Origin: Synechococcus sp. SynAce01
Lineage (GTDB): Bacteria > Cyanobacteriota > Cyanobacteriia > PCC-6307 > Cyanobiaceae
NCBI RefSeq assembly: GCF_001885215.1
Contig: NZ_CP018091.1
Span: 1,054,001-1,118,000, forward strand
DNA: 64,000 nucleotides
Direction of reading: 5' to 3'
Below the pieces are notes generated by a model. That model worked only from the letters and a program-made list of their open reading frames with translations. It was not told the DNA's origin and ran no database searches. The position numbers and the translations under genes are program-made. Within the stretch, counting starts at the first letter, position 1, and each line of letters starts with the position of its first letter. Positions 1-64,000 of this stretch are shown one piece after another.

Positions 1-59
1 CAGGCCAGCAGGATCAGGGCGGCGAGCCCCAGGCCCGTGTTGGCGGGGATGGGGCTCAA
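1..59 (-). CDS. Possible start of a membrane protein, cut by window edge
   Basis: Directly after the ocp stop codon the minus strand keeps an open, hydrophobic frame running off the window edge; a TTG at 57-59 could start it. The visible residues are Leu/Ala-rich, as in a membrane protein. In picocyanobacteria ocp is often followed by a small membrane-protein gene and a carotenoid ketolase gene, so this may be that neighbour. Only about 19 codons are visible, so this is tentative. Confidence 0.25.
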   Translation of the reverse strand, partial: MSPIPANTGLGLAALILLA

Positions 60-69
60 CTGGACAACC

Positions 70-1023
70 TCAACGGGCGTACTTGAGCAGGTCTGCTGGG
101 GAGGCCAGCAGATCAATGGCCACGAAGTAGATCTTGCCCTCGGGATTGAGCAGGAAACGCCAGGCCACGTTCATGCCCACGCCGGCGCCGAACCAGGGGG
201 TCTGGACCTTGCCGGTGACCTTGATCTGGGTGAACTCGCCATCGGCGGGCTCGGAGTAGCCCGATTCGGGCAGCAACCGCAGGTTCTGACAATCTTCGCG
301 GAAGAAGCGCAGCACGGCCTCCCTACCGACGATCGGCTTCTGGAAGGGGGGCTGCAGGGCCCCGTCGGGAAGGAAGAGTTCGATCAGGTTGTCGAAGTCG
401 TTGGCGTTGAGCAGATCCATGTAGGTGGTGACCGTGGGGCTATCCAGCCCGCTGATCAAGACCTTTTTGCGATCGGCTTCCGGCGTGGGTGCCACCACCG
501 GCTCCATGACCCGCTGGCCTTCGCCCTTGGCGGGGTCGTAGCCCATGTCAACGACGAAGTTGCGCAACAGGGTGATCTGCTGGCCCTGCTCCACGCCCCT
601 CAACGAGCTGAGCACGGATGCCGCGTTGGCGGAGAGCTGATAGCCCTTGGGAATCGGAGCCACGAGGCCAGCGGCCATCCACTCTCCGAGTTGATACCAG
701 AAGCCGAGCTTGATGTTGACCGACCAGCTGGCGTAGGTACGACCGACCTGGAAATCGGTCCTGTTGGCGAGATCACACATCAGCTGGCTCTGCTCGGTGA
801 AGCCCATGGCCTTGATCGCGCTGAGCGTGGCCTCCGCAAACTGCATGCGGGCAGCGCCGGGGGCCGCGACGGTGATGGTGGTGCCCATCTCGAGGTAGGC
901 GTACCAGATCAGAGCCAGCTGGTCTTCGGCGCTGAGCAGCCTGAAGCGAGCTGTGATGGCAGGTACGGCGTCCGCGGAGAGCGTGTCCGGGAAGATCTGG
1001 GAAGCCTTCTCGAGGGTGAACAT
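70..1023 (-). CDS. ocp: Orange carotenoid protein (OCP)
   Basis: 317 residues, the usual OCP length. Soluble blue-light photoreceptor that binds a keto-carotenoid and, when photoactivated, docks on the phycobilisome to dissipate excess energy as heat. The all-helical N-terminal domain spans about residues 1-165 and the NTF2-like C-terminal domain about 193-310. The C-terminal domain keeps a Tyr (TVTTYMDLL) and a Trp (NVAWRFLL) in the places where OCPs hydrogen-bond the carotenoid carbonyl. The start at 1023 gives the standard MFTLEKA N-terminus. The region 1024-1180 separates it from a divergent gene. The frame beginning just past its stop could be a partner gene. Confidence 0.97.
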   Translation of the reverse strand: MFTLEKASQIFPDTLSADAVPAITARFRLLSAEDQLALIWYAYLEMGTTITVAAPGAARMQFAEATLSAIKAMGFTEQSQLMCDLANRTDFQVGRTYASWSVNIKLGFWYQLGEWMAAGLVAPIPKGYQLSANAASVLSSLRGVEQGQQITLLRNFVVDMGYDPAKGEGQRVMEPVVAPTPEADRKKVLISGLDSPTVTTYMDLLNANDFDNLIELFLPDGALQPPFQKPIVGREAVLRFFREDCQNLRLLPESGYSEPADGEFTQIKVTGKVQTPWFGAGVGMNVAWRFLLNPEGKIYFVAIDLLASPADLLKYAR

Positions 1024-1180
1024 ATGCGGTCAGACCCAATTGTTAAGGAAGCTTACGAAGCCTAGTCGACAAGCGATCGACTTGGTATGAAGATTTAACA
1101 GAAAAATGTAATCAAGACAACAAGGCTGGCCTGCTACCGACTGGATCCATGTCAGCTTCAAGCCATGCCAGGTTCAAGCC

Positions 1181-1603
1181 ATGCTTCGTTTCCTGCTTAA
1201 CGCCATCTGGTTCGTGCTCGGGGGCTTCGTGATGGGCCTGGGCTGGTGGCTGGCTGGTCTGGTGGCCGCGATCACGGTTGTGGGATTGCCCTGGGCGCGG
1301 GCCTGTTTCGTGATCGGCAATTTTTCGTTCTGGCCATTCGGCTACGAGGCGATCAGCCGAAGCGAACTCACCGGCCGCACTGACCTGGGCACCGGCCCCC
1401 TGGGGTTGGTGGGCAACGTGATCTGGTTTCTGCTGGCGGGCTGGTGGCTGGCGATCGGCCATGTCACCTCCGCCCTGGCCTGCTTCGTGACGATCATCGG
1501 CATTCCCTTCGGAATCCAGCACATCAAGCTGGCCCTGATTGCCCTGGCGCCGATCGGCCTGCAGGTGGTCCCGAGTGGCACGCGGTCGCAGGGAGGGCTC
1601 TGA
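1181..1603 (+). CDS. YccF domain inner-membrane protein
   Basis: 140 residues with two halves of alternating hydrophobic helices and the conserved YccF (DUF307) motifs: NAIWFVLGG near the N-terminus, GLPWARACFVIGNFSFWPFG in the middle, and a second NVIWFLLAGWWLA plus IGIPFGIQHIKLA. The family is widespread and of uncertain biochemical function. It is transcribed divergently from ocp. Its last 80 bases overlap the 3' end of the convergent gene at 1524-2168. Confidence 0.85.
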   Translation: MLRFLLNAIWFVLGGFVMGLGWWLAGLVAAITVVGLPWARACFVIGNFSFWPFGYEAISRSELTGRTDLGTGPLGLVGNVIWFLLAGWWLAIGHVTSALACFVTIIGIPFGIQHIKLALIALAPIGLQVVPSGTRSQGGL

Positions 1604-2168
1604 AGCGGCAGCGCAGCACCGCCAGAGCCTCATCGGGCAAGCCCAAAAAGCGATCCAGCCAGGGCTCGCCGCAGGGCTCGATCGTGGCCACCCCCACCAG
1701 CAGGGCCGTGCCGTCGCCCGCCAGGGGCTGGCCGCTGCTGCGGTGCCGTTGGCTGACCAGCGCCCCACTGGTCAACTCGGTGTCGACCCGCAGGGCCGGA
1801 GCGCGATAGAGCGAGCCCAGCGAGAACAGAAAGCGGGCCCTGAACTGCAACGTCACCGCGCCGCTTTCACCATCCAGGCTGCCGGCCAACCGCTCCGGCT
1901 CGATCGCGATGCGCAATCCCGGCGGCAGGGGCAGACCCAGGAAACGGGTGCTGCGCCAATCGAGGGGCGGGATCGTCAGCTCAGAGGGCTCAAAGTCAAG
2001 CGCCAGTCCAGCGACTGGGGCCGCCGGTTGGCGCTGGCCGCCTAGCGGATCGCCGCCGATCCGCCCGAGGCCCCCGCCGCCGCTGGCGTTGTAACGGAAG
2101 CGGGGATAGCCACCGATCGTCAGGGCGCAGCCCGCCAGGGTGGAGAGCTGCAGGGAACTGGAACTCAT
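1524..2168 (-). CDS. Conserved hypothetical protein
   Basis: 214 residues with no motif that I recognise. It starts with MSSSSLQLSTLAGCALTIGG, then a Gly-rich loop near residue 30 and a beta-rich middle (residues 55-180). There is no convincing membrane segment; the small hydrophobic stretch at 10-20 could be part of a fold rather than a signal. Its ATG overlaps the stop of the upstream gene by four bases (ATGA), so the two are probably translated together. The 3' end overlaps the convergent YccF gene. Confidence 0.6.
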   Translation of the reverse strand: MSSSSLQLSTLAGCALTIGGYPRFRYNASGGGGLGRIGGDPLGGQRQPAAPVAGLALDFEPSELTIPPLDWRSTRFLGLPLPPGLRIAIEPERLAGSLDGESGAVTLQFRARFLFSLGSLYRAPALRVDTELTSGALVSQRHRSSGQPLAGDGTALLVGVATIEPCGEPWLDRFLGLPDEALAVLRCRFRALPATACHSGPPAGRSAPGQSGPA

Positions 2169-2782
2169 CGTTGGCGCAGGGACTCCAGTTCTCCCTTGCT
2201 ATTGCTCTCGGCGAGGGCGTCATAGCCACCGATCAACGCACCGTCGATGAACACCTGGGGCACGCGGCTCTCGCCCTCGGGCTCGATCACCAGATGGGGG
2301 ATGTCGAGGCTGCGCAACAGGCGAAGCGCGCGCCAGGAAAAGGGGCAGCCGGGGCGCACGGCGATGGTGACCCGCGGCTCGGCGGTTGAGCCTGACGAAA
2401 GGACCGCCGGCAGGTGCTCGGCTGGGACTTGGGCCATGGCCGGGGTCGGCAGCGGACCGTCGAGCAGGCCCACCAGCAGATCGGCGCCCTTGAGCACCAG
2501 GCTGCCAGGCTCCAGGTGGCCGCCCCACACCTGGCACTCGGAATCGGAGAGGCTCAGGTGCAAATGCACGCCTTGCGGGGCCACGGTGCCCTGCAGGGTG
2601 ATGATTTCCAGCTCTCCCTGGAGCACGGTGGGAGCAGCTTTGCCGGGGCACTGAAAGGCAGCCTGGGACAGGTTGCCCACCACACCGAGCACGAAGCCGG
2701 AGGCTCCCTGCTCCAGCGCCAGCTGCTCCAGCGCCAGGCGCAGGTCGCTGCCGGGCAGGAGATGGAGGGGCACAGAACGCAT
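2165..2782 (-). CDS. PPC (DUF296) domain fused to a glutaredoxin-like domain
   Basis: 205 residues in two parts. Residues 1-115 match the PPC/DUF296 fold: a family hallmark HLHLSLSD, then the GGHLEPGS segment. Residues 135-200 are a thioredoxin/glutaredoxin fold with RPGCPFSW, cis-proline VPQVFIDG and a final GGYDAL. The active site reads CPFS, with only the first cysteine of a dithiol pair, so a monothiol-type activity is expected. PPC domains in bacteria are of unclear function. The fusion suggests a redox-linked role, which is inference. It is translationally coupled to the downstream hypothetical gene. Confidence 0.85.
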   Translation of the reverse strand: MRSVPLHLLPGSDLRLALEQLALEQGASGFVLGVVGNLSQAAFQCPGKAAPTVLQGELEIITLQGTVAPQGVHLHLSLSDSECQVWGGHLEPGSLVLKGADLLVGLLDGPLPTPAMAQVPAEHLPAVLSSGSTAEPRVTIAVRPGCPFSWRALRLLRSLDIPHLVIEPEGESRVPQVFIDGALIGGYDALAESNSKGELESLRQR

Positions 2783-2812
2783 CGGCAGGGCTGGGACAAG
2801 CAGGGGGCAAGG

Positions 2813-3685
2813 CTACCGGGGAGGCGCCAGCGGCCTGCCTGCAAGCACGGGCAGCCGGGGATGCTGCAACTGGAAGCCCAGCCCATGCAGCCGCCGGTTC
2901 GACACCCGCCGGCCGGCGCCGGCGTCAGCGGCCGGGGCGGCCTCGGCCTCCCAGATCACCGGCTTGAGTCCGGCGGCACGGCAGGTCAGATCGATCAGGT
3001 CGCGCACGCTGATCGGCGCGTCATCCACCAGGTTGAACACCCCATCGAGGCCGGTCTCCAGCGCCAAGGCCAGGGCCGCCACCACGTCATCGCGGTGGAT
3101 CCAGCTGGTGAGCGCGGCGCCATTCCCCTGGCGCTGGCTGCCCGCCAGCGACCGGAAACGCTCCTGCAGCTCCCGCCCGGGTCCATAGAGCGCCCCCAAC
3201 CGCCAGATGGCGACGCGGCGGCTGGGGCTGCGGCAGCTCAACAACACGGCTTCGGCATCGCGCAGGATCTCGCCATGCCTGTCACGGGGCTGCAGCGGGG
3301 TGTCCTCCTCCAGCAGGCCGCCGGCGTTGCCGTACACCGAGCAACTGCTGGTGTACAGCAGCTGGTTGAGCTGGGGCAGCTCGCCCACCACGGCGGCCAG
3401 GGCCTGCATGCTGCGCAGAAAGGTGGCCTCGTAGCCGTCGGCATCCACCTGCCGCTCACCGCTGGGCGCCAGGCAGAACACGGCGGCCTCACTTCCCTGC
3501 AGGGCCTGGCGTAGCCCGATGGGGTCAGCGGCATCGAGCACCTGAACCGAATCGGCCACGGCGGCCAGCTCTTCGGCCCGATCGGCGCTGGTGGTGGTCA
3601 CCCGCAGCCAGTGCCGGCCTTGCTGGTGCCAATGGCGGGCCAGGGCCGTGCCCACATAGCCACAGCCAACGATCGTGATCCGCAT
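2813..3685 (-). CDS. NAD(P)-dependent epimerase/dehydratase family protein (YeeZ-like)
   Basis: 290 residues of the extended SDR family. The N-terminal Rossmann motif is VGCGYVGTALA (residues 6-16), followed by an acidic/basic cofactor-binding stretch. LLYTSSCSVYG contains the catalytic serine and the Tyr of an SDR (residues 107-119). Substrate cannot be assigned; the closest groups act on nucleotide-sugar-like substrates. It lies 30 bases upstream of the PPC-glutaredoxin gene on the same strand, so the three minus-strand genes 1524-3685 may form one operon. Confidence 0.8.
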   Translation of the reverse strand: MRITIVGCGYVGTALARHWHQQGRHWLRVTTTSADRAEELAAVADSVQVLDAADPIGLRQALQGSEAAVFCLAPSGERQVDADGYEATFLRSMQALAAVVGELPQLNQLLYTSSCSVYGNAGGLLEEDTPLQPRDRHGEILRDAEAVLLSCRSPSRRVAIWRLGALYGPGRELQERFRSLAGSQRQGNGAALTSWIHRDDVVAALALALETGLDGVFNLVDDAPISVRDLIDLTCRAAGLKPVIWEAEAAPAADAGAGRRVSNRRLHGLGFQLQHPRLPVLAGRPLAPPR

Positions 3686-3720
3686 CCGGGGTCATGCTGT
3701 GGGCGGCAAGCTAGGGGGCC

Positions 3721-4539
3721 ATGACCGGTCACGACCGCCAGTGGGAGCTGAACCGGCTCAACTTCGAGGGCCGCTGGTGCGGGACGAGCCGCTGGTACGA
3801 ACGCAACACCGCCGGTGTGCTGGATCTGATCACCCCCACCGCGGTGATCGAGAGCACCTGCTACTCCATCAGCTTTTCCGACCCCGACACCGGTCTGTGG
3901 GATGGCAGCGGCCTGCGCTTCGCTCCGGACGGCCGCCGCCGGCTGCCTCTCTGCCGCGCCACCTACAACAGTGGCGGCCAGTGCTGGCAATTCCGCGCCG
4001 CCGGCGGCCAATCAAGCCTGATGGTGGACGAAAAGCAGCCCCGATTCGGCCATGAACTGAATCTGTTCTGCGGCCGCTCCCGCTCGATGCTGGTGCTGCT
4101 CTACGCGCCGCTGGCACCAGCCCCGGCTGGTGGTCCCCTCTGGCGCCTGCAGAGCCTGGGGGTGGTTCCCTTCCGCTGCACCCTGGCGCCCGAACCGGAC
4201 CCTCCCCGGCCTGCGGCCAGCGACTGGCGGGCCCTGCTGGCGGAGGTGGAGGGCTGGCCCGGGGAGCTGGAGCGCCTGGAGCCCCGGCACTGGCCCTCAA
4301 CCGACCCCCAGCCGCAGCCCTGCGCACCCTTTCGCAGCCGTCAGTTCAGTGGCAACGACCTCTGCGCCGGCTTCGCCGATGGGCTGGTTTGTTCGCTGCC
4401 GGAGACGCTGCCGGCGAGGGCCTTTGCCTTGCAGGTGGGCTGCCGCCTCGATGGCGGGCACTTCAATCAGGTGAGCCTCCACTACGGCAGCCAACAGCAG
4501 CTCACGGCCTGGGAACTGAGGCGATTCCAGAGTCCCTGA
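3721..4539 (+). CDS. DUF3598 family protein
   Basis: 272 residues, cyanobacteria- and chloroplast-type DUF3598 protein with a lipocalin-like beta-barrel character. It starts MTGHDRQWELNRLNFEGRWCG, with family-typical NxxxFxGxWxGxxxWYE spacing, and ends with the paired strands VSLHYGSQQQLTAWELRRF. No catalytic residues are known for the family. It is divergent from the epimerase gene (35-base gap) and its 3' end overlaps the convergent MscS gene by 38 bases. Confidence 0.75.
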   Translation: MTGHDRQWELNRLNFEGRWCGTSRWYERNTAGVLDLITPTAVIESTCYSISFSDPDTGLWDGSGLRFAPDGRRRLPLCRATYNSGGQCWQFRAAGGQSSLMVDEKQPRFGHELNLFCGRSRSMLVLLYAPLAPAPAGGPLWRLQSLGVVPFRCTLAPEPDPPRPAASDWRALLAEVEGWPGELERLEPRHWPSTDPQPQPCAPFRSRQFSGNDLCAGFADGLVCSLPETLPARAFALQVGCRLDGGHFNQVSLHYGSQQQLTAWELRRFQSP

Positions 4540-6580
4540 GGCTCAGTTCCTGACGCGGCAGGCCCAGGCGGATGCCCTCGCGATCGAAGGCCTCCTTGAC
4601 GCGCAAACGGAACTCCCGCCCCACCGGCCACTGGGCCAGCGGCAGGGTCTGGATCCAGACCCGGATCAGGCAGCCCGACTGGCGCACCTCATCCACCCCC
4701 AGCACTTCCGGGGTCCCGAGCACGTACGGAGACCAGTCGGGATCGTGGCGCATGTCTTCGGCGACCCGGCCGATCAGCTCCAGCACGGCGCGCAGGTCTT
4801 CGTCGGCTGAAACCTCAATGGTGAAGTTCACCCGCGACCAGTCTTTGGTGAGGTTCTCGATGGCGCGGATCTGGCCGTTGGGCAGGCTGGTGAGCTGGCC
4901 GTCGAGGCCGCGCAGCTGGGTGTTGAACAGATTCATGTTCTCCACGAAGCCATCGTGGGGCGCGATGATCACCACATCGCCGATGGCATAACGGTCGGTG
5001 AGGATGATCAACAGCCCCTGCATGAAATCTTCCAGCAGGTTGCGCAGCAGCAGGCCAGCCGCCACGGCCACCACCCCGGCACCGGTGAGCACCGAACGGT
5101 TGATGCCCACGAGCAGCAGGGTGAGCACGATGCCGATCGTGATGCACACCATCGTGGCCGTGTTCCTGAGCATTTTGGTGTAGGTCACCGCCTGCAGGGC
5201 ATAGCGCCGGGAGCCGGGATTGCTGATGGTGGAGGCAATCACCCAGTTGTTCACGCTGTGGTCAATCGCCAGCAGCAGCAACCAGCGCACCACGATCAGC
5301 CCCAGCCACATCAGCGGCACACTCACCGACTTCTGCATCAGCAGCAGGGAGGCGATGCGGATGCTGGGGAAAAAGATCGCGATCGCCCCGAGCCCGGCCG
5401 CCACCAGACTCAACTGCAGCAGACCGGTGATCAGCAGTGCCATCTCGAGCAGGTTGCGGGCCTGGTCGCGCCAGCCCTGCTGACGGAGCGTGGCGACCGA
5501 AAGGGTCTCGATCAGGCGGCTGGTGCCCTCGATCAGGCGGCCGGTGCCCTCGATCAGTTGCTGGGGGTGGCGGCTGGCGCGGCGGCCGAGGCGCTGCAGC
5601 CAGCTGCGCCGGGGCTGGGGTGACGCCTCGGCGACCCTCTCGTCGCTCCCCTCCGAACTGGGCGCGGCGTTCTGGCCCTCAAGGTTGCCGCTGAAGGCTG
5701 CCATCACCTCCCGCGTGGCCGATTCGCGCAGGGCCTCGGCGTTGTCCCGCAAGCCCCGCAACGCGTGCCGCAGCGCCCAGCGGATCGACGAGAGGGCCAG
5801 CTGGACCAGAAGCACGATGCCGGCCACCGCCGCCGCCAGCACCAGGCGACCGGCGGGAAAGCGGCGGTTGAACTCCAGGCCCCAGAGTGATTCGCTGATC
5901 ACCTTCTGGAGCACTGTTTTCCAGCGCTCCGCCAGCTCCATCGTCGTGCTGCCGGCCCAAGCCGCATCGGGTTCGGTGACCGTGAGCAGGGTCGCGGGAC
6001 CCAGGCCCAGGTCAGGAGCGGCGGGCATGAACACCACCGGCACGTTGTTGCGGAAGCCCACCGCCACGGTGGGCGTGAAGGGATGCAGGGCCTGGCGGTT
6101 GAACACGTTCCAGACGTTCAGCTCCGCGACAGCCAGCGTCGCGGTGCTCTCACGCACCGCCGCCGCGGCCTGCCGGCGCTCCGGCGACAGGGCGGCGCTT
6201 CCCTCCCGCTGGGCCTGGCGCAGTTGGGCAATCACCCCCTCCACGCTGCGTTCCACCGTTTCGGCCCGCGTCTCCGCTGCCCGCGCGGCGTCTGATGCCG
6301 ACATCGATTCGCCGGGATCGATGGCCAGGACGATCCGGGTGCTGAGAACGTCGTGGGGGAACACCACGGTGCTGCACCAGAGGCGGCCGCACGAGAAGGC
6401 CTGCTCGCGATCCAGCCAGCCCTCTTCCGCTCCGCCACCGTCGTCGCCACCAGCTCCGACCAGGTTCAGTACCGCGGCGGCGGGTTGCCCCAGCAGCAGG
6501 CTGAGGGCCAGACCCAGCAGCAGCGGCCGCCACAGACGCCGCCAGCAGCGGCGGCGGCTTGGCCCCCGATTCAGCCCCAT
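4502..6580 (-). CDS. Large mechanosensitive channel, MscS family
   Basis: About 692 residues from the chosen ATG (MGLNRGPSRRRC); an earlier in-frame ATG at 6625 gives 707. A cleavable signal (LLLGLALSLLLGQPAAA) leads into an extracytoplasmic region of about 200 residues, then several membrane helices between residues 250 and 530. The MscS core follows: GAGVVAVAAGLLLRNLLEDF is the Gly/Ala-rich pore helix, then DRYAIGDVV and TSLPNGQI of the beta domain. Function is expected to be release of osmolytes on hypo-osmotic shock. The extended N-terminus is like the YnaI/MscM-type subgroups. The 3' end overlaps the DUF3598 gene. Confidence 0.9.
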   Translation of the reverse strand: MGLNRGPSRRRCWRRLWRPLLLGLALSLLLGQPAAAVLNLVGAGGDDGGGAEEGWLDREQAFSCGRLWCSTVVFPHDVLSTRIVLAIDPGESMSASDAARAAETRAETVERSVEGVIAQLRQAQREGSAALSPERRQAAAAVRESTATLAVAELNVWNVFNRQALHPFTPTVAVGFRNNVPVVFMPAAPDLGLGPATLLTVTEPDAAWAGSTTMELAERWKTVLQKVISESLWGLEFNRRFPAGRLVLAAAVAGIVLLVQLALSSIRWALRHALRGLRDNAEALRESATREVMAAFSGNLEGQNAAPSSEGSDERVAEASPQPRRSWLQRLGRRASRHPQQLIEGTGRLIEGTSRLIETLSVATLRQQGWRDQARNLLEMALLITGLLQLSLVAAGLGAIAIFFPSIRIASLLLMQKSVSVPLMWLGLIVVRWLLLLAIDHSVNNWVIASTISNPGSRRYALQAVTYTKMLRNTATMVCITIGIVLTLLLVGINRSVLTGAGVVAVAAGLLLRNLLEDFMQGLLIILTDRYAIGDVVIIAPHDGFVENMNLFNTQLRGLDGQLTSLPNGQIRAIENLTKDWSRVNFTIEVSADEDLRAVLELIGRVAEDMRHDPDWSPYVLGTPEVLGVDEVRQSGCLIRVWIQTLPLAQWPVGREFRLRVKEAFDREGIRLGLPRQELSLRDSGIASVPRP

Positions 6581-6679
6581 GCCTTGCCCTCCCCTCAGTG
6601 GTTCCGTGGCAGCTGCCCAGCCCATCCAGCAGCTATTCAGGGTACGGAGGTTGAGGGAGCTCAGCCGTTTTGAGTGGAT

Positions 6680-6901
6680 CTAAGAACCCATCTCCGCCGA
6701 CACGCCCATCTCCAGCGAAAGCATCTGATCGGGCGGGACTTGCGGATCAAGGGAGACCTCTTCTTGTTGGGCTGAGCCCCCACTGCCCCAGCCGGCGAGG
6801 CCGCTGGGGATGGAGCCGCTGAGCGCGGCCAGCCCCAGCACGGTGGCCAGGGCCAGGACCAGGGCGCCGATCAGGAGCTGTCGCAGCGAGATCTCAGGCA
6901 T
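6680..6901 (-). CDS. Small single-span membrane protein
   Basis: 73 residues: a short N-terminal segment, one hydrophobic helix (LLIGALVLALATVLGLAALSG) and an acidic tail rich in Gln/Glu/Met. No family recognised. It sits about 100 bases upstream of the MscS gene on the same strand and could be co-transcribed with it. The coding call rests on codon usage typical of the neighbours and the clean helix, so it is moderate. Confidence 0.5.
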   Translation of the reverse strand: MPEISLRQLLIGALVLALATVLGLAALSGSIPSGLAGWGSGGSAQQEEVSLDPQVPPDQMLSLEMGVSAEMGS

Positions 6902-7090
6902 GGCACGGCTGGGGGCAAGGGCCTTGACCTGGAGCTGGAGCCTTCAAGGCAGAGCGCATCAGGCCTGCTGCCGGTCTAGCTCGGAATCGTTGGCCAACCT
7001 GGCCACCAGATCGCCACCGGCGACAACGGCTCACCGGGGGACGTTCGCCTACGTGGCGGAGATCGCTGGCGGCGGAGCAAGACCACCTGG

Positions 7091-8101
7091 CTAAGTGAGT
7101 AGGGACCCCCCCACGAAGGGGGTCCCCTGCATCAGCGCGTGCAGATTGGCGGCGGTGACGCGAGCAATGTCGTTGAGAGCTTCGTGGGTGAGAAAGGCCT
7201 GGTGGGCTGTGATCAACACATTCGGAAAGGTGAGCATCCGCGCCAGCAGATCATCCTGCAACACCTCTCCGGAAAGATCTTCGAAAAACACCCCTTCTTC
7301 CTCCTCATAAACATCCAGCGCCACGCCACCAAGGCGTCCGGATTTCAAGGCCTCGATCAGGGCCACGGTGTCGATCAGGCCACCCCGGCTGACATTCACC
7401 AGGATCACACCCGGCTTCATGCAGTCGATGGTTTCACGGCGGATGATGTGATGGGTTTCCGGCATCAGGGGAACATGCAGGGAGATCACATCACTGAGGC
7501 TGGACAGGGTGATCGGATCCACATAGGTGATGCCCTCGCGAATCGCCCAGGCCGCATCGGGGTAGGGGTCGTAGGCGACAACCACCATGCCGAAACCGCG
7601 CAGGATCCTGGCCACGATCCGCCCGATCTTGCCCGTTCCCACAATGCCGGCCGTCTTGCCATTGAGATCAAAGCCCACCAGGCCCTGCAGGGAGAAATTG
7701 AGTTCCCGCACCCGGTTGAACGAGCGGTGCACATGGCGATTCAGGGTCAACAGCAACGCCACGGCATGCTCGGCCACGGCATTGGGTGAGTAGATGGGCA
7801 CGCGGGTCACGGCCATGCCAAGATCGCGCGCCGCTTCGATGTCCACGTTGTTGCACCCGGTGCAGCGCAGGGCCACCAGCTCGACGCCCTGGCTGGCCAA
7901 GGATTCAAGACAGCCTTTGTCAATCACATCATTGACAAACACACAAACAGCCCGCGCCCCATCGGCCGTAGCCGCTGTATCGACACTCAGGCGAAAATTC
8001 AGAAAGCGCAGATCCAGATCGGAGCCTGCAGCTGCTGGCAGGTGCAGCAGGTCGTAGGGCTTTGTGTCATAGACAGCCACAGAGCACTGCGTCTTCTGCA
8101 T
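7091..8101 (-). CDS. D-2-hydroxyacid dehydrogenase (D-lactate dehydrogenase type)
   Basis: 336 residues. NAD-binding motif GIVGTGKIGRIVA at about residues 152-164, catalytic Arg in NVSRGGLID (about 236), Glu in DVYEEEEG (about 263), and catalytic His in TAHQAFLTHEA (about 299). Overall organisation matches fermentative D-lactate dehydrogenases that reduce pyruvate with NADH. The start MQKTQCSVAVYDTKPYD is typical of the family. Related 2-hydroxyacid substrates are possible. Divergent from selO across a 320-base gap. Confidence 0.88.
   Translation of the reverse strand: MQKTQCSVAVYDTKPYDLLHLPAAAGSDLDLRFLNFRLSVDTAATADGARAVCVFVNDVIDKGCLESLASQGVELVALRCTGCNNVDIEAARDLGMAVTRVPIYSPNAVAEHAVALLLTLNRHVHRSFNRVRELNFSLQGLVGFDLNGKTAGIVGTGKIGRIVARILRGFGMVVVAYDPYPDAAWAIREGITYVDPITLSSLSDVISLHVPLMPETHHIIRRETIDCMKPGVILVNVSRGGLIDTVALIEALKSGRLGGVALDVYEEEEGVFFEDLSGEVLQDDLLARMLTFPNVLITAHQAFLTHEALNDIARVTAANLHALMQGTPFVGGSLLT
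7102..7126 (-). terminator. Strong stem-loop at the end of the dehydrogenase gene
   Basis: A perfect 9-base-pair stem (GGGACCCCC / GGGGGTCCC) with a 7-base loop lies within the last codons of the dehydrogenase gene. In the direction of that gene it is not followed by a clear T run, so classical intrinsic termination is uncertain; it may stabilise the mRNA 3' end. Confidence 0.35.
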
Positions 8102-8423
8102 GGAAATGGCGTGCCATCAAAGGGTCGTGTGGAGGGAACCTAGCCAGAGCCATCCACCCCTGTTCCAGCTCAGCCATCGCACAGCGGGGTCGTTTCGGCC
8201 CCAACGATCTACTTGAGGTCTGGTTTCCGGTTGCGGCGGCGGATCAGGCTCCTCCCAGGCGGATTTCAGCTCTGAGCGGCCAGACAGGCTGGCTCCTGGG
8301 TGCAGCTGGGTTCGTGCTTGAGCGCACCCTCAACTGGCGTGACAACGATGGCGACAGACTCGCCAGGATGATGGCCTCAACGCCTGGGCCCAGGCCCAGG
8401 CATGGCCAGAACCCGAGAGACCC
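8102..8423. promoter_or_regulatory. Divergent intergenic region between dehydrogenase gene and selO
   Basis: A 322-base gap between two divergent start codons must hold both promoters. I see no convincing -35/-10 pair, operator or small RNA. Open frames across it look like shadows, without recognisable domains. Confidence 0.4.
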
Positions 8424-10121
8424 GTGACGACAACAGTGCCAGCAGCAGTTCGAACAACAACTTTCGCGGAGTTTGCCCAACGGGCCGACTATTCGCTGCT
8501 GGAGTCACTGCATGCGGATCCTCAGGCGAGTAGTGATGGCCACGATCACCGGCCCCGCCAGGTGTTCTCAGGCCATTACGTGCCGGTGACACCCACGCCG
8601 ATTCCAGCGCCGGAGATCGTTGCCCACAGCCGAACCCTGTTCCACGAGCTGGGCCTGAGCGATGCGCTGGCCCAGGACGACCAGTTCATCCGACTGTTTT
8701 CCGGCGACATCAGCGTGGCGCAGGGGCCGATGCGACCGTTTGGCTGGGCGACCGGTTATGCCCTGTCGATCTACGGCACGGAGTACAACCAGCAGTGCCC
8801 GTTTGGAACCGGCAACGGCTACGGCGATGGCCGGGCCATTTCCGTGTTCGAAGGCGTCTTCGAGGGCAGGCGCTGGGAGATGCAACTCAAAGGCGGTGGC
8901 CCCACGCCCTATTGCCGCGGCGCTGATGGACGCGCCGTGCTGCGCTCCAGCGTGCGCGAGTTTCTGGCTCAGGAGTTCATGCACGCCCTTGGGGTTCCCA
9001 CCTCACGCTCGCTGATGCTGGTGATGTCGCGAGGCGAAACCGTGCGCAGGCCCTGGTATTCCGCGAATTCCCGGTCGTTCGATCCCGACATCCTGGTGGA
9101 CAACCCGGCGGCGATCTGCACACGCGTGGCCCCGTCGTTTCTGCGGGTGGGCCAACTGGAGCTGTTCGCCCGTCGCGCCCGCAGCGAGGCCCATCCGGGT
9201 GCGTTGAACGAACTGCAGATGATCACGAGTCACCTGATTGAGCGCAATTACCGGCAGGAAATTGATCCGGGCCTGGAGTTCAGCGATCAGCTAGTGGAGC
9301 TGGCGGGATTGTTTCGCGCACGGCTCACTTCGCTGGTGGCCAACTGGATGCGCGTGGGTTATTGCCAGGGCAATTTCAACAGCGACAACTGCGCCGCAGG
9401 AGGCTTCACCCTCGACTACGGCCCCTTCGGCTTCTGCGAACTGTTCGAGCCCAGATTTCAGCCCTGGACCGGCGGCGGCGAGCATTTTTCATTCTTCAAC
9501 CAACCGGTGGCAGCCGAAGCCAACTATCAGATGTTCTGGGCCTCCATCCGACTGCTGCTCGATGGCAACACCGAAGCCCTGGCGCGGCTGGATCAGATCC
9601 ACGATGGCTTCGCTGAAGCGATGACCCTGGAGATCGAGGCCATGTGGGCCAAAAAACTCGGACTGATCCACTACGACCCCACGCTTGTGAACGAGTTACT
9701 GGAGCTCCTGGTTCTCTCCAAGGTTGACTACACGATCTTCTTCCGCAGGCTCTCTGACATTCCCGAGCAACTCTCAGCCCTGAAAGAGAGCTTCTACCTG
9801 CCCAGTTCAGAGCAACTCGATGCGCAGTGGAACAACTGGCTGCAACGCTGGCGGGAGCGCATCACAGAAAGCGGCGACAGCCGCGTGACATCCGAAGCGA
9901 TGAAGCGCGTCAACCCCAAGATCACCTGGCGCGAGTGGCTGATCGCGCCCGCCTATCAACAGGCCGAGCAAGGTGACACCAGCCTGATCGAGGAATTGCA
10001 GGAGGTGTTCAGCCATCCCTATGACGAGCCATCGGCGGAACTGGCGGCCATCTACGACCGCCTGAAGCCCAGAGAATTCTTCAACGCCGGTGGCGTGTCC
10101 CACTACAGCTGTTCGTCGTGA
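8424..10121 (+). CDS. selO: SelO protein adenylyltransferase (YdiU/UPF0061)
   Basis: 565 residues. SelO is a pseudokinase-fold enzyme that transfers AMP from ATP to Ser/Thr/Tyr of target proteins and is linked to redox stress. Visible family motifs: [20 protein letters not shown] (ATP-site lysine), [26 protein letters not shown] (catalytic Asn) and DYGPFGF (metal-binding Asp). The very C-terminus ends CSS, matching the position where animal SelO carries selenocysteine. Full length and intact. A run of decayed TA genes begins 25 bases after its stop. Confidence 0.95.
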
Positions 10122-10146
10122 GCCGATCCCACGTTGGCGACCCGTC

Positions 10147-10455
10147 TCAAGCCTCAAGCAAGCACAGGGCCTCGCGGCCGCCAGCGACCCCCTCATAGCC
10201 GAGGCGGCGATCGAAGCTCACCAGCCGGCCACCGCGATGCATCCACATGGCTCTGGTAAGCAGGCTGAGCGAGTCTGGCCAGAACGGATGCTGCGGGTGG
10301 CGGATCAGCTCCGCCACCAGAGGGGCCACCACCGCCGGCGGCCCCGGGCTGTTGGGATAGCGCGGCTGGCCGAGGATGCGCAGGACAGCGTTCTTTGTGA
10401 ACAGGCAGGTGGCCCATCCATTTGCCACCTGCACATCGAGCAGAGCCGCACTCAC
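10147..10455 (-). pseudogene. vapC: VapC (PIN) toxin remnant with in-frame deletions
   Basis: The frame stays open from GTG at 10455, which overlaps the upstream antitoxin stop (GTGA). It carries recognisable VapC blocks: ALLDV at the N-terminus, then directly NGWATCLFTKNAVLRILGQP, then HPFWPDSLSLL and finally HRGGRLVSFDRR. Compared with my memory of intact relatives, about 35 residues are missing after ALLDV and about 20 before HRGGRL, including a catalytic Asp region. The PIN active site is therefore incomplete and ribonuclease activity is unlikely. The deletion sizes are estimates. Confidence 0.65.
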
Positions 10456-10716
10456 GCCAGCTCGTCGCGCAGGTTGTTCACGAGCTCCAGATCCACCGGT
10501 GCTCCCTTCTCCATCCATGGCAGCAGGGGCAGGCCGTTGCGATGGTCGGACCTCTGGTTATTCGGAGCTGGAGCCTGACGCTGGCGCCACCAGGGTCCGG
10601 CGAGCCAGCGCACTGATCACGGCTCCCAGGCTGGAGCGCTTTTGCCGAGCCAGCACCCGGCTGCCGCGCGCGAGCTCTGGCTCTCCCAGTGCAACTGCTG
10701 CCGGGAGATCGACCAT
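10452..10716 (-). pseudogene. vapB: VapB-type antitoxin, frameshifted
   Basis: Two frames together give an antitoxin. From ATG 10716 (or GTG 10719), one frame reads through [17 protein letters not shown], a ribbon-helix-helix-like core, and stops. A second frame carries the usual tail NGLPLLP and [14 protein letters not shown] and ends at 10452, overlapping the toxin GTG. The join needs one frameshift. It is the partner of the VapC remnant. A sequencing error is possible, but many neighbours are also broken. Confidence 0.5.
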
Positions 10717-10754
10717 CACCGGCCACTACGGCATGACTTGGCAAGGAGATCCAG

Positions 10755-11126
10755 GACAGCTCATGGATGCAGTCGGTCAATGTTTGCCGATCCAGCGTTC
10801 CTGAGGCCACAGCAAGAACTACGGCTTCGGCGGATTCGATGGAAGCGGCCAACTCATGGCTGTTGAGTATCAACATCACTTCCATGGCTGCATGGCCGAT
10901 ACGCTTGTTACCATCCACAAAGAGATGGTTTTTGATTAGGGAAAAGCCAAGAACTGCAGCCTTTCGATGAGAGTGGGATAGAGATCAACACCTGAAAAAG
11001 TCTGGCGGAGCTGGGAGATTGATCCTTCCAGCAAGCCAATGTCCCGTAATCCGGGTGAACCATCGACGTGGCGATCAATCGGCGGTGCAGCTCAAGTACC
11101 TCCCCGAGGCGGAGATAGCGGATCAC
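10755..11126 (-). pseudogene. doc: Doc/Fic-family toxin, copy 1, two single-base deletions
   Basis: From GTG 11126 (overlapping the antitoxin stop) the sequence reads VIRYLRLGEVLELHRRLIA and then loses frame. Comparison with copy 2 (13468-13816) shows one base missing near ACGTCGATGG and another near GAAAGGCTGC. With both restored it reads through [19 protein letters not shown], the Doc/Fic active-site motif. Doc toxins phosphorylate EF-Tu in known systems. The 3' end runs into the VapB region without a clear stop. Two independent indels make a functional product unlikely. Confidence 0.75.
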
Positions 11127-11319
11127 GCCAGACGACGGTAGAGCTCCTCGTTTTTTTTGCCCGCAGGTTCGATGCGGCTGCTTCGAAGTCTGCGGAGGGT
11201 CGGCTCAGGAGATCGCGGACAGCGGCGGAGACCAGAACCTCCTTGGGTACTTTGAGCAGCCCGGCTAGCTCGTCCAGGGCGCGGGACTGTTCTTCGTTGA
11301 GCTCAATGGCGAGAGCCAT
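11123..11319 (-). pseudogene. Antitoxin partner of Doc copy 1, frameshift in an A8 run
   Basis: Starts MALAIELNEEQSRALDELAG, about 65 residues in the intact form, a small helical antitoxin. At 11151-11158 (T8 on the plus strand) the frame shifts by one. With seven instead of eight bases the protein ends KNEELYRRLA and its TGA overlaps the Doc GTG, exactly as in copy 2. So the A8 run causes a C-terminal frameshift. It could be a true mutation, a sequencing error, or a slippery site. Confidence 0.7.
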
Positions 11320-11349
11320 GGAAGTCCTCCGGAATCCCAAGGACAGGAG

Positions 11350-11475
11350 AGGTCGAAAGGGGAGCGGCCCCCTCAAACCGCCACCGCCAGCTCCGGATAG
11401 AACGCCCCCGGAATCGGCCGCTGCAGCCGCCAGCGGATCGCCATCGGGCGTTCGTTCTCGTTGATGGTGACCCTT
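11350..11475 (-). repeat. DUF3427 gene 3'-end fragment, array A copy 1
   Basis: About 100 bases read on the minus strand as the end of the DUF3427 helicase (ending AFYPELAVAV then stop), with 11350-11375 holding the post-stop hairpin region (GAGGGGGC...CTCCCC). The other end is ragged near 11475, where the DUF433 module begins. The same stop-codon region, and part of the post-stop sequence, recurs at 14044-14085. Confidence 0.75.
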
Positions 11476-11517
11476 TGGTTCGCCTATCGTTGATAGAAGC
11501 GGCTGGATGGATCTACG

Positions 11518-11748
11518 GTGAGAGAAGCAACTCCTCTGATTACCTGCACGCCGGGAATCCGAAGCGGCAAACCCTGTATTGCAGGCACCCGTATCAGTGT
11601 TTCGGATGTGTTGGAGTACCTGGCCAGCGGCATGCGTCAGGAGGATATCCTGGCCGATTTTCCTGACCTGCGGGTGGAGCATCTTCAGGCTGTCTTGAGC
11701 TACGCGGCAGATCGTGAGAAGCGCCTGAGTGACCTCACGACCGCGTGA
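11518..11748 (+). CDS. DUF433 antitoxin
   Basis: 76 residues from a GTG start. The DUF433 core is visible: GKPCIAGTRISVSDVLEYLA, followed by EDILADFPDLRVEHLQAVLSYAAD, a winged-helix-like DNA-binding fold. It pairs with the DUF5615 PIN-like gene that starts 9 bases after its stop codon. Intact, and the only module of array A on the plus strand. Antitoxin and autoregulator roles are inferred from the family. Confidence 0.85.
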   Translation: MREATPLITCTPGIRSGKPCIAGTRISVSDVLEYLASGMRQEDILADFPDLRVEHLQAVLSYAADREKRLSDLTTA

Positions 11749-11756
11749 TTGCTTCG

Positions 11757-12095
11757 ATGGCTGGGCCCCTTCTGATTGATGAAAATCTCAGTCCTCGTCT
11801 GGCATCTGCAATGGCTGGCTTCTTTCCAAGCAGCATCCACATTCGCGATGCGGGCCTCAAGGGTGCAGCGGATCTTGAAATCTGGAGTTTCGCTCAACAG
11901 CGTGGGTTCACCATCGTCACGAAGGATGATGACTTTCGTGGACTGAGCCTTTTACGGGGTGCACCACCCAAGGTGCTGTGGCTAGTTGTCGGCAATACCA
12001 GCACTCAAACCATTTCCAGGATTCTGTTGACCAGGCGGGATGTGATCGTGTCGTTCATCAAGGAACCCAACACTTCACTGCTGACGTTGCGCTGA
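11757..12095 (+). CDS. DUF5615 PIN-like toxin
   Basis: 112 residues from ATG 11757 (MAGPLLIDENLSPRLA). Conserved acidic residues of the DUF5615/Mut7-C-like PIN fold are present: LLIDENLS near the start, IHIRDAGLKGAADLEIW, and TIVTKDDDF in the middle. The protein is complete and ends at a strong hairpin. Predicted ribonuclease toxin neutralised by the DUF433 partner. One of the intact toxins in array A. Confidence 0.85.
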   Translation: MAGPLLIDENLSPRLASAMAGFFPSSIHIRDAGLKGAADLEIWSFAQQRGFTIVTKDDDFRGLSLLRGAPPKVLWLVVGNTSTQTISRILLTRRDVIVSFIKEPNTSLLTLR

Positions 12096-12122
12096 GGCTG
12101 CGCAGCAGAGCAGCCTCAGCGC
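12089..12122. terminator. 13-bp perfect hairpin at the DUF5615 stop / repeat junction
   Basis: GCGCTGAGGCTGC pairs perfectly with GCAGCCTCAGCGC around an 8-base loop. It covers the toxin stop codon and ends where the next DUF3427 fragment begins. It is followed by C6 rather than T on the plus strand. It may act as a terminator for either strand. Confidence 0.5.
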
Positions 12123-12240
12123 CCCCCTCACACCGCCACCGCCAGCTCCGGATAAATCGCCATCGGCCGTTCGCCTTCGTGGCTCATGGATCCGGCAATG
12201 CGCAGGCACAGGAACGGCAGCGTGGAGACGCCGCATCTCG
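12117..12240 (-). repeat. DUF3427 gene 3'-end fragment, array A copy 2
   Basis: Minus-strand reading gives the terminal Ala-Val codons and stop of the helicase, the Pro-Glu-Leu-Ala region, then a copy of the sequence that encodes SHEGERP and the LCL stretch. Internal deletions make it shorter than the source. The stop-codon boundary is the same as in the other copies. The ragged end lies near 12240, close to the HEPN remnant. Confidence 0.7.
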
Positions 12241-12293
12241 AGTGATGGGGAGGACGAGGCCCATCCAGGCGTTGGATGCGTTCAAGTCGCTGG

Positions 12294-12526
12294 CTAAGGC
12301 ATTGGGGCGTCTTTGCTCAGTACATCCTGCAGAGAGGTTTTGAGGCCAGGGAGGTCATTCTGGATCGAATCCCAGAGAATCAGCTGATCCACGGTTTCGT
12401 AGACGTGAATGATTCTGTTGCGGGTACCCACGATGCGGCGGAGATCGGGGATGACATCAAGAACGCTGGGATCGCCTCGATGGCCTCAAAGGCGTCAAGC
12501 AGGCGTTTCAGCGCCTCCATTCGCAT
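12294..12526 (-). pseudogene. HEPN toxin remnant of an MNT-HEPN pair
   Basis: ATG 12526 gives MRMEALKRLLDAFEAI, the start of a HEPN protein. The frame then changes, and a second frame carries RRIVGTRNRIIHVYETVDQL, with the R-x4-H ribonuclease motif (RNRIIH), to a TAG at 12294. The middle of the protein seems deleted at the junction. It lies 2 bases downstream of the MNT gene. No functional toxin is expected. Confidence 0.65.
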
Positions 12527-12528
12527 GT

Positions 12529-12855
12529 TCAGAGTTCCAGGAGAAGCCGCCGTGACGCGTCCACGTCTTTGCGGAAATAGGGATTGTGGATCATGGATTC
12601 CGTCAGGAGATCCACCGGACGGCCGAAGAGGGCTTCCAATTCATCGGCAAAGGAACAGAAGCGCCGGGCATAGCCCGGTTCACGTTGGCCCGTCATCTGC
12701 ACGATGAAGTCCAGATCACTGTTGGCAGGGTCAAACAGGCCCTTCGCCGCCGAGCCGAACACTTCAAGCCGATCCACGCCGTAGCGATCGCACAGGTGCC
12801 TGAGCGGCTCAAGCCGGTCGATCAGCAAGGGCAGCAGTGGGGCAGCCGTGTCCAT
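12529..12855 (-). CDS. MNT minimal nucleotidyltransferase antitoxin
   Basis: 108 residues. The nucleotidyltransferase signature is VFGSAAKGLFDPANSDLDFI, with the GS and DLD metal ligands. MNT proteins of this kind neutralise HEPN ribonucleases, in studied systems by adding AMP residues. Intact, but its HEPN partner is broken. Its start lies about 30 bases from the boundary of a DUF3427 fragment. Confidence 0.8.
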   Translation of the reverse strand: MDTAAPLLPLLIDRLEPLRHLCDRYGVDRLEVFGSAAKGLFDPANSDLDFIVQMTGQREPGYARRFCSFADELEALFGRPVDLLTESMIHNPYFRKDVDASRRLLLEL

Positions 12856-12883
12856 GGAGTCAGGTTAGTGGAGTCGTGGGTTC

Positions 12884-13078
12884 CCTCAAACCGCCACCGC
12901 CAGCTCCGGGTAGAACGCCCCCGGAATCGGCCCCTGCAGCCGCCAGCGAATCGCCAGCGGCCGCTCACCTTCATGGCTCACGTAGTCGGCAAAGCCGAGG
13001 CACTGGCTCTGCCAATGGAACCGGGAGGGGCCGAGGGCCAGGTCGCGGGTGCGGCACCAGTCACGTTTCGGATTGCCG
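12884..13078 (-). repeat. DUF3427 gene 3'-end fragment, array A copy 3 (longest)
   Basis: Nearly 195 bases read as the last 60 or so codons of the helicase: QSQCLGFADYVSHEGERPLA and then FYPELAVAV plus stop. It is collinear with 14605-14790 and clearly similar. It ends abruptly next to the stop codon of the lone MNT gene at 13079. Confidence 0.85.
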
Positions 13079-13375
13079 TCAGAGGGGGATGGCATCCGCC
13101 TCCACTGCAGGTCTGAGCTCCTGCCGGAGTGCTTGTTCTGTCACCAGATCGACAGGTTGCTGGAGCAGATCTTCCAGGAACAGCTGAAGGCCATAGAAGC
13201 GTCTGGCGGTGGCAGGGCCGTCGAAGGCCACCAGCAGATCCACATCGCTGCTCGATGTTGCTGTGCCACGCGCCCAGGAGCCGAATAATCGCAGGCTGTG
13301 CACGCCGAAACGCTCACTACAGACGGGCGCGTGCTGGCGTAACTGGCTGATCAACGTTTCTGCACTGACGTCCAT
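13079..13375 (-). CDS. Lone MNT nucleotidyltransferase
   Basis: 98 residues from ATG 13375 (MDVSAETLISQLRQ). The signature LRLFGSWARGTATSSSDVDL contains GS and DVD. The C-terminus QPVDLVTEQALRQELRP is the usual end of these proteins. No HEPN gene follows: the stop codon abuts a DUF3427 fragment, so the partner has been lost or never came. It could be an orphan antitoxin. Confidence 0.78.
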   Translation of the reverse strand: MDVSAETLISQLRQHAPVCSERFGVHSLRLFGSWARGTATSSSDVDLLVAFDGPATARRFYGLQLFLEDLLQQPVDLVTEQALRQELRPAVEADAIPL

Positions 13376-13417
13376 GGCCGACTGGGAACGCTCAGGAGTG
13401 GTCTGGCACAAGGCTAA

Positions 13418-13467
13418 ACCGCCACCGCCAGCTCCGGATAGAACACCCCCGGAATCGGCCGCCAACC
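13418..13467 (-). repeat. DUF3427 gene 3'-end fragment, array A copy 4
   Basis: About 48 bases: the stop, Ala-Val codons and the GVFYPELAV-encoding stretch. It ends directly next to the Doc copy 2 stop codon (13468). Confidence 0.7.
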
Positions 13468-13816
13468 TCATCCCAAGGGCTTGATCTGCTCCCTAACCCA
13501 CTCGGTCAATGCCTGCCGATCAAGCGTTCCGGAGGCCACGGCAAGAACAACGGCTTCGGTGGATTCGTTGGAAGCGGTTAACTCATAGCGGTTAAGCATC
13601 AACATCACTTCCATGGCTGCATGGCCAACACGCTTGTTGCCATCCACAAAGGGATGATTCTTGATCAGGGAAAAGCCAAGATCGGCAGATTTTTCGATGA
13701 GAGTGGGATAGAGATCAACACCTGAAAAGATCCCGCAATCCGGGTGAACCGCCGAACGTGGCGATCAATCGGCGGTGCAGCTCCAGTACCTCACTGAGGC
13801 GGAGATAGCGGATCAC
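13468..13816 (-). pseudogene. doc: Doc/Fic-family toxin, copy 2, 41-base deletion
   Basis: GTG 13816 overlaps the antitoxin stop. The frame reads VIRYLRLSEVLELHRRLIA to GLRD, then jumps. Compared with copy 1, 41 bases are missing, which shifts the frame. The remaining frame is clean: [19 protein letters not shown], then [20 protein letters not shown] and a stop after EQIKPLG. The Doc/Fic motif H-x-F-x2-G-N-K-R is present but cut off from the start. The 41-base difference comes from direct alignment of the two copies. Confidence 0.8.
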
Positions 13817-14007
13817 GCCAGACGACGGTAAAATTCCTCATTCTTTGCCAGCACGTTCGATGCGGCTGGTTCGAAGTCTGCGGAGGGCCGGCTGAGGAGA
13901 TCGCGGACGGCGTCCGAGGCCAGGACCTCCTGGGGCACGTTGAGCAGCCCGGCCACCTCGGCCAGGGCCCGGGACTGTTCATCGTTGAGCTCAATGGCGA
14001 GAGCCAT
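13813..14007 (-). CDS. Antitoxin partner of Doc copy 2
   Basis: 64 residues: MALAIELNDEQSRALAEVAG to FYRRLA. Same family as the antitoxin at 11123-11319, here in one open frame. Its TGA overlaps the GTG of the broken toxin. The protein is likely intact and could still bind DNA or related toxins, but that is inference. Confidence 0.75.
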   Translation of the reverse strand: MALAIELNDEQSRALAEVAGLLNVPQEVLASDAVRDLLSRPSADFEPAASNVLAKNEEFYRRLA

Positions 14008-14043
14008 GGCAATCATCCAGAACCCCAAGGATAGGAGAGCTTG

Positions 14044-14085
14044 AAGGGGGAGAGCCCCCTTAAACCACCACCGCCAGCCCAGGAG
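14044..14085 (-). repeat. DUF3427 post-stop hairpin plus shortest fragment, array A copy 5
   Basis: 14044-14061 forms a perfect 7-bp stem (AAGGGGG / CCCCCTT) with a 4-base loop, just past a stop codon and followed on the plus strand by about 22 bases encoding the last Val/Ala codons of the helicase. The block resembles 11350-11400, including the antitoxin upstream DNA next to it. Confidence 0.6.
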
Positions 14086-14120
14086 GAGATGCCACTGAGG
14101 CGGCCATCAATCGTGCGGGA

Positions 14121-14342
14121 TCAAAGAACTCTGAGGAACTCACTGACGTCGACCGGAGCCTGGCGAAGAAGACCTGCGAGGGTGCCCACCTTGACCGGTC
14201 GATGCAAAGGAACCACGCAACCTCGGCTACCGCAGCGCATCACCACGTGGCTTCCGTTCTGCCGGACAGCGCTGAACCCCAGGCGTCCAATGCCCGAATG
14301 ACCTCCCGACCAGAAAGGTGCGGAAGTTCAGGAATGGGCAGG
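14121..14342 (-). pseudogene. hicA: HicA toxin, one-base deletion
   Basis: Reading on the minus strand after HicB: PELPHLSGREVIRALDAWG, then a frame change at GCCTGGGGTTC. If one G is added, it continues FSAVRQNGSHVVMRCGSRGC and ends at a TGA at 14121. The HicA dsRNA-binding-like fold and its catalytic His (GSHVVM) would be complete. No normal start codon is visible; the best is a CTG. The toxin appears inactive. Confidence 0.7.
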
Positions 14343-14534
14343 AATGCTGAACATCGTGACCAGTGGGTGACCCGTCAAAACGAGTGGAAACTCCTCGAGA
14401 TACAAAGATGTCGCCTCGCGCAGGTTTGCAAGTGCTTCATCAATGGACTCGCCCTGGCTTGCGGTGCCGGTTTCGGGGTTGAAGGCCACATAGCCGCCTT
14501 CTTCGGCTGGGCTGAGCACGGCTGTCAGTTCCAT
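14328..14534 (-). CDS. hicB: HicB antitoxin
   Basis: 68 residues: MELTAVLSPAEEGGYVAFNP, then TGTASQGESIDEALANLREA, the HicB core. The order antitoxin-toxin is reversed relative to the usual hicA-hicB, but is known in some families. Its stop overlaps the start region of the broken hicA. Its start is about 70 bases from the end of the helicase gene. Confidence 0.85.
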   Translation of the reverse strand: MELTAVLSPAEEGGYVAFNPETGTASQGESIDEALANLREATSLYLEEFPLVLTGHPLVTMFSIPAHS

Positions 14535-14604
14535 GGACCTACGGCTTTCACTCCATCCTGACAGGGCTGGCAGCGGCCGGAAGATCCTGAAATTCTGAAC
14601 CCCT

Positions 14605-16888
14605 TCACACTGCCACCGCCAGCTGCGGATAGAAGGCCCCCGGAATCGCCCGCTGCAGCCGCCAGCGAATCGCCATCGGGCGTTCGCCTTCGTGGCTCAC
14701 GTAGTCGGAAAAGCCGAGGCACAGAAACGGCAGCGTCACGCCACCGCGCCTGTTCTCCTCCCGCACCAACAACAGCACCCGGCTGCCGCACTCGCGGTGA
14801 TGGATATAACGCTGGCCGGTGGATGAGGCTTCGCGGGTGAGACTCTGGCTCTCCCAGTGGAACTCGCGGGGCGAGATGGCGTAGTCGTTGTAGCGGGTGG
14901 TGGGGGAGAACAAGCGCTCGGACTTCTTCAGGGTGATGAAGAACACGTCGCAGCGCGACGCCTCATCAAAAAAGACTCCCTCGCGGCCCGGGAAGGGGCG
15001 GGCCTCGTTCAATAACCCGAACGCCGCGAACACTTCGGCGCGGGAGTAGCGGCCGTGGAGCTTCAGGGGCAGCGGCGGGGCTGGTTCGCCAGCGGCCAGA
15101 GCCGGCCAGGCGAGCGGCGCCACCAGGAGGTCGGTGCGCTCCAGCAGCAGCGCGAACAGCTCCACCAGCTCGGCGCGAATGGCGGCGGCGGCCCAGAGCC
15201 GCACCAACGCCTCTGCGAGGGGCACATGGTTGCGGCCATTGCCCCAGAGCTGGGCCAGCAGCATCCGCCACTGGCGCTCGGCAACAGGATCGAAGCTCGC
15301 CGGATCGGGCGCCAGCGGCCGCTGCAGCTGATCCACCAGCCAGCGCAGGCGCTTGGGGTCGTCGAGATGAAGCAGGCCGCCGGCGATACCCCGCCCCAAC
15401 CGCTCCTCATCCGCCGTGGGCTCCCCGGAGGCTGCCCCTGCCCCCCACCCCAACTCCCGCTGCAGCAACGCCCAACACCCCGCCACCCGATAAAACTCCC
15501 CCAGCTCCATGCCGAGCCCCTCCAGCAGCGCCGCCAGCGAGCAGGCCCCGAGGCGACGGCATTCGGCCAGCAGCTGGGGCCGGCGGCTGGGCAGCGATTC
15601 GCGCAAATTTGAAAGCACCCGCTCCGTGGAGACGCGATCGAGCTGGAGGCTGCAGCCGGCGGGGAGGAAGGGGAAGCCGGCTTCGATCTGCTGGCGCAGC
15701 TGGTCGCGGCTGCCGCCGAGCAGGGCGCGGTAGCGGAGGTCGTGGCGGAAGCGGCGATGGGCCTGGCCGATGAAATCGAGCACCGTGAGGCAGCTCTTGC
15801 CAGGGCAGAGGCGCAGGCCGCGGCCGAGCTGCTGCAGGAACACGATCGCGCTCTCGGTGGGCCGCAGGAACAGCACGGTGTCGATCTCGGGGATGTCGAG
15901 CCCTTCGTTGAACAGATCCACCGCGAAGAGGACCTGCAGTTCACCAGACCTGAGGCGGCGGATCTGCTCGGCGCGCTCGTCGCGGGAGCTCGAGGCATCT
16001 AAGGAGGCGGCGCGCAGGCCGGCATCGGCGAACTTGCGGGCCATCCAGCCGGCGTGCTCCACGCTCACGCAGAAGCCCAGGGCCCGCATCGTGTGCAGGT
16101 TGGTGATCTTGCTCTCGAGTTCGCGCAGGATCAGGCGCAGGCGGGCGTCGTCGGCGGTGTAGAGGTTGGTGAGCGCCTCGCTGGCATAGCCGTTGCGGCG
16201 CCATTCGATCTGCGAGAGGTCGGTGCCGTCGTGGAGGCGCGAGCCGTAGTTCGGCGGCGGTGTGGCCCCCGAACCAATGGAGGATGTCGAGCCCGTCTGA
16301 TCGTTCGGGAGTGGCGGTGAGGCCGAGCAGCAGGGACGGCGCCAGGTGGGCCAGCCAGCGCTCGTAGCTGGAGGCGGCGGCGTGGTGGAACTCATCAACG
16401 ATCACCACGTCGAACGTGCCCGGCGCCAGGCCCGCCGGATCCATCGCCGCGAGCGACTGCACCGAGGCGAACACATGGCGCCACTGGCCTGGACGCTGGC
16501 CATCCACCAGCAGCTCACCGAAGGAGCCATCGCGCAGCACCTGGCGGAAGGTGGCGGCCTGGCGCCGGGCAGGAGCGCCGTGGATCGGATCTCCGAGAGC
16601 AGCCGGGCGGAGGGATGCAGCAGGTTGCCCGTGGAGATGGCCCGGGGTGCATGGCTCTGGAGCAGGCCCACCAGTTGGTTCACCAAGGCCAGCTGGTGCT
16701 CAGGGGTGGCGCCACCGCTCAGGTGCTCAAGGGCAATGCGGGCAAGACCCGCCAGGTGCCGGGCCAACAGGCGCGGGGCTTCCTGGGGATCCAGGCCGAT
16801 GGTTTCGACCAGGGCTTCCTGGAGTTGGCGCAGCTGCTGCTCTAGGCCCTCGGTGAGGAGTTGCTGGTAGAGGCCTGGGGGTGGGGCC
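14605..16888 (-). pseudogene. DUF3427 helicase-nuclease gene, broken
   Basis: A long reading frame of 597 codons (14605-16398) ends with the DUF3427 C-terminus and includes helicase motif VI-like QQLGRGLRLCPGK. Upstream, helicase motif II DEFHHA and motif III LTATPERSDG lie in a second frame (near 16280-16540), and an N-terminal part LYQQLLTEGLEQQL lies in a third (to about 16888), with an in-frame TAG just before it and no start codon. I could not find a Walker A motif between the N-terminal part and motif II, so an internal deletion is likely. It is the probable source of the array A fragments. Intact relatives are PLD-helicase-DUF3427 proteins, often in defence islands. Confidence 0.8.
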
Positions 16889-16972
16889 TAGTCGGGTATG
16901 GGAAACCAGCCTCCTGAACTGCTGTAGTTGCTGTGGATCCCCAGCCAGGAATGGGACTGGATTGTTGCGATG

Positions 16973-16990
16973 TTATCCGAATCCGGATAA
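16973..16990. promoter_or_regulatory. Palindrome just before a small ORF
   Basis: TTATCCG and CGGATAA form a perfect inverted repeat with a 4-base spacer, ending one base before an ATG at 16992. It may be an autoregulator operator. Confidence 0.35.
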
Positions 16991-16991
16991 A

Positions 16992-17180
16992 ATGAAAGCC
17001 AGCATTGACCAACAAGGCCGGATGCTTGCTCCAGCAACAGATCGGCTAAGTGAAGGCAAGATCCGATCTGTTTCTTATGCGGAAGCAAAAGCGGCAGCTG
17101 GGGATTTATGCGGAATCTTCCAATTACAAGTTTGCCTGAGGCAGGCTGATCCTCTGTTTACGCGTTTGATATGTTGGTAA
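16992..17180 (+). CDS. Possible AbrB/MazE-like antitoxin remnant
   Basis: 62 residues from ATG 16992. The N-terminus MKASIDQQGRMLAPATDRLS resembles the swapped-hairpin start of AbrB/MazE-type antitoxins (typical MKxTIDxxGRxxxPxxxR). The rest shows no family pattern. It is preceded by a palindrome, which is consistent with autoregulation. It marks the start of the AT-richer block. Could equally be chance coding. Confidence 0.3.
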   Translation: MKASIDQQGRMLAPATDRLSEGKIRSVSYAEAKAAAGDLCGIFQLQVCLRQADPLFTRLICW

Positions 17181-17203
17181 GTTGTTCCACTGAGAATTTA
17201 GCA

Positions 17204-17653
17204 ATGCAAGAATGCCACTCAAAGCTAATCAGTCATCATGGAGCTTCTCTGTTTGTTGATATTCTACTTGGCTTGGGCCTCCTCACGATTTGGGTAAACT
17301 GGAAGAACGGATACATCCAAGCCTTCTTTGACTCACCAGACACTAGAAAGAAAGCGGCGATCATTTCTCTCTTTATACTATTAGCTCCGACCCTTCTTGA
17401 TCTTGGACTTTCCTTAAAAGAAGATGTTCTTCTTCTTGGCCCCCTGCTTTCGGCGGTGATTGCCCTAATGATTCGCGAAGTGTTCGCACAACACAAAGAG
17501 CAGCAGGAGATTAGGAGCAAAGTGCTTGCAGAGCTTCAAGCCAACATTAGAAGTATCAAGTCTATTGAGGACAACTACAGTTTTTTAAATGCCGTATCCG
17601 AGGGAAATGTAACATTTGATCCCTCTTGGCCAAAGTCCCTCAAAGCGGTATGA
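17204..17653 (+). CDS. Membrane protein of unknown function
   Basis: 149 residues from ATG 17204 (an ATG at 17171 is possible). Two hydrophobic stretches (LFVDILLGLGLLTIW and AAIISLFILLAPTLLDLGL) plus a third LLLGPLLSAVIALMI, then a charged helical tail (QHKEQQEIRSKVLAELQ). No known domain. Its AT-richer codon usage differs from the core genes and suggests recent acquisition. Confidence 0.6.
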   Translation: MQECHSKLISHHGASLFVDILLGLGLLTIWVNWKNGYIQAFFDSPDTRKKAAIISLFILLAPTLLDLGLSLKEDVLLLGPLLSAVIALMIREVFAQHKEQQEIRSKVLAELQANIRSIKSIEDNYSFLNAVSEGNVTFDPSWPKSLKAV

Positions 17654-17665
17654 AAGAGTGAAGCC

Positions 17666-17896
17666 ATGAAGAAGAATTATACAAAAGCAATTGCCAAGCG
17701 AATCTTCCCTCTAGAATCACTTAGGATGGTAGAAGAACTTTACTGCATAATGGAAATTCTTATTCTAAAAGCTGATGAAGGAGTGGACGGTTATGCTGAC
17801 TTCGAGCAGGCACTACCTCAGTTCACAATGGTCAATGCGAAGATTTTAGACGTTGCCCAAGACTTAGGTATAACCGTTATGGGTGATGCGGAATAA
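17666..17896 (+). CDS. Small hypothetical protein
   Basis: 76 residues, 12 bases downstream of the membrane-protein gene. Helical, with the segment SLRMVEELYCIMEILIL and an acidic C-terminal half. Same codon bias as its neighbour; the two are probably co-transcribed. No function can be assigned. They may be a two-gene defence or TA pair, which is speculative. Confidence 0.5.
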   Translation: MKKNYTKAIAKRIFPLESLRMVEELYCIMEILILKADEGVDGYADFEQALPQFTMVNAKILDVAQDLGITVMGDAE

Positions 17897-18008
17897 GGAT
17901 ATGCTGAATACTATTCAGCCATTAGACTTTCCGTGCTTGGCCCTGGCTCACAACAAGATTCAGCGGACGGACGGCGTTTGTTCCTTGGTCAATATGTGTG
18001 GTTGTTCC

Positions 18009-18028
18009 GCCGCTGATCTTGAGCGTTA
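18009..18028. repeat. Imperfect direct repeat flanking the R-M operon (left)
   Basis: GCCGCTGATCTTGAGCGTTA here matches GCCACTGATCTTGAACGTTA at 20710-20729 at 18 of 20 positions. The pair brackets the restriction-modification operon. Confidence 0.4.
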
Positions 18029-18856
18029 GGTGGAGCCGGGTAATGGCCAGAGCAACCTCATTTTCGGATACACTTCTTCTCTTTCTCTATAGAGCAGAAT
18101 ATGGCTTGGAAGGAGAGTCAGCTGCCACTGATTAGGCGCAGGCAACGACTGAACTGCCGAGAGGAGAAGGCTACGCACACTCATGCCACTTTCTTGAATA
18201 ACTATTATCCGGGAAGCCGCAAAGTCAGCGTGAGCTTGTTCGTACAAGCGTCTTTCTTCGGCTGTGTCACCATTCCTATTTCCTTGAAATCTGATCCAGT
18301 ATGGGGTGTGCCTGCAAACCAGTCTAAGCAACTCTAATACATCGTATGTACCCGGGGGGATTTCCGAGCATGGATATTCAGGATCAACAGGATAAAGGAC
18401 ATGCCAGTGGGTATCTGCAAGCTGGGTCTTGTCTCGTCTTCTTCCTGGATCGTTAGGGCCAAATCCGCGAGAATTCCAGCTTGGTGAATAGAGAGATATC
18501 ATATGTGATTCGGGTTTAAATGCATCCCATGTGTGCGCAAAATGAAGGCAACGAAAGCTGACCTCGCCTGGTGAGATTCCAATTCTTCCCTGTAGCTGTC
18601 GGCGATGCTTCTCCAACCTACTCTTCGCGCTGTCATCAGCCTTGCCGATATAGACAACCAAGCCGTTATGCTGCAAACCATAGATCCCAGGCCTCTCTTC
18701 TACTGAAGTCAGATTTAAATCATGCAAGGGCAAAGGAGCAAGTAGATCGAAGTCAGAAGCTAACTGCTGAAAAAGAGGAGTCGCAATATCAAACTCGAAT
18801 AAGCCACATCCATCTGAAAATCTATCTACGAGTGTCACGATAAATGCCCTAGGCAA
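18026..18856 (-). CDS. Eco29kI-like GIY-YIG restriction endonuclease
   Basis: 276 residues. GIY-YIG core: PGIYGLQHNGLVVYIGKADD at about residues 54-73, then a helix with SRLEKHRRQL (catalytic Arg region) and a downstream Glu/Asn region. This layout matches the Eco29kI family, which cuts CCGCGG. It follows vsr with a 22-base overlap. AT-rich codon use like the rest of the operon. Specificity is inferred from family and from the adjacent methyltransferase; it cannot be proved from sequence. Confidence 0.85.
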   Translation of the reverse strand: MPRAFIVTLVDRFSDGCGLFEFDIATPLFQQLASDFDLLAPLPLHDLNLTSVEERPGIYGLQHNGLVVYIGKADDSAKSRLEKHRRQLQGRIGISPGEVSFRCLHFAHTWDAFKPESHMISLYSPSWNSRGFGPNDPGRRRDKTQLADTHWHVLYPVDPEYPCSEIPPGTYDVLELLRLVCRHTPYWIRFQGNRNGDTAEERRLYEQAHADFAASRIIVIQESGMSVRSLLLSAVQSLPAPNQWQLTLLPSHILLYREREEVYPKMRLLWPLPGST

Positions 18857-19305
18857 GAATCTACGGAATTACTAGTCCCTTTTAGGTGCTGGAGAGCCTT
18901 GTAGATGGATTCTGCCGCTTCATTAGGATTTAGAAATATTGTTGAGGTCCAGATTCTAATTACTGTCCAGCCTTCTTGCATAAGCCTTTGGTTTACCTGT
19001 CTATCTCGTTCGATATTCCCTAGAATTTTACTACACCAAAACCCAGCGTTGGTTGGGAAGAGATCTTCGAGTTTTGATAGTTTTCGGACCTTGTGCTCAT
19101 TTCCATGCCAGAAGTCTCCATCCACAAAAACTGCAAGTTTATATTTCATGATCGATATATCAGGCCTGCCGTAAACGTTCTTAGTATCGACTCTGTATCG
19201 AATGTCCATCCTGTGTAGAGCTCTTCTAAGGATAAGCTCTGGCGTTGTATCTCGCCTCTTAATCTTCCCCATGATCCGGGATGTCGTGGCAGCATCTCTT
19301 GTCAT
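18835..19305 (-). CDS. vsr: Very short patch repair endonuclease
   Basis: 156 residues. Vsr nicks next to T:G mismatches formed by deamination of 5-methylcytosine. Motifs: SRIMGKIKRRDTTPELILRR, GRPDISI, FVDGDFWHG and a Cys/His region for the structural zinc. Sits between the methyltransferase (6-base gap) and the endonuclease (overlap), as in many C5-methyltransferase systems. Confidence 0.93.
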   Translation of the reverse strand: MTRDAATTSRIMGKIKRRDTTPELILRRALHRMDIRYRVDTKNVYGRPDISIMKYKLAVFVDGDFWHGNEHKVRKLSKLEDLFPTNAGFWCSKILGNIERDRQVNQRLMQEGWTVIRIWTSTIFLNPNEAAESIYKALQHLKGTSNSVDSCLGHLS

Positions 19306-19311
19306 AAGAGG

Positions 19312-20553
19312 CTACATTCCAGAGTGAAATCTCATATGAAGCCCAATTTCTTTAGCGAGCTGGACGGGAACGGCATTTCCAATATGTCTCATTGCGTGCG
19401 AACGCGCTCCAAGAAACTCATAGTCATCTGGAAACGTCTGAATGCGTGCACTTTCACGTACGGTCATATATCTTAGTTTTCCATCATTAAAACGAATCAT
19501 GGCTTCACCACCACATACGCCATGGACTCCAGCTTTAATTGTTTTACCCGGGCGATCAATATCTGATCCCGTGTGACCTGGATAAGAACGAGCACCTGGT
19601 ATTCCTATATGATTTAAATAGTCTGGATGTGGCTTCCCATCGATAGGTTCTGGCAGTCCCTCGATAGCATCTCTAACTGTTTGCCAAGGCTCAAGTCTTG
19701 GCGAGAGGAGATTACTTTGTTCGGATGAGCTTTTTGCCTTGCTTATGCTTCGACTTGGTGGAGCGATAAGGTTATGACGATCCCAGTAATCACCAGAAAC
19801 AAACTGAGAATAATGAAGCGATGCCTCAGAATGAGTGGGAGTAATCGGTGGCAGTGGACAGTCGGAGATGTCCGAACGAACAGCCATTAGAACAACACGT
19901 TTGCGAATTTGAGGAACACCGAAGTCAGCCGCATTCACAAGTTGCCTGGTAACGTAATAATCAGGCTTACAGTCTCGTGAAATGCGGACTCTGATTCGTT
20001 CAGCATGCTCAGCCCAGGTTTCATTTTTCCTTGGGATGCACACTGGATCTCGAAGCTGCATTTCTACGTAATCAAAGTAAGGAGCAAACGACTTTCTTAA
20101 TAGGCCGGCTACATTTTCAAACAAAACCAATTTAGGCTTGCAACGCCTAACCAAGGCAAGAGCAGCGGGAAACATATTCCTGCTATCATTCATTCCAGCA
20201 TGAATGCCTCCAAGAGAAAATGGCTGACATGGTGGCCCACCAGCAAGTAGATCCAATGAATCATAGTTCTCAATAGCATCAAGCTCAATATGACGAACAT
20301 CATGGAGCATGACAGCATTATCTTTCCATGCTTGATTTTTGCTGCCGTGAATTGCCCAGCAGCGAGCATTATGTCTTAAGGTGTCACACGCTTTAGAGTC
20401 AAACTCAACTAAAGCCGAATGATTAAAACCAGCTGCATGCAGCCCCAATGCCATTCCCCCACCACCGGCAAACAGCTCAAGTGAGCGGAGCCTTGACTGG
20501 GAATCAGGTTGCCCAACAGAGGGCGTGGGGGATGCTTGGAGGACCATGCGCAT
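19312..20553 (-). CDS. DNA (cytosine-5) methyltransferase
   Basis: 413 residues. Motif I LELFAGGGGMALGLHAAGF, motif IV AGGPPCQPFSLGG with the catalytic Cys, motif VI ENVAGLL, motif VIII region QIRKRVVLM, motif X GNAVPVQLAKEIG. First gene of a three-gene operon with vsr and the GIY-YIG endonuclease. Closest architecture is that of CCGCGG-type methyltransferases accompanying Eco29kI. Clearly AT-richer than flanking DNA, a sign of transfer. Confidence 0.93.
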   Translation of the reverse strand: MRMVLQASPTPSVGQPDSQSRLRSLELFAGGGGMALGLHAAGFNHSALVEFDSKACDTLRHNARCWAIHGSKNQAWKDNAVMLHDVRHIELDAIENYDSLDLLAGGPPCQPFSLGGIHAGMNDSRNMFPAALALVRRCKPKLVLFENVAGLLRKSFAPYFDYVEMQLRDPVCIPRKNETWAEHAERIRVRISRDCKPDYYVTRQLVNAADFGVPQIRKRVVLMAVRSDISDCPLPPITPTHSEASLHYSQFVSGDYWDRHNLIAPPSRSISKAKSSSEQSNLLSPRLEPWQTVRDAIEGLPEPIDGKPHPDYLNHIGIPGARSYPGHTGSDIDRPGKTIKAGVHGVCGGEAMIRFNDGKLRYMTVRESARIQTFPDDYEFLGARSHAMRHIGNAVPVQLAKEIGLHMRFHSGM

Positions 20554-20709
20554 ATGGTAAGGCCTCCAACAAGCCCTCCAGCAGAGGGGAGAGCTGTCCT
20601 TGCAGTGGCCTTGAGGATGTTATCCTAGACAGACTCTAGAAGCCCACTTAGCATCAAGATCCACCGTGCGGGGCTAACGCTGTTGTGTAAATGCGTAGTG
20701 ATTCGTCCA

Positions 20710-20729
20710 GCCACTGATCTTGAACGTTA
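20710..20729. repeat. Imperfect direct repeat flanking the R-M operon (right)
   Basis: Partner of 18009-18028. It overlaps the start of the array B HIT fragment region. On the minus strand the same bases encode DQWLD-like residues in the readthrough tail of the HIT fragment, so coincidence is possible. Confidence 0.4.
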
Positions 20730-20759
20730 ATGAATCCAGTCTCAATATCCCTTCTTCCC

Positions 20760-21200
20760 CCAATCACCCCAGGCACTACACCCCGAAGCTCCTCACAATC
20801 ACCCTCCCGCCTTGGAATCAGATGCCAATGTGCATGAAAAACCGTCTATCCAGCCTCCTCGCCTGAGTTCAGCCCCACGTTCCAGCCGCTGATCGTGGCG
20901 TCCTGGGCGCTCAGCTGCTCCCTCCTTAGCTTCAACAGCTCCACCACGGCGTTTCACTCCGGCTGGTGCAGCTCCAGGGAGTTGGCCACATGCCGACGCG
21001 GGACCACCAGGCTGTGCCCCTCGCTCACGGGATAGGCATCGGCGATGCAGATGGCAAGCTCGTTCTCCAGCAGCACCCGGCCGCTGCCCTCCAGTGCGCA
21101 GAACACGCAATCCACCTCACGTCTGGCGTCGCTGGCCTGCACACCGCGGAAGCAGAGTCCCTGCAGGTTGAGTATGGCGTCGGAACCCCCCAGGTTCCGA
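20760..21200 (-). pseudogene. HNH-HIT gene fragment, array B copy 1 (HIT part with two stop codons)
   Basis: Minus-strand translation gives the end of an HNH domain (GGSDAILNLQGLCF) and then a HIT domain: VDCVFCALEGSG, LLENELAICIADAYPVSEGH, SLVVPRRHVANSLELHQPE. A TGA at 20954-20956 replaces a Trp codon and a TAG at 20846-20848 replaces a Gln codon. Between and after them the frame is clean through FHAHWHLIPRREGD, the HIT triad motif. Nucleotide hydrolase activity is therefore lost. Confidence 0.75.
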
Positions 21201-21300
21201 CGCTCCCATAACCAGGGTCAAGCTGGATGATCAATGTGCCAGTGCGCATCAATCCGGCGTATAACAAGCGGGAAAGATGGTATTCAAAGCGTCTCGAGAA

Positions 21301-22149
21301 ATGGCTACCGACTGGTCAAGAGAGGAAGTTGCAGAAACCGTGGCAGACTACTTCGCCATGCTTGCTGCTGAACTCTCCGGGGTTCCTTACAATAAAGCAG
21401 CTCACCGGCGCGCGCTGATTAAGCGTCTTTCAGGTCGTTCGGAGCAGTCCGTTGAGTTCAAACATGCGAATATCAGTGCGGTGCTGATTGACCTGGGATT
21501 CCCTTATATTACTGGTTACAAGCCTCGATCCAACTATCAAGGCCTGCTGCATGACATTGTTTCCGAGAGACTTGTATCTGATAGCCAGCTCCTGAATGTT
21601 GCGGCCGCAGACGCTGACAGGTCGATCGTGGTGCCGGAAGTTGAAGACATTCTTAGAGTGCTCACCAAACCGCCAGCCATGCAACCACGAGACCAGGAAC
21701 CTAGTAGAGAAAGCCTTCAGGCAACGAGGACATGTATCTCAGTCAACTACTTGGAGAGAGAAGCGCGTAATCGCTCGCTTGGTACTGCTGGTGAGCTCTT
21801 TGTCTTGAACTTTGAGCGTGCAAGGCTGATCAACCTTGGCAAAGAGAGGCTTGCCGAGAAAGTCGAGCACACATCGCAAACGCGGGGGGATGGGACCGGG
21901 TTTGATATTCTCTCGTATGAGGAGACTGGCGCCGATAGGCTCATTGAAGTAAAAACAACAAAATATGGGCGAGAAACTCCGTTCTTCGTATCCAGAAATG
22001 AACTTGCGGTGTCTGAATCAGAAGCATCTCACTATCATCTCTACCGTTTGTTTGGATTCAATGTGAAGCCTCGTCTTTTCACTCTTGCTGGTGCCTTCTC
22101 GGAATCATGCAAGCTTTCTCCTTCAAGCTATCTTGCAACCGTTATCTGA
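21301..22149 (+). CDS. DUF3883 domain protein
   Basis: 282 residues from ATG 21301 (MATDWSREEVAETVADYFAM). The N-terminal half is helical; the C-terminal DUF3883 domain (about 165-282) has GTGFDILSYE and RLIEVKTTKYG, a PD-(D/E)xK-like D...E-x-K arrangement. Such proteins are common in phage-defence islands. Moderate GC content, lower than core genes. It lies between two HNH-HIT fragments; the next fragment begins about 30 bases after its stop. Its role is unproven. Confidence 0.8.
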   Translation: MATDWSREEVAETVADYFAMLAAELSGVPYNKAAHRRALIKRLSGRSEQSVEFKHANISAVLIDLGFPYITGYKPRSNYQGLLHDIVSERLVSDSQLLNVAAADADRSIVVPEVEDILRVLTKPPAMQPRDQEPSRESLQATRTCISVNYLEREARNRSLGTAGELFVLNFERARLINLGKERLAEKVEHTSQTRGDGTGFDILSYEETGADRLIEVKTTKYGRETPFFVSRNELAVSESEASHYHLYRLFGFNVKPRLFTLAGAFSESCKLSPSSYLATVI

Positions 22150-22179
22150 TCTCTTGGATGCTGGTCTACAGAGCACATC

Positions 22180-22800
22180 TCAATAGCTCTGATGCTCCGC
22201 AATCACACCCCGAACCCCACCCCGCAGCTGCTCACAATCCCCTTCTCGCCGCGGGATCAGATGCCAATGGGCATGGAACACTGTCTGCCACGCCGCCTCT
22301 CCTGACTTCAGCCCCACATTCCAGCCGCTGATCTCGGCATCATCAGCCGCGAGCTGCTCCCGACGGCGCTTGAGCAGCTCCACCACCGCATTCCATTCCG
22401 GCTGGTGCAACTCCAGCCCGTCGGCCACATGGCGCCTGGGGATCACCAGGCTGTGCCCCCTCACTCACCGGGTAGGCATCGGCGATGCAGAGCGCCAGTT
22501 CGTTCTCCAGCAGCACCCGGCTTCTGGTCTCCTGCCTGTGCTGGTAGCTGGCGAGGAGTCCGCGAAAGTCGGTGCGATCCGTGTCGCGCTTGCCGGCATT
22601 GCATGGGCATTTCTGGGGATGATGTGATCCACCTCAAGGGCGCACTGGCCCGGGTGAGCACGCGGTACTTGATCGAGCCACTGATCGGCGTGCGGTGGCG
22701 GCTGCGCCGCCCAACAGGCGTTCGTGGTCATGGGCGTAGCTGGTCAAGCCGTTGAGGGTGAGTCGTCGATCTGGGTCACGTTCTCCCCGACGATCCTGGA
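22180..22800 (-). pseudogene. HNH-HIT gene fragment, array B copy 2
   Basis: Carries most of a HIT domain (HSLVIPRRHVADGLELHQPE, FHAHWHLIPRREGD), an HNH core LEVDHIIPRN near 22620-22660 and a piece of the N-terminal domain LTLNGLTSYAHDHERLLGG (to about 22800). An extra G in the codons for VSEGH shifts the HIT frame near 22462. Several further frame changes separate the parts. No full protein can be made. Confidence 0.75.
22677..22692. repeat. 16-base repeat, copy 1
   Basis: GCCACTGATCGGCGTG occurs here and again at 27536-27551. Its first 10 bases also match the repeat at 20710. Confidence 0.35.
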
Positions 22801-22883
22801 GGTCGGCACCGTGAAGACCGTGCTGGCCCAGGCGGAGCTGCTGATACACCGGTGGTACTTGCGATTACAGCAGCCCCAGCCCC

Positions 22884-23255
22884 TTGGCAACCCGCGCCGT
22901 CTTCTCTTTCACCGGCTTTCCCGGCGACCCTGAGCGCCACGTTTACCTCCATCACGACGGCTACCCCACCGGAGCCGCCTGGCGCTTTGCAGTAGCCCTG
23001 CGTGAAGCCGCTGACGCCTCCGGGTTCCTTGTTGCCTTCCTGAGAAGCCAGCAGCAAGCGGAACCCCTGGCCAGCCCCGAGCAGGCCGCCGATGCCGAGT
23101 ATCGCTACCGGGTGCGGTTTCCCCCCGGCACCGATCCCCACCTTGAGGTGCAGTGTTGGCGTCGGATTCCTGGTAGCAGCAGCTGGAGTCCCCGCTGCGG
23201 TCCCATGCCGGCGGCTGCCTTCATCAAGCGGTTCTTGCCCGGTGATCAGCTTTGA
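22884..23255 (+). CDS. Conserved hypothetical protein
   Basis: 123 residues: MATRAVFSFTGFPGDPERHV, HHDGYPTGAAWRFAVALREA and FPPGTDPHLEVQCWRR. I recognise it only as a conserved protein of unknown function. It is soluble and intact. Its 3' end overlaps the start of the BrnT remnant by 14 bases. Confidence 0.55.
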   Translation: MATRAVFSFTGFPGDPERHVYLHHDGYPTGAAWRFAVALREAADASGFLVAFLRSQQQAEPLASPEQAADAEYRYRVRFPPGTDPHLEVQCWRRIPGSSSWSPRCGPMPAAAFIKRFLPGDQL

Positions 23256-23470
23256 CCCGGCCAAGCGCCTGCGAACCCTGGAGCAGCGCGACCTGGATTT
23301 TCTTGATGCCGAGAGCGTGTTCAACGGGCCCATGATCGAGATCCCCGATCGAAGGAGAGACTATGGTGAAATCAGAATCGTCTGCGTTGGATTGCGGCAT
23401 CAGGCACATCATCTCCATGCGAAAGGCCAATGAAAGAGAGCAAAATCGGTTTCTCCCCCACCTCTACTAA
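23242..23470 (+). pseudogene. brnT: BrnT toxin, internal deletion and frameshift
   Basis: GTG 23242 reads ISFDPAKRLRTLEQRDLDFL and GPMIEIPDRRRDYGEIRIVC, typical of BrnT ribonucleases. The frame then changes; in the next frame RHIISMRKANEREQNRF completes the family C-terminus and ends at TAA 23470. About 12 residues appear missing at the junction, where the active strand lies. It overlaps brnA as intact modules do. Confidence 0.72.
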
Positions 23471-23636
23471 AGGCGAGATCCACTCTGATCTTCAGCGTGT
23501 GGATGCCCATGTCATCCAACCCGAAGAATACGAAGAGATCCCTGAAATCACGGAGGAAGATCTCATTAACGCCGTGATCAAACGCCCTGGCCAGCCAGAT
23601 CAACCTTATAGGGCCAAACCAACCCAAGCCTCTTGA
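23430..23636 (+). CDS. brnA: BrnA antitoxin, probably C-terminally truncated
   Basis: 68 residues: a Thr/Ser-rich start, then SDLQRVDAHVIQPEEYEEIP and EITEEDLINAVIK. The part matches the N-terminus of BrnA; the usual C-terminal ribbon-helix-helix DNA-binding segment is absent, replaced by a short PYRAKPTQAS tail where the next HNH fragment begins. It might bind BrnT but not DNA. Confidence 0.65.
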   Translation: MKESKIGFSPTSTKGEIHSDLQRVDAHVIQPEEYEEIPEITEEDLINAVIKRPGQPDQPYRAKPTQAS

Positions 23637-24330
23637 CCCCATCGGCCTCAGTGCCTCAGGGCATCCCGATGGGCATGCAAGAACGTCTCCTGCTCGCGGC
23701 TGAACGGCCGGATCAGGTTGGCACCATCGATCCCCCAGCAGCGCAACGCATCGCGGGCCGCCTCATGCTCACAGAGCAGTGCACCCCCGGAATCGAAGCT
23801 GATCCAGTGACGGTCAAACAGCTTGTCCACATGGGGGGAAAGCAGCAGGCCGTTGGCACCGCTGAGCCGCTCGCGGTTGTCGCAATCCCGCCAGGGTTTG
23901 ATGTGGCTCGCCACCAGAAACTGTTGTCGCGCTAGCCCCGTGACCCGGCAGGCCGGCTCCAGTTTCGACACCCGATTGCTGAACAACCCCTGCCCCAGCC
24001 GCGCCTTGGTGAGCGCATCGCGCTCGGTGCTGCTCAGCTCAACTGCTCCGCAGAAGCCTTCGGCTACGCCGCCCAACAGACGGTAGTGGTCGTTGGCGTA
24101 GCTGGTCACGCCGTTGAGGGTGAGCAATCGATCTGGGTCACGTCTTCGCCCAGGATCCGGCGGGCGATGTTCTGCGCCGGGGCGGGGCTGCGGCGGCCCA
24201 GCAGTTCCAACCGCTGCGCGGAAGCCTTCGGCTAGAGCATGAGCGGTTGGTCGATGGGGCTCATGCGCATCCGCCGCGTCACGTCGTCGCGCAGGCGTTC
24301 GTAGGTGGGGGGGGGGGCGGGGGGCATGGA
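23637..24330 (-). pseudogene. HNH gene fragment, array B copy 3 (HNH_2-type C-terminus)
   Basis: The lower part (23648-24127) is open: LTLNGVTSYANDHYRLLGGV, then FLVASHIKPWRDCDNRERLS, GANGLLLSPHVDKLFDRHWI, an HNH_2-type nuclease domain unlike that of copies 1, 2 and 4. The upper part encodes the shared N-terminal domain (TYERLRDDVTRRMRMSPID, then LGRRSPAPAQNIARRILGED) but has an in-frame TAG within an insertion near 24208-24240 and another stop before the nuclease part. The insertion resembles DNA from the later segment that encodes VAEGFCGAVEL. Confidence 0.72.
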
Positions 24331-24699
24331 GCGATGGGGGCGGTGGCCGGGGGCTCCGGCCAGGTCCGGCTTTGGGCGGCCCGTCAGGCTGGCGCTCCTG
24401 CTGGGATCCTCTCTGTCATGGGCGCGTGGCGGCTGCAGCCAACCAGGCTCCGGGTGTGGTTATGCCGCCCCAGTCCCCTTCATCTACAGAACCAATGGGC
24501 AGGCCACGGCAACACTTGGGCCTCATCCAGCGGGGGAACGGACAAGAGCATCCGCTCCAACCCTTGCCCACTCGCGCTGCCATCACGTCCACCACGACGG
24601 AGTCCCAGCGTGATGCCCCTGTCGGCCTGCACCATGATCATGTGGATAGACAACGTCTACCTGAAAGGGCTAGGGTTGCTTAACGCCTGCTGTTGATCC
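24331..24699. other. Non-coding stretch with upstream segment U
   Basis: No gene recognised. A G-rich run at 24309-24330 begins it. At about 24363-24440 it carries segment U (core TTTGGGCGGCCCGTCAGG, then a GGGATCC), which is found again at 25990-26070 and 26930-27010. In the better copies it lies just upstream of the HNH-HIT N-terminus, so it may be the former 5' region of that gene. Confidence 0.5.
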
Positions 24700-24972
24700 G
24701 TGGCTGCCACTCCTCGACTCAGCTGGAACTTGCGGGTCACGCCCGACGATCAGGCGCTGATCGATCGCGCGGTCCGTACTTCTGGCCTCACCCGAACCGA
24801 CTTCGTTCTGCAGGCGGCCCGCAATGCCGCCCGTGAGCTGCTGGTGCAGCAGGCCTGGCAGGCCATTTCGCCTGAACAGTTCGACTTGTTTCTTCGCCAG
24901 CTCGACGCTCCGCCCACCCCATCGGATCGTCTACAACGCACCATGACGGCACCGAAGCCCTGGCAGCGCTGA
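24700..24972 (+). CDS. DUF1778 antitoxin (TacA-like)
   Basis: 90 residues from GTG 24700. Ribbon-helix-helix core: SWNLRVTPDDQALIDRAVRT, SGLTRTDFVLQAARNAA, then a toxin-binding tail with ISPEQFDLFLRQLDAPP. TGATG overlap with the downstream GNAT toxin. Expected to neutralise the toxin and repress the promoter. Intact. Confidence 0.9.
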   Translation: MAATPRLSWNLRVTPDDQALIDRAVRTSGLTRTDFVLQAARNAARELLVQQAWQAISPEQFDLFLRQLDAPPTPSDRLQRTMTAPKPWQR

Positions 24973-25472
24973 TGGATCTGCAGGCGCCGCAGCCGCTGGC
25001 GCAGCATCACAGCACTGTCGGCTTTGACTGTGGCGATTCCAGCCTTGACCACTGGCTTCAGCAGCGTGCACTGACCAACCAGAAGGGCGGTGCGACGCGC
25101 AGCTTCGTGGTCTGCAATGGCGACGACATCGTCAAGGCCTATGTAGCCCTGGCCTCCGGCTCGGTGGCCGTGGCCTCAGCCCCTGGGCGTTTCAGGCGCA
25201 ACATGCCCGATCCCATTCCAGTGGTGGTGTTGGCGCGGTTGGCGGTCTGCCGCAGTGTCCAGGGACGAGGCATCGCTCGCGCACTGCTCGCCGATGCGTT
25301 TGAGCGGGTGCTGCAGGCCAGCACACAGATCGGCGTGCGCGGCATCGTGGTTCATGCAGCGTCCACGGAAGCCCGCAGCTTCTATCTCCACATGGGTTTT
25401 GATCCCTCACCCATCGACCCCGACACCCTGCTGATCCGTCTCTCGGATGTGGCGGCCACCTTGCCGTTCTGA
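24972..25472 (+). CDS. GNAT-family acetyltransferase toxin (TacT-like)
   Basis: 166 residues. GNAT motif A: VCRSVQGRGIARALLADAF (acetyl-CoA loop Q-x2-G-x-G/A). Catalytic Tyr region: FYLHMGFDPSP. Known TacT toxins acetylate aminoacyl-tRNA and block translation. Full length and intact. The next HNH-HIT fragment starts immediately after the stop. Confidence 0.9.
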   Translation: MDLQAPQPLAQHHSTVGFDCGDSSLDHWLQQRALTNQKGGATRSFVVCNGDDIVKAYVALASGSVAVASAPGRFRRNMPDPIPVVVLARLAVCRSVQGRGIARALLADAFERVLQASTQIGVRGIVVHAASTEARSFYLHMGFDPSPIDPDTLLIRLSDVAATLPF

Positions 25473-26060
25473 TCTGAGCGGCGCAGGGTGTCGCTGGCCT
25501 GCAGGTTGTGCTGAGGTCGTCGGAGCCGCTCATCGTCCTGGGCACGATGTGGTCCACCTCCAGGGCCCGCTGGTGAGGGATTTGCTGAGCAACAGCCCGC
25601 GCCGCAGCATTCGCAGCGGCCACGGGCGCGGAAAGTGTTGAGGCGCTGGCGGCAGAGCTGCAGCAGCTCATCGCGCTCGGCAACGCTCAGCTCTACTGCT
25701 ACGCAGAAGCCTTCGGCTACGCCGCCCAACAGGCGGTAGTGGTCGTTGGCGTAGCTGGTCACGCCGTTGACGGTGAGTCGTCGATCTGGGTCACGTCTTC
25801 GCCCAGGATCCGCCGGGCGATGTCCTCGGCTGGGGCGGGGCTGCGGCGGCCCAGCAGTTCCATGAGCATCAGCGGTTGATCGATGGGGCTCATGCGCATC
25901 CGCCGCGTCACGTCGTCGCGCAGGCGTTCGTAGGTGGGGGAGGTGGGAGGGGGCATGGAGCGGTGCTGGCGGCTGCCGGGCGCTTGGGCCAGGTCTGGTT
26001 TTGGGCGGCCCGTCAGGCCGGAGCCCCTGCCGGGATCCCTTCTGGCGCGGGCGCGTGGCG
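25473..26060 (-). pseudogene. HNH-HIT gene fragment, array B copy 4
   Basis: N-terminal domain YERLRDDVTRRMRMSPIDQP, LMLMELLGRRSPAPAEDIAR, RILGEDVTQID in one frame (to about 25759), then a frame change and NGVTSYANDHYRLLGGVAEG, VELSVAERDELLQLCRQRL. Near 25490-25600 it ends with LEVDHIVPRTMSGSDDLS of the HNH core, and no HIT part. The upstream segment U lies at 25990-26070. It starts at the base after the GNAT stop codon. Confidence 0.75.
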
Positions 26061-26180
26061 GCTGCAGCCAACCCAGTCCCCTCCATACCCAAAACCGATG
26101 GGAAGGCCATGGCAAAACGTGCTGCGGGCCCTGGAGCCGCGCGGCCCGGGATCGGGGCGGTACTGGCGAGGGGCAGCAGA

Positions 26181-26498
26181 ATGGGCATCATGACCGCCAG
26201 CCAACCCCCAACGCTCCAGCAGCTGTCGCAGTTGGCGCCCAAGCTGCAGGCGCTCATCGCTGCCCACGGTGGTCGGGATCTGCGGGTGTTTGGCTCTGTG
26301 CTCCACGGCACGGCAGCGAACCAGAGCGATGTGGACCTGCTTGTGGATTTCCCAGGCAGCCCCAGCTTTGAGCAGTACATGGATCTCAAGCTGGCCCTGG
26401 AAGATCTGCTCAACGCTCGGGTGGATCTGGTCACCCGGCGCGGACTTCGCCCGGAATTACGCCAACGCATTGAGCAGGAGGCCCTTCCGCTTGCCTGA
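26181..26498 (+). CDS. MNT minimal nucleotidyltransferase antitoxin
   Basis: 105 residues from ATG 26181 (MGIMTASQPP); ATG 26190 is an alternative. Signature LRVFGSVLHGTAANQSDVDL, with GS and DVD. C-terminus LVTRRGLRPELRQRIEQEAL. Overlaps the HEPN gene by 8 bases. Intact; the neutralising partner of the next gene, probably acting by AMPylation. Confidence 0.85.
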   Translation: MGIMTASQPPTLQQLSQLAPKLQALIAAHGGRDLRVFGSVLHGTAANQSDVDLLVDFPGSPSFEQYMDLKLALEDLLNARVDLVTRRGLRPELRQRIEQEALPLA

Positions 26499-26847
26499 GC
26501 AGCACCAGGGTCGCGACTGGACCTTGTTTCTTCAGGACATTCGGAAGTGCTGCACCAAGGTGCTCCGCTACAGCAGTGGCCTCACCAAGCAACAGTTTCT
26601 CGATGATGAGCTGACGCTTGATGCCGTGCTGAGGAATCTGGAGGTGCTGGGCGAAGCGGCTAAGCAGATCCCTGCGGAGATCCGGGAGCGCCATTTGCAG
26701 GTTCCTTGGCGGCGAATTGCTGGTCTCCGTGATGTTCTGGCCCATGCCTACTTTGGCCTGGAAGACGACACCATCTGGCAGATTGTTTCCGAGAGCCTGC
26801 CAGCCCTTGCCGCACAGTTGGACCAGGTGGCTGAGGCTGAGCTGTGA
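26491..26847 (+). CDS. HEPN domain toxin (DUF86)
   Basis: 118 residues from TTG 26491, chosen because it overlaps the MNT stop and gives the family N-terminus RDWTLFLQDIRKCC. HEPN motif: RDVLAHAYF, giving the R-x4-H ribonuclease pair. It also has EVLGEAAKQIPAEIRE, typical of DUF86. Intact. Forms the complete MNT-HEPN module in this window, in contrast to 12294-12855. Confidence 0.85.
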   Translation: MPEQHQGRDWTLFLQDIRKCCTKVLRYSSGLTKQQFLDDELTLDAVLRNLEVLGEAAKQIPAEIRERHLQVPWRRIAGLRDVLAHAYFGLEDDTIWQIVSESLPALAAQLDQVAEAEL

Positions 26848-26929
26848 CGGCGGAAGCCATGCGCGCAGCCGAAGACTTCTGCCCGGCAGACCACATCCTC
26901 GCCGCGCTGCTCGCGGAACGCAGCAGAGG

Positions 26930-27010
26930 GCCAGGGTTGGCTTTGGGCGGCCCGTCAGGTCATCGCCCCTGCTGGGATCCCTTCTGGATTGGGCGCGGGC
27001 GGCTGCCCAG
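26930..27010. repeat. Upstream segment U, copy 3
   Basis: TTTGGGCGGCCCGTCAGG then a variable part and GGGATCCCTTCTG, matching 24363-24440 and 25990-26070. No HNH coding part is attached here. It sits between the HEPN and HicB genes. Confidence 0.6.
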
Positions 27011-27063
27011 TCAGCAGCAGGATCCCTTCCTCCACTGCAAGAGTGATGACACTGGAGGCGGCC

Positions 27064-27270
27064 ATGCAGGAAATCCTTTTCGTGGTGGAGGAAGCGGAGG
27101 ATGGCTCCTTCCGGGCCAGTGCTGCCGGTGCAGCGATCCACACCGAGGCAGGCACCCTCGAGGAGCTCCACCGGGAGATCCGCGATGCCGTTGTCTGCCA
27201 TTTCGATCCCGGCGAGGCGCCACCCCTGATCCGTCTTCATCACGTGAGGCAGGAACTGCTGGCCCTGTGA
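27064..27270 (+). CDS. hicB: HicB-like antitoxin
   Basis: 68 residues from ATG 27064 (27046 possible): MQEILFVVEEAEDGSFRASA, then TEAGTLEELHREIRDAV. Matches small HicB-like proteins lacking the usual DNA-binding C-terminus. Directly coupled to the hicA remnant. Confidence 0.8.
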   Translation: MQEILFVVEEAEDGSFRASAAGAAIHTEAGTLEELHREIRDAVVCHFDPGEAPPLIRLHHVRQELLAL

Positions 27271-27475
27271 GGATTCCGCGGGACGTCAACGGCCAGCTCT
27301 TGGCTGAGCGCCTGCAACGCCATGGCTACGCGGTGACCCGACAGACAGGCAGCCACACCTCACAATTCCCGCCCACAAGCCCGTGAAGGTCGGCACCCTG
27401 CGCCAGATCCTCAAGGACGTGGCCGCTCAGCTGGGCTGCTCGATCGAAGAGCTGACCGGCAGCCTGGACCTATGA
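27267..27475 (+). pseudogene. hicA: HicA toxin, deletion with frameshift
   Basis: GTG 27267 overlaps the hicB stop. It reads VRIPRDVNGQLLAERLQRHG, YAVTRQTGSH, the HicA core with its catalytic His, then shifts frame. In the next frame HLTIPAHKPVKVGTLRQILK, DVAAQLGCSIEELTG completes the family to a TGA at 27475. Some residues are missing between the two parts. Toxin probably inactive. Confidence 0.75.
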
Positions 27476-27729
27476 GGGCTGGCCTTTGGGGCCGCGCTTC
27501 TTTTTCGTGGGGATCCTGTCCGCTGACGCTCGATAGCCACTGATCGGCGTGTCTCGCCCATTCGCTTCATGCGTTCAGTGGCATGGGCGCATCCTCGCTG
27601 GGGTGTGACGGGGGTGGCACTTGTAAGGGGAAGAACACAGGCAAGCCAGGCCGCCATGTCAGCTCGTGATCGCCGTCGCCCTGTACCACCGCTTGACGTG
27701 CCTACGCCTGGCGGTGGTAAGGTAGCGGT
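27476..27729. promoter_or_regulatory. Intergenic region with candidate HigBA promoter
   Basis: No gene found. It contains the repeat at 27536-27551. TTGACG near 27694 followed 19 bases later by TAAGGT could be a -35/-10 pair for higBA, but the spacing is long and the match weak. Confidence 0.3.
27536..27551. repeat. 16-base repeat, copy 2
   Basis: GCCACTGATCGGCGTG, identical to 22677-22692. Confidence 0.35.
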
Positions 27730-28023
27730 GTGATCAGGTCGTTTCGTTGCCGAGACACCCAGGCCTTGTTTTCGGGAAAGCCGGTGCGGCGCTTTGGGAG
27801 CATCGCTCGCGTGGCCTTCCGCAAGCTCTCCTTGCGCAAGCTCGCCATTCTTGATGCCGCCGCAGGCCTCAACGATCTGCAGATTCCACCAGGCAACCGC
27901 CTGGAGCCGCTCCGGGGAGACCGCCATGGCCAGCACAGCATCCGCATCAACGACCAGTTCCGGCTCTGCTTTCACTGGACGGAAGCCGGGCCAGAGGATG
28001 TCGAAATCGTTGACTATCACTGA
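27730..28023 (+). CDS. higB: HigB toxin (RelE fold)
   Basis: 97 residues from GTG 27730. MIRSFRCRDTQALFSGK, LAILDAAAGLNDLQIPPGNR, EPLRGDRHGQHSIRINDQFR, CFHWTEAGPEDVEIVDYH are all HigB landmarks, ending with the conserved DYH. Ribosome-dependent mRNA interferase. A few extra residues near position 25-30 compared with typical members. Intact. Confidence 0.9.
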   Translation: MIRSFRCRDTQALFSGKPVRRFGSIARVAFRKLSLRKLAILDAAAGLNDLQIPPGNRLEPLRGDRHGQHSIRINDQFRLCFHWTEAGPEDVEIVDYH

Positions 28024-28027
28024 CGCG

Positions 28028-28312
28028 ATGCTCGTTCACCCCGGCGAGGTGCTGCTGGAGGAGTTCTTGCGGCCATTGGGGATCAGCCAGTACCGGTTGG
28101 CGCAGGCGATCGATGTGCCCGAGAGCCGCATCAACGCCATCGTGAAAGGGCGGCGGGCGATCACTGCCGACACCGATCTGCGCCTTTGCCGGTTCTTTGG
28201 TCTGAGCGAGGGCTTCTGGCTGCGGATGCAAGGGAGCCATGATCTGAAGCTGGCCAAGCAGGCTCTGGAAAGTGTGCTGCCGGCGATCGAGCCAATCCAG
28301 CCAATGGCGTGA
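28028..28312 (+). CDS. higA: HigA antitoxin (XRE helix-turn-helix)
   Basis: 94 residues from ATG 28028, 4 bases after higB. HPGEVLLEEFLRPLGISQYR, LAQAIDVPESRINAIVKGRR form the HTH, followed by FFGLSEGFWLRMQGSHDL. DNA-binding antitoxin that neutralises HigB and represses the operon. The next HNH-HIT fragment starts shortly after. Confidence 0.93.
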   Translation: MLVHPGEVLLEEFLRPLGISQYRLAQAIDVPESRINAIVKGRRAITADTDLRLCRFFGLSEGFWLRMQGSHDLKLAKQALESVLPAIEPIQPMA

Positions 28313-28324
28313 GCAGCGCTGTCG

Positions 28325-28575
28325 GCTCGGCGTCGCTCAGTTCGTCGCCACCCAACAGGCGGTAGTGGTCGTTGGCGTAGCTGGTCACGCCATTGACGGT
28401 GAGTAGTCGATCTGGGTCACGTCTTCCCCCAGGATCCGCCGGGCGATGTCCTGGGCTGGGGCTGGGCTGCGGCGGCTGAGCAGCTCCATCAGCATGAGCG
28501 GTTGATCGATGTGGCTCATGCGCATCGGCCGCGTCACGTCGTCGCGCAGGCGTTCGTAGGTGGGGGAGGGGACAG
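28325..28575 (-). pseudogene. HNH-HIT gene fragment, array B copy 5
   Basis: N-terminal domain only: YERLRDDVTRPMRMSHIDQP, LMELLSRRSPAPAQDIARR, RILGEDVTQID and in the next frame NGVTSYANDHYRLLGG. About 250 bases. It starts close to the HigA stop and ends near the next antitoxin, with a Pro-rich leader as in copy 4. Confidence 0.75.
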
Positions 28576-28692
28576 GGGGTGGCACTGGTGAGTTGAACAG
28601 CAAACCTCTGAACGTGTGGTCTGGATCGTTGTCGTGGTTGCATTTGCATCAGCTCTACAGTGGTGAGATTGCTCCCTCGGAGGCCTCGGCTG

Positions 28693-28926
28693 ATGGCGGC
28701 ACATTTCTCTCTAGCTAAGATGAGTCTGGAAGAGAAGCTCGAGGCGATGGAACTCCTCTGGGCAGATCTCTCCGCTACGCCCGATCAGGTCGATTCCCCC
28801 TCCTGGCATCGCGATGAATTAGAGCGACGCCGTGAGCAGGTACGGCAGGATCCTGACCGTTTTCAGCCCTGGAATGCTGCCATCGCTGAGCTGAGATTTG
28901 AGCTCCGTGGACATCAGACTTCTTGA
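28693..28926 (+). CDS. Addiction-module antitoxin (TIGR02574-like)
   Basis: 77 residues from ATG 28693. MSLEEKLEAMELLWADLSAT, then SPSWHRDELERRREQV is the helical family core. Overlaps the ParE gene. A codon for the terminal tail may vary with start choice. Intact. Confidence 0.8.
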   Translation: MAAHFSLAKMSLEEKLEAMELLWADLSATPDQVDSPSWHRDELERRREQVRQDPDRFQPWNAAIAELRFELRGHQTS

Positions 28927-29215
28927 CGCCGCCAGGGATGATCTCCGCAATGGCTGGATATTTTATGAGCGCCAACTCGTCGGCCTTGGCGACCGTTTTC
29001 TTGACGCCATTGAAGCCGATGTCCGGTTTTTGTCTCTGTACGCTGGCATCCATTCGAAGGTCGACGGCTTCCATCGGCTGCTAATCAGAAGATTCCCATT
29101 CGCGCTCTACTACTTGGTGGAGGAGGAAAGAATCGACATCTACGCCATCCTCGACTGTCGCCGCGATCCGCTCTTGATTCGCTCACGGCTACAGACCGAT
29201 CGGCCCAACCCGTGA
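28907..29215 (+). CDS. ParE/RelE-family toxin
   Basis: 102 residues from GTG 28907 (TTG 28898 is an alternative). RLLDAARDDLRNGWIFYERQ, VGLGDRFLDAIEADV, KVDGFHRLLIRRFPFALYYL, IYAILDCRRDPLLIRSRL are ParE-fold features. Toxin acting on gyrase or mRNA; subfamily unknown. Intact. The next fragment begins within 5 bases of the stop. Confidence 0.85.
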   Translation: MDIRLLDAARDDLRNGWIFYERQLVGLGDRFLDAIEADVRFLSLYAGIHSKVDGFHRLLIRRFPFALYYLVEEERIDIYAILDCRRDPLLIRSRLQTDRPNP

Positions 29216-29217
29216 GC

Positions 29218-29465
29218 CCAGGCAGGCCGCCGATCAGGCTGTAGGCGTCGTTCCCGTAGGCGGTGATGCCGTTGCCGGTGAGCACCCGCTGCACGTAGGT
29301 GTCGATCTGGGTCACGTCTTCCCCCAGGATCCGCCGGGCGATGTCCTGGGCGGGGGCTGGGCTGCGGCGGCCGAGCAGTTCCATGAGCATCAGCGGCTGG
29401 TCGATGGGGCTCATGCGCATCCGCCCCGCCAAGTAGTCGCCCAGGCGTTCGTAGGTGGGGGAGAA
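29218..29465 (-). pseudogene. HNH-HIT gene fragment, array B copy 6
   Basis: N-terminal domain: PTYERLGDYLAGRMRMSPID, LMELLGRRSPAPAQDIARR, RILGEDVTQIDTYVQRVLTG, NGITAYGNDAYSLIGG. More divergent than copies 4 and 5 (ITAYGNDAYSL instead of VTSYANDHYRL). It begins at the ParE stop and ends near the vapB upstream region. Confidence 0.7.
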
Positions 29466-29550
29466 GCCCCTACCAGGCGCCATGCCTTTGCATGCCCCCT
29501 CCACCAGGCCGGAGGAACTATTGTGTAGACACCTCACCATGAGGTCACAC

Positions 29551-29754
29551 ATGGCCACGAATCTCGCTCTCGATCAGGCCCTGCTCGATCACGCCTTCCG
29601 TGTGAGCGGTGAGCCCACCAAGAAAGCCGCCGTCACCCGCGCCCTGCAGGAGTTCATCGCGCGCCGGGAACAGCGCCAGGTGGCGGAGCTCTTCGGCAAG
29701 CTCGAGTGGGATCCCGGCTACGACTACAAGGCCGAACGTGATCGCCAGCTGTGA
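29551..29754 (+). CDS. vapB: VapB antitoxin
   Basis: 67 residues from ATG 29551. MATNLALDQALLDHAFRVSG, EPTKKAAVTRALQEFIARRE is the RHH-type DNA-binding part; AELFGKLEWDPGYDYK is the VapC-binding tail. A dyad (CCTCA-CCA-TGAGG) precedes the start and may be the operator. GTGA overlap with vapC. Intact. Confidence 0.88.
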   Translation: MATNLALDQALLDHAFRVSGEPTKKAAVTRALQEFIARREQRQVAELFGKLEWDPGYDYKAERDRQL

Positions 29755-30152
29755 GTTTGCTGGTCGACACGTCGGTGTGGTCGCTGGCTTTTCGCCGTGA
29801 TGGCCAGCAGGGCGTGCCTGAGGTGGGTGCACTCCGGGCCGCGCTCCAGGGTGCCGACCAGGTCTTCACCACCGGATTGGTGCTCCAGGAAGTGCTGCAG
29901 GGTTTTGCCGGCCCCAAAAACCGTGACGAGCTCGTGGAGCGCCTCTCCGTGCTCGCCTTTCTTCAGCCCGATAAGCAGGATCACATCGCCGCCGCCGGCA
30001 TCCGCAATTCCTGCCGCCGCCGGGGTGTCCAGATCGGCACGATTGATGCCCTGCTCATCCAGCTTTGCCAGCGCTACGACCTGACGCTGCTCACAACGGA
30101 TCAAGACTTTCAGGCGGCTTCTCAGCACGTGGATGTCCGGTTATGGGTGTGA
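29751..30152 (+). CDS. vapC: VapC toxin (PIN domain)
   Basis: 133 residues from GTG 29751. PIN acidic residues: LLVDTSVW, TTGLVLQEVLQG, IGTIDALLIQLC and LTTDQDF. Predicted Mg-dependent tRNA or rRNA endonuclease. Full length and intact. Followed at once by a minimal HNH fragment. Confidence 0.9.
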   Translation: MSLLVDTSVWSLAFRRDGQQGVPEVGALRAALQGADQVFTTGLVLQEVLQGFAGPKNRDELVERLSVLAFLQPDKQDHIAAAGIRNSCRRRGVQIGTIDALLIQLCQRYDLTLLTTDQDFQAASQHVDVRLWV

Positions 30153-30159
30153 GCAGCAC

Positions 30160-30300
30160 CCGGCCATTGAGTACTTCTTGGAATGATGTGAGCCACCTCC
30201 AGGGCGCACTGGTGCGGGATTTGCCAAGCAACAGCCCGCGCCGCAGCTCATCGCGCTCGGCTTCGCTCAGTGGTGATGCCGTTACCGGTGAGTCTTGGCG
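30160..30300 (-). pseudogene. HNH-HIT gene fragment, array B copy 7 (minimal)
   Basis: About 140 bases. Minus-strand pieces: ALEVAHIIP, an HNH motif with Asp changed to Ala, Gln-rich linker, Ser/Ala/Glu-rich segment and TGNG-like codons at the upper end, where it meets the Phd remnant. Strongly decayed. Confidence 0.55.
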
Positions 30301-30322
30301 TCGTGCATGTTCACCTGACGCA
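30286..30322 (-). pseudogene. Phd/YefM antitoxin N-terminal remnant
   Basis: From ATG 30322 the minus strand reads MRQVNMHDAKTH, the start of Phd-family antitoxins (typical MRxVNMHEAKTHLS). It then fuses with the HNH fragment. A 12-base perfect palindrome lies about 32 bases upstream. Confidence 0.45.
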
Positions 30323-30353
30323 TGGCCACCACCGCTGGCTTGAGTTCAACCAG

Positions 30354-30365
30354 TTTAGTCGACTA
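30354..30365. promoter_or_regulatory. Palindrome TTAGTCGACTAA, possible Phd operator
   Basis: Perfect 12-base palindrome upstream of the Phd remnant. Assigned as operator only from its position. Confidence 0.4.
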
Positions 30366-30370
30366 ACCTG

Positions 30371-30528
30371 ATCATTCCGGCATGTGCTTCTCAACGGAGA
30401 CCCGCGTTGGTCCGTGGAGTAACCAACGTCCCTGCCATTTGTGGCCCAGCTCAGCGGAGAGCTGTTGGCTGATCAGAGCCCACTCCAGAGCGGCATCCGC
30501 CCCCACGCCAGAGATAAACGGCTCGAGT
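30371..30528 (-). pseudogene. Unidentified C-terminal coding remnant
   Basis: A 52-codon open frame without ATG: EPFISGVGADAALEWALISQ, QLSAELGHKWQGRWLL, ending in EKHMPE and TGA. The composition is protein-like but no family is recognised. It may be the end of a lost gene upstream of the Phd remnant. A stop lies in frame just before it. Confidence 0.25.
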
Positions 30529-30547
30529 TTTCACCTTGCCAAGCGCC

Positions 30548-30835
30548 TCAGAAAATTCCGAGTGTTTTCTTCTTGCAATAGCCAGCCCCAATGTTCATCC
30601 ATCCCGATGGACAGGGCTTTCCAGCGGTGGGCGTCACCTCGTAATAGATGAATGAATTGCAATGCTGCTTCAGGTCATTCACATAACCGAGCGGACACTG
30701 GTCATATCCCGGGAGTTTGGGAATCCGCTTTTGAGCCTGTGCTGTGCCAGGGGTCAGCAGCGGCAGAACCAGAAGCCCAGTGACCAAAGCGAGAGGTAGT
30801 TTCTGCACGGGGAGAGCCATCAAGTCATCAAACAT
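30548..30835 (-). CDS. Small secreted Cys-containing protein
   Basis: 95 residues from ATG 30835. Signal peptide: ALVTGLLVLPLLTPGTAQA. The mature part has four Cys (DQCPLGY, KQHCNSF, KPCPSGW, AGYCKKK), fitting two disulfides. No family recognised. Probably periplasmic. The region upstream, 30836-31107, has no clear gene. Confidence 0.55.
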   Translation of the reverse strand: MFDDLMALPVQKLPLALVTGLLVLPLLTPGTAQAQKRIPKLPGYDQCPLGYVNDLKQHCNSFIYYEVTPTAGKPCPSGWMNIGAGYCKKKTLGIF

Positions 30836-31107
30836 AAGGAAAGTTCTCTGAATAGCGCCGCTTGGCCTGCCAAGGGCCGCTCTAACACCCGGCAGCCTAA
30901 TCCGATTGAAACGATCTGACCCATTCAGCGGACGGTTGCCCGCGCCGATCTCGTCGCAGCGGTGGGACATTCGCCTGGAATCGAGACGTGAGGGAGGCCC
31001 TGCTGCTCGACACGAAGCGTTGGTAACCTTGATTTGAGCAGAAGCGAGAGCCTGTCGATGGCTCCTCTCAGGATCCGCAACCTCGAAGGCAGCACCAAAG
31101 CCCGGTT

Positions 31108-31232
31108 ATTCAGCAAATCGATGCGGTGATTGCCGCCACCGTCCTGGCCCACAACGCTCAGCTCGCCACTGGGATTATGCCGACTTTGCCGAGGTCGAAC
31201 TGAAGCTGATCACCCCCTGGCTCCTGCCATGA
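31108..31232 (+). pseudogene. PIN-domain (VapC) C-terminal fragment
   Basis: Reading QQIDAVIAATVLAHNAQLAT, a frame change, then YADFAEVELKLITPW to a TGA at 31230-31232. This is the PIN C-terminal pattern (D-x-x-IAA-T-x-A-H). TGA overlaps the ATG of the GH57 gene by three bases. A sole remnant; its N-terminus and antitoxin are gone. Confidence 0.55.
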
Positions 31233-32704
31233 CCACCCGTTCCCTACCGCCGATCGCTGGCGACGAAGCCGAGATCCTCGCTTTGGTGCAGCCAGCCGGC
31301 CCGGTCTTTCTGCCGCGCACCAACTTAAAGCTGGAGCAGATCAGCTCAGGCTTTGCCTGCGCCCTGCACATGCACCAGCCCACGATTCCAGCTGGGGCTG
31401 GTGGAGAGCTGATCTCCCAGCTTCAGTACATGCTGGAGCACCCCGGCGAGGGTGATAACCACAACGCCAAACCGTTTGCCCACTGTTACAAGCGTCTCGC
31501 TGAGATCATCCCCCAGCTGATTGCAGAGGGCTGCAACCCTCGGATCATGCTGGATTATTCCGGCAATCTGCTCTGGGGTTTTGAGCAGATGGGCCGCGTC
31601 GACATTCTCGATGCCCTCAAAAAACTCGCCTGCGATCCAAATCTGCAACCCCATGTGGAATTCCTGGGCAGTTTCTGGAGCCATGCCGTAGCTCCCTCTA
31701 CGCCGATCCCCGATCTGAAGCTGCAGATCCTGGCCTGGCAACAGCATTTCGCCGCCATCTTCGGTGCTGAGGCGTTGCAACGGGTCAAGGGATTCTCGCC
31801 GCCGGAAATGGCCCTACCCAACCACCCCGACACCCTCTATGAATTGATCAAGGCCCTGCGCGCGTGCGGCTACCAGTGGCTGCTGGTGCAGGAGCACAGC
31901 GTGGAGAATTTCGATGGCTCCAGCCTCAGTCAGGAGCAGAAGTACCTTCCCAACCAACTGGTGGCGCGCAACTCCAGCGGCGAGTCGGTGTCCATCACCG
32001 CCCTGATCAAAACCCAGGGCTCAGACACCAAGCTGGTGGGTCAGATGCAGCCCTGCTACGAAGCGTTAGGGCTGGGCCGTCAAGGGCTGGGGGAAACCAC
32101 AATCCCTGCGCTGGTGTCCCAGATTGCCGACGGCGAAAATGGCGGCGTAATGATGAATGAATTCCCCTCAGCCTTCATCCAGGCCCATCAGAAAATCGCC
32201 GCTATGGGGAGTGATTCAGGCCCTCAATCAGGCACGGTGGCGATCAATGGCACCGAATATCTGGAGTTGCTGGAAGCCGCCGGTGTCAGCGCAGCTGAAT
32301 TCCCGCACATTCAGGCGATCCACCAACACAAGCTCTGGCAAAAAGTTGCTAGCCAAACCACTGGCAGCGCGCCCACCCCACAGGCCACCGAAGCGGCGAT
32401 CGCTGAACTGCAAGCCAACGATCCCCAGTTCTCAATGGCGGGAGCGTCGTGGACCAACAACCTCAGTTGGGTGGAGGGCTACGGCAACGTGCTGGAGCCA
32501 ATGAACCAGCTCAGCGCCCGCTTCCACCAGGTGTTTGATCCCTTGGTGGCGGGGGATCCTGCCGTGACCAAAACCCCGCCCTATCAAGAGGCGCTGCTCC
32601 AGGTGCTGCTGCTGGAAACCAGCTGTTTCCGCTATTGGGGCCAGGGCGTCTGGACTGACTACGCCCGCGAGATTCACCGGCGTGGTGAGGCGGTGATGGG
32701 TTAG
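31229..32704 (+). CDS. Glycoside hydrolase family 57 protein
   Basis: 491 residues from ATG 31229 (MTTRSLPPIAGDEAEIL). GH57 features: CALHMHQPTIPAG near the N-terminus, IMLDYSGNLLWGFEQMG, HPDTLYELIKALRACGY and an EFPSAFIQ region. Family members act on alpha-glucans (amylase or branching-type activities). Substrate is uncertain, and the typical catalytic Glu cannot be placed safely. Intact. Flanked on both sides by VapC remnants. Confidence 0.88.
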   Translation: MTTRSLPPIAGDEAEILALVQPAGPVFLPRTNLKLEQISSGFACALHMHQPTIPAGAGGELISQLQYMLEHPGEGDNHNAKPFAHCYKRLAEIIPQLIAEGCNPRIMLDYSGNLLWGFEQMGRVDILDALKKLACDPNLQPHVEFLGSFWSHAVAPSTPIPDLKLQILAWQQHFAAIFGAEALQRVKGFSPPEMALPNHPDTLYELIKALRACGYQWLLVQEHSVENFDGSSLSQEQKYLPNQLVARNSSGESVSITALIKTQGSDTKLVGQMQPCYEALGLGRQGLGETTIPALVSQIADGENGGVMMNEFPSAFIQAHQKIAAMGSDSGPQSGTVAINGTEYLELLEAAGVSAAEFPHIQAIHQHKLWQKVASQTTGSAPTPQATEAAIAELQANDPQFSMAGASWTNNLSWVEGYGNVLEPMNQLSARFHQVFDPLVAGDPAVTKTPPYQEALLQVLLLETSCFRYWGQGVWTDYAREIHRRGEAVMG

Positions 32705-32833
32705 GCCGCTGACACCCAGCTGTGGAGCTGAAGGCTCGGCACCTTGGCGAATTCACGTGTGTTGTTCGTGATCAGGATGGCCTGTTGGCTCAGGGCATGG
32801 GCCGCCTCATCAAGGGTTGATCTCAGCGCTGTC
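32701..32833 (-). pseudogene. vapC: VapC C-terminal fragment beside interrupted vapB
   Basis: Open minus-strand frame: STLDEAAHALSQQAILITNN, TREFAKVPSLQLHSWV then TAA at 32701. This is the C-terminal third of a VapC of the type that follows the vapB at 32834. Most of the toxin (N-terminal about 90 residues) is missing. The stop overlaps the GH57 stop. Confidence 0.75.
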
Positions 32834-32947
32834 TTATTCCTCAGGCTGCTGACGCTTGATCTCAAACCCCGGCTCAAAGTCTTTCAGAGCAGCCTCCAGG
32901 ATTTGCCAATGATCGTCTACCGGTAGCAAAAGCACGACATTGCCAAA

Positions 32948-33981
32948 CTCGATTAGGTAGCAAACTCCGCACACCTCAGGAGTCGTTCCGGCCGTGCTTG
33001 ACAGCTGCAGATGGCATGAACCACACGCTCGGTCATTGCCGCCAGATTGAACCGCCGATTGAAGCGGTAGCTGAAGGCGCCCAAGTAGCGATCAGCGTAC
33101 TTTTCGAAGCGAAGGGCATGGAAGCTGCCGCTGAAGCTGGTTTTCAAGTTGCTGAGCACCGTGTTAATCCAACGGAATTCTGGTAATTCATTGGGATGAC
33201 GACCCTTTACGACCACAGGATGATGGAAGCAACCGACTTCTGCAACGGCGCGAAAGCAAGCCAGCCCATCGGAGATCACTTCACAGCCTATCGCCAGTGA
33301 ATCTTGGGCCCAATCAGCAATAGCGGCAAAAGAGAACGTGGGCACGGTGGCAAGTTTTATATACCGGGGGTGGCCCGCCTCATCGACAGAGACGGCTGCC
33401 ACGACCGGCACCTTGTTCTCCGATCCACGACCAGGCTTGCCACCACAGCGTTCTCCGCCAAGGTAGGCATCATCCACCTGCACCCTTCCTCTGAGGACAT
33501 AGGCGCCATCACGTTCTTTCATTGCCTGCATGATCTTGTTCTGAAGCAACCATGCCGTTCGGTAGTTCACACCGAGATGACGCCTCAGAGCTAGTGAGGA
33601 GATTCCTGTCTTGGCTTGGCCGACGAGGTAGAAGGCAAGGAACCAGGTGGTCAGAGGTAACTTTGTTGCCTCCAAGATGGTACCGGCCGTGAGGGTGGCT
33701 TGATGACGACAGCTCCGGCACTGATAGCGCTTGTGGCGCCTGCCAATGATGAGCCCGTACTCCTTGCCCTCACAACGTGGGCAACGGAAACCATCAGGCC
33801 AGCGCGCCTGTTCCAGGGCAACTTCACATTTTTGCTCGGTTCCGTAGAGCTCAATAAACTGGGGCAGCGACAGGCTGGCCTGGAACTGGATCCGATTCAT
33901 AGCCATGGCAGTGACGACTGGTATATGCGTACCAGCCTAGGTCCCAAAAGGGCTGCCTGCGGAGCTTGCTGCCTAATCAAG
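32948..33981 (-). mobile_element. IS1595-family insertion sequence, complete, 1034 bp
   Basis: Terminal inverted repeats are CTCGATTAGGTAGCAAACTC at the left and CTTGATTAGGCAGCAAGCTC (complement) at the right; 21 of the first 24 positions match. Both ends are flanked by TTGCCAAA (32940-32947 and 33982-33989), an 8-bp target duplication, as is usual in this family. One transposase gene fills it. The intact ends suggest a recent insertion. Confidence 0.92.
32953..33906 (-). CDS. IS1595-family transposase (ISXO2-like)
   Basis: 317 residues. Zinc ribbon at 39-68: CPRCEGKEYG and YQCRSCRHQATLTAGT; catalytic domain ISXO2/DDE with VQVDDAYLGGER (first Asp pair), EVISDGLACF and a His/Glu C-terminal region (HALRFEKYADRYLGAF). 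Intact and probably active. The last codons run into the left inverted repeat. Confidence 0.93.
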   Translation of the reverse strand: MAMNRIQFQASLSLPQFIELYGTEQKCEVALEQARWPDGFRCPRCEGKEYGLIIGRRHKRYQCRSCRHQATLTAGTILEATKLPLTTWFLAFYLVGQAKTGISSLALRRHLGVNYRTAWLLQNKIMQAMKERDGAYVLRGRVQVDDAYLGGERCGGKPGRGSENKVPVVAAVSVDEAGHPRYIKLATVPTFSFAAIADWAQDSLAIGCEVISDGLACFRAVAEVGCFHHPVVVKGRHPNELPEFRWINTVLSNLKTSFSGSFHALRFEKYADRYLGAFSYRFNRRFNLAAMTERVVHAICSCQARPERLLRCAEFAT

Positions 33982-34120
33982 TTGCCAAAAGACTTCACCA
34001 GCACTTCGGTGCCGAAGAAGCGGTAGTCCTTCGGCAGACGCACGGCTTGGCCCAGCGTGCCCTGGTGGTGAGGCATCAGTTCTGGGACGGCATCCAGAAG
34101 GCGCTTGATCCCCCGCTGCC

Positions 34121-34777
34121 TCAGCGAGCGCTCTGATCCTGGTTCTCAGCTGGCCGGGCGGCGTCAATCGGATCCGGTAGTTGCTCGAGTGCCTCCTCAA
34201 GCGCTTCAAGTTCCTGGTCATCCATGTCCTTCAGCAACAGGCTGGCCATCGCCCTGGCCTTGTCGGCATTGACATGGATTTGCTGCTTGGCCACAACACC
34301 GAAGTCACGGAAGATCTGGCGGCGCAACTCCACCCCCTCCTCGGAAAATCCGGGGCTGATCGTGGCGTTCTGGAGGATGAGGAAGTAGTTGTTGCAGGCC
34401 TCGGTGTACCCGATGATCAGGCGAAAGGCTCCCTTCAGGGCCGATGCCACCTGAAACTCCTGCTTGCTCAGGGTGGGCAGCGCCTCCTTGACCGCCGCCG
34501 ACAGTCGCACGTATTCCTCCTTGCATTGGATCGGCGCAATCGCGATCGCCAGACCAGGCCCCAGCTGGTTCACATCCGTGACGTTGGCCGCGTTGCAGGA
34601 GGCCAGGAAGATGTCCAGCCCTCGCAGGCCCTCCCTCGCTTCGGTGGCGAGATCGGCCCGCAAAAAGCGCCGGGTCTTGCGGTTTTCCAGACTGCTGCGC
34701 ACCACCAGTGTCAACTGGGTGACCACCGCCACGATCAGCACCGGCAGGGCTGTTTTGAAGAACTCGAACGTCTCCAT
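34121..34777 (-). CDS. Membrane-anchored hypothetical protein
   Basis: 218 residues from ATG 34777, chosen because the hydrophobic segment FFKTALPVLIVAVVTQLTLV follows at once. Then a helical cytoplasmic or periplasmic body with ENRKTRRFLRADLATEAREG and an acidic tail. No domain assigned. It precedes no clear operon partner. Divergent from 34978. Confidence 0.6.
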   Translation of the reverse strand: METFEFFKTALPVLIVAVVTQLTLVVRSSLENRKTRRFLRADLATEAREGLRGLDIFLASCNAANVTDVNQLGPGLAIAIAPIQCKEEYVRLSAAVKEALPTLSKQEFQVASALKGAFRLIIGYTEACNNYFLILQNATISPGFSEEGVELRRQIFRDFGVVAKQQIHVNADKARAMASLLLKDMDDQELEALEEALEQLPDPIDAARPAENQDQSAR

Positions 34778-34977
34778 CAGCGGCGAATCCACAGCACCAT
34801 CCGACCAAGCATGGGGCCACCCCCAGGCCATCCTCCGTGGCGGCCAGATCCATCCCCTTGGCAAGGCATACAGCAACGGCAGCTGACCAGCTGCGCTCAG
34901 CTGCAAATGAGCGCAGCTGCAGCTGTGGCCTCATTACTCCTTTGCCCCAGAATGGATCATCAGTTCCCGTCGGCAGC

Positions 34978-35466
34978 ATGGCCCTGCGCTCAGCCAGCGA
35001 GTTCCCGCCATCCCCGGAGCCAGAGGCCCTGGGGGACACCTACAGCGAATGCCGCGCGGCGCTGGTGTCGGCCAATCGTTCGCGGGGGGTTCTCAAGGCC
35101 CAGAGCGACCGTCGCGGCGTGGTGATTGCCGAGCTGAAACGGGAGCTGGGCGAACTGGAGGCCGACTTGGCTGATGAAGCACGGACCAAGCTGCGGCTGC
35201 ATGCCCTCAACGCCAAGCTCGGCGCCGTGATCCGCGAACTGGAGGACACCGGTGACGCGATGGTGGGGCTGATTGATGAGAGTGAGCGCCAGAGCGGCTT
35301 CTGGCTGGTGGAGATGTTCAGGCGGCTGATCACCCAGGCCAGCCGTTGGCGCCAGGCCAAGGCGCACGCTGCGGCACTCGCCAGTGAATCGGCGGTCGAC
35401 AGCCAGGGCTCTGCCGAACTCACCCCGCGCCAGATCAACGGCAACTTGATCAACGAACAGCCATGA
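34978..35466 (+). CDS. Coiled-coil hypothetical protein
   Basis: 162 residues from ATG 34978. Long predicted coiled-coil VVIAELKRELGELEADLADE, LRLHALNAKLGAVIRELEDT. No membrane or signal segment. ATGA overlap with the downstream gene, so they form a two-gene operon. Function unknown; possibly structural. Confidence 0.6.
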   Translation: MALRSASEFPPSPEPEALGDTYSECRAALVSANRSRGVLKAQSDRRGVVIAELKRELGELEADLADEARTKLRLHALNAKLGAVIRELEDTGDAMVGLIDESERQSGFWLVEMFRRLITQASRWRQAKAHAAALASESAVDSQGSAELTPRQINGNLINEQP

Positions 35467-35837
35467 GCGCGGGTCCATCGATTGCCGATCTGCTTGAGCA
35501 GAGCCACCGAGAACTTGCCGGCAGCGATGCCCGGGTGTATCGCCGCGTGGAGGCGCATCTCCAACGCTCAGGTGAAGCCCTGAGCCAGCTGCACGATCCG
35601 CCCGATGCTCCTTCCCGGCGCGGCCAGGCCCTGCTGGGCAAAGGCAGCTTTCTCAAGCTGTCGGTGGCAGCCCTCAAGCAGCTGTGCAAGGCGCACGGGA
35701 TCAAGGGCTACACCAAGTTGAAGAAGCCTGAGCTGGCCAGGATTCTTGAGCGGAACCAGGTGGAGCCCCCACCGCCGCCGTTGGAGTCGTTCAGCAAAAA
35801 GGAGCTGATTGGCTTGCTGCGGCAGTTGTTGGCTTAA
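35463..35837 (+). CDS. Small protein with SAP/Rho-N-like C-terminus
   Basis: 124 residues. The C-terminal half has LKQLCKAHGIKGYTKLKKPE, LARILERN and FSKKELIGLLRQLLA, the helix-turn-helix pattern of SAP or Rho-N domains that bind nucleic acids. The N-terminal half is helical. It is overlapped tail to tail by a zinc-ribbon gene. Confidence 0.6.
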   Translation: MSAGPSIADLLEQSHRELAGSDARVYRRVEAHLQRSGEALSQLHDPPDAPSRRGQALLGKGSFLKLSVAALKQLCKAHGIKGYTKLKKPELARILERNQVEPPPPPLESFSKKELIGLLRQLLA

Positions 35838-35971
35838 GAGGCTGGTGGTCGCTCGGCCTCCAGCTTGTCCTTGCAGGTTGAACAAAGCAAACGCCCCTTT
35901 TCTTGCCGATAGAGCTGCACGGAGCGTTCGATCTGGACGCCGCAAACCGAACAGGGGAACAGAGGGCTCAT
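35834..35971 (-). CDS. 45-residue zinc-ribbon protein
   Basis: From ATG 35971: MSPLFPCSVCGVQIERSVQL, then YRQEKGRLLCSTCKDKLEAE. Two CxxC pairs (Cys7/10 and Cys31/34) fit a single zinc site. Its stop overlaps the stop of the SAP-like gene. Function unknown; the match of length and Cys spacing argues for a real gene. Confidence 0.55.
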   Translation of the reverse strand: MSPLFPCSVCGVQIERSVQLYRQEKGRLLCSTCKDKLEAERPPAS

Positions 35972-36060
35972 CGGTTACGAGGCGTCATCCCCTGGCTAGC
36001 GGAACAGGGGCGACAGGATCTGATTCTGATTCATCTCTGATCGCCGTTGGCCGGATCAGC

Positions 36061-36432
36061 TCAGAGCGGAGCAGCGGCGGCCGGGGCGATGGCTGGGCAC
36101 TCCAGATTCCCCTGCCATGACCCTCCTCCCGTCTTACCCGCCGTCCAGATGATGCCGGGTCGCCCCTCTCGGGAGACCGCCTTGCAGGTGCGTGACCCAC
36201 TCGGGCTGGTCAGCACAGCATCGCCCGACTCGCACTGGTAGGTCTTGGGGTTGCCACTGCCCATGCTGCAACCGCTCAGGTTCTTGAAGCTGGCGCGGCT
36301 GCCATCCACCAGGGCCTCCTTGCCGAGGTAGGTGGCAAAGGCGATGGGGTTGGGCTCGAAGGGAAGCTGCGCTGCGGACAGGGGCGCAGCAACAGCCACC
36401 AGAGCCAGTCCGAGTGGGATCAATCTGCACAT
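36061..36432 (-). CDS. Secreted hypothetical protein
   Basis: 123 residues from ATG 36432: MCRLIPLGLALVAVAAPLSA, a signal peptide, then a body with three or four Cys (GCSMGSG, YQCESGD, RTCKAV, LECPAI). No family recognised. Periplasmic. 36433-36723 upstream holds no clear gene. Confidence 0.5.
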   Translation of the reverse strand: MCRLIPLGLALVAVAAPLSAAQLPFEPNPIAFATYLGKEALVDGSRASFKNLSGCSMGSGNPKTYQCESGDAVLTSPSGSRTCKAVSREGRPGIIWTAGKTGGGSWQGNLECPAIAPAAAAPL

Positions 36433-36723
36433 AGGGAGGGGTGAATGGGGAACGCAAAGCCTGAGGTGATGGCCTCCTCTTTTCAATCATCCCCCAGATT
36501 CACCACTCTCCCTTCAAGGCCGCTGGTCATTCCATCAAGAGGGTGGGCTCGATCGGCGTGGAATCAATCCCTGAGTGCTGGCAAGCAAGAGTCGAACGCG
36601 ATCGATCCAACATTTCGTCTGCTTTTCTCCTGCCTGAGCATTGAATCGTGTTGCACGACAGCCGGGGCCGTTGTTCGTCGCGCTTTGTCCGACAAAATCG
36701 TGTCGTGATTGCGCCCGCCGGCG

Positions 36724-37233
36724 ATGGGCTCTGACACCGTTCGCTTCCTGCTTCGGCCCTGCTGGCTTGGCTGGATCCTGCTCGCCGCCACGCCGCGCGG
36801 CATTCTGGCGATCACCTTGGGCGATCAGCCAGGCCCACTGAGCGAAGAGCTGTGCCAGCGCCATCCCGCAGCCGAGCTCGCCGCGGCCGATCCCGAGCTG
36901 GAGGGCTGGCTGGCCCAGGTGCTCGCCGCCATCGACGAGCCGGTGCCGCCACCGCCGCTGGATCTGGGCGGCACGCCCTTCCGCCGGCGGGTCTGGCAGG
37001 AGCTGACCCTGATTCCCGCCGGCCGCACGGTGAGCTATGCCGAGCTCGCCCGCCGTCTGGGCGAACCCCGCTCGGTGCGGGCCGTGGCCCAGGCCTGCGG
37101 CGCCAACCCGATCGCCCTGGCCATTCCCTGCCACCGCGTCATCGGCAGCGACGGCTCCCTGCGTGGCTACCGCTGGGGCCTTGAGCGCAAAAAAGCGTTG
37201 CTGGAGCGCGAAGCTGGCCGTCACGGAACCTGA
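36724..37233 (+). CDS. ogt: Methylated-DNA-protein-cysteine methyltransferase
   Basis: 169 residues from ATG 36724 (a TTG at 36709 is also in frame). C-terminal MGMT domain: PFRRRVWQELTLIPAGRTVS, YAELARRLG, RAVAQACGANP and PCHRVIGSDGSLRGYRWGLE with the acceptor Cys. It removes alkyl groups from O6-guanine by suicide transfer. First of the ogt-folK-nudix-phr run. Confidence 0.92.
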   Translation: MGSDTVRFLLRPCWLGWILLAATPRGILAITLGDQPGPLSEELCQRHPAAELAAADPELEGWLAQVLAAIDEPVPPPPLDLGGTPFRRRVWQELTLIPAGRTVSYAELARRLGEPRSVRAVAQACGANPIALAIPCHRVIGSDGSLRGYRWGLERKKALLEREAGRHGT

Positions 37234-37240
37234 GCCCGCC

Positions 37241-37852
37241 TTGACAACGGCCATCGCCCTTGGGGCCAACCTCGGCGATCCCGCTGCCACGCTCACGGCC
37301 CTGCGGCCGTTGCTGATTCAAGAGCTGGAATCCTGGATGGGTGGGCCTGAGCCGTTGCTGAAACTGCGTTGGTCGCCGCTGTTCCGCACGGCGCCGGTGG
37401 GTGGTCCGCCGGGGCAGCCGCCGTTTCTCAATGCGGTGCTGCTGGTGGAGCGGGCTGCCAGCGGCGCCGCCCTGCAAAACAGCGAATCCTGGCCCGATCC
37501 GCTGGACCTGCTGGTTCGGCTGCAGAGCCTGGAGGCGCGTTTCGGCCGCCAGCGGCTGGTGCCTTGGGGGCCCCGCAGCCTCGATCTCGACCTGCTCTGG
37601 TGTGGTGCCACGGCCACAGCCGCCGATCAGGGGTCGCCGCTCCAGCTGGAGCTGCCCCACCCACGCCTGCGCCAGCGCACCTTCGTGCTGGCGCCGCTGG
37701 CGGCGATCGAGCCAGGGCTGGTGCCACCCGGGGGAACCACAACGGCCGCCGCTTTGCTGCAGCAGCTGCTGGCGGGCTCCAAGGAGACACCACCGCAGCT
37801 CCTGCCTGGTCGCACTGGCTGGCCTGAGTGGGGAGCATCGCTTCTGGAGTGA
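37241..37852 (+). CDS. folK: 2-amino-4-hydroxy-6-hydroxymethyldihydropteridine pyrophosphokinase
   Basis: 203 residues from TTG 37241 (LTTAIALGANLGDP). HPPK landmarks: ALGANLGDP, SPLFRTAPVGGPPGQPPFLN, GPRSLDLDLLW and LPHPRLRQRTFVLAPLAAI. Folate pathway, pyrophosphorylates 6-hydroxymethyl-dihydropterin. Eight bases after ogt. Confidence 0.9.
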   Translation: MTTAIALGANLGDPAATLTALRPLLIQELESWMGGPEPLLKLRWSPLFRTAPVGGPPGQPPFLNAVLLVERAASGAALQNSESWPDPLDLLVRLQSLEARFGRQRLVPWGPRSLDLDLLWCGATATAADQGSPLQLELPHPRLRQRTFVLAPLAAIEPGLVPPGGTTTAAALLQQLLAGSKETPPQLLPGRTGWPEWGASLLE

Positions 37853-37877
37853 ACCGCGCCGGCTACGGCAGGCGGTC

Positions 37878-38468
37878 ATGCTGGAATCCCCTCAGCCCTG
37901 CTCCATGGCTCCGCTGCCGCCCCCCGAGCCGTCCACCCACCTGGAAACCACGGCGGCCCTGCAGGCCCGCAAGATCCGTTTCGAGCTCAACCGGGTGGTG
38001 CTGCCGATGGGGGTGGAGGGCACCTACGGGATCATCCGCCACCCCGGCGCCTCCCTGGCGGTGCCCGTGCTCGACGACGGCCGGGTGGTGATCCTGCGCC
38101 AGTACCGCTTCGCGGTGGAACGCCGCATCCTCGAGTTCCCTGCCGGCACCCTGGAAGCGGGCGAAGACCCTCTGGGTTCGATGCAGCGCGAGCTGGGCGA
38201 AGAAGCCGGCTTCAGCGCCGCCCGCTGGGACTCGCTCGGTCTGATGCTGCCCTGCCCCGGCTACTCCGACGAGCTGATCCACCTGTTCCTGGCCCGCGAG
38301 CTCAGCGCCCTGAGCGAGCGGCCCGCCGCCGACGAGGACGAGGACCTGGAGGTGCTGCTGATCGAGCCCGCCGCCCTCGATGCCGCCTTGGCCAGTGGCG
38401 ATGAGGCCCTCGATGGCAAGAGCGTCACCGCCTGGTTCCGCGCCCGCCAGCTGCTCGGCCTCGGATGA
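37878..38468 (+). CDS. NUDIX hydrolase (ADP-ribose pyrophosphatase-like)
   Basis: 196 residues from ATG 37878. NUDIX box GTLEAGEDPLGSMQRELGEE with the REUxEExG core. LRQYRFAVERRILEFPAG before it is characteristic of ADP-ribose pyrophosphatases. ATGA overlap with phr. Hydrolyses ADP-ribose or related nucleotides. Confidence 0.88.
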   Translation: MLESPQPCSMAPLPPPEPSTHLETTAALQARKIRFELNRVVLPMGVEGTYGIIRHPGASLAVPVLDDGRVVILRQYRFAVERRILEFPAGTLEAGEDPLGSMQRELGEEAGFSAARWDSLGLMLPCPGYSDELIHLFLARELSALSERPAADEDEDLEVLLIEPAALDAALASGDEALDGKSVTAWFRARQLLGLG

Positions 38469-39946
38469 GTGCGTCCGCCGCCGCCCCGGAAGGGAGCACT
38501 CGCTGGCTGTTCTGGCACCGGCGCGACCTGCGCCTGGCCGACAACCTCGGCCTGGCCGCCGCCTGCCGTGCCACCGCTGCTGTCACGGGTGTGTATGTGA
38601 TCGATCCGGCCGAGCTGGCGGCAGCGGATCAATCAGTGGCGCGGCTGTGGTTTCTCGCCGAGAGCCTGCGCGAACTCCAGCAAGGCTGGCGCGCCGCCGG
38701 CAGCCAACTGCTGGTGCTGCACGGTGACCCCGTCGCGCTGCTGCCCAGGCTCGCCGCCACGATCGGCGCGGGCGTGGTGGCCTGGAACCGGGAAGTGGAG
38801 CCGGCCGGGCGGGAGCGCGACCGCAAAGTGGCCGCCACCCTGCAGGCCGCTGGCCGGAAAGTGCTCGCGGGCTGGGACCAGCTGCTGGTTCCCCCCGATA
38901 CCCTCAGCACCGGCAGTGGCGATCCCTATCGGGTCTATGGGCCCTACTGGCGCCGCTGGCGGCAACAGCTGGAGGAGAGGCCCGCCGCCACACTCACCCC
39001 CACCCCGGCGCCCAGCGGCCTGCAGGATCTGGACGCGGCTGCGTCCCAGGCGCTGGAGAGCGAGCTGCCCGGCGAGCCGGCCAAGGCGCTTGAGGATCTG
39101 GCCAACCTGGGTGCAGCCTTCGCCGGCGCCGAAATCTGCGCCTGCCGGCCTGGTGAGGCGGCCGCCCGAGAGCAGCTGGAGGGCTTCAGCCATGCCGCCC
39201 TGCTCAACTACGACTCCGGCCGCAACCTGCCCGGCGAAGCGGGAACCTCCGGGCTCAGCGCCGCCCTGCGCTTCGGCACCCTCAGTCCCCGTCAGGCCTG
39301 GGCCGCCGCCCAGGCGATGAGACCGGCCGCCGGCAGCGGGGAGCAGCAACAGGCGATCACCGTCTGGGAGCAGGAGCTGGCCTGGCGCGAGTTCTACCAG
39401 CAGGCGTTGTTCCATTTCCCGGCCCTGGCCGACGGCGCCTACCGGGCCCAGTGGCGCCAGTTCCCCTGGGAGAACGATCCTGTTCGCTTCGGGGCCTGGT
39501 GCGAGGGCCTCACCGGCGTGCCGATCGTGGATGCGGCGATGCGTCAGCTCAACGCCAGCGGCTGGATGCACAACCGCTGCCGCATGATCGTCGCCTCCTT
39601 TCTGGTCAAGGATCTGATCATCGACTGGCGCTGGGGCGAGCGGGCCTTCATGGAGCGCCTGGTGGACGGCGATCTGGCCGCCAACAACGGCGGCTGGCAG
39701 TGGAGCGCCAGCAGCGGCATGGACCCCAAACCGCTACGCATCTTCAACCCGTACACCCAGGCGACTCGCTTCGATGCCGAGGGCACCTACATCCGTCGCT
39801 GGCTGCCGGAGCTGGCCCGCGTGGCCACCGCCGATCTGCTCAGCGGCACCATCGCGCCCCTCGAACGGCTCGGTTACCCGGCGCCGATCGTGGAGCACCG
39901 GCAGCAACAGGCCCATTTCAAGCAGCTCTACGCGTCTTTGCGCTAG
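38465..39946 (+). CDS. phr: Deoxyribodipyrimidine photolyase (class I CPD)
   Basis: 493 residues. N-terminal alpha/beta antenna domain starts FWHRRDLRLADNLG; the FAD domain carries NYDSGRNLPGEAGTSGLSAA, WEQELAWREFYQQALFHFP, GWMHNRCRMIVASFLVKDL, DGDLAANNGGWQWSASSG. These make it a light-driven repair enzyme of cyclobutane pyrimidine dimers. Start codon overlaps the NUDIX stop. Confidence 0.95.
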   Translation: MSASAAAPEGSTRWLFWHRRDLRLADNLGLAAACRATAAVTGVYVIDPAELAAADQSVARLWFLAESLRELQQGWRAAGSQLLVLHGDPVALLPRLAATIGAGVVAWNREVEPAGRERDRKVAATLQAAGRKVLAGWDQLLVPPDTLSTGSGDPYRVYGPYWRRWRQQLEERPAATLTPTPAPSGLQDLDAAASQALESELPGEPAKALEDLANLGAAFAGAEICACRPGEAAAREQLEGFSHAALLNYDSGRNLPGEAGTSGLSAALRFGTLSPRQAWAAAQAMRPAAGSGEQQQAITVWEQELAWREFYQQALFHFPALADGAYRAQWRQFPWENDPVRFGAWCEGLTGVPIVDAAMRQLNASGWMHNRCRMIVASFLVKDLIIDWRWGERAFMERLVDGDLAANNGGWQWSASSGMDPKPLRIFNPYTQATRFDAEGTYIRRWLPELARVATADLLSGTIAPLERLGYPAPIVEHRQQQAHFKQLYASLR

Positions 39947-39980
39947 CTGTTTGCGCTGAACTGGTTTGCGACAAGCCGGC

Positions 39981-41216
39981 TCAGGCCGCCAGTGTGGTCG
40001 CTGGCTCCTGGGCGCTGAGCGAGAGGGCGCAGACGCGGCGCACCACCTCCACCACACGCTGCTGCTGCTCGGCGGTCAGTTCCGGGAAGATCGGCAGGCT
40101 GAGTACTTCGGAGGTCAGCCGCTCGGTGACCGGCAGGCTGCCGGGCCCGTAGCCCAGACCGGCATAGGCCGGCTGGCGGTGGATCGGGATCGGGTAATAG
40201 ATGATCGTCTGCACGCCGGCGCTGGCCAGTTCCTGCTTGATCCAGTCGCGGCAGGAGCTCTCCGGTAGCCCAAACTCGGCGCTGGCTGGCGAAGGGGTGC
40301 AACGCCCCGCGCAACTGGGCAGGCTGTGGGGACAGCGGGGGATGCGCACCACGAACTGGTTCCAGCTGTGCCCCTCGGGTCCGGCTTCCGGCAGCCGCAA
40401 ACCCGGGGTGCCTTCCAGCTCACGCCGGTAGCTGGCGGCCAGCTGGCTCCTGCGCTCGATCCAGCCCTGCAGGTAGGGCAGCTTGACGTTGAGTACGGCC
40501 GCCTGCAGGGCATCGAGGCGGCTGTTGTAACCCAGCGAGGTGTGCAGGTAGCGGCGCGGCATGCCGTGCACGGCCAGCTCGCGGATGCGTTGGGCCAAGG
40601 CCCCATCGCGGCAGGTGACAGCACCGCCGTCGCCGGCACCGCCGAGGTTCTTGGTGGGGAAGAAGCTGAAACAACCCGCATCGCCCCAGCTGCCCAGGGC
40701 CTGACCCGCCCAGCTGGCGCCGCTGGCCTGGGCGCAGTCTTCGATCACTCGTAGGTTGTGGGCGCTGGCAATGGCCATCAGCCGCTCCATGTCGACGGGG
40801 CGGCCGAACAGGTGGACAGGCATCAGGGCGCGGGTGGCCGGTGTGATAGACGCCTCAATTCGCCCCAGATCGAGCAGATACGAGCCTTCCTCGACGTCGA
40901 CAAAGACCGGCGTGGCGCCGACGGAACTGATCGCCTCGGCGGTGGCGAAAAAACTGAACGAACTGGTGATCACCTCATCGCCCGGGCCGATGCCAAGACC
41001 ACGCAGGGCCAGGACGAGGGAGTCAGTTCCGCTGTTGCAGCCGATTGCGTGGGGACAGCCGATCGTGGCGGCGAAATGTTGCTCGAACTGGGCAATCGTG
41101 GCCCCGCCGATGTATTGCCCACTGCGCAACACCTTCAATACGGCATCTTCGAGGGCTTCACCGAGTTGATGAAGCTGCTCGGTGAGATCGAAGGGGGGCA
41201 CCTGCATGCGTGGCAC
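39981..41216 (-). CDS. DegT/DnrJ/EryC1/StrS aminotransferase
   Basis: 411 residues. PLP-dependent enzyme acting on nucleotide-linked keto sugars. FFPTKNLGGAGDGGA carries the Schiff-base lysine; VIEDCAQASGASWAGQ and GYNSRLDALQAAVLNVKL are family landmarks. Makes amino sugars for polysaccharide or lipopolysaccharide. Convergent with phr. The downstream gene lies within 22 bases on the same strand. Confidence 0.93.
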   Translation of the reverse strand: MPRMQVPPFDLTEQLHQLGEALEDAVLKVLRSGQYIGGATIAQFEQHFAATIGCPHAIGCNSGTDSLVLALRGLGIGPGDEVITSSFSFFATAEAISSVGATPVFVDVEEGSYLLDLGRIEASITPATRALMPVHLFGRPVDMERLMAIASAHNLRVIEDCAQASGASWAGQALGSWGDAGCFSFFPTKNLGGAGDGGAVTCRDGALAQRIRELAVHGMPRRYLHTSLGYNSRLDALQAAVLNVKLPYLQGWIERRSQLAASYRRELEGTPGLRLPEAGPEGHSWNQFVVRIPRCPHSLPSCAGRCTPSPASAEFGLPESSCRDWIKQELASAGVQTIIYYPIPIHRQPAYAGLGYGPGSLPVTERLTSEVLSLPIFPELTAEQQQRVVEVVRRVCALSLSAQEPATTLAA

Positions 41217-41237
41217 CTTAAGCCCCGAAGTTGGGCT

Positions 41238-41819
41238 TCAGATCCAGGCGGGCTCCTTGCCGGGATGCCACTTGATGTTGCAACCGATCGAGGCGGTCTG
41301 CTCCGGATTCACCGGTTCACCGGCCAGCACCGCCTCAAGGGCGGCGCGCAGGTCGCGGCCGTCGGGGGGTTGGCCGTTGCCGGGACGGCTGGCGTCGAGC
41401 TGACCCCGGTAGAGCAGCCGATGGTCGGCGCCGAACAGGAAGAGATCAGGGGTGCAGGCGGCCCTGAAGGCCTGGGCCACCGACTGGTCCTGATCGAGCA
41501 GATAGGGAAAGCGCCAACCGCAGCGATGGCGCTGGACCGCCAGCTGCAGCGGACCGTCCTGGGGATGGCTGAGCTGGCTGTTGCTGGCGATCGCCAGGAT
41601 CGTCAGGCGCTCGCCGTAGTCGGCGTCGATCCGGCTGAGCTCCGCTTCCACGTGGATCACGAACGGGCAATGGGCGCAGAGAAACAGCACCAGCACGGGC
41701 TCAGCTGGCAAGGCCGCGCTCTCGATGGCTGGTTCCCCCGCAGGTGTTAACAGCGTCGGCAACCGGAAGGTGGGCAGCGCCGTACCAAGGGGAAGCATCG
41801 TGGAGGGTGTCAGGGCCAA
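41238..41819 (-). CDS. Thioredoxin-like (AhpC/TSA) family protein
   Basis: 193 residues. LGTALPTFRLPTLL starts the fold; LFLCAHCPFVIHVEAEL holds a CxxC-type redox pair, and ACTPDLFLFGADHRLLY another Cys. Matches the PRX-like or thioredoxin family proteins of cyanobacteria. Redox enzyme with unknown substrate. Upstream of the DegT gene. Confidence 0.85.
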   Translation of the reverse strand: MALTPSTMLPLGTALPTFRLPTLLTPAGEPAIESAALPAEPVLVLFLCAHCPFVIHVEAELSRIDADYGERLTILAIASNSQLSHPQDGPLQLAVQRHRCGWRFPYLLDQDQSVAQAFRAACTPDLFLFGADHRLLYRGQLDASRPGNGQPPDGRDLRAALEAVLAGEPVNPEQTASIGCNIKWHPGKEPAWI

Positions 41820-41857
41820 GGCCAGCTCGGACGATGGATCTGGTGATTGTGGCGTCC

Positions 41858-42445
41858 ATGGCGAGCGCCTGGTTCCGGCAGGATCAGCGCCGCTTGCATT
41901 CCCAGCTCTTGTTTCGGACTTCGCCTCGCCTGGCGACCCTCGCCGGCACCGCCCTGCTGCTGGCCAGTTGCACGCCGTCCCACCAGAGCGCCAGCTGGCG
42001 GATCTTCCCGCTGCAGCGGCAGCAACCCCACGACGGCCTGGCGGTGGCCAGCCAGCCCGATGGCTATGGCCTCCACCTCTGGCTCGAAACCGACACCACC
42101 ACCCGGGGCGTGTGCCGGCCCCGCTGGCTGCCGGATGCGACGCGGCTGTTCAACGGCAACGGCTCGGCACCGTTCAGCTCCGGGCTAGCCACTCGCCCGG
42201 AGGTGTTCGAGGCCTATGGGCGCCGTGATGTGCGCCAGGCCCTGCGCCGCGAACTCGAAGCGTTATGCGAAACCAGGGCGCCACGGAGCCGCTGGGAATG
42301 GAGCGACCCGCCCCGCCGGCTGGAGGAGCTGAAGGTGGAGCCGCTGCCGCCGCTCAAGGAAGAGGACCTGCTACCCGATCCCGAACAGGTGCGCCAGCAG
42401 GAAGAGGCCTTGGCGCCGATCCCACCCCAGCCGGAGGACAATTAA
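41858..42445 (+). CDS. Predicted lipoprotein, unknown function
   Basis: 195 residues from ATG 41858. N-terminal hydrophobic segment ends with LLLASC, a lipobox; Cys is the lipidation site. The rest is Arg/Trp-rich with a proline-rich acidic tail (EPLPPLKEEDLLPDPEQV). No family recognised. Convergent and 4-base overlap with the transferase gene. Confidence 0.6.
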   Translation: MASAWFRQDQRRLHSQLLFRTSPRLATLAGTALLLASCTPSHQSASWRIFPLQRQQPHDGLAVASQPDGYGLHLWLETDTTTRGVCRPRWLPDATRLFNGNGSAPFSSGLATRPEVFEAYGRRDVRQALRRELEALCETRAPRSRWEWSDPPRRLEELKVEPLPPLKEEDLLPDPEQVRQQEEALAPIPPQPEDN

Positions 42446-43173
42446 GGGCCAGCAGCGCAGACCATTGCCACCGCACCCGCGTAGCCCTCAGGCAGCTGGA
42501 GCTCGTGGAGGGCGGTGGCTGGCGGAGACGGCAACGGCGGCGCCAGGATGCCGGTTCCCTGGGCCTTGAGCGTGGCCTCCAGGCGGCACCAGTGCCTCAG
42601 GAACGCCAGCCGTTGCTTGCTGGGCGGCAGGGCCTCGATCTGGCGGCAGAGCGCCGGGTCGAAGCAGCGACGGGCGATCGGTTGCCAGCGAAGGCCGGCT
42701 CGCTGGCGCTCCACATCAACACCGACGGGGCAAGTGGCGTGAAAGGCCAGCAGCACCAGGGCGCCGGAGTGGGAAATGTTGAACTGGGGAGAAACCTGAG
42801 CGGCCAGCTGGGGTTTGCCGCCGGGGCCCACCGTCAGCGGCAACGTGGCGGGGTCCTGGCCGATCAAGCCACCCAGCACCAGGCGCAGTGCCCCACGGCC
42901 CAGCAGGCTGCGGTCACGGTCGTCGTCGCGGCGCAGGCGCTCGATCCGGCGCTGCTCCGCCGCCGAGAGCAGGGACTGCAGCAACGGCCGCTGGGCCACC
43001 AGGGCGTGACAGCGGCGGTCGATCAGCCAGATCAGCGGTGGGGCCTGCGCGGCGGGATCCAGCTGGGGCCAGGGCTTCGATGGTGGCGGCCAGCGCATCG
43101 GCCTGAGCGGTTCGGTCACAGCGACGGCAGGGCGAACCAGAACACGGGTGCGAGCGCTGCGAGAGAATCCCAT
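42442..43173 (-). CDS. 4'-phosphopantetheinyl transferase (Sfp/HetI type)
   Basis: 243 residues. FNISHSGALVLLAF, PVGVDVERQRAG and LRHWCRLEATLKAQGTG give the P1-P3 motifs: GVDVE for Mg binding and the WxxKEA-like RLEATLKAQG. It activates carrier proteins. Divergent from fabI with only about 17 bases between starts; fitting with a fatty-acid role. Confidence 0.9.
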   Translation of the reverse strand: MGFSRSARTRVLVRPAVAVTEPLRPMRWPPPSKPWPQLDPAAQAPPLIWLIDRRCHALVAQRPLLQSLLSAAEQRRIERLRRDDDRDRSLLGRGALRLVLGGLIGQDPATLPLTVGPGGKPQLAAQVSPQFNISHSGALVLLAFHATCPVGVDVERQRAGLRWQPIARRCFDPALCRQIEALPPSKQRLAFLRHWCRLEATLKAQGTGILAPPLPSPPATALHELQLPEGYAGAVAMVCAAGP

Positions 43174-43190
43174 TCTCTCGACCCCCAGCG

Positions 43191-43973
43191 ATGCTTCTCG
43201 ATCTGCGCGGCAAGAAAGCCCTCGTCACCGGCATCGCCAACAACCGCTCGATCGCCTGGGGCATTGCCCAGCAGCTGGCGGCGGCAGGCTGCGAACTGGC
43301 GGTCACCTACCTGCCCGATGAGAAGGGCCGTTTCGAGGCCAAGGTGCGCGAGCTCACCGCTCCGCTTGAGCCCAGCCTGGTGTTGCCGCTCAATGTCCAG
43401 AACCCTGAGCAGATCGAGGCGGTGTTCAGCGAAATCGAGCGGCAGTGGGGCCACTTCGACGTGCTGATTCACTGCCTGGCCTTCGCCGGCAAGGAGGAGC
43501 TGGTCGGCGACTACAGCGCGATCAGCCCTGAGGGCTTCGCCCGGGCCCTTGAGGTGAGCGCCTATTCCCTGGCGCCGCTCTGCCGCCACGCCAAACCCCT
43601 GTTCAACGAGGGGGCCAGCGTGATCACGCTCAGCTATCTCGGCGCTGAGCGCGCCATCCCCAACTACAACGTGATGGGGGTGGCCAAGGCAGCCCTGGAG
43701 GCTTCGGTGCGTTATCTCGCGGCGGAACTCGGCCCCCAGAAGCAGGTGCGCGTGAACGCCATCAGTGCCGGGCCGATCCGCACCCTGGCCAGCTCAGCGA
43801 TCGGCGGCATTCTCGACATGATCCACAACGTGGAAGTGAAAGCTCCGCTCAAGCGCACCGTCACCCAGCAGGAGGTGGGAAGCACGGCGGCCTTCCTGGC
43901 CAGCCCCCTGGCCTCGGGCATCACCGGCCAGGTGATCTACGTGGACGCCGGTTACTGCATCAACGGGATGTGA
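43191..43973 (+). CDS. fabI: Enoyl-[acyl-carrier-protein] reductase (NADH)
   Basis: 260 residues. MLLDLRGKKALVTGIANNRS carries the GxxxxxSxxxG cofactor loop; YNVMGVAKAALEASVRYLA holds the Tyr-x6-Lys catalytic pair; SAGPIRTLASSAIGG and QVIYVDAGYCINGM complete the fold. Last reduction of the fatty-acid elongation cycle. Confidence 0.96.
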   Translation: MLLDLRGKKALVTGIANNRSIAWGIAQQLAAAGCELAVTYLPDEKGRFEAKVRELTAPLEPSLVLPLNVQNPEQIEAVFSEIERQWGHFDVLIHCLAFAGKEELVGDYSAISPEGFARALEVSAYSLAPLCRHAKPLFNEGASVITLSYLGAERAIPNYNVMGVAKAALEASVRYLAAELGPQKQVRVNAISAGPIRTLASSAIGGILDMIHNVEVKAPLKRTVTQQEVGSTAAFLASPLASGITGQVIYVDAGYCINGM

Positions 43974-43997
43974 GCCGCGCTGTGACCAGAGCCCGCA

Positions 43998-44618
43998 TCA
44001 ACGGGGGCTGATCAGTGTTTCTGAGCGCATGGGCATCACCGATCCCATCCAGTCGATGCTGGTGCTGTGCAGGTTGTAGAAGGCAGCCTCCACCTGCAGG
44101 CGGCCGCCGCGCATCAGATCGGTGAGCAGCACGCTGGAGTCGACCAGGTTGCGGGCCGCGTTGAGGGTGTGGAGGCGGGAGGCCTGATCCAGGTCGTGCT
44201 GCCCGCCCAGGCTGAGCAGCTCCATGCGGAGCTGTCCCACCACCTGGGCCAGGCTCGGGGTGAGCTTCAGCGCTGGGTTCAGGGCCGCCTCAACGGCACC
44301 GCAGCGTTCATGGCCGAGCACCACGATCACCGGCACGCCCAGGTGGGCAACGGCGTACTCCAGGGAAGCGATGGCCGCGGTGGTGGAAAGGGTGCCGGCG
44401 TTGCGGACCACGAACAGGTCGCCGAAGCCTGTGTCGAACAGCAGCTCGACCGGCACCCGGGAATCGGCGCAGCCCAGCACCGCTGCCGTTGGATGTTGGC
44501 CCGATTCCACCTCGAGCATGCGCTCACGGCTGCTGTGGGGATGGAGCGATTCACCGTCAAGGAAGCGCCGGTGGCCTGCGTGCAGCTCGGCGAGCACCGC
44601 CTGGGGACAGTTGTTCAA
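43998..44618 (-). CDS. Beta-carbonic anhydrase
   Basis: 206 residues. Zinc ligands: [15 protein letters not shown] (Cys and the Asp-Arg pair), [11 protein letters not shown] (His-x2-Cys). Interconverts CO2 and bicarbonate. No N-terminal signal. Not recognisably a carboxysomal subunit (no carboxysome genes in the neighbourhood). Convergent with fabI. Confidence 0.93.
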
Positions 44619-44704
44619 GCAGCGGCCGACGCGATGCCGGCGATTGTGGACTGCTTGCGTTCATTGACTTCGGCATGATTGGTACCGTCCCGACCGATTG
44701 CCCT

Positions 44705-45358
44705 GTGTCCTCCCTTTCGGACCTCGATCACGGCAGCCCCGTCGGCCGCAGCGGCAGCATCGAGCGCGTCACCGGTGAAACGGACGTGCGCGTGCGCTTG
44801 GGCCTCGATGGAACCGGCCTCTGCCAGGTGAGCACAGGCGTGCCGTTCCTCGATCACATGCTGCACCAGCTGGCCAGTCATGGGCTGCTCGATCTGGAGA
44901 TCACGGCCAACGGCGACCTCCACATCGACGACCATCACACCAACGAAGACGTGGGCATCGCCGTGGGTCAGGCCCTGGCCCAGGCCCTGGGCAGCCGCCA
45001 GGGCATCCAGCGCTTCGGCCATTTCGTGGCGCCCCTCGATGAGGCGTTGGTGCAGGTGGTGCTCGACTGCTCCGGCCGTCCCCACCTCAGCTACGACCTG
45101 GTGATCCCGGCCCAGCGGATCGGCACCTACGACACCGAGCTGGTCAAGGAGTTCTTCGTGGCGGTGGTGAACAACTCCGGCCTCACCCTGCACATCCGCC
45201 AGCTCGCCGGCGTCAACTCCCACCACATCGTCGAGGCCTGCTTCAAGGCCTTCGCCAGGGCCCTAAGGCTGGCGGTGGAGATCGACCCCCGCCGCGCCGG
45301 CAAGGTGCCCAGCAGCAAGGGAGTGCTGGAGCAGGCCGGAGGCCGACCCGCAACGTAA
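44705..45358 (+). CDS. hisB: Imidazoleglycerol-phosphate dehydratase
   Basis: 217 residues from GTG 44705; an ATG at 44678 gives 9 more. HisB metal motifs: [50 protein letters not shown] and [19 protein letters not shown]. Mn-dependent dehydration in histidine synthesis. Start choice is uncertain. Confidence 0.95.
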
Positions 45359-45410
45359 TGGTTCGTTACGTGATGATGGGGATCAAGTTGTCTTCCCTGC
45401 CGCCCGCCCG

Positions 45411-46922
45411 ATGACCGTCGCCCCCAGCCGCCCCGAACCCACCAGCCCAGCCACCGGCTCAGCCGTCGGCGATTACGACCGCGACGATTGGGCGAGTTCC
45501 TTCCGCAACGTCGGCAGCGAGCTCACCGGCGTTGCACTCACGCCCAGCTCAGGCACGATCCCGCCAGAGCTGGGCGGCACGCTCTACCGCAATGGTCCCG
45601 GCCGCTTGGAGCGCGGCGGTCGCTGGGTGCACCATCCCTTCGATGGCGACGGCATGATCACGGCCCTGCGCTTTGAATCCGGCGCGGCCAGCCTCTGCAA
45701 TCGCTTCGTGCGCACCGAGGGCTGGGTGGCCGAGGAAGCCGCCGACAAGGTGCTGTATCGGGGCGTGTTCGGCACCCAGAAACCCGGTGGCCCGGCGGCC
45801 AACGCCTTCGACCTGCGGCTCAAGAACATCGCCAACACCCATGTGGTGCGGCTGGGCGACAAGCTGCTGGCGCTGTGGGAAGCGAGCTCACCGCACGCGC
45901 TCGATCCCGACACCCTGGAAACCAGAGGCCTCGACCTGATGGAGGGCACCCTGGCGGAGGGCGAGGCCTTCAGTGCCCATCCTCGCTTCGATCCGGGCCA
46001 CCACGGCGAACGGCGCATGGTCACCTTCGGGATCAAATCGGGGCCCCGCAGCACGGTGCGGCTGATGGAGTACGACGCCAGCGCCGCCGGAACAGCTGAA
46101 CTGAAGGCGGATCAGAAGCACAACTTCCCCGGCTTTGCCTTCCTCCATGACTTCGCGATCACCCCGAACTGGGCGGTGTTCCTGCAGAACGCGATGTCGT
46201 TCAACCCGCTCGGCTTCGTATTCGGACTCAAAGGGGCCGCCCAATGCCTGGGCTCCAAGCCCGGAACCCCCGGCGAGTTCTGGCTGATCCCGCGCTCCGG
46301 TGGCGGTGAACCGCGACGGGTTTCAGCCCCCGAAGGCTTCGTGTTCCACCATCTCAATGCCTTCGAAGAACCGGATTCCGGTAGCGCCGGCACGCTGGTC
46401 GTCGATTCGATCTACTACAACGATTTTCCGACGATCCCCCAGGGCGTCGACTTCCGCTCGATCGATTTCGACAGCCTGCCGGTCGGCCAGCTGAAGCGCT
46501 GCCGCATCGATCTGGCCAGTGGCGAGGTCAGCACCGAGCTGCTGGAGCAGCGCTGCTGTGAATTCGCCACGGTGAATCCCTCCCGGGTGGGGCTGAAGGC
46601 CAGCTGGGCCTGGATGGCGGTGACCGAAGTGGAAACAGGCAACGCTCCGCTGCAGGCCATCGAAAAGATCAACCTCGACACAGGCGAGCGCCGGCTCTGG
46701 AGCGCCGCTCCTCGGGGCTTCGTCAGTGAGCCGGTGATGGTGCCACGCCCGGGCGCAACGGCAGAAGACGACGGCTGGGTGATGGTGGTGGTCTGGAATG
46801 GCGCCCGCTGCGCCAGTGATCTGGTGATCCTGCGCGCGGGCGACCTCAGTGAGCAGGCCGTCCTGCCCTTACCGCTGGCGCTCCCCCATGGCCTGCACGG
46901 CAGCTGGGCGGAGGCGGCCTGA
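45411..46922 (+). CDS. Carotenoid (apocarotenoid) cleavage oxygenase
   Basis: 503 residues. Four iron-ligand His regions: NTHVVRLGDKLLALWEA, FLHDFAITPNWAVFLQNA, FHHLNAFEEPDSGSAG, LPHGLHGSWAE. Also GTLYRNGPGRLERGG near the N-terminus. Non-haem Fe dioxygenase that yields retinal-like or apocarotenal products; the position of cleavage cannot be told from the sequence. Confidence 0.93.
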   Translation: MTVAPSRPEPTSPATGSAVGDYDRDDWASSFRNVGSELTGVALTPSSGTIPPELGGTLYRNGPGRLERGGRWVHHPFDGDGMITALRFESGAASLCNRFVRTEGWVAEEAADKVLYRGVFGTQKPGGPAANAFDLRLKNIANTHVVRLGDKLLALWEASSPHALDPDTLETRGLDLMEGTLAEGEAFSAHPRFDPGHHGERRMVTFGIKSGPRSTVRLMEYDASAAGTAELKADQKHNFPGFAFLHDFAITPNWAVFLQNAMSFNPLGFVFGLKGAAQCLGSKPGTPGEFWLIPRSGGGEPRRVSAPEGFVFHHLNAFEEPDSGSAGTLVVDSIYYNDFPTIPQGVDFRSIDFDSLPVGQLKRCRIDLASGEVSTELLEQRCCEFATVNPSRVGLKASWAWMAVTEVETGNAPLQAIEKINLDTGERRLWSAAPRGFVSEPVMVPRPGATAEDDGWVMVVVWNGARCASDLVILRAGDLSEQAVLPLPLALPHGLHGSWAEAA

Positions 46923-46924
46923 AA

Positions 46925-47392
46925 ATGGCACGATCTTCTGTTGCTTTTCTGCCCGTGCCGTTTCTAGCTTCGCTGCTGCTGATCACCCTGTTCTGGCTGC
47001 CGATGCCGGCGGCGGCATCGCTGTTGCATGTGGCCGGATCGGTGCCCGACACCCTCGGCCTCAAGGACGGGGCCCTGCCCACCTGCCCCTCGGCCAATCA
47101 CTGCGTCCGGGAAGACTGGCCGCTGGCTGATCCCATCGCTGCCCTCGCCCAGCTGCAGCCGGTGGTGGCGGCGATGCCAGGCACCCGGATTGAAACCGGC
47201 GCAGAGCCGGCGGCCACCTACCTCCATGCCACGGCAGAAAGCCGGCTGTTCGGCTTCATCGATGATCTCGAGCTGGCCAGCGACCCCGACCACGGCGTCC
47301 TGCAGGTGCGCTCGGCCTCCAGGCTGGGTGATTCCGATCTCGGGGTGAACCGAAAGCGGATCGAGTTGCTGCGCGAAGCGCTCCTCCCTTAA
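46925..47392 (+). CDS. DUF1499 family protein
   Basis: 155 residues, 2 bases after the oxygenase. N-terminal signal or anchor (LASLLLITLFWLPMPAAAS), then NHCVREDWPLADPIAALA, ATYLHATAESRLFGFIDDLE, VRSASRLGDSDLGVNRKRIE, which is the DUF1499 pattern. Unknown function; probably thylakoid lumen or periplasm. Confidence 0.85.
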   Translation: MARSSVAFLPVPFLASLLLITLFWLPMPAAASLLHVAGSVPDTLGLKDGALPTCPSANHCVREDWPLADPIAALAQLQPVVAAMPGTRIETGAEPAATYLHATAESRLFGFIDDLELASDPDHGVLQVRSASRLGDSDLGVNRKRIELLREALLP

Positions 47393-47404
47393 GAAGCGCC
47401 CGTT

Positions 47405-47569
47405 TTAGTGGCGCAGATGACGGGAGAGGGTGGCCTCGGAAAACAGGTGGCCGCGCTCCTGGGCGATCGCCACAACCGCGCTCGGATCGGCGGCGGCATC
47501 CACCCGCTGCTTCAAGGCCGGATCGGCTTCCACCTCGACAAGAAAGGCGGTGAGTTGGGACTTGGACAC
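47405..47569 (-). CDS. Nif11-like small protein
   Basis: 54 residues from GTG 47569: MSKSQLTAFLVEVEADPALK, AAADPSAVVAIAQERGHLFS, ending SEATLSRHLRH. This is the Nif11 domain pattern (LxxFLxxVxxDPxLxxxL...ADPxxVVxIAxxxGxxFxxxxL). Nif11 proteins include leader peptides of cyclic peptides, but no double-Gly leader cleavage site or Cys-rich core follows, so it is more likely a stand-alone Nif11 protein. Confidence 0.75.
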   Translation of the reverse strand: MSKSQLTAFLVEVEADPALKQRVDAAADPSAVVAIAQERGHLFSEATLSRHLRH

Positions 47570-47598
47570 GGGGCTGCTGGCGGGGGACAGCCTCAGTC

Positions 47599-48813
47599 CT
47601 AGTCGGGGCTGCCAATCCCGGCCTCGCCCGGCCCGGGCGGCCGCGCTGGCGGCGGTGGCAGGGGCGTGCGTTGGAGCAGCGGTTTTGGCTCCGGTTCGGG
47701 TGGCTCAGGAGCCAGAACAGGCGGTGGTGGCAGGTCGGGCTCCAGCAGCGGAACCCTGGCGGGTTCGGGGATCGGATTCGGGGCCGTCTCCGGACCCACC
47801 ACCTCCACCGGTGAGCGCTCCACCACCAGCTGGAAGCGGATGCGTTCGCGTTGGTTGATCAGCCGTTGCACCTCCGCCACCTGTTTGGGGGTCGGCTCGC
47901 CCGGGCGGCTGGCCCGCACCACCACGCGGATGATCGGCGGGTTCACATCCCAGTTGATCGAGAAATCAGCGATCTGGGCCTCCTGACCCAGTGTCACCGT
48001 TTCCCTGGTCAGCAGGGTCTGGATCGTGGTGGCCACCTGGCGCTGGACCAGCTCCTCGCGGCTGCGGCGAACCAGATCAAGGAAGCTGCCGGTGAGCGGC
48101 ACCACCAACAGAGCGGTGAGGCCGAGGCTGACGATGCCCAGCCGGCTGCGACTCATCTGGTTTCTCAGGCCAGGCCCTGATTTGGCCAACACCAGCAGGC
48201 AACCGCTGAGGATGCCCATCAAGTTGGTGAGATACAGCAGCCCGGAGCCGAGCGCCACCGACCACTGGCTAGCGGAGAGCAGCAGGCCCAGGGCGCAGAC
48301 CGGCGGCACCAGGGCCACGGCGATCGCCGTTCCCGCCAGCGACGACACCGCCTCACTGCGCAACCGGGCATAGGCAGCGATGCCACCGGCCACCAGGGCG
48401 ATGCCGAGATCCAGCAGGTTCGGGGCCGTGCGGGCCTGGACCTCGCTGCCGAAATCACCCAACCCCGAGAGCCAGCCCAGCAACACCGAAACCCCGACGG
48501 CGATCAGGCCGCCCAGCAACAGGGTGAACAGCCCCTGCAGAACCAGCTTCACCCGGCCCCGCAGGATGCCGAAGGCCGTGGCCCGCAGCGGGGTGATCCA
48601 GGGGGCGATGATCATCGCGCCGATCACCACCGCGGCGCTGTTGGCCAGCAACCCCAGGCTGGCGATCAGGCTGGAGCCGAGGCTGAGCACGATGAACACC
48701 TCGGTGGTCCGGGCGTCGTCTTCGAATTCGGCGATCAGTTCGCGAACTCTCCTGGTCTTGGGATAGGCCGCTGGATCGATGCCTTTGTCGCCGTAATCCG
48801 CCGGGTTCACCAT
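47599..48813 (-). CDS. DUF389 membrane protein with proline-rich tail
   Basis: 404 residues from ATG 48813. The DUF389 membrane core: VIGAMIIAPWITPLRATAFG and LRSEAVSSLAGTAIAVALVP, VCALGLLLSASQ, about six helices. The C-terminal cytoplasmic or periplasmic domain is followed by a proline-rich tail (LPPPPARPPGPGEAG). Function unknown. It follows SulP on the same strand. Confidence 0.85.
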   Translation of the reverse strand: MVNPADYGDKGIDPAAYPKTRRVRELIAEFEDDARTTEVFIVLSLGSSLIASLGLLANSAAVVIGAMIIAPWITPLRATAFGILRGRVKLVLQGLFTLLLGGLIAVGVSVLLGWLSGLGDFGSEVQARTAPNLLDLGIALVAGGIAAYARLRSEAVSSLAGTAIAVALVPPVCALGLLLSASQWSVALGSGLLYLTNLMGILSGCLLVLAKSGPGLRNQMSRSRLGIVSLGLTALLVVPLTGSFLDLVRRSREELVQRQVATTIQTLLTRETVTLGQEAQIADFSINWDVNPPIIRVVVRASRPGEPTPKQVAEVQRLINQRERIRFQLVVERSPVEVVGPETAPNPIPEPARVPLLEPDLPPPPVLAPEPPEPEPKPLLQRTPLPPPPARPPGPGEAGIGSPD

Positions 48814-48869
48814 CTCAGGGGCGACTCCAGAACAGACAGGGGATCGAGAGCAGCACGGAGCCGCACAGA

Positions 48870-50627
48870 TCAATCACGACGGTGATCTTGAGGTCCCCCA
48901 TCGTGGGGGTAGAGGGTGCGCACAGCAACAGGGCCCGGATCTACGGCCAGGTAATGCTCAACCGCCCGTTCAATGTTGCGGTGCATCCTCTCGTTGCCCA
49001 GACGCTGTCCCAGCTCCGAGCGGCGGATCAGATCCAGCACCGTGGGGTTGAGGCCCGCCAACCAGAGGCTGATTCCCTCCTTCTCAAGGCGCTGCTCGGC
49101 TTCGGTGAGCGTTTTGAGGGCGGAGTACTCGATGTCGATCACGGCACTGCCATCGAGCACCACCACCGTGGGCTGGTGCTGGTTCACCTCGGCGCGCATG
49201 CGGCTGAGAACGCCGTGGGCATTGGCAAAAAACAGGCGACCCTCGGCGCGGAGGAGCAACAGCCCCGGCCAGCTCTCATCGTGGGGATGGCGCGGCGAGA
49301 GAGGCCGGAATACATCGGTGCCGAGCTTGCGTCCGATCGCGTACACCGGCGGGTTCACCTCCTGTTGCACCAGCGCCAGCAGTGACAGGATCACGGCCAC
49401 CAGGATGCCCTTGAGGGTGCCCAGAAACACCACGCCCAGGAAGGCCACAACGGCCCAGTGAAATTCGGCGGCGCGCACGCGGCGGATCGCCAGGAACTCG
49501 CCAGGAGCGATCAGTTCGAATGAATAAACGATCACCACCACCGCCAGGGCGGCCAGGGGCATCAGGGCGATCCAGGGGGCCAGCAGCAGCAGGGTGGCCA
49601 GGGCGGCCGCTGCCGTGACCAGCTCCGCCATCTGGCTGCGGGCGCCGGCCTGGCGGTTCACCGCGGTCTGGGTGGTGCCACCGCCGGCTGCCATCCCAGA
49701 AAAGAAGCCGCCGCCGATGTTGGCCAGTCCCAGGGCCAGCAGCTCCCGGTCGGGGTTCGGAGAGGGTTCGTCAGAGGCGCGGAACGCCCGTGCCGCTGCG
49801 ATGCTTTCGGTGAAACTCATCATGGCGATGCCCGCCGCCCCTGGCCAGAGAGCACCGACCAGGTTGAGCTCAGGCCAACTGAGTCTGGGCAGGCCCCGTG
49901 GCACCGCTCCCACCAGCTCGACGCCGAAGCGATCGAGCCCCAACAGGGCGCAACTGGCGATCGCCACGGCCACCAGCAGCAAGGGTGCGGGCAGCCTCGG
50001 GCACCAGCGCTTCAGGCCAAAGAGCAGGCTGAACAGCCCGACCGAGAGCAGCACCGTGGCGATCGACGCCTGGGGGATCTGACCGAGCAGGGCGGCAAGG
50101 TCGCGAAAGAAACCGGCTTTCTCCACATGCAGACCGAGCAACTTGGGCAGCTGATCCACCACGATCACCAGGCCGATGCCGGATTTGAACCCCACCAGCA
50201 CCGATTCAGAGATGAAGTTGGCGATGAAGCCAAGGCGGAGCAGAGACGCGCCGCAGAGCATCACGCCCACCAGCAGGGCCAGGGTGGCGCTGGCCGCCAT
50301 CAGGGCACTGGAATCGGCCAGCGGCGAGAGACGGTTCAGCTCGCTGCCCACCAGGATCGCCAGCGTTGTCGTGGTGCTGACGCTCAGGGGCCGGGAACTA
50401 CCGAAGAGGGCGTACACCACCATCGGCACCAGGGCCGTGTAGAGGCCCACCTGCACGGGCAGTCCGGCCACGGTGGCGTAGGCCATCGCCTTGGGCAGCA
50501 CCACCGCCGCAGCCGTCAGGCCGGCCACCAGATCCACCCGCGGCAGGGCTTGGCCAACGGCAGATCGATGGAGAAGGGCCTGGATCTGCTTCAAGGCGTG
50601 GGTGATGAAACCTGAGTTCTTGCGCAA
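48870..50627 (-). CDS. SulP-family anion transporter with STAS domain
   Basis: 585 residues. SulP core with PKAMAYATVAGLPVQVGLYTALVP and about 10-12 helices; the STAS domain starts about residue 455 (VVVLDGSAVIDIEYSALKTL). Substrate could be sulfate or bicarbonate (BicA-type) and cannot be decided here. A 'FTESIAAARAF' motif is typical. The next gene downstream is DUF389. Confidence 0.93.
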   Translation of the reverse strand: MRKNSGFITHALKQIQALLHRSAVGQALPRVDLVAGLTAAAVVLPKAMAYATVAGLPVQVGLYTALVPMVVYALFGSSRPLSVSTTTTLAILVGSELNRLSPLADSSALMAASATLALLVGVMLCGASLLRLGFIANFISESVLVGFKSGIGLVIVVDQLPKLLGLHVEKAGFFRDLAALLGQIPQASIATVLLSVGLFSLLFGLKRWCPRLPAPLLLVAVAIASCALLGLDRFGVELVGAVPRGLPRLSWPELNLVGALWPGAAGIAMMSFTESIAAARAFRASDEPSPNPDRELLALGLANIGGGFFSGMAAGGGTTQTAVNRQAGARSQMAELVTAAAALATLLLLAPWIALMPLAALAVVVIVYSFELIAPGEFLAIRRVRAAEFHWAVVAFLGVVFLGTLKGILVAVILSLLALVQQEVNPPVYAIGRKLGTDVFRPLSPRHPHDESWPGLLLLRAEGRLFFANAHGVLSRMRAEVNQHQPTVVVLDGSAVIDIEYSALKTLTEAEQRLEKEGISLWLAGLNPTVLDLIRRSELGQRLGNERMHRNIERAVEHYLAVDPGPVAVRTLYPHDGGPQDHRRD

Positions 50628-50726
50628 GTTTCCTCGTTGAAGCTCTCACGCATGGACCAAATCATGGATCCGCTTTCCCCCGTTGGGCTGGGCGGAGAAT
50701 TCAGAGGAGATGGCCCATCAGCATCA

Positions 50727-52310
50727 TCATTTGAGGGTTTTGATCGAACTGATCCACTCGCGCAACTGCTCAGAGGCCACCTCCTTGCCGCCCAGGCCGA
50801 AGGCCACGGCCACGGCCACAGCGATCGAGCCAAAAAGCAAACCGAAAGCAATCGAGACGATCATCGGCGCCACGCCGATCTGCTGCAGGGCCATGGCGCC
50901 GGCGAAGGCGATGATCGCCAGCCGGGTGATGGTGGAGAGCATGGGGGCCAGAGGACCCGACGAAGCGACGACCACCTGACTGGCCAGATTGGCCAGGTAA
51001 AGCCCGATCGCGAACACCACCAGCCCGGCCATGATCTGGCTGAACACCAGCAGCATCACTCTGAACACATCGGTGAGGGCCGGCAGGGCCAGCACATTCG
51101 AGGCGGCGATGCAGGAGAACAACAGGATGGCCAGAAAAGCCACCACACCCACCAGCTCCGAAGGTGAACGCATGCTGTCGTTGGCCTCGGCATTGGCAGC
51201 CTTGCCGTACTCCGGCAGGCCGATCCACTGGAACAGACGGTTGAAGCCGACGCCGGCCAGCACGCGATCCACCAAGCCAGCCACGAAGCGGCCCACCAAG
51301 ATGCCCACGGCCACGATCAGCAGAGCCGTGAAGATCTGGGGCAGGCTCACCAGCACCTGGGCCAGCATGGCGGTGGCCGGGCCTGAAAGCGCCGGGATCT
51401 CCAGGGCATCGAGGGCAGCGGTGGCCGTGGGGATCAGCACCACCACATAGACCAGCGTTCCGGCGATCCAGGAGAGCCGTTGGTTGCCCTTGTCAGGGTT
51501 GAGGCCGAAATCGGCGCCGGCTTTGTCGAGGCCGCTGGCGGCCACCAAATTGGACACCACCCCCCGCATGGTCTTGGCGATCAGCCAGCCGATCACCGCA
51601 ATCGCCAGCGCTTTGACCAGCTGCGGCAGGGCACCGATCAGATCTTCGAACAGGCCCACCACCGGCGTGATCTGGGCGCCGAGGTTGAGGGCGCCAAGCA
51701 CCAGCGGCACGAAAAACAGAATGATCAGCCAGAAGACCAAGTTGGCAACGGTCTCGCCGATCAGCATCCCGGCCGGTGCGTCGTCCTCCTTGCTGTCGAA
51801 GAGTTTTTCGTCCAGTCCCAGGTTGGCTGTGGAAGAGCGGACGATCGAGCGCGCCAGCGTGGCCAGCACAAAAGCCACCGTGGCCAGGATCGCGGCCGAG
51901 AGCAACTTCGGCAGGTAGGCGAAAATCTGGTTCACCAGCTCGCTCACCGGCTCCGACACCGAGCGCAGATCAAGGGTGTCAAGCGCCGCCAGCAGGGCCA
52001 GCACGATCACGATCCAGAACACCGCGGTGGAGAGCCAGCGACTCAAGCGCAGGGGCTTGATGCCTTCACCACGGCCCGAGAGGGTGCGGGAGAGCCGCTC
52101 ATCGACAGCCAACCTCCGCAGCACGGTGCGGCAGATCTTGGCGGCCACACCGGCCACCAGCCAGCCCAGAAGCAAAATCGCCAACGCCCCCAGCAGATTC
52201 AGCACCACTGGCAGCGCCTCAGCACCAAGGGCTGTCAGGTCAACACTGACGGGTGGAGACGCAGGCGTGGCAACAGCACTGAGCGGAAACGGTGGATGCA
52301 TGGATGGCAA
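50727..52310 (-). CDS. CmpX-like mechanosensitive channel protein
   Basis: 527 residues. Five similar membrane repeats of the conserved TM-helix type: GALAILLLGWLVAG, AILATVAFVLATLARSIV, ALAIAVIGWLIAKTMRGVV, ALLIVAVGILVGRFVAG, IMAGLVVFAIGLYLANLA. Likely a small-conductance or structural relative of MscS, with the repeats seen in CmpX. No C-terminal MscS beta domain is seen. Opposite strand to the DUF547 gene, with 190 bases between them. Confidence 0.85.
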   Translation of the reverse strand: MPSMHPPFPLSAVATPASPPVSVDLTALGAEALPVVLNLLGALAILLLGWLVAGVAAKICRTVLRRLAVDERLSRTLSGRGEGIKPLRLSRWLSTAVFWIVIVLALLAALDTLDLRSVSEPVSELVNQIFAYLPKLLSAAILATVAFVLATLARSIVRSSTANLGLDEKLFDSKEDDAPAGMLIGETVANLVFWLIILFFVPLVLGALNLGAQITPVVGLFEDLIGALPQLVKALAIAVIGWLIAKTMRGVVSNLVAASGLDKAGADFGLNPDKGNQRLSWIAGTLVYVVVLIPTATAALDALEIPALSGPATAMLAQVLVSLPQIFTALLIVAVGILVGRFVAGLVDRVLAGVGFNRLFQWIGLPEYGKAANAEANDSMRSPSELVGVVAFLAILLFSCIAASNVLALPALTDVFRVMLLVFSQIMAGLVVFAIGLYLANLASQVVVASSGPLAPMLSTITRLAIIAFAGAMALQQIGVAPMIVSIAFGLLFGSIAVAVAVAFGLGGKEVASEQLREWISSIKTLK

Positions 52311-52501
52311 TCAAGGTCAAAAGAAAATGGCGATGGCGACAGGCGCTGCTACGGCCAAGGCCACAGCCATCCGTTACAAGCTCGGCACGGAACTAGCCAT
52401 TGTCAACAAATTGAAGGAATCGGAAGGGAACCGCGAGCTGAGCAAAACTGGTGGGCCAGCCGGCAAATCTGCCAGCCTCCAGTGAAGCTTGCCGCTGCTG
52501 G

Positions 52502-53287
52502 ATGAACGACCTGGACACCTGGGATCAGCTGCTTCGCCTGCATGTGGATCAAGCCGGCAGGGTGGATTACGCCGGCTGGCTCAGCCACCATCCCCACACC
52601 CTGAGCCACTGGCTGGCTGCACAGACAGCCGAAACCGATGGACGCCAGGAGCATCTGGCCCACTGGATCAACCTTTACAACGCCTTCACCATCCAGGCCG
52701 TGCTCAAGGCCTACCCGATCGCCTCGATCCGCCCGACGCTGCTGGGCCTGCCGAACTGGATCGGCTTTCTGGCCTTCTTTCAACGCAAGCGACACAGGCT
52801 TGCGAAGCAATGGATCAGTCTGGCCTGGATTGAGAACCGGATGTTGCGTCAGCAGGGCGATCCACGCATTCACTTCGCCATCGTCTGCGCGTCATTGGGC
52901 TGCCCGTTGCTGCGCAACGAGGCCTACCGGCCCGAGCTGGTGGAGCAACAACTGGACGACGACCTGAAGCGCTTTGTCAACAATCCAAGCAAGGTGCGTT
53001 ATGATCCAGAACAGAACATTCTATTTTGCAGCAAGATTTTTCAGTGGTACAAAGCCGATTTTCTTGACGAACATACTTCGCTATCGCATTACATCTTGCC
53101 CCATCTGACAACAAGCTCCAAGCCCATCAACAAACAAAATGCTGAATTAAATTCTCAGCCAAGCACGGAGACAAAGACTGAGCCAAGTATAGAGACCACA
53201 AACAAGCCAAGGAGTCACCAAAACAATGAGCCACACCTGTCCTTTCTCCCCTATGACTGGAGCCTGAATCAGCGAATGTCTTCATAG
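52502..53287 (+). CDS. DUF547 protein with an unusual C-terminal insert
   Basis: 261 residues from ATG 52502. DUF547: AHWINLYNAFTIQAVLKAYP, WISLAWIENRMLRQQGDPRI, HFAIVCASLGCPLLRNEAYR, and KIFQWYKADF. Near residues 200-245 a low-complexity Ser/Thr/Asn/Lys/Glu segment occurs before the final FLPYDWSLN, a family-like end. Overlaps the convergent glycosyltransferase gene. Confidence 0.87.
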   Translation: MNDLDTWDQLLRLHVDQAGRVDYAGWLSHHPHTLSHWLAAQTAETDGRQEHLAHWINLYNAFTIQAVLKAYPIASIRPTLLGLPNWIGFLAFFQRKRHRLAKQWISLAWIENRMLRQQGDPRIHFAIVCASLGCPLLRNEAYRPELVEQQLDDDLKRFVNNPSKVRYDPEQNILFCSKIFQWYKADFLDEHTSLSHYILPHLTTSSKPINKQNAELNSQPSTETKTEPSIETTNKPRSHQNNEPHLSFLPYDWSLNQRMSS

Positions 53288-54006
53288 AAGCGCTTCATCC
53301 GGCCTGGTGGCATGCCAAGGCCCCAGAGAATACCAATGGAGAGATACATCACAACGGCTTTACAGGTTCCCCACTGCCGAACCCGCCGGTCTGAACTGAA
53401 CACCACCCGGCGGATCAGTTTGATCCTCCCCCTTTTCAGCAACTTGAAGCAAAGATCCCCATCTTCCAGAAGTGGAAGCGATTCATTGAAGCCCCCAACA
53501 CTCCAGAATGTGTCACGCCGGGTGATCATCACCTGATCACCGAACAGAAGCCGGAACCCCCTAAGGAACAGATGGGGGCGAAACAGAAGCGGCGCCCCAT
53601 GGGTTTTCAGCAGGTTCAGAGTGGAAATCAACCAGCGGGTCTTGCCATCAGACCGCATCAACGACACGAAGCCAGCGCAGGCGATTGAATCATCCGCCAA
53701 GGCACCCCTGGCCACGCTCACCAGATCGGTGGGGATGCGGGTGTCGGCATGGAGAAAACAGAGGAGGGTGCCGCTGGCACGGCGGGCACCTTCGTTCATC
53801 TGAATGGCCCTGCCGGCCGTTGAGGTCTGTACAACTGTGATCCCCGCTCCATGGGCGATGGTTGTGGTGGTGTCCGTGCTGCCTCCATCCACCACCACCA
53901 CGTCCCAGGCTGGCGGGTTGAGGGCCTGCACCGTGCGCAGGGTGCCGAGAAGCCAAGCCTCCTCATTCAGGGTTGGAATGATGATCGAGAGACGCTCCAT
54001 CGCCAC
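53269..54006 (-). CDS. Glycosyltransferase family 2 (TIGR04283 type)
   Basis: 245 residues. SIIIPTLNEEAWLLGTLRTV, VVVDGGSTDTTTTIAHGAG, LLCFLHADTRIPTDLV (the DxD-like HAD) and FGDQVMITRRDTFWSVGGF. Single-domain GT2; sugar substrate unknown. Fits with the acyltransferase next to it in surface polysaccharide synthesis. Confidence 0.9.
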   Translation of the reverse strand: MAMERLSIIIPTLNEEAWLLGTLRTVQALNPPAWDVVVVDGGSTDTTTTIAHGAGITVVQTSTAGRAIQMNEGARRASGTLLCFLHADTRIPTDLVSVARGALADDSIACAGFVSLMRSDGKTRWLISTLNLLKTHGAPLLFRPHLFLRGFRLLFGDQVMITRRDTFWSVGGFNESLPLLEDGDLCFKLLKRGRIKLIRRVVFSSDRRVRQWGTCKAVVMYLSIGILWGLGMPPGRMKRFYEDIR

Positions 54007-54009
54007 TGC

Positions 54010-55170
54010 CTAGGAGCTGGTTGCCAGGCCAAAACAACAACGGAGTGGACCGAGTCGCCGGATGATGCCCTCGTACACAGCAAAACTCAACAGCAGGGAA
54101 AGAATACAGATGATCAGAAACTTGGCTGTGATGCCAAGCTCAAGCGGCACCACAAACCAGGCCACCACCACCAGCAGCGGCTGATGAACCAGGTAGAGCG
54201 GCAGCGCGGCCCCACGTCCATAGCGAAGGATGGGATGGGGGGCTATCAGGAAGCGGCGCGCCAACGCCAACGCAGCCAACACGGCGATCCAGCTGTTAAA
54301 ACCACGGAAAGCCTGGACAAGAATGAATGCCATCGAATAGCCAGACGGCGGCATCGATGGACTGAGCCCTAACCACACAACGCTCGCCATGCAGGGAACA
54401 GCAAGGCTGAGGATCGTCCATCTCTGCTTGTCCAGCACAAGCAAGAAGCCTGGCTGGCAACAGAATAAATAGCCGTAAAAGAAATAAAGAAGATAAAGCG
54501 TCAGATTGGCCCAGTCGTCATAAACGTTCTGGAAGCCCGGCCAACCCGGACGCAACAGGGCTTCTGACAGCATCAGCGGCAGAGCCAAGAGCAGGAGCGA
54601 AGACCATGACACTGGCCAGGACATCAAGAGTGAAAGACGGCCATGGCTGCGATCATGCTGCAGCCATAACAGCACCGGAAGGCAGAGGAGCGAGATCACC
54701 AACAGATAAGCCAGAAACCAGAGATGGGCCCACTCAAAATGACCGACTGGCCGAATTCCATCAAAAAAGTGGGGATAAAACTGCAGGTAGTTCTGGTTCG
54801 ATCCCGTGTCCTGCAGCTCGTGCAGATAAACCTGTGGAGGCACCAGCAACAGAATGCCAACCAGCAGGGGAACAAGCAACCGCCGCAGGCGTTCCCGCAG
54901 GTAGCGCGCAGGGCTGCGCAGCTGCAGGGAGTGCCAGCAGGCAGAGCCAGCCAGAAAGAACAACAACGGCATGTGCCATTGATACAGGAACTGAACCAGG
55001 CCAGCCAAGGCTGCACTCTTTTGGGGGTTGACCACATAGAAGACACCGAGTTCTCCGGTGTAGAATACGGCCGCTGCATGGAACGGGATCAACAACAACA
55101 CGGCGATCAGCCTGGCCCAGTCAAGAGCCTGTGATCGCTCAGGTGTGTGGCTTGCCTGGCTGCTGATCAT
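54010..55170 (-). CDS. Acyltransferase 3 family membrane protein
   Basis: 386 residues, about ten helices. LDWARLIAVLLLIPFHAAAV with the conserved Arg and His, and MPLLFFLAGSACWHSLQLRS are the acyltransferase 3 landmarks. Probably O-acetylates a surface glycan. Three bases before the glycosyltransferase start on the same strand, so the pair is likely one operon. Confidence 0.88.
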   Translation of the reverse strand: MISSQASHTPERSQALDWARLIAVLLLIPFHAAAVFYTGELGVFYVVNPQKSAALAGLVQFLYQWHMPLLFFLAGSACWHSLQLRSPARYLRERLRRLLVPLLVGILLLVPPQVYLHELQDTGSNQNYLQFYPHFFDGIRPVGHFEWAHLWFLAYLLVISLLCLPVLLWLQHDRSHGRLSLLMSWPVSWSSLLLLALPLMLSEALLRPGWPGFQNVYDDWANLTLYLLYFFYGYLFCCQPGFLLVLDKQRWTILSLAVPCMASVVWLGLSPSMPPSGYSMAFILVQAFRGFNSWIAVLAALALARRFLIAPHPILRYGRGAALPLYLVHQPLLVVVAWFVVPLELGITAKFLIICILSLLLSFAVYEGIIRRLGPLRCCFGLATSS

Positions 55171-55782
55171 GAGTGCGTGATCATGGGCATGGCCCTAGAA
55201 GCCTGGAAGAACAATTCAAGAAGAAAAGTTATCACTTGAGCAAGGGAACACTATCGCCATAAAGATGATCTCGACAGCGATCTTTCTGTTACGAAGACGC
55301 TCAAAGTCAATGAACCAACACGTGAGCTGATGAGTCGGCTGGCTTCCCAAACAACTGCAAGTGCCTGCTCAATCTTCTCTTTCATTCCCGCCTGACTGAG
55401 CCTAGCAAGCCAAACAGCATGACTTGCCCATTCGCCATGAATGCTAGGTGCTCATTGCCATGAATCCTTTCTTTCAGCCAGATTTCGATCCAACTGATTT
55501 TTTTCAGCTTACTGCCATGGGGCGTGCCGATGACCCTCGTGGTCTACAACAGAGAAGATCATCGAGGAGATCGAAATACTCATAGTGCAGATTTTTATGG
55601 ATGTTTCTATCTATCACAGGTTGCCAGCTTCTTGCTTTGGCTAGCATTTTGATGCAGCACAGGTCATCCACTAGTTGCCATGACTGGCGATTGAGTGCAA
55701 TCCTGAAAATGTCCATTTCCGAACCTAAAGACGAAATAGCACTACTAGGGTCTGGTTGATTCAGATCGAGAGATTGTTGATC
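55171..55782. other. Long AT-richer intergenic region
   Basis: More than 600 bases without a clear conserved gene. It is AT-richer than the neighbours and contains T-rich runs (for example near 55498-55505). The only candidate coding part is the weak frame at 55504-55716. I see no RNA gene or repeat. Confidence 0.4.
55504..55716 (-). CDS. Weak candidate small protein
   Basis: 70 residues from ATG 55716: MDIFRIALNRQSWQLVDDLC, CIKMLAKARSWQPVIDRNIH, KNLHYEYFDLLDDLL. Protein-like but without a recognised family. The frame extends upstream to 55920 with poor coding quality. Confidence 0.28.
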   Translation of the reverse strand: MDIFRIALNRQSWQLVDDLCCIKMLAKARSWQPVIDRNIHKNLHYEYFDLLDDLLCCRPRGSSARPMAVS

Positions 55783-56796
55783 ATGCGTTTGGATTATGGC
55801 TCGCTGGCCGGGGCTTTCGTGGGAGCCATCGTGGCCGCTTGGGGATCTGCGACGCAGGCGGAACAGCTGATGGATCAGTGCTTCGAAAACCTTGCAGTTC
55901 GTAGTGGGCAGGCCCATCAACGATCCTCAGTCGAGGCAGCCATCGATCTGACATCCTGTGAACTGACTCTTGGCGAAACGCAACAAGCCATTCGATTGCC
56001 CCAGCACGCTCAAGCCGAGCCTGCAAAAGCTTCCGATGAAATGCCCGCAAGCCCAGGGGGCACGGAGGATCTCGCCAAACAATCTCAGAATCCGATTGCC
56101 AATCTCATCAGCCTGCCCATCGAATTCAATACCATCTCGGGAGTAGGCCTTTCAGAGGCCCGATCACTGAACATTGTCTCCTTCAAGCCGGTCATTCCAG
56201 CGAAGCTGGGCAGCAGTGGTTGGAGCCTGATTACGCGCACGATCATTCCATTCGTGAATGCTCCCACCTCTGACACGGGCCGGCAAGCCATCACCGGTAT
56301 CGGAGACATCAACCCCCAATTCTTCTTCGTTCCCGAAAGCAAAAATGGCCTCACCTGGGGGGTCGGTCCCGTGCTGACACTGCCCACAGCCAGCAACGAG
56401 CAGTTGGGGTCAGGGAAATGGAGTGGGGGGCCCGGGGCGGTCGTGGTCGTCACGACCGACAACCTGGTCTTCGGAGCCGTCGCCAACAACCAGTGGTCCT
56501 TTGCCGGCTCCAGCCGTCGTGACGAGGTCAACAGCTTGCTTATACAGCCCTTCTTGAATGTCAACCTTGATGGAGGTTGGTACCTGGTGTCGTCGCCGGT
56601 GATCACCGCCAACTGGCAAAACTCCGATCAGCAGGGACAATGGACCGTGCCCATCGGCGGCGGATTCGGTCGGGTGTTCCCGATTGGTACCCAACAGGTG
56701 AACGCCACCCTGCAGGCCTACTGGAATGCGGCCAAACCCGAGGGCGAGGGGACCTGGTCTGCCCGTGCCCAGATCACCTTTCTATTCCCACGCTGA
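55783..56796 (+). CDS. Outer-membrane-type beta-barrel protein (neuromedin U-like annotation)
   Basis: 337 residues from ATG 55783. Signal peptide ends near SATQA; a linker of about 90 residues follows, then repeated beta strands: LIPFVNAPTSD-like turns, GVGPVLTLPTASNEQLGSGK, WYLVSSPVITANWQNS, and a final ARAQITFLFPR with the aromatic C-terminus of barrels. Similar proteins are annotated as transporters. Function unknown. Confidence 0.7.
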   Translation: MRLDYGSLAGAFVGAIVAAWGSATQAEQLMDQCFENLAVRSGQAHQRSSVEAAIDLTSCELTLGETQQAIRLPQHAQAEPAKASDEMPASPGGTEDLAKQSQNPIANLISLPIEFNTISGVGLSEARSLNIVSFKPVIPAKLGSSGWSLITRTIIPFVNAPTSDTGRQAITGIGDINPQFFFVPESKNGLTWGVGPVLTLPTASNEQLGSGKWSGGPGAVVVVTTDNLVFGAVANNQWSFAGSSRRDEVNSLLIQPFLNVNLDGGWYLVSSPVITANWQNSDQQGQWTVPIGGGFGRVFPIGTQQVNATLQAYWNAAKPEGEGTWSARAQITFLFPR

Positions 56797-56819
56797 AGCC
56801 GGGCGAGAGCGGTGTGGAG

Positions 56820-57683
56820 TCAGGCCGTTGTTCGAGCCGGCAGCAGCTTCAGAAACAACGTGGAGAGCAGAATGCTGACCAAGGTGTAAGTGAGAACAGC
56901 AGGGATCAGTCCTTTGATGGCGGATCCGTAGACCACCGCCAGCTGGGCAGCCAGGCCCAGATTCCTGGTGCAGGTCACCAGCGCCACGGTTCGTTGCTTG
57001 TCAGCATCCCTCTCGGCCAGGCCGTAGCCGATGGCCAGGCTGATCGCCACCATCAAGGCCATCGCCACCAGGGCCGCCAGATTCCCGGCCAGAAAGGGGA
57101 ACAGGCTGCTGCTGGTGATCACCAGCAGCAGCACGACCACAAGCAACAACAAGGCCGTGGCCACTTGATTGATCACGCCACTCCAGCGCTCACCCCAGGC
57201 AGGCTTCCAGGCCTTCAGCAACAGGCCGGCCGCCAGCGGAAACAACTGCACCCTCGTGACCTGCAGCGCCACCTCAGCCGGTGTGATGTCCCAGCCATCC
57301 ACCGGATTGACCCGGGTGAACAGCTCCACCATCAACGGGACCGAAACGATCGCCAGGATCGCCGCCGAAACCTGGATGCAGGCCGCCAGCTCGGGTGAAC
57401 TGCCCGGGGAGCTCACGCGTCTCAGCGCCAATGGGGCACTGGGGCAGATCACCATCAAGGCGATGGCAAACCTGGCCGGGGAGGAGAGATCGGCCGTCAG
57501 AGGCAGCTCCAGAAGCAGGAGACCTGCCAGGGGCACCAACAGGCAGGTGCCCACCAAAATCCGTGCCATCACCCCGGGGTGCTGGCGCAGGACAGCAAAG
57601 GAGGAGGGTTTGAGCCCAAGGCCAAGGGCAAACATCACCGTGAAGATGGCGACACTGACCAACAGAGCAACGATGGGCGGCAT
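56820..57683 (-). CDS. Bile acid:sodium symporter-like (BASS) transporter
   Basis: 287 residues, nine or ten helices. FTVMFALGLGLKPSSF near the start and CTRNLGLAAQLAV in the second half, like the family's crossover motif. Probably imports a small organic anion with sodium. Substrate unknown. Convergent with the barrel gene. Confidence 0.85.
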   Translation of the reverse strand: MPPIVALLVSVAIFTVMFALGLGLKPSSFAVLRQHPGVMARILVGTCLLVPLAGLLLLELPLTADLSSPARFAIALMVICPSAPLALRRVSSPGSSPELAACIQVSAAILAIVSVPLMVELFTRVNPVDGWDITPAEVALQVTRVQLFPLAAGLLLKAWKPAWGERWSGVINQVATALLLLVVVLLLVITSSSLFPFLAGNLAALVAMALMVAISLAIGYGLAERDADKQRTVALVTCTRNLGLAAQLAVVYGSAIKGLIPAVLTYTLVSILLSTLFLKLLPARTTA

Positions 57684-57740
57684 TGGAGTCAGCGGAAGTT
57701 CAAGAGCAGAGCAGCGCAGCCATGGACCCTGATGCGAGCC

Positions 57741-58130
57741 TCAGGATCCAGACGCTCCCATGATCAGCAGCGACAACGCCACAATGCCGATCAGGGTGAG
57801 CGCAATGGCTGTGAAAATCGTGATGGAGGTCTGATCGATGTAGACAAAATCATCACGCTTCAGCTGCCTCAAGGTGCGCAGGTGCTGGCGGGTTGCCGCC
57901 GACATCGAAACGATGCCGATCAGCACGAATCCAATCGCCACCAGCCTCACACTCAGGCCAGCCTGGGAACTGCCCTCAAAGCGACTGGCGTTGATGGCGC
58001 CGACGATCTTGTCGAGACCGAAGCCGAAGCTGATCAGCGAGAGGCTGGTGCGGATCCAGGCCATCATCGTGCGCTCGGCCGCCGCCCGGCTGCGCTCTTT
58101 GGCCAGTTCGTTGTTGAGGTTGCCCATCAA
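57741..58130 (-). CDS. DUF202 (YidH-like) membrane protein
   Basis: 129 residues. NELAKERSRAAAERTMMAWI, RTSLSLISFGFGLDKIV is the DUF202 signature, followed by two more helices. ATGA-like overlap with the DUF1622 gene. Function unknown. Confidence 0.9.
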   Translation of the reverse strand: MMGNLNNELAKERSRAAAERTMMAWIRTSLSLISFGFGLDKIVGAINASRFEGSSQAGLSVRLVAIGFVLIGIVSMSAATRQHLRTLRQLKRDDFVYIDQTSITIFTAIALTLIGIVALSLLIMGASGS

Positions 58131-58555
58131 TCTGAGTGTTCACGAAGGCTGTCGGAAGGAATGTCGCCGGCTGCGGAGTGGGCCTGTCTGCGTTTCTGCC
58201 CATCCTCCAACTTCTGCTCGGTTTCCACCTCCCGGGCCAGAAAAACATTGAGGAAGGTGCGAATCACCGCCACCACCCCTAACTGGATCAGGTTCTGATT
58301 CGAGGGTGAGGTGGTCGTGGCCACGATGTCGGCGGCCAGCTGAAACTCCAGCGCCATCGACAACCAGCTGCCGAAGGTCAGGCGGATGGCATTGAAGGGC
58401 CGCGGCTGGCGATAGCCTCGCTGGCGCAAGCGCAGGGCCTGGCTGACGGTGACGACCAGGCCGATCGCCACGCACACCACCGACAGGCCTTCAAGCAGCA
58501 GGCGCAGGCCACCGGCCAAGCCGTCGATCCACTCGGCGAACAGGCCTGCTTCCAT
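58127..58555 (-). CDS. DUF1622 membrane protein
   Basis: 142 residues. Helices LLLEGLSVVCVAIGLVVTVS and NLIQLGVVAVIRTFLNVFLA; RLTFGSWLSMALEFQLAADI is the DUF1622 core. Overlaps DUF202 by four bases and is close to the FGE gene. Function unknown. Confidence 0.88.
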   Translation of the reverse strand: MEAGLFAEWIDGLAGGLRLLLEGLSVVCVAIGLVVTVSQALRLRQRGYRQPRPFNAIRLTFGSWLSMALEFQLAADIVATTTSPSNQNLIQLGVVAVIRTFLNVFLAREVETEQKLEDGQKRRQAHSAAGDIPSDSLREHSD

Positions 58556-58558
58556 CGG

Positions 58559-59569
58559 TCAGCTCCGCACGATGCAGCGGAAGCCCATGTGGCAGGTGGA
58601 GGTGTCGATCCCCTGGGCCATGCGCGCCGCCGGCCGGTAGCGGCGGCAGTAGCTGGGGGCGCAGAGAAAGGAGCCACCCTTCACCACCTTGCGGGGCAGG
58701 CCCAGGTGCTGGGAGGTGGAATCGATGCTGGCCTCACGGCTGCCACCGCGGGGATTGGGGATCGTGCAGCAGCCCGGCTTGGCCTCATTCCGGTGGCGTT
58801 GCCGCTCGGGGTCGGCGGCGTGGTCTTGGTACCAGTCGTCGGTCCATTCCCAGACATTGCCGATGCAGTCGAGCAGGCCATAGCCGTTGGCGGGGAACAC
58901 CCCCACCGGAGAGGTGCGCTCGTAGCCGTCCTGGCGGGTGTTCTGGTGGGGGAATTCACCCTGCCAGGTGTTGGCCAGCATGCGGCCGCCGGGGTGGAGC
59001 TCCGTGCCCCAAGCGAACTCGGCCCGCTCCAGCCCCCCACGGGCAGCCCGCTCCCACTCCGCCTCGCTGGGGAGCTGCTTCCCACTCCAGGCGGCGTAGG
59101 CCTGGGCATCTTCGAAGGCCACATGCACCACGGGATGGTGCTCGCGACCCTTGATCGAGCTGCCGGGGCCTTCAGGATGGCGCCAATGAGCTCCGGGGCG
59201 ATAGACCCACCAGCGGTAGGGATCGCCCTGGCTCACAGACCCCGGCGGGGGGACGAACACGATGGAGGCAGGGGCCAGCAGGGCTGCGTCGGCGCCGGGA
59301 TAGTCAGCGGGATCAGCGGGCCGCTCGGCCAGGGTGCGGTGGCCCGTGGCCTTCACGAACTTCTGGAACTGGGCGTTGGTGACCGGCGAGCAGTCGATCC
59401 AGAACCCTTCCACGCTCACCCGGTGGGCCGGGGCTTCCTCGGGGTAGTGATCGTCAGATCCCATTGAGAAGCTGCCGCCCGGAATCCACACCATCCCCCT
59501 GGCCGGGGGGCGGCCTGGGCGGCTGGCCCCCGGCAGGGAGGCGGGGGTAGGAGCGGCGGTCGGGGCCAA
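58559..59569 (-). CDS. Formylglycine-generating enzyme
   Basis: 336 residues. MVWIPGGSFSMGSDDHYPEE starts the FGE-sulfatase domain; VGVFPANGYGLLDCIGNVWEW, and the active-site end GGSFLCAPSYCRRYRPAARM with the two catalytic Cys. It oxidises the sulfatase Cys to formylglycine. Lies 37 bases after the sulfatase gene, its expected substrate. Confidence 0.93.
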   Translation of the reverse strand: MAPTAAPTPASLPGASRPGRPPARGMVWIPGGSFSMGSDDHYPEEAPAHRVSVEGFWIDCSPVTNAQFQKFVKATGHRTLAERPADPADYPGADAALLAPASIVFVPPPGSVSQGDPYRWWVYRPGAHWRHPEGPGSSIKGREHHPVVHVAFEDAQAYAAWSGKQLPSEAEWERAARGGLERAEFAWGTELHPGGRMLANTWQGEFPHQNTRQDGYERTSPVGVFPANGYGLLDCIGNVWEWTDDWYQDHAADPERQRHRNEAKPGCCTIPNPRGGSREASIDSTSQHLGLPRKVVKGGSFLCAPSYCRRYRPAARMAQGIDTSTCHMGFRCIVRS

Positions 59570-59606
59570 AAGGACGGGGTGAAAGGGTGATCAGGCGGGG
59601 CTGGAC

Positions 59607-61109
59607 TCAGGAACTACCGAGGGTGGAGGTCATCTTCTCGATGGCATCCCCCACCGTGAAGCTGGCCGCCTTCTGGCGAGGCGGAAACTCCTTGAGGCTT
59701 TCCAGTGCCTTGGCCACCCGCGCCTGGGCAGGAATCAACAGGAAGACGTGGTCCAGCATCCAATCCCAGTAGGTGTTGGAGGTGATGTCGGCCCGCTCGT
59801 AGGGATCGGTGAGCAGGTTAAAGATCTTGGGGATGCGCAGAACGGTGAACGGTTCAGCCCAGATCTGCAGCGTTCCGGTGCAGCGCTGCTCCATGAACAC
59901 GAACTTCCAGTTGTCATAACGCAGGGCGGTGAGATCGCCATCATCAGAGAAGTAGAAGTAATCCACCCGGGGGCTGGTGTCGGTCTTGCCGGTCCAGTAG
60001 TCGAGCATGTTGTAGCCATCGAGATGCACCTTGAAGGTCTTGCTGCCCACCGTGTGACCCTCCAGGCACTTCTGCTTGATGTCCGGTTCCCCGGCGGCGG
60101 CCAACAGCGTGGGCAGCCAGTCGAGATGGCTGACGATGCCGGTGAGCAGGCTGCCGGGCTCGATGTGCCCCGGCCAGCGCACCATCGCGGGTACCCGGTA
60201 GGCCCCTTCCCAGTTGGAGTTCTTCTCGTTGCGGAAGGGGGTCATGCCGGCATCGGGCCAGCTGTTCATGTGCGGCCCGTTGTCGGTGCTGTACATCACG
60301 ATCGTGTCGTCGGTGATGCCCAGCTCATCCACCAGATCCAGCATCTCACCGATGCAGTTGTCGTGATAGATCATCACGTCGTGGTATTCCGATTGCCAAC
60401 GCCCTGACTGGCCAACGTCCTGGGGACGGGCATGGGTGCGGAAGTGCATGTGGGTGGTGTTGAACCACACGAAGAACGGTTCGCCAGAGGCCACCGCCTC
60501 CTTGATGAAGCGCTTGGCCTCCTTCATGAACTCCTCGTCGGCCGTCTCCATTCGCTTCTTGGTGAGCGGGCCGGTATTTTCGATGCGCTGGGTGCCGTCG
60601 CCGTTGGCCCAGCAATGCAACACACCCCGGGGACCGAAATTCTTTTTAAAGTTCGGATAATCGGCTTCGGGGGGATAGTCCCGCAGCTCCGGTTCCTCCT
60701 CGGCATTGAGGTGATACAGGTTGCCGAAGAACTCATCGAAGCCGTGCATCGTCGGCAGATGCTCGTCGCGGTCGCCGAAGTGGTTCTTGCCGAACTGGCC
60801 GGTGCGGTAACCCAGGGGCTGAAGCAGTTCGGCGATGGTGGGATCCTCCGCCTGGTAGCCGGCCTCGGCGCCGGGCAGACCCACCTTGCTGAGGCCGGTG
60901 CGGATCACGCTCTGGCCGGAGATAAAAGCAGCCCGACCGGCGGTGCAGCTCTGCTCGGCGTAGTAGTGGATGAACTTGGCGCCTTCCTTGGCCACCCGAT
61001 CGATGTTTGGGGTCTGGTACCCCATCAGGCCATCGCTGTAGCAGCTGAGGTTGCTCTGGCCGATGTCATCGCCCCAGAGAATCAGAACGTTGGGTTGACC
61101 GTTGGGCAT
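59607..61109 (-). CDS. Arylsulfatase (Cys-type)
   Basis: 500 residues from ATG 61109, chosen because NVLILWGDDIGQSNLSCYSD follows, as in other sulfatases. Active-site motif EQSCTAGRAAFISGQS has Cys-x-Ala-x-Arg, the formylglycine site. YSTDNGPHMNSWPDAGMTPF carries metal ligands. No clear signal peptide from this start; an upstream ATG at 61208 gives no good signal either. Substrate unknown. Confidence 0.93.
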   Translation of the reverse strand: MPNGQPNVLILWGDDIGQSNLSCYSDGLMGYQTPNIDRVAKEGAKFIHYYAEQSCTAGRAAFISGQSVIRTGLSKVGLPGAEAGYQAEDPTIAELLQPLGYRTGQFGKNHFGDRDEHLPTMHGFDEFFGNLYHLNAEEEPELRDYPPEADYPNFKKNFGPRGVLHCWANGDGTQRIENTGPLTKKRMETADEEFMKEAKRFIKEAVASGEPFFVWFNTTHMHFRTHARPQDVGQSGRWQSEYHDVMIYHDNCIGEMLDLVDELGITDDTIVMYSTDNGPHMNSWPDAGMTPFRNEKNSNWEGAYRVPAMVRWPGHIEPGSLLTGIVSHLDWLPTLLAAAGEPDIKQKCLEGHTVGSKTFKVHLDGYNMLDYWTGKTDTSPRVDYFYFSDDGDLTALRYDNWKFVFMEQRCTGTLQIWAEPFTVLRIPKIFNLLTDPYERADITSNTYWDWMLDHVFLLIPAQARVAKALESLKEFPPRQKAASFTVGDAIEKMTSTLGSS

Positions 61110-61207
61110 GGGTGGCACAAAGAGGCGCAGGAAAGGGCGGGCGATGCCACGCCGAACCATTTTGTTGGCCGTGGCAGGCTTGTTCCACTCAAAAAGTGCA
61201 AGCGGCA
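61110..61207. promoter_or_regulatory. Divergent promoter region, sulfatase / AraC regulator
   Basis: A 98-base gap between two divergent starts. Likely site of AraC-type binding, but I find no clear direct repeats. Confidence 0.45.
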
Positions 61208-62140
61208 ATGCGGGATTGCCAGACCTTCAGCAGCGTTGAAGAACTGGCGGACCTGCTCCAGGCGACCGGGCTGGATCTCCAGCTCTGCCAGCTCTCCGGC
61301 GGGCGCCTGCAAGGGCGGATGGCCCTGAAGGAGCTGGGGGGGCTGAGGCTGCTGCGACTTCAGGTCAACCGCCGGCTTCTCTTTGCTGGTTCCAAGCCGG
61401 CCCATCGCCAGTTGGTGGCCCTCGATCTGGCCATGGGCCCGCGGCAGGCCCCGCTGCGGGCCCATGGGGTGGCGATGCTCCCGGACACACTCTTTGGCCT
61501 CGACGCCCGCTCGGAGGTGCACCTCTCCACACCGGAGCTGCTCGATCTGGGTGTGGTGATGCTTGAGCGCAGCGTCCTGCAGCAGAGCAGCAACGAATTC
61601 GGCGGCCCCGACCTCACGGCGCCCCGCCTGAGCGCCAACTGGCTGGAGGTGGGTCCCGAACGCCATAGAAGCCTGCGCCAGTTATTGCTGACGCTGTTGT
61701 CCGCCCCCACCGCGCCCGCCGGCGCGATCCAGGGCGACCTGGTGCCGCTGCTGCTCGAAGCGATGGTGCATGGCTCCGGCTGCAGGGCCGACCTCTGCCC
61801 GCCTCCGGCTCGGATCGATCTGGTCAAACAGGTGCAGCAATGGGTGGAGGACCATCCCGGCGAACCAATCAGCCTGGAGACGCTCTGCCGCCAGGCTCAC
61901 GTCGGCCGCCGCAGCCTGCTCCAGGGCTTCCGGGAACACCTCGGCATGGGCCCGATGGCCTACATCAAGTTGAAGCGCCTGCATGGCATCCGCCGCGAAC
62001 TGCTCCGGGCCCAGCCTGAATCGGTAACGGTGGCAGGGCTCGCCGCCCGCTGGGGATTTCTCAACCCGGGGCACTTCGCCCGGGATTACCAGCGGTTGTT
62101 TGGCGTTCTCCCCAGCCAGACCCTGAACGGCCGCGGCTAG
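61208..62140 (+). CDS. AraC-family transcription regulator
   Basis: 310 residues from ATG 61208. The C-terminal AraC domain: SLETLCRQAHVGRRSLLQGF, LKRLHGIRRELLRA and WGFLNPGHFARDYQRLFGVL with PSQTL. The N-terminal part (about 1-200) is an effector-binding domain of the EutR-like type. Likely controls the divergent sulfatase operon, by inference. Confidence 0.9.
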   Translation: MRDCQTFSSVEELADLLQATGLDLQLCQLSGGRLQGRMALKELGGLRLLRLQVNRRLLFAGSKPAHRQLVALDLAMGPRQAPLRAHGVAMLPDTLFGLDARSEVHLSTPELLDLGVVMLERSVLQQSSNEFGGPDLTAPRLSANWLEVGPERHRSLRQLLLTLLSAPTAPAGAIQGDLVPLLLEAMVHGSGCRADLCPPPARIDLVKQVQQWVEDHPGEPISLETLCRQAHVGRRSLLQGFREHLGMGPMAYIKLKRLHGIRRELLRAQPESVTVAGLAARWGFLNPGHFARDYQRLFGVLPSQTLNGRG

Positions 62141-63220
62141 CTAAGGGCAGGGCTGGGCGGTCGCCGTGCTATCCGGATCCGGGAACACCCGCGCCCAGTC
62201 GTTGCGCATGCTCACCACGGTCCAGCCGCGCTCCTGGGCCTGATCGAGCGCCAGGTCGAGCTTGCCGACCGGGGAGCGGCGGTCGTAGGCCACCTCCCGC
62301 TCGGCGTCGTCATGGCGGATGAGCATCCCCAGGCGGCTGCCGGGCAGGGAGGTCGTCCACTCCAGCATCTGCCGATCGCCATCGGAGTTGCCGAAGGCCG
62401 CAATCGGCGGCCGGCCGATCAGCCGCTCGATCGACAAGGGCTTGATCGCCTCATCATTGAGCACCTCCAGTTCGGGCTGCCGCAGAATCATCGGCTTGCC
62501 ATCACGGACGACGTAGGTGGTGCGGACGCTGGAGCCGATCACCTGCTCCGGTGGAATGCCGTAGAGCTCCTGGCTGATCGCCCGCAGGAACGCTCCACCA
62601 CCGCCGGAAACGATGTAGGTGCGGAAGCCGTTGACGCGGAGCAGCTCGAGCAACTCCAGCATCGGCACGTAGGTGAGGGAGGTGTAGGGCCGCTGAAGGC
62701 CGGGATGGCAGGCGGTGTTGAACCACTCGCGGGCCAGGGCTTCGAAGGCCTGGGGGGTCATGCCCGCGTGGGTGATCCCCACGAGCTCCATCAGCCCCTT
62801 CGTCCCCATCGCCAGCGCCGCCTCGCCGTTGCCGGCGGCGGCAGCGGCAACCACGGGATTGGCGGCGAGTTCCGGCCGCTCCTGCAGCAGGCGGCGGGCA
62901 CGGTCGATGGCAAAGGCCAGCTGGGCGTACATCGGCTGCTCCGACCAGAGCGTGCCGTCGTTGTCGAACACGGCGATTCGCTCGGCCGGAGGCACGTACC
63001 CCTCGCCCCCCTCCGTGGTGACGGTGCGAATGAAGCTGAGCAAACGTTGCCGGGCGGGCCCCTCGCGCCAGGAGGGCAGCAGCGGCTGCTCGATCACCGC
63101 CCCTGCCAGCGGCGCCGACTCCAGGGCGGCTCCCGTGGCGGCACGCACGGGCAAACCCTGGCCCAGCACTGACGAAGCCAGCAGGGCGGCAGCCAACAGG
63201 GGGAGCGATCCGTGGGCCAT
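62141..63220 (-). CDS. Secreted HAD-family phosphatase
   Basis: 359 residues. N-terminal signal peptide: PLLAAALLASSVLGQGLPVRA. HAD motif I AVFDNDGTLWS, motif II YIVSGGGGAF, motif III/IV region AAFGNSDGDRQML. Possibly phosphoserine-phosphatase-like; substrate unknown. Its start overlaps rdgB by one base. Confidence 0.88.
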   Translation of the reverse strand: MAHGSLPLLAAALLASSVLGQGLPVRAATGAALESAPLAGAVIEQPLLPSWREGPARQRLLSFIRTVTTEGGEGYVPPAERIAVFDNDGTLWSEQPMYAQLAFAIDRARRLLQERPELAANPVVAAAAAGNGEAALAMGTKGLMELVGITHAGMTPQAFEALAREWFNTACHPGLQRPYTSLTYVPMLELLELLRVNGFRTYIVSGGGGAFLRAISQELYGIPPEQVIGSSVRTTYVVRDGKPMILRQPELEVLNDEAIKPLSIERLIGRPPIAAFGNSDGDRQMLEWTTSLPGSRLGMLIRHDDAEREVAYDRRSPVGKLDLALDQAQERGWTVVSMRNDWARVFPDPDSTATAQPCP

Positions 63221-63843
63221 CAGGGTGGGCTGAGAGGGAACAACATCGCCATTCTGGGGAGCAGCGCCTCAAAGGCCCGGCCGCGATGGCCCAGCCGCCG
63301 CTTCTGATCCGGCTGCATCTCGGCGAAGGTCAGGCCCACGTCCGGAACCAGGAACAGTGGGTCGTAGCCGAAACCACCGGCGCCGCGGGGTTGCTCCAGG
63401 ATCAGTCCCTCACAGATTCCCTCCACCTCCAGCAGCGTGCGGCCACTGGGGTCGGCCACCGCCAGCACGGCGGTGAAACGGGCCCGCCTGTCGCTGCAGC
63501 CGGCCAGCTCCCGCAGCAGCCGGGCGATCCGCTCGGCGTCGGTGCTGGCGTAACGGGCGGAGTGGAGGCCAGGGGCGCCGCCGAGGGCATCGACGCTCAG
63601 GCCGGAGTCGTCGGCGAGGGCCCACTGGCCGGTGAGCCGCGCCACCGCTTCGGCCTTGAGGCGGGCGTTGGCGGCGAAGCTGTCGCCGGTTTCCTCCACC
63701 TCCAGGCCCGGGGGCTGGGGGCGCACGTCGAGGTTCAGGCCCGAGCCCGCCGCGCCCAGCAGGGCCGTGAACTCGCGCAGCTTGCCGGGGTTGCCGCTGG
63801 CGATCACCAGCGGCATGGGCGTGGGTTGGATCCGTTCAGTCAT
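63220..63843 (-). CDS. rdgB: Non-canonical purine NTP pyrophosphatase
   Basis: 207 residues from ATG 63843, with an alternative start at 63816 (MPLVIASGNPGK). Motifs: IASGNPGKLREFTALL, GDSFAANARLKAEAVARLTG, ALADDSGLSVDALGGAPGL, GGFGYDPLFLVPD and HRGRAFEALL. Hydrolyses dITP/XTP, cleaning the nucleotide pool. Confidence 0.95.
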   Translation of the reverse strand: MTERIQPTPMPLVIASGNPGKLREFTALLGAAGSGLNLDVRPQPPGLEVEETGDSFAANARLKAEAVARLTGQWALADDSGLSVDALGGAPGLHSARYASTDAERIARLLRELAGCSDRRARFTAVLAVADPSGRTLLEVEGICEGLILEQPRGAGGFGYDPLFLVPDVGLTFAEMQPDQKRRLGHRGRAFEALLPRMAMLFPLSPP

Positions 63844-63847
63844 CGCG

Positions 63848-64000
63848 CTACGACCCCGCTCCTACCGCCTCGGCGAACTGCTGCGCCCAGGCCAGCACCG
63901 CGGCCACCCGCTCCTGGCTTGGGGCCTCGCAATACAGCCGCAGCAGCGGTTCGGTGCCCGAGAAGCGCAGCATCAGCCAGTGGCTCGGGCCCAGCCGCAG
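63848..64000 (-). CDS. Phosphohexomutase C-terminal end, partial
   Basis: 50 codons from the window end to a TAG at 63848. [35 protein letters not shown] is the C-terminal domain of phosphoglucomutase/phosphomannomutase proteins with the phosphate-binding RFSGTEP. The start lies outside. Confidence 0.85.

What the first reader, a model, noticed from the sequence alone, without database searches (positions are those of the whole stretch)
18009..20729. R-M operon with Vsr bracketed by an imperfect 20-base direct repeat
The AT-richer operon (methyltransferase, Vsr, GIY-YIG nuclease) is flanked by sequences matching at 18 of 20 bases (18009 and 20710). It may mark the borders of a transferred segment. 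It predicts CCGCGG methylation.
Basis: partly seen in the sequence, partly recalled or inferred. Interest (0 to 1): 0.5.

Follow-up and report, generated by a model that had tools for sequence, protein, structure and literature searches.

The report
Restriction-modification operon in integron cassette
A three-gene bacterial defence operon in a cyanobacterium turns out to sit inside a movable integron cassette: the repeats seen at its two ends are integron recombination sites, and the same cassette is found, cut at the same points, in another genome; it is a clear new example of a known kind of system.

Summary
The two 20-base repeats (18009, 20710) are the right-hand ends of two integron attC sites. 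A covariance model of attC, built from 12 other sites of this genome with the window's sites left out, finds two sites in the window and no other: 17942-18034 and 20643-20735. The crossover points predict two adjacent cassettes: 17131-18025 (two small ORFs) and 18026-20726 (methyltransferase, Vsr, GIY-YIG nuclease, facing against the attC sites). Both units recur in other genera of the same family: the operon cassette in a Lake Pavin cyanobacterial genome (2700 bp, 81% identical inside, chance level outside), cassette 1 in an array with six attC sites (895 bp, 87%). The genes form an Eco29kI-like type II system with Vsr; CCGCGG specificity is plausible but untested, and CCGCGG is not significantly avoided. 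No integrase gene match lies in the window, and the genome's only full-length integron integrase lacks 22 residues at the integron-specific segment, so the cassettes may now be locked. New member of a known kind.

The parts
17131..18025 (+). cassette 1, with a 160-aa ORF (17171-17653, no family match), a 76-aa ORF (17666-17896, no family match) and attC1
   Evidence: 895-bp homologue, ungapped, 87% identical, in the cassette array of another genus (L168); 28-31% identity (chance) in the 100 bp outside the two borders
17942..18034 (+). attC1 (attC of cassette 1; left border of the operon cassette; crossover G^TT between 18025 and 18026)
   Evidence: 52.8 bits, E 3e-11, with a model that did not include it; its R'' box reads CTCAC where the homologue in L168 has CTAAC
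18026..20726 (-). cassette 2: the methyltransferase-Vsr-nuclease operon, genes opposite to the attC orientation
   Evidence: same unit in L042 (2700 bp, 81% identical); blastn homology 18022-20726 ends at the predicted crossover on the right and 4 bases past it on the left
18026..18856 (-). GIY-YIG restriction endonuclease, Eco29kI-like; its stop codon TAA (18026-18028) is made of the first three bases of the cassette
   Evidence: PF09517 31.5 bits against a cut-off of 30.8; six active-site residues conserved; overlaps the Vsr ORF by 22 nt
18835..19305 (-). Vsr mismatch endonuclease
   Evidence: PF03852 80.8 bits (cut-off 27), TIGR00632 117.4 bits (cut-off 97.85)
19312..20553 (-). C5-cytosine DNA methyltransferase (the second ATG, at 20547, matches the start in L042)
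   Evidence: PF00145 178.6 bits; PDLC03307 MTase_II 365.8 bits; GGPPCQPFS, FENV, QIRKR and GNAVP present (the motifs are recalled)
20643..20735 (+). attC2 (attC of the operon cassette; crossover between 20726 and 20727)
   Evidence: 31.8 bits, E 1e-5 with the same model; of 21 other sites compared, its loop is most like that of L042's attC (score 0.67; next 0.48; median 0.39)

Best explanation
Shown: the operon fills one integron gene cassette (18026-20726) bounded by two attC sites, next to a second cassette (17131-18025), with no integrase match in the window, i.e. a two-site attC cluster lacking an integrase (CALIN). Inferred: an integron integrase, acting on the folded bottom strand of attC, excised the cassettes elsewhere and inserted them by G^TT crossovers at a locus that in a sister genome holds another restriction system. 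Inferred: the genes, which face away from any array promoter, are transcribed from a start of their own between attC2 and the methyltransferase; the methyltransferase marks host DNA, the GIY-YIG nuclease cuts unmarked DNA, and Vsr repairs the T:G mismatches left by deaminated 5-methylcytosine. The stop codon of the last gene is supplied by the TTA at the cassette border, so the gene ends exactly there wherever the cassette lands (shown as sequence, inferred as function). The confidence given is for the cassette identity and the restriction-modification nature; for insertion here rather than decay of an older integron in place I hold about 0.5.
For: (1) A model trained on 12 attC sites of this genome, window sites excluded, finds two sites in the window and no other up to E 10. 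(2) The 21-pair stem shows covariation over 27 sites, of which attC1 is one and attC2, just under the cut of that call, is not (92.9% of cells paired, 15 pairs with double changes; at most 42.7% paired when slid by 1-3 columns; the alignment was fitted to the model and holds its 12 training sites). (3) The operon unit recurs in L042 (Lake Pavin MAG) at another place, homology ending at the predicted crossovers. (4) The left border G|TTAGGTGG occurs in four genomes with four different left flanks, two of them carrying only a 185-bp remnant. (5) Cassette 1 recurs in an attC array in another genus, with exact borders. (6) The genome carries integron integrase genes and arrays, as do relatives (26 of 151 family genomes, own included, at E<=1e-60). 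(7) Family matches of all three proteins and catalytic residues of the nuclease.
Against: attC2 is weak: 31.8 bits, R'' box TTAGC instead of the usual CTAAC, and its fold is no better than that of shuffled sequence (z about -0.1; attC1 -1.1 and -1.8). attC1's R'' box has also changed (CTCAC). The genes face against the attC sites, unlike ordinary cassettes. No promoter-like site above chance was found (3 found, 5.3 expected). The only full-length integron integrase of the genome lacks 22 residues at the integron-specific segment, so present mobility is doubtful. No empty site was found: no match listed for the three same-genus genomes covers 16902-17130. L042 has an attC at one end of the unit only.
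Confidence: 0.94

Rival explanations
1. The repeats are target-site duplications or ends of another mobile element (insertion sequence, integrative element) that brought the operon in.
For: Direct repeats at both ends of an AT-rich segment; other tyrosine recombinases exist in the genome.
Against: The repeats are parts of 93-nt structured sites that recur in the genome and in relatives, some of them beside integron integrases; homology outside the borders drops to chance at the attC crossover, not at the ends of the 20-mer; no transposase or integrase family match among the eight window proteins scanned and no tyrosine recombinase match in the window.
Confidence: 0.02
2. An old chromosomal integron was here and lost its integrase gene and most cassettes (decay in place), rather than cassettes being inserted at a new place by an integrase elsewhere. 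Compatible with the cassette identity.
For: Both attC sites are worn in R''; decayed integrase copies exist elsewhere in the genome.
Against: No integrase match within the window; in same-genus G083 the locus has the same outer neighbours but a different island and no attC match. The roughly 230 bp before cassette 1 show no attC match.
Confidence: 0.25
3. The two cassettes arrived together as part of a larger island by homologous exchange at a defence hotspot; the cassette history is older. Compatible with the cassette identity.
For: The locus is variable: G083 has a type ISP restriction enzyme and a PIN-domain gene in the same gap, beside a mREase_IV-like helicase.
Against: Cassettes 1 and 2 have homologues in different genomes, each without the other and with exact borders, so they have been independent units.
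Confidence: 0.25

Closest known systems
CALIN elements (attC clusters lacking an integron integrase) and integron gene cassettes
   Same: Two attC sites of one type, cassette borders at G^TT, foreign composition, homologous cassettes elsewhere; off-target insertion by a distant IntI is one proposed origin (PMC8618304, passages seen; PMC12444791, passages seen).
   Different: Three-gene cassette read against the attC orientation; worn R'' boxes.
Defence cassettes of chromosomal integrons (Vibrio, Xanthomonas)
   Same: Anti-phage genes stored as cassettes; in Xanthomonas restriction-modification systems are among them (PMC12444791 and PMC12409362, passages seen; the latter cites Darracq 2025 and Kieffer 2025, which I did not read).
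   Different: Here in a cyanobacterium, in a cluster without an integrase gene, and a complete type II system with Vsr.
Eco29kI restriction-modification system (pECO29, NC_001537.1)
   Same: C5 methyltransferase 44-47% identical; GIY-YIG nuclease with the six active-site residues (PMC1952068, abstract and passages seen).
   Different: Order M-V-R instead of R-M, a Vsr gene added, nuclease 276 aa against 214 with a longer C-terminal part, 26% identity.
Vsr-M-nuclease operons such as that of Ruegeria sp. YS9 plasmid NZ_CP102414.1
   Same: The same three kinds of protein side by side.
   Different: Order V-M-R, 45% (M) and 33% (nuclease) identical; on a plasmid, attC not looked for.
Cyanobacterial integrons
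   Same: Cyanobacteria are listed among integron hosts and have an attC model of their own (PMC8618304 and PMC8352920, passages seen); Synechococcus sp. is in a species key of PMC3108266 (passages seen).
   Different: In the listings seen (20 of 119 papers, 8 of 8, none, 10 of 384) no title or abstract start describes this cassette or the integrons of picocyanobacteria.

Membership tests
integron gene cassette | attC site with paired R''/L'' and L'/R' arms and conserved GTT crossover | tested here: met
   both sites match the held-out model; attC1 GTTAGGT fits the recalled GTTRRRY, attC2 GTTAATG fits in part; R'' boxes changed in both
integron gene cassette | unit recurs elsewhere with borders at the crossover | tested here: met
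   cassette 2 in L042, its left border also in L170 and L171 (185-bp remnants); cassette 1 in L168
integron gene cassette | gene in the orientation of the attC (usual, not obligatory; recalled) | tested here: not met
   M, V and R on the minus strand, attC sites on the plus strand; the same relation in L042. Cassette 1 is in the usual orientation
integron gene cassette | excision and insertion by an integron integrase | not testable with these tools
   needs a recombination assay; the genome's full-length IntI lacks 22 residues
CALIN | at least two attC sites and no integrase gene nearby | tested here: met
   two sites in the window; nearest match to the integron-integrase model about 120 kb away (C1:1195587, below the cut-off, another tyrosine recombinase), nearest recognisable decayed copy about 170 kb away (C1:1244822)
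Eco29kI-type restriction-modification system | GIY-YIG nuclease of the Eco29kI family with its active site | tested here: met
   PF09517 31.5 bits, cut-off 30.8; no NCBIfam match for this protein; Y59, Y69, R80, H84, E116, N128 align with Y49, Y76, R104, H108, E142, N154 of R.Eco29kI
Eco29kI-type restriction-modification system | recognises CCGCGG | tested here: inconclusive
   no methylation data; CCGCGG observed/expected 0.85, z -1.5, rank 23 of 64 palindromes in 206 kb of this genome; 0.78 (8 seen) in 27 kb of G083 and G048, which lack the methyltransferase
Vsr endonuclease | curated family score | tested here: met
   TIGR00632 117.4 bits, cut-off 97.85; PF03852 80.8 bits, cut-off 27

The most novel reading that the evidence does not exclude
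The operon is a self-maintaining cassette: facing backwards with its own promoter and with its stop codon built from the recombination site, it is expressed wherever it lands, punishes its own loss as restriction systems can, and so spreads between picocyanobacterial genera and steadies cassette clusters, while this genome's integrase, having lost its integron-specific helix, no longer moves cassettes and has locked the operon in place.
Probability: 0.25. Interest if true: 0.6.

Novelty: new member of a known kind. Interest (0 to 1): 0.45.

Why it matters
It gives an exact test case (same cassettes, same borders, different genomes) of how defence genes travel between picocyanobacteria through integron cassettes, in a group of major primary producers. 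It also shows how short 'direct repeats' around an accessory operon can be recognised as attC sites, and points to a natural integrase without the segment thought to allow single-strand recombination.

Tried and rejected
CCGCGG avoidance as evidence for specificity: not informative. Rfam scan of 16800-22600: one chance match only. Promoter and terminator scan: 3 promoter-like sites against 5.3 expected, 5 terminator-like against 3.3. Folding of the single attC sites as DNA: z -1.1 and -1.8 for attC1, about -0.1 for attC2, too weak to prove anything by itself. Relatives of the methyltransferase in 73 plasmid and 21 phage records are all below 60% identity, those of the nuclease in 3 plasmid records too; no close mobile source. 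The methyltransferase was found in 1 of 151 family genomes at E<=1e-40 (own only); the nuclease in 5 of 400 at E<=1e-10: own, the L042 genome, one distant homologue (G256) and two fragments; the 160-aa protein of cassette 1 in 2 of 400, own and G149. For an empty site, the same-genus search (4 genomes with own) listed no match in 16902-17130; G083 has another island instead. Right of the cluster, the HIT-like sequence (first copy from 20758) has a counterpart beside the G083 island, so I take it as chromosomal.

Limits of counts: the whole-genome attC count (18 sites and 2 opposite-strand matches) is a lower bound, since 150 of 1400 candidates were scored and one search lists further sites. 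The attC look of the left flanks in L170 and L171, and of the site before cassette 1 in L168, is read by eye; model R1 does not report them. That G366:C42 is the contig of L042 is inferred from matching coordinates. That the host is a cyanobacterium follows from its photosystem I genes (2 PsaA_PsaB matches; of 14 control genomes only Synechococcus elongatus has any); that it is a picocyanobacterium of the Cyanobium/Synechococcus kind is my inference from this, the L042 record title and genome sizes.

Full report
What was claimed and what is there. Both are real. Locally the repeat is beyond chance (none in 20 shuffles of the surrounding 7 kb), although in 64 kb two shuffles gave 16 and 10 such pairs, so the repeat needed independent support.

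The repeats are attC sites. Each ends in CTGATCTTGARCGTTA, and a complementary arm (AACAAGATTCAGCGG; ATCAAGATCCACCG) starts 61 bases upstream of that core in both. With up to two mismatches the core occurs 17 times in the 2.75-Mb genome, 14 of them on the minus strand, against once for the pattern read backwards. Many of these lie in runs; the run at C1:166-177 kb and the pair at 1241 kb are near integron-integrase genes, the run at 2116-2120 kb is not. I aligned 12 of those other sites, leaving out the two of the window, built a covariance model with 21 base pairs, and searched. In the window it reports 17942-18034 (52.8 bits, E 3e-11) and 20643-20735 (31.8 bits, E 1e-5) and nothing else up to E 10. 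Over 27 sites from this genome and three others (the 12 training sites and attC1 included, attC2 just below the cut) the stem shows covariation: 92.9% of cells paired, 15 of 21 pairs with changes on both sides, against at most 42.7% paired when partners are slid by one to three columns; this alignment was fitted to the model, which favours it. Folded singly, the sites are not convincing.

The cassettes. Integrases cut at G^TT (recalled; standard integron biology). That predicts a cassette 1 ending at 18025 and a cassette 2 at 18026-20726. Cassette 2 holds the operon, all genes on the strand opposite to the attC orientation. Its first three bases, TTA, are the stop codon (TAA) of the nuclease gene on the other strand. 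The same holds in L042.

Independent tests of the borders. (a) L042, contig JAPLIC010000018.1 of a Lake Pavin cyanobacterial MAG, encodes the same three proteins (83, 66 and 83% identical) beside a PIN-domain gene and TIR-like proteins, a different neighbourhood. The alignment runs from 18022 to 20726. The units are 2701 and 2700 bp, 81% identical, while the 100 bp outside the two borders match at 30 and 28%. L042 carries its own attC at the methyltransferase end (51.1 bits) and none reported at the other; the loop of that attC is more like attC2's than that of any other of 21 sites compared (score 0.67, next 0.58). (b) In two genomes of another genus (G111, G059) only 185 bp of the nuclease end were found, but they begin at the same G|TTAGGTGG, and the left flanks differ from each other, from the window and from L042. 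(c) Cassette 1 recurs in G149, again another genus, on a 9-kb contig with six attC sites by the model; the 895-bp units align without a gap at 87%, and the flanks match at 28 and 31%. Its left border in the window is therefore 17130/17131.

The locus. In same-genus G083 the outer neighbours (a helicase scored as mREase_IV on the left, HNH-HIT-like sequence on the right) are the same, but 5.6 kb of other DNA lies between, with a 998-aa type ISP restriction enzyme and a PIN-domain gene and no attC match. The place thus accepts different defence genes. I found no empty site.

What the proteins do. The nuclease is just over the Pfam cut-off for Eco29kI (31.5 against 30.8), has no NCBIfam match, and keeps the six active-site residues named for R.Eco29kI, five of which were tested by mutation. 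The methyltransferase has the C5 motifs and is 44% (tblastn) to 47% (MAFFT) identical to that of pECO29. Vsr is above both curated cut-offs. Of the 16 best methyltransferase relatives in other genomes (L042-L057), 14 have a Vsr-like stretch somewhere on the locus and 6 a nuclease-like one, and a Ruegeria plasmid has all three side by side, so the trio is a recurring association. Recognition of CCGCGG is a reasonable inference (I put it near 0.6) and is not shown: CCGCGG is only slightly and not significantly rarer than expected (87 observed, 102.6 expected in 206 kb).

Is it still mobile? The genome has one full-length integron integrase (C1:183049-184035; TIGR02249 400.5 bits, cut-off 265). 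It lacks 22 residues, between DLAQG and WQWVFPQ, that the four relatives aligned with it have. That is the place of the integron-specific insertion (I2 helix) that docks the extrahelical bases of attC (PMC7790495, abstract and passages seen; the placing on this sequence is mine). A decayed second copy has a deletion at the same place, out of frame as I read it, and a third is broken. A segment spanning the junction finds matches in 86 of 400 family genomes (the printed list is cut short). Most printed matches begin after the junction, as expected if the insertion is present; besides the own gene, four (in G174, G103, G267 and G207) cover the query from residue 1 or 2 to 88 with spans of 237-291 nt, and I did not examine these, so I cannot say that the shortened integrase is unique. 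The changed R'' boxes of both window sites point the same way: past mobility is well supported, present mobility doubtful.

Against what is known. Integrons in cyanobacteria, attC clusters lacking an integrase, off-target insertion, and restriction or methylation genes in cassettes are all in print (passages seen). This is therefore a new, well-resolved member of a known kind. What seems less usual is the complete three-gene type II system in one backward-facing cassette, and the integrase without the I2 segment.

Noticed in passing
G000:C1:183049-184035 (L035:13050-14036, minus) and C1:1244822-1245404 (L036): The full-length integron integrase lacks 22 residues at the place of the integron-specific I2 segment; a decayed second copy has an out-of-frame deletion at the same place. 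A natural I2-less integrase would be a test of what that segment does.
   Followed up: partly
G000:C1:166316-177490 (L034, L035): Main attC array of the genome; the integrase gene lies beyond it and reads towards the array (same strand as the attC orientation), and two equal-scoring 331-aa tyrosine recombinases lie between (a third at 260250).
   Followed up: no
window 20758-21092 and 22197-22532: A HIT-domain gene stretch is present twice (78-86% identical, about 1440 bases apart), the first copy apparently disrupted, with a NO VEIN C-terminal protein (PADLOC candidate PDC-S36, 21277-22149) between them.
   Followed up: no
window 14605-16901: Helicase gene (mREase_IV-like, 1058 aa in G083) is broken here; about 820 bases present in G083 are missing around 16543-16556.
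   Followed up: partly
L169 (G256:C22) 126-216 and 2207-4149: A distant methyltransferase-nuclease pair (45% and 34% identical) lies on a contig with an attC site near its start, so related systems may also travel as cassettes; no attC was reported after the pair.
   Followed up: partly
L168 (G149:C73): The array holding the cassette 1 homologue also carries an Mrr-type restriction enzyme and a Gp49-like/antidote pair.
   Followed up: no
window 53000-55500: A second AT-richer stretch with strong AT skew (up to 0.43).
   Followed up: no
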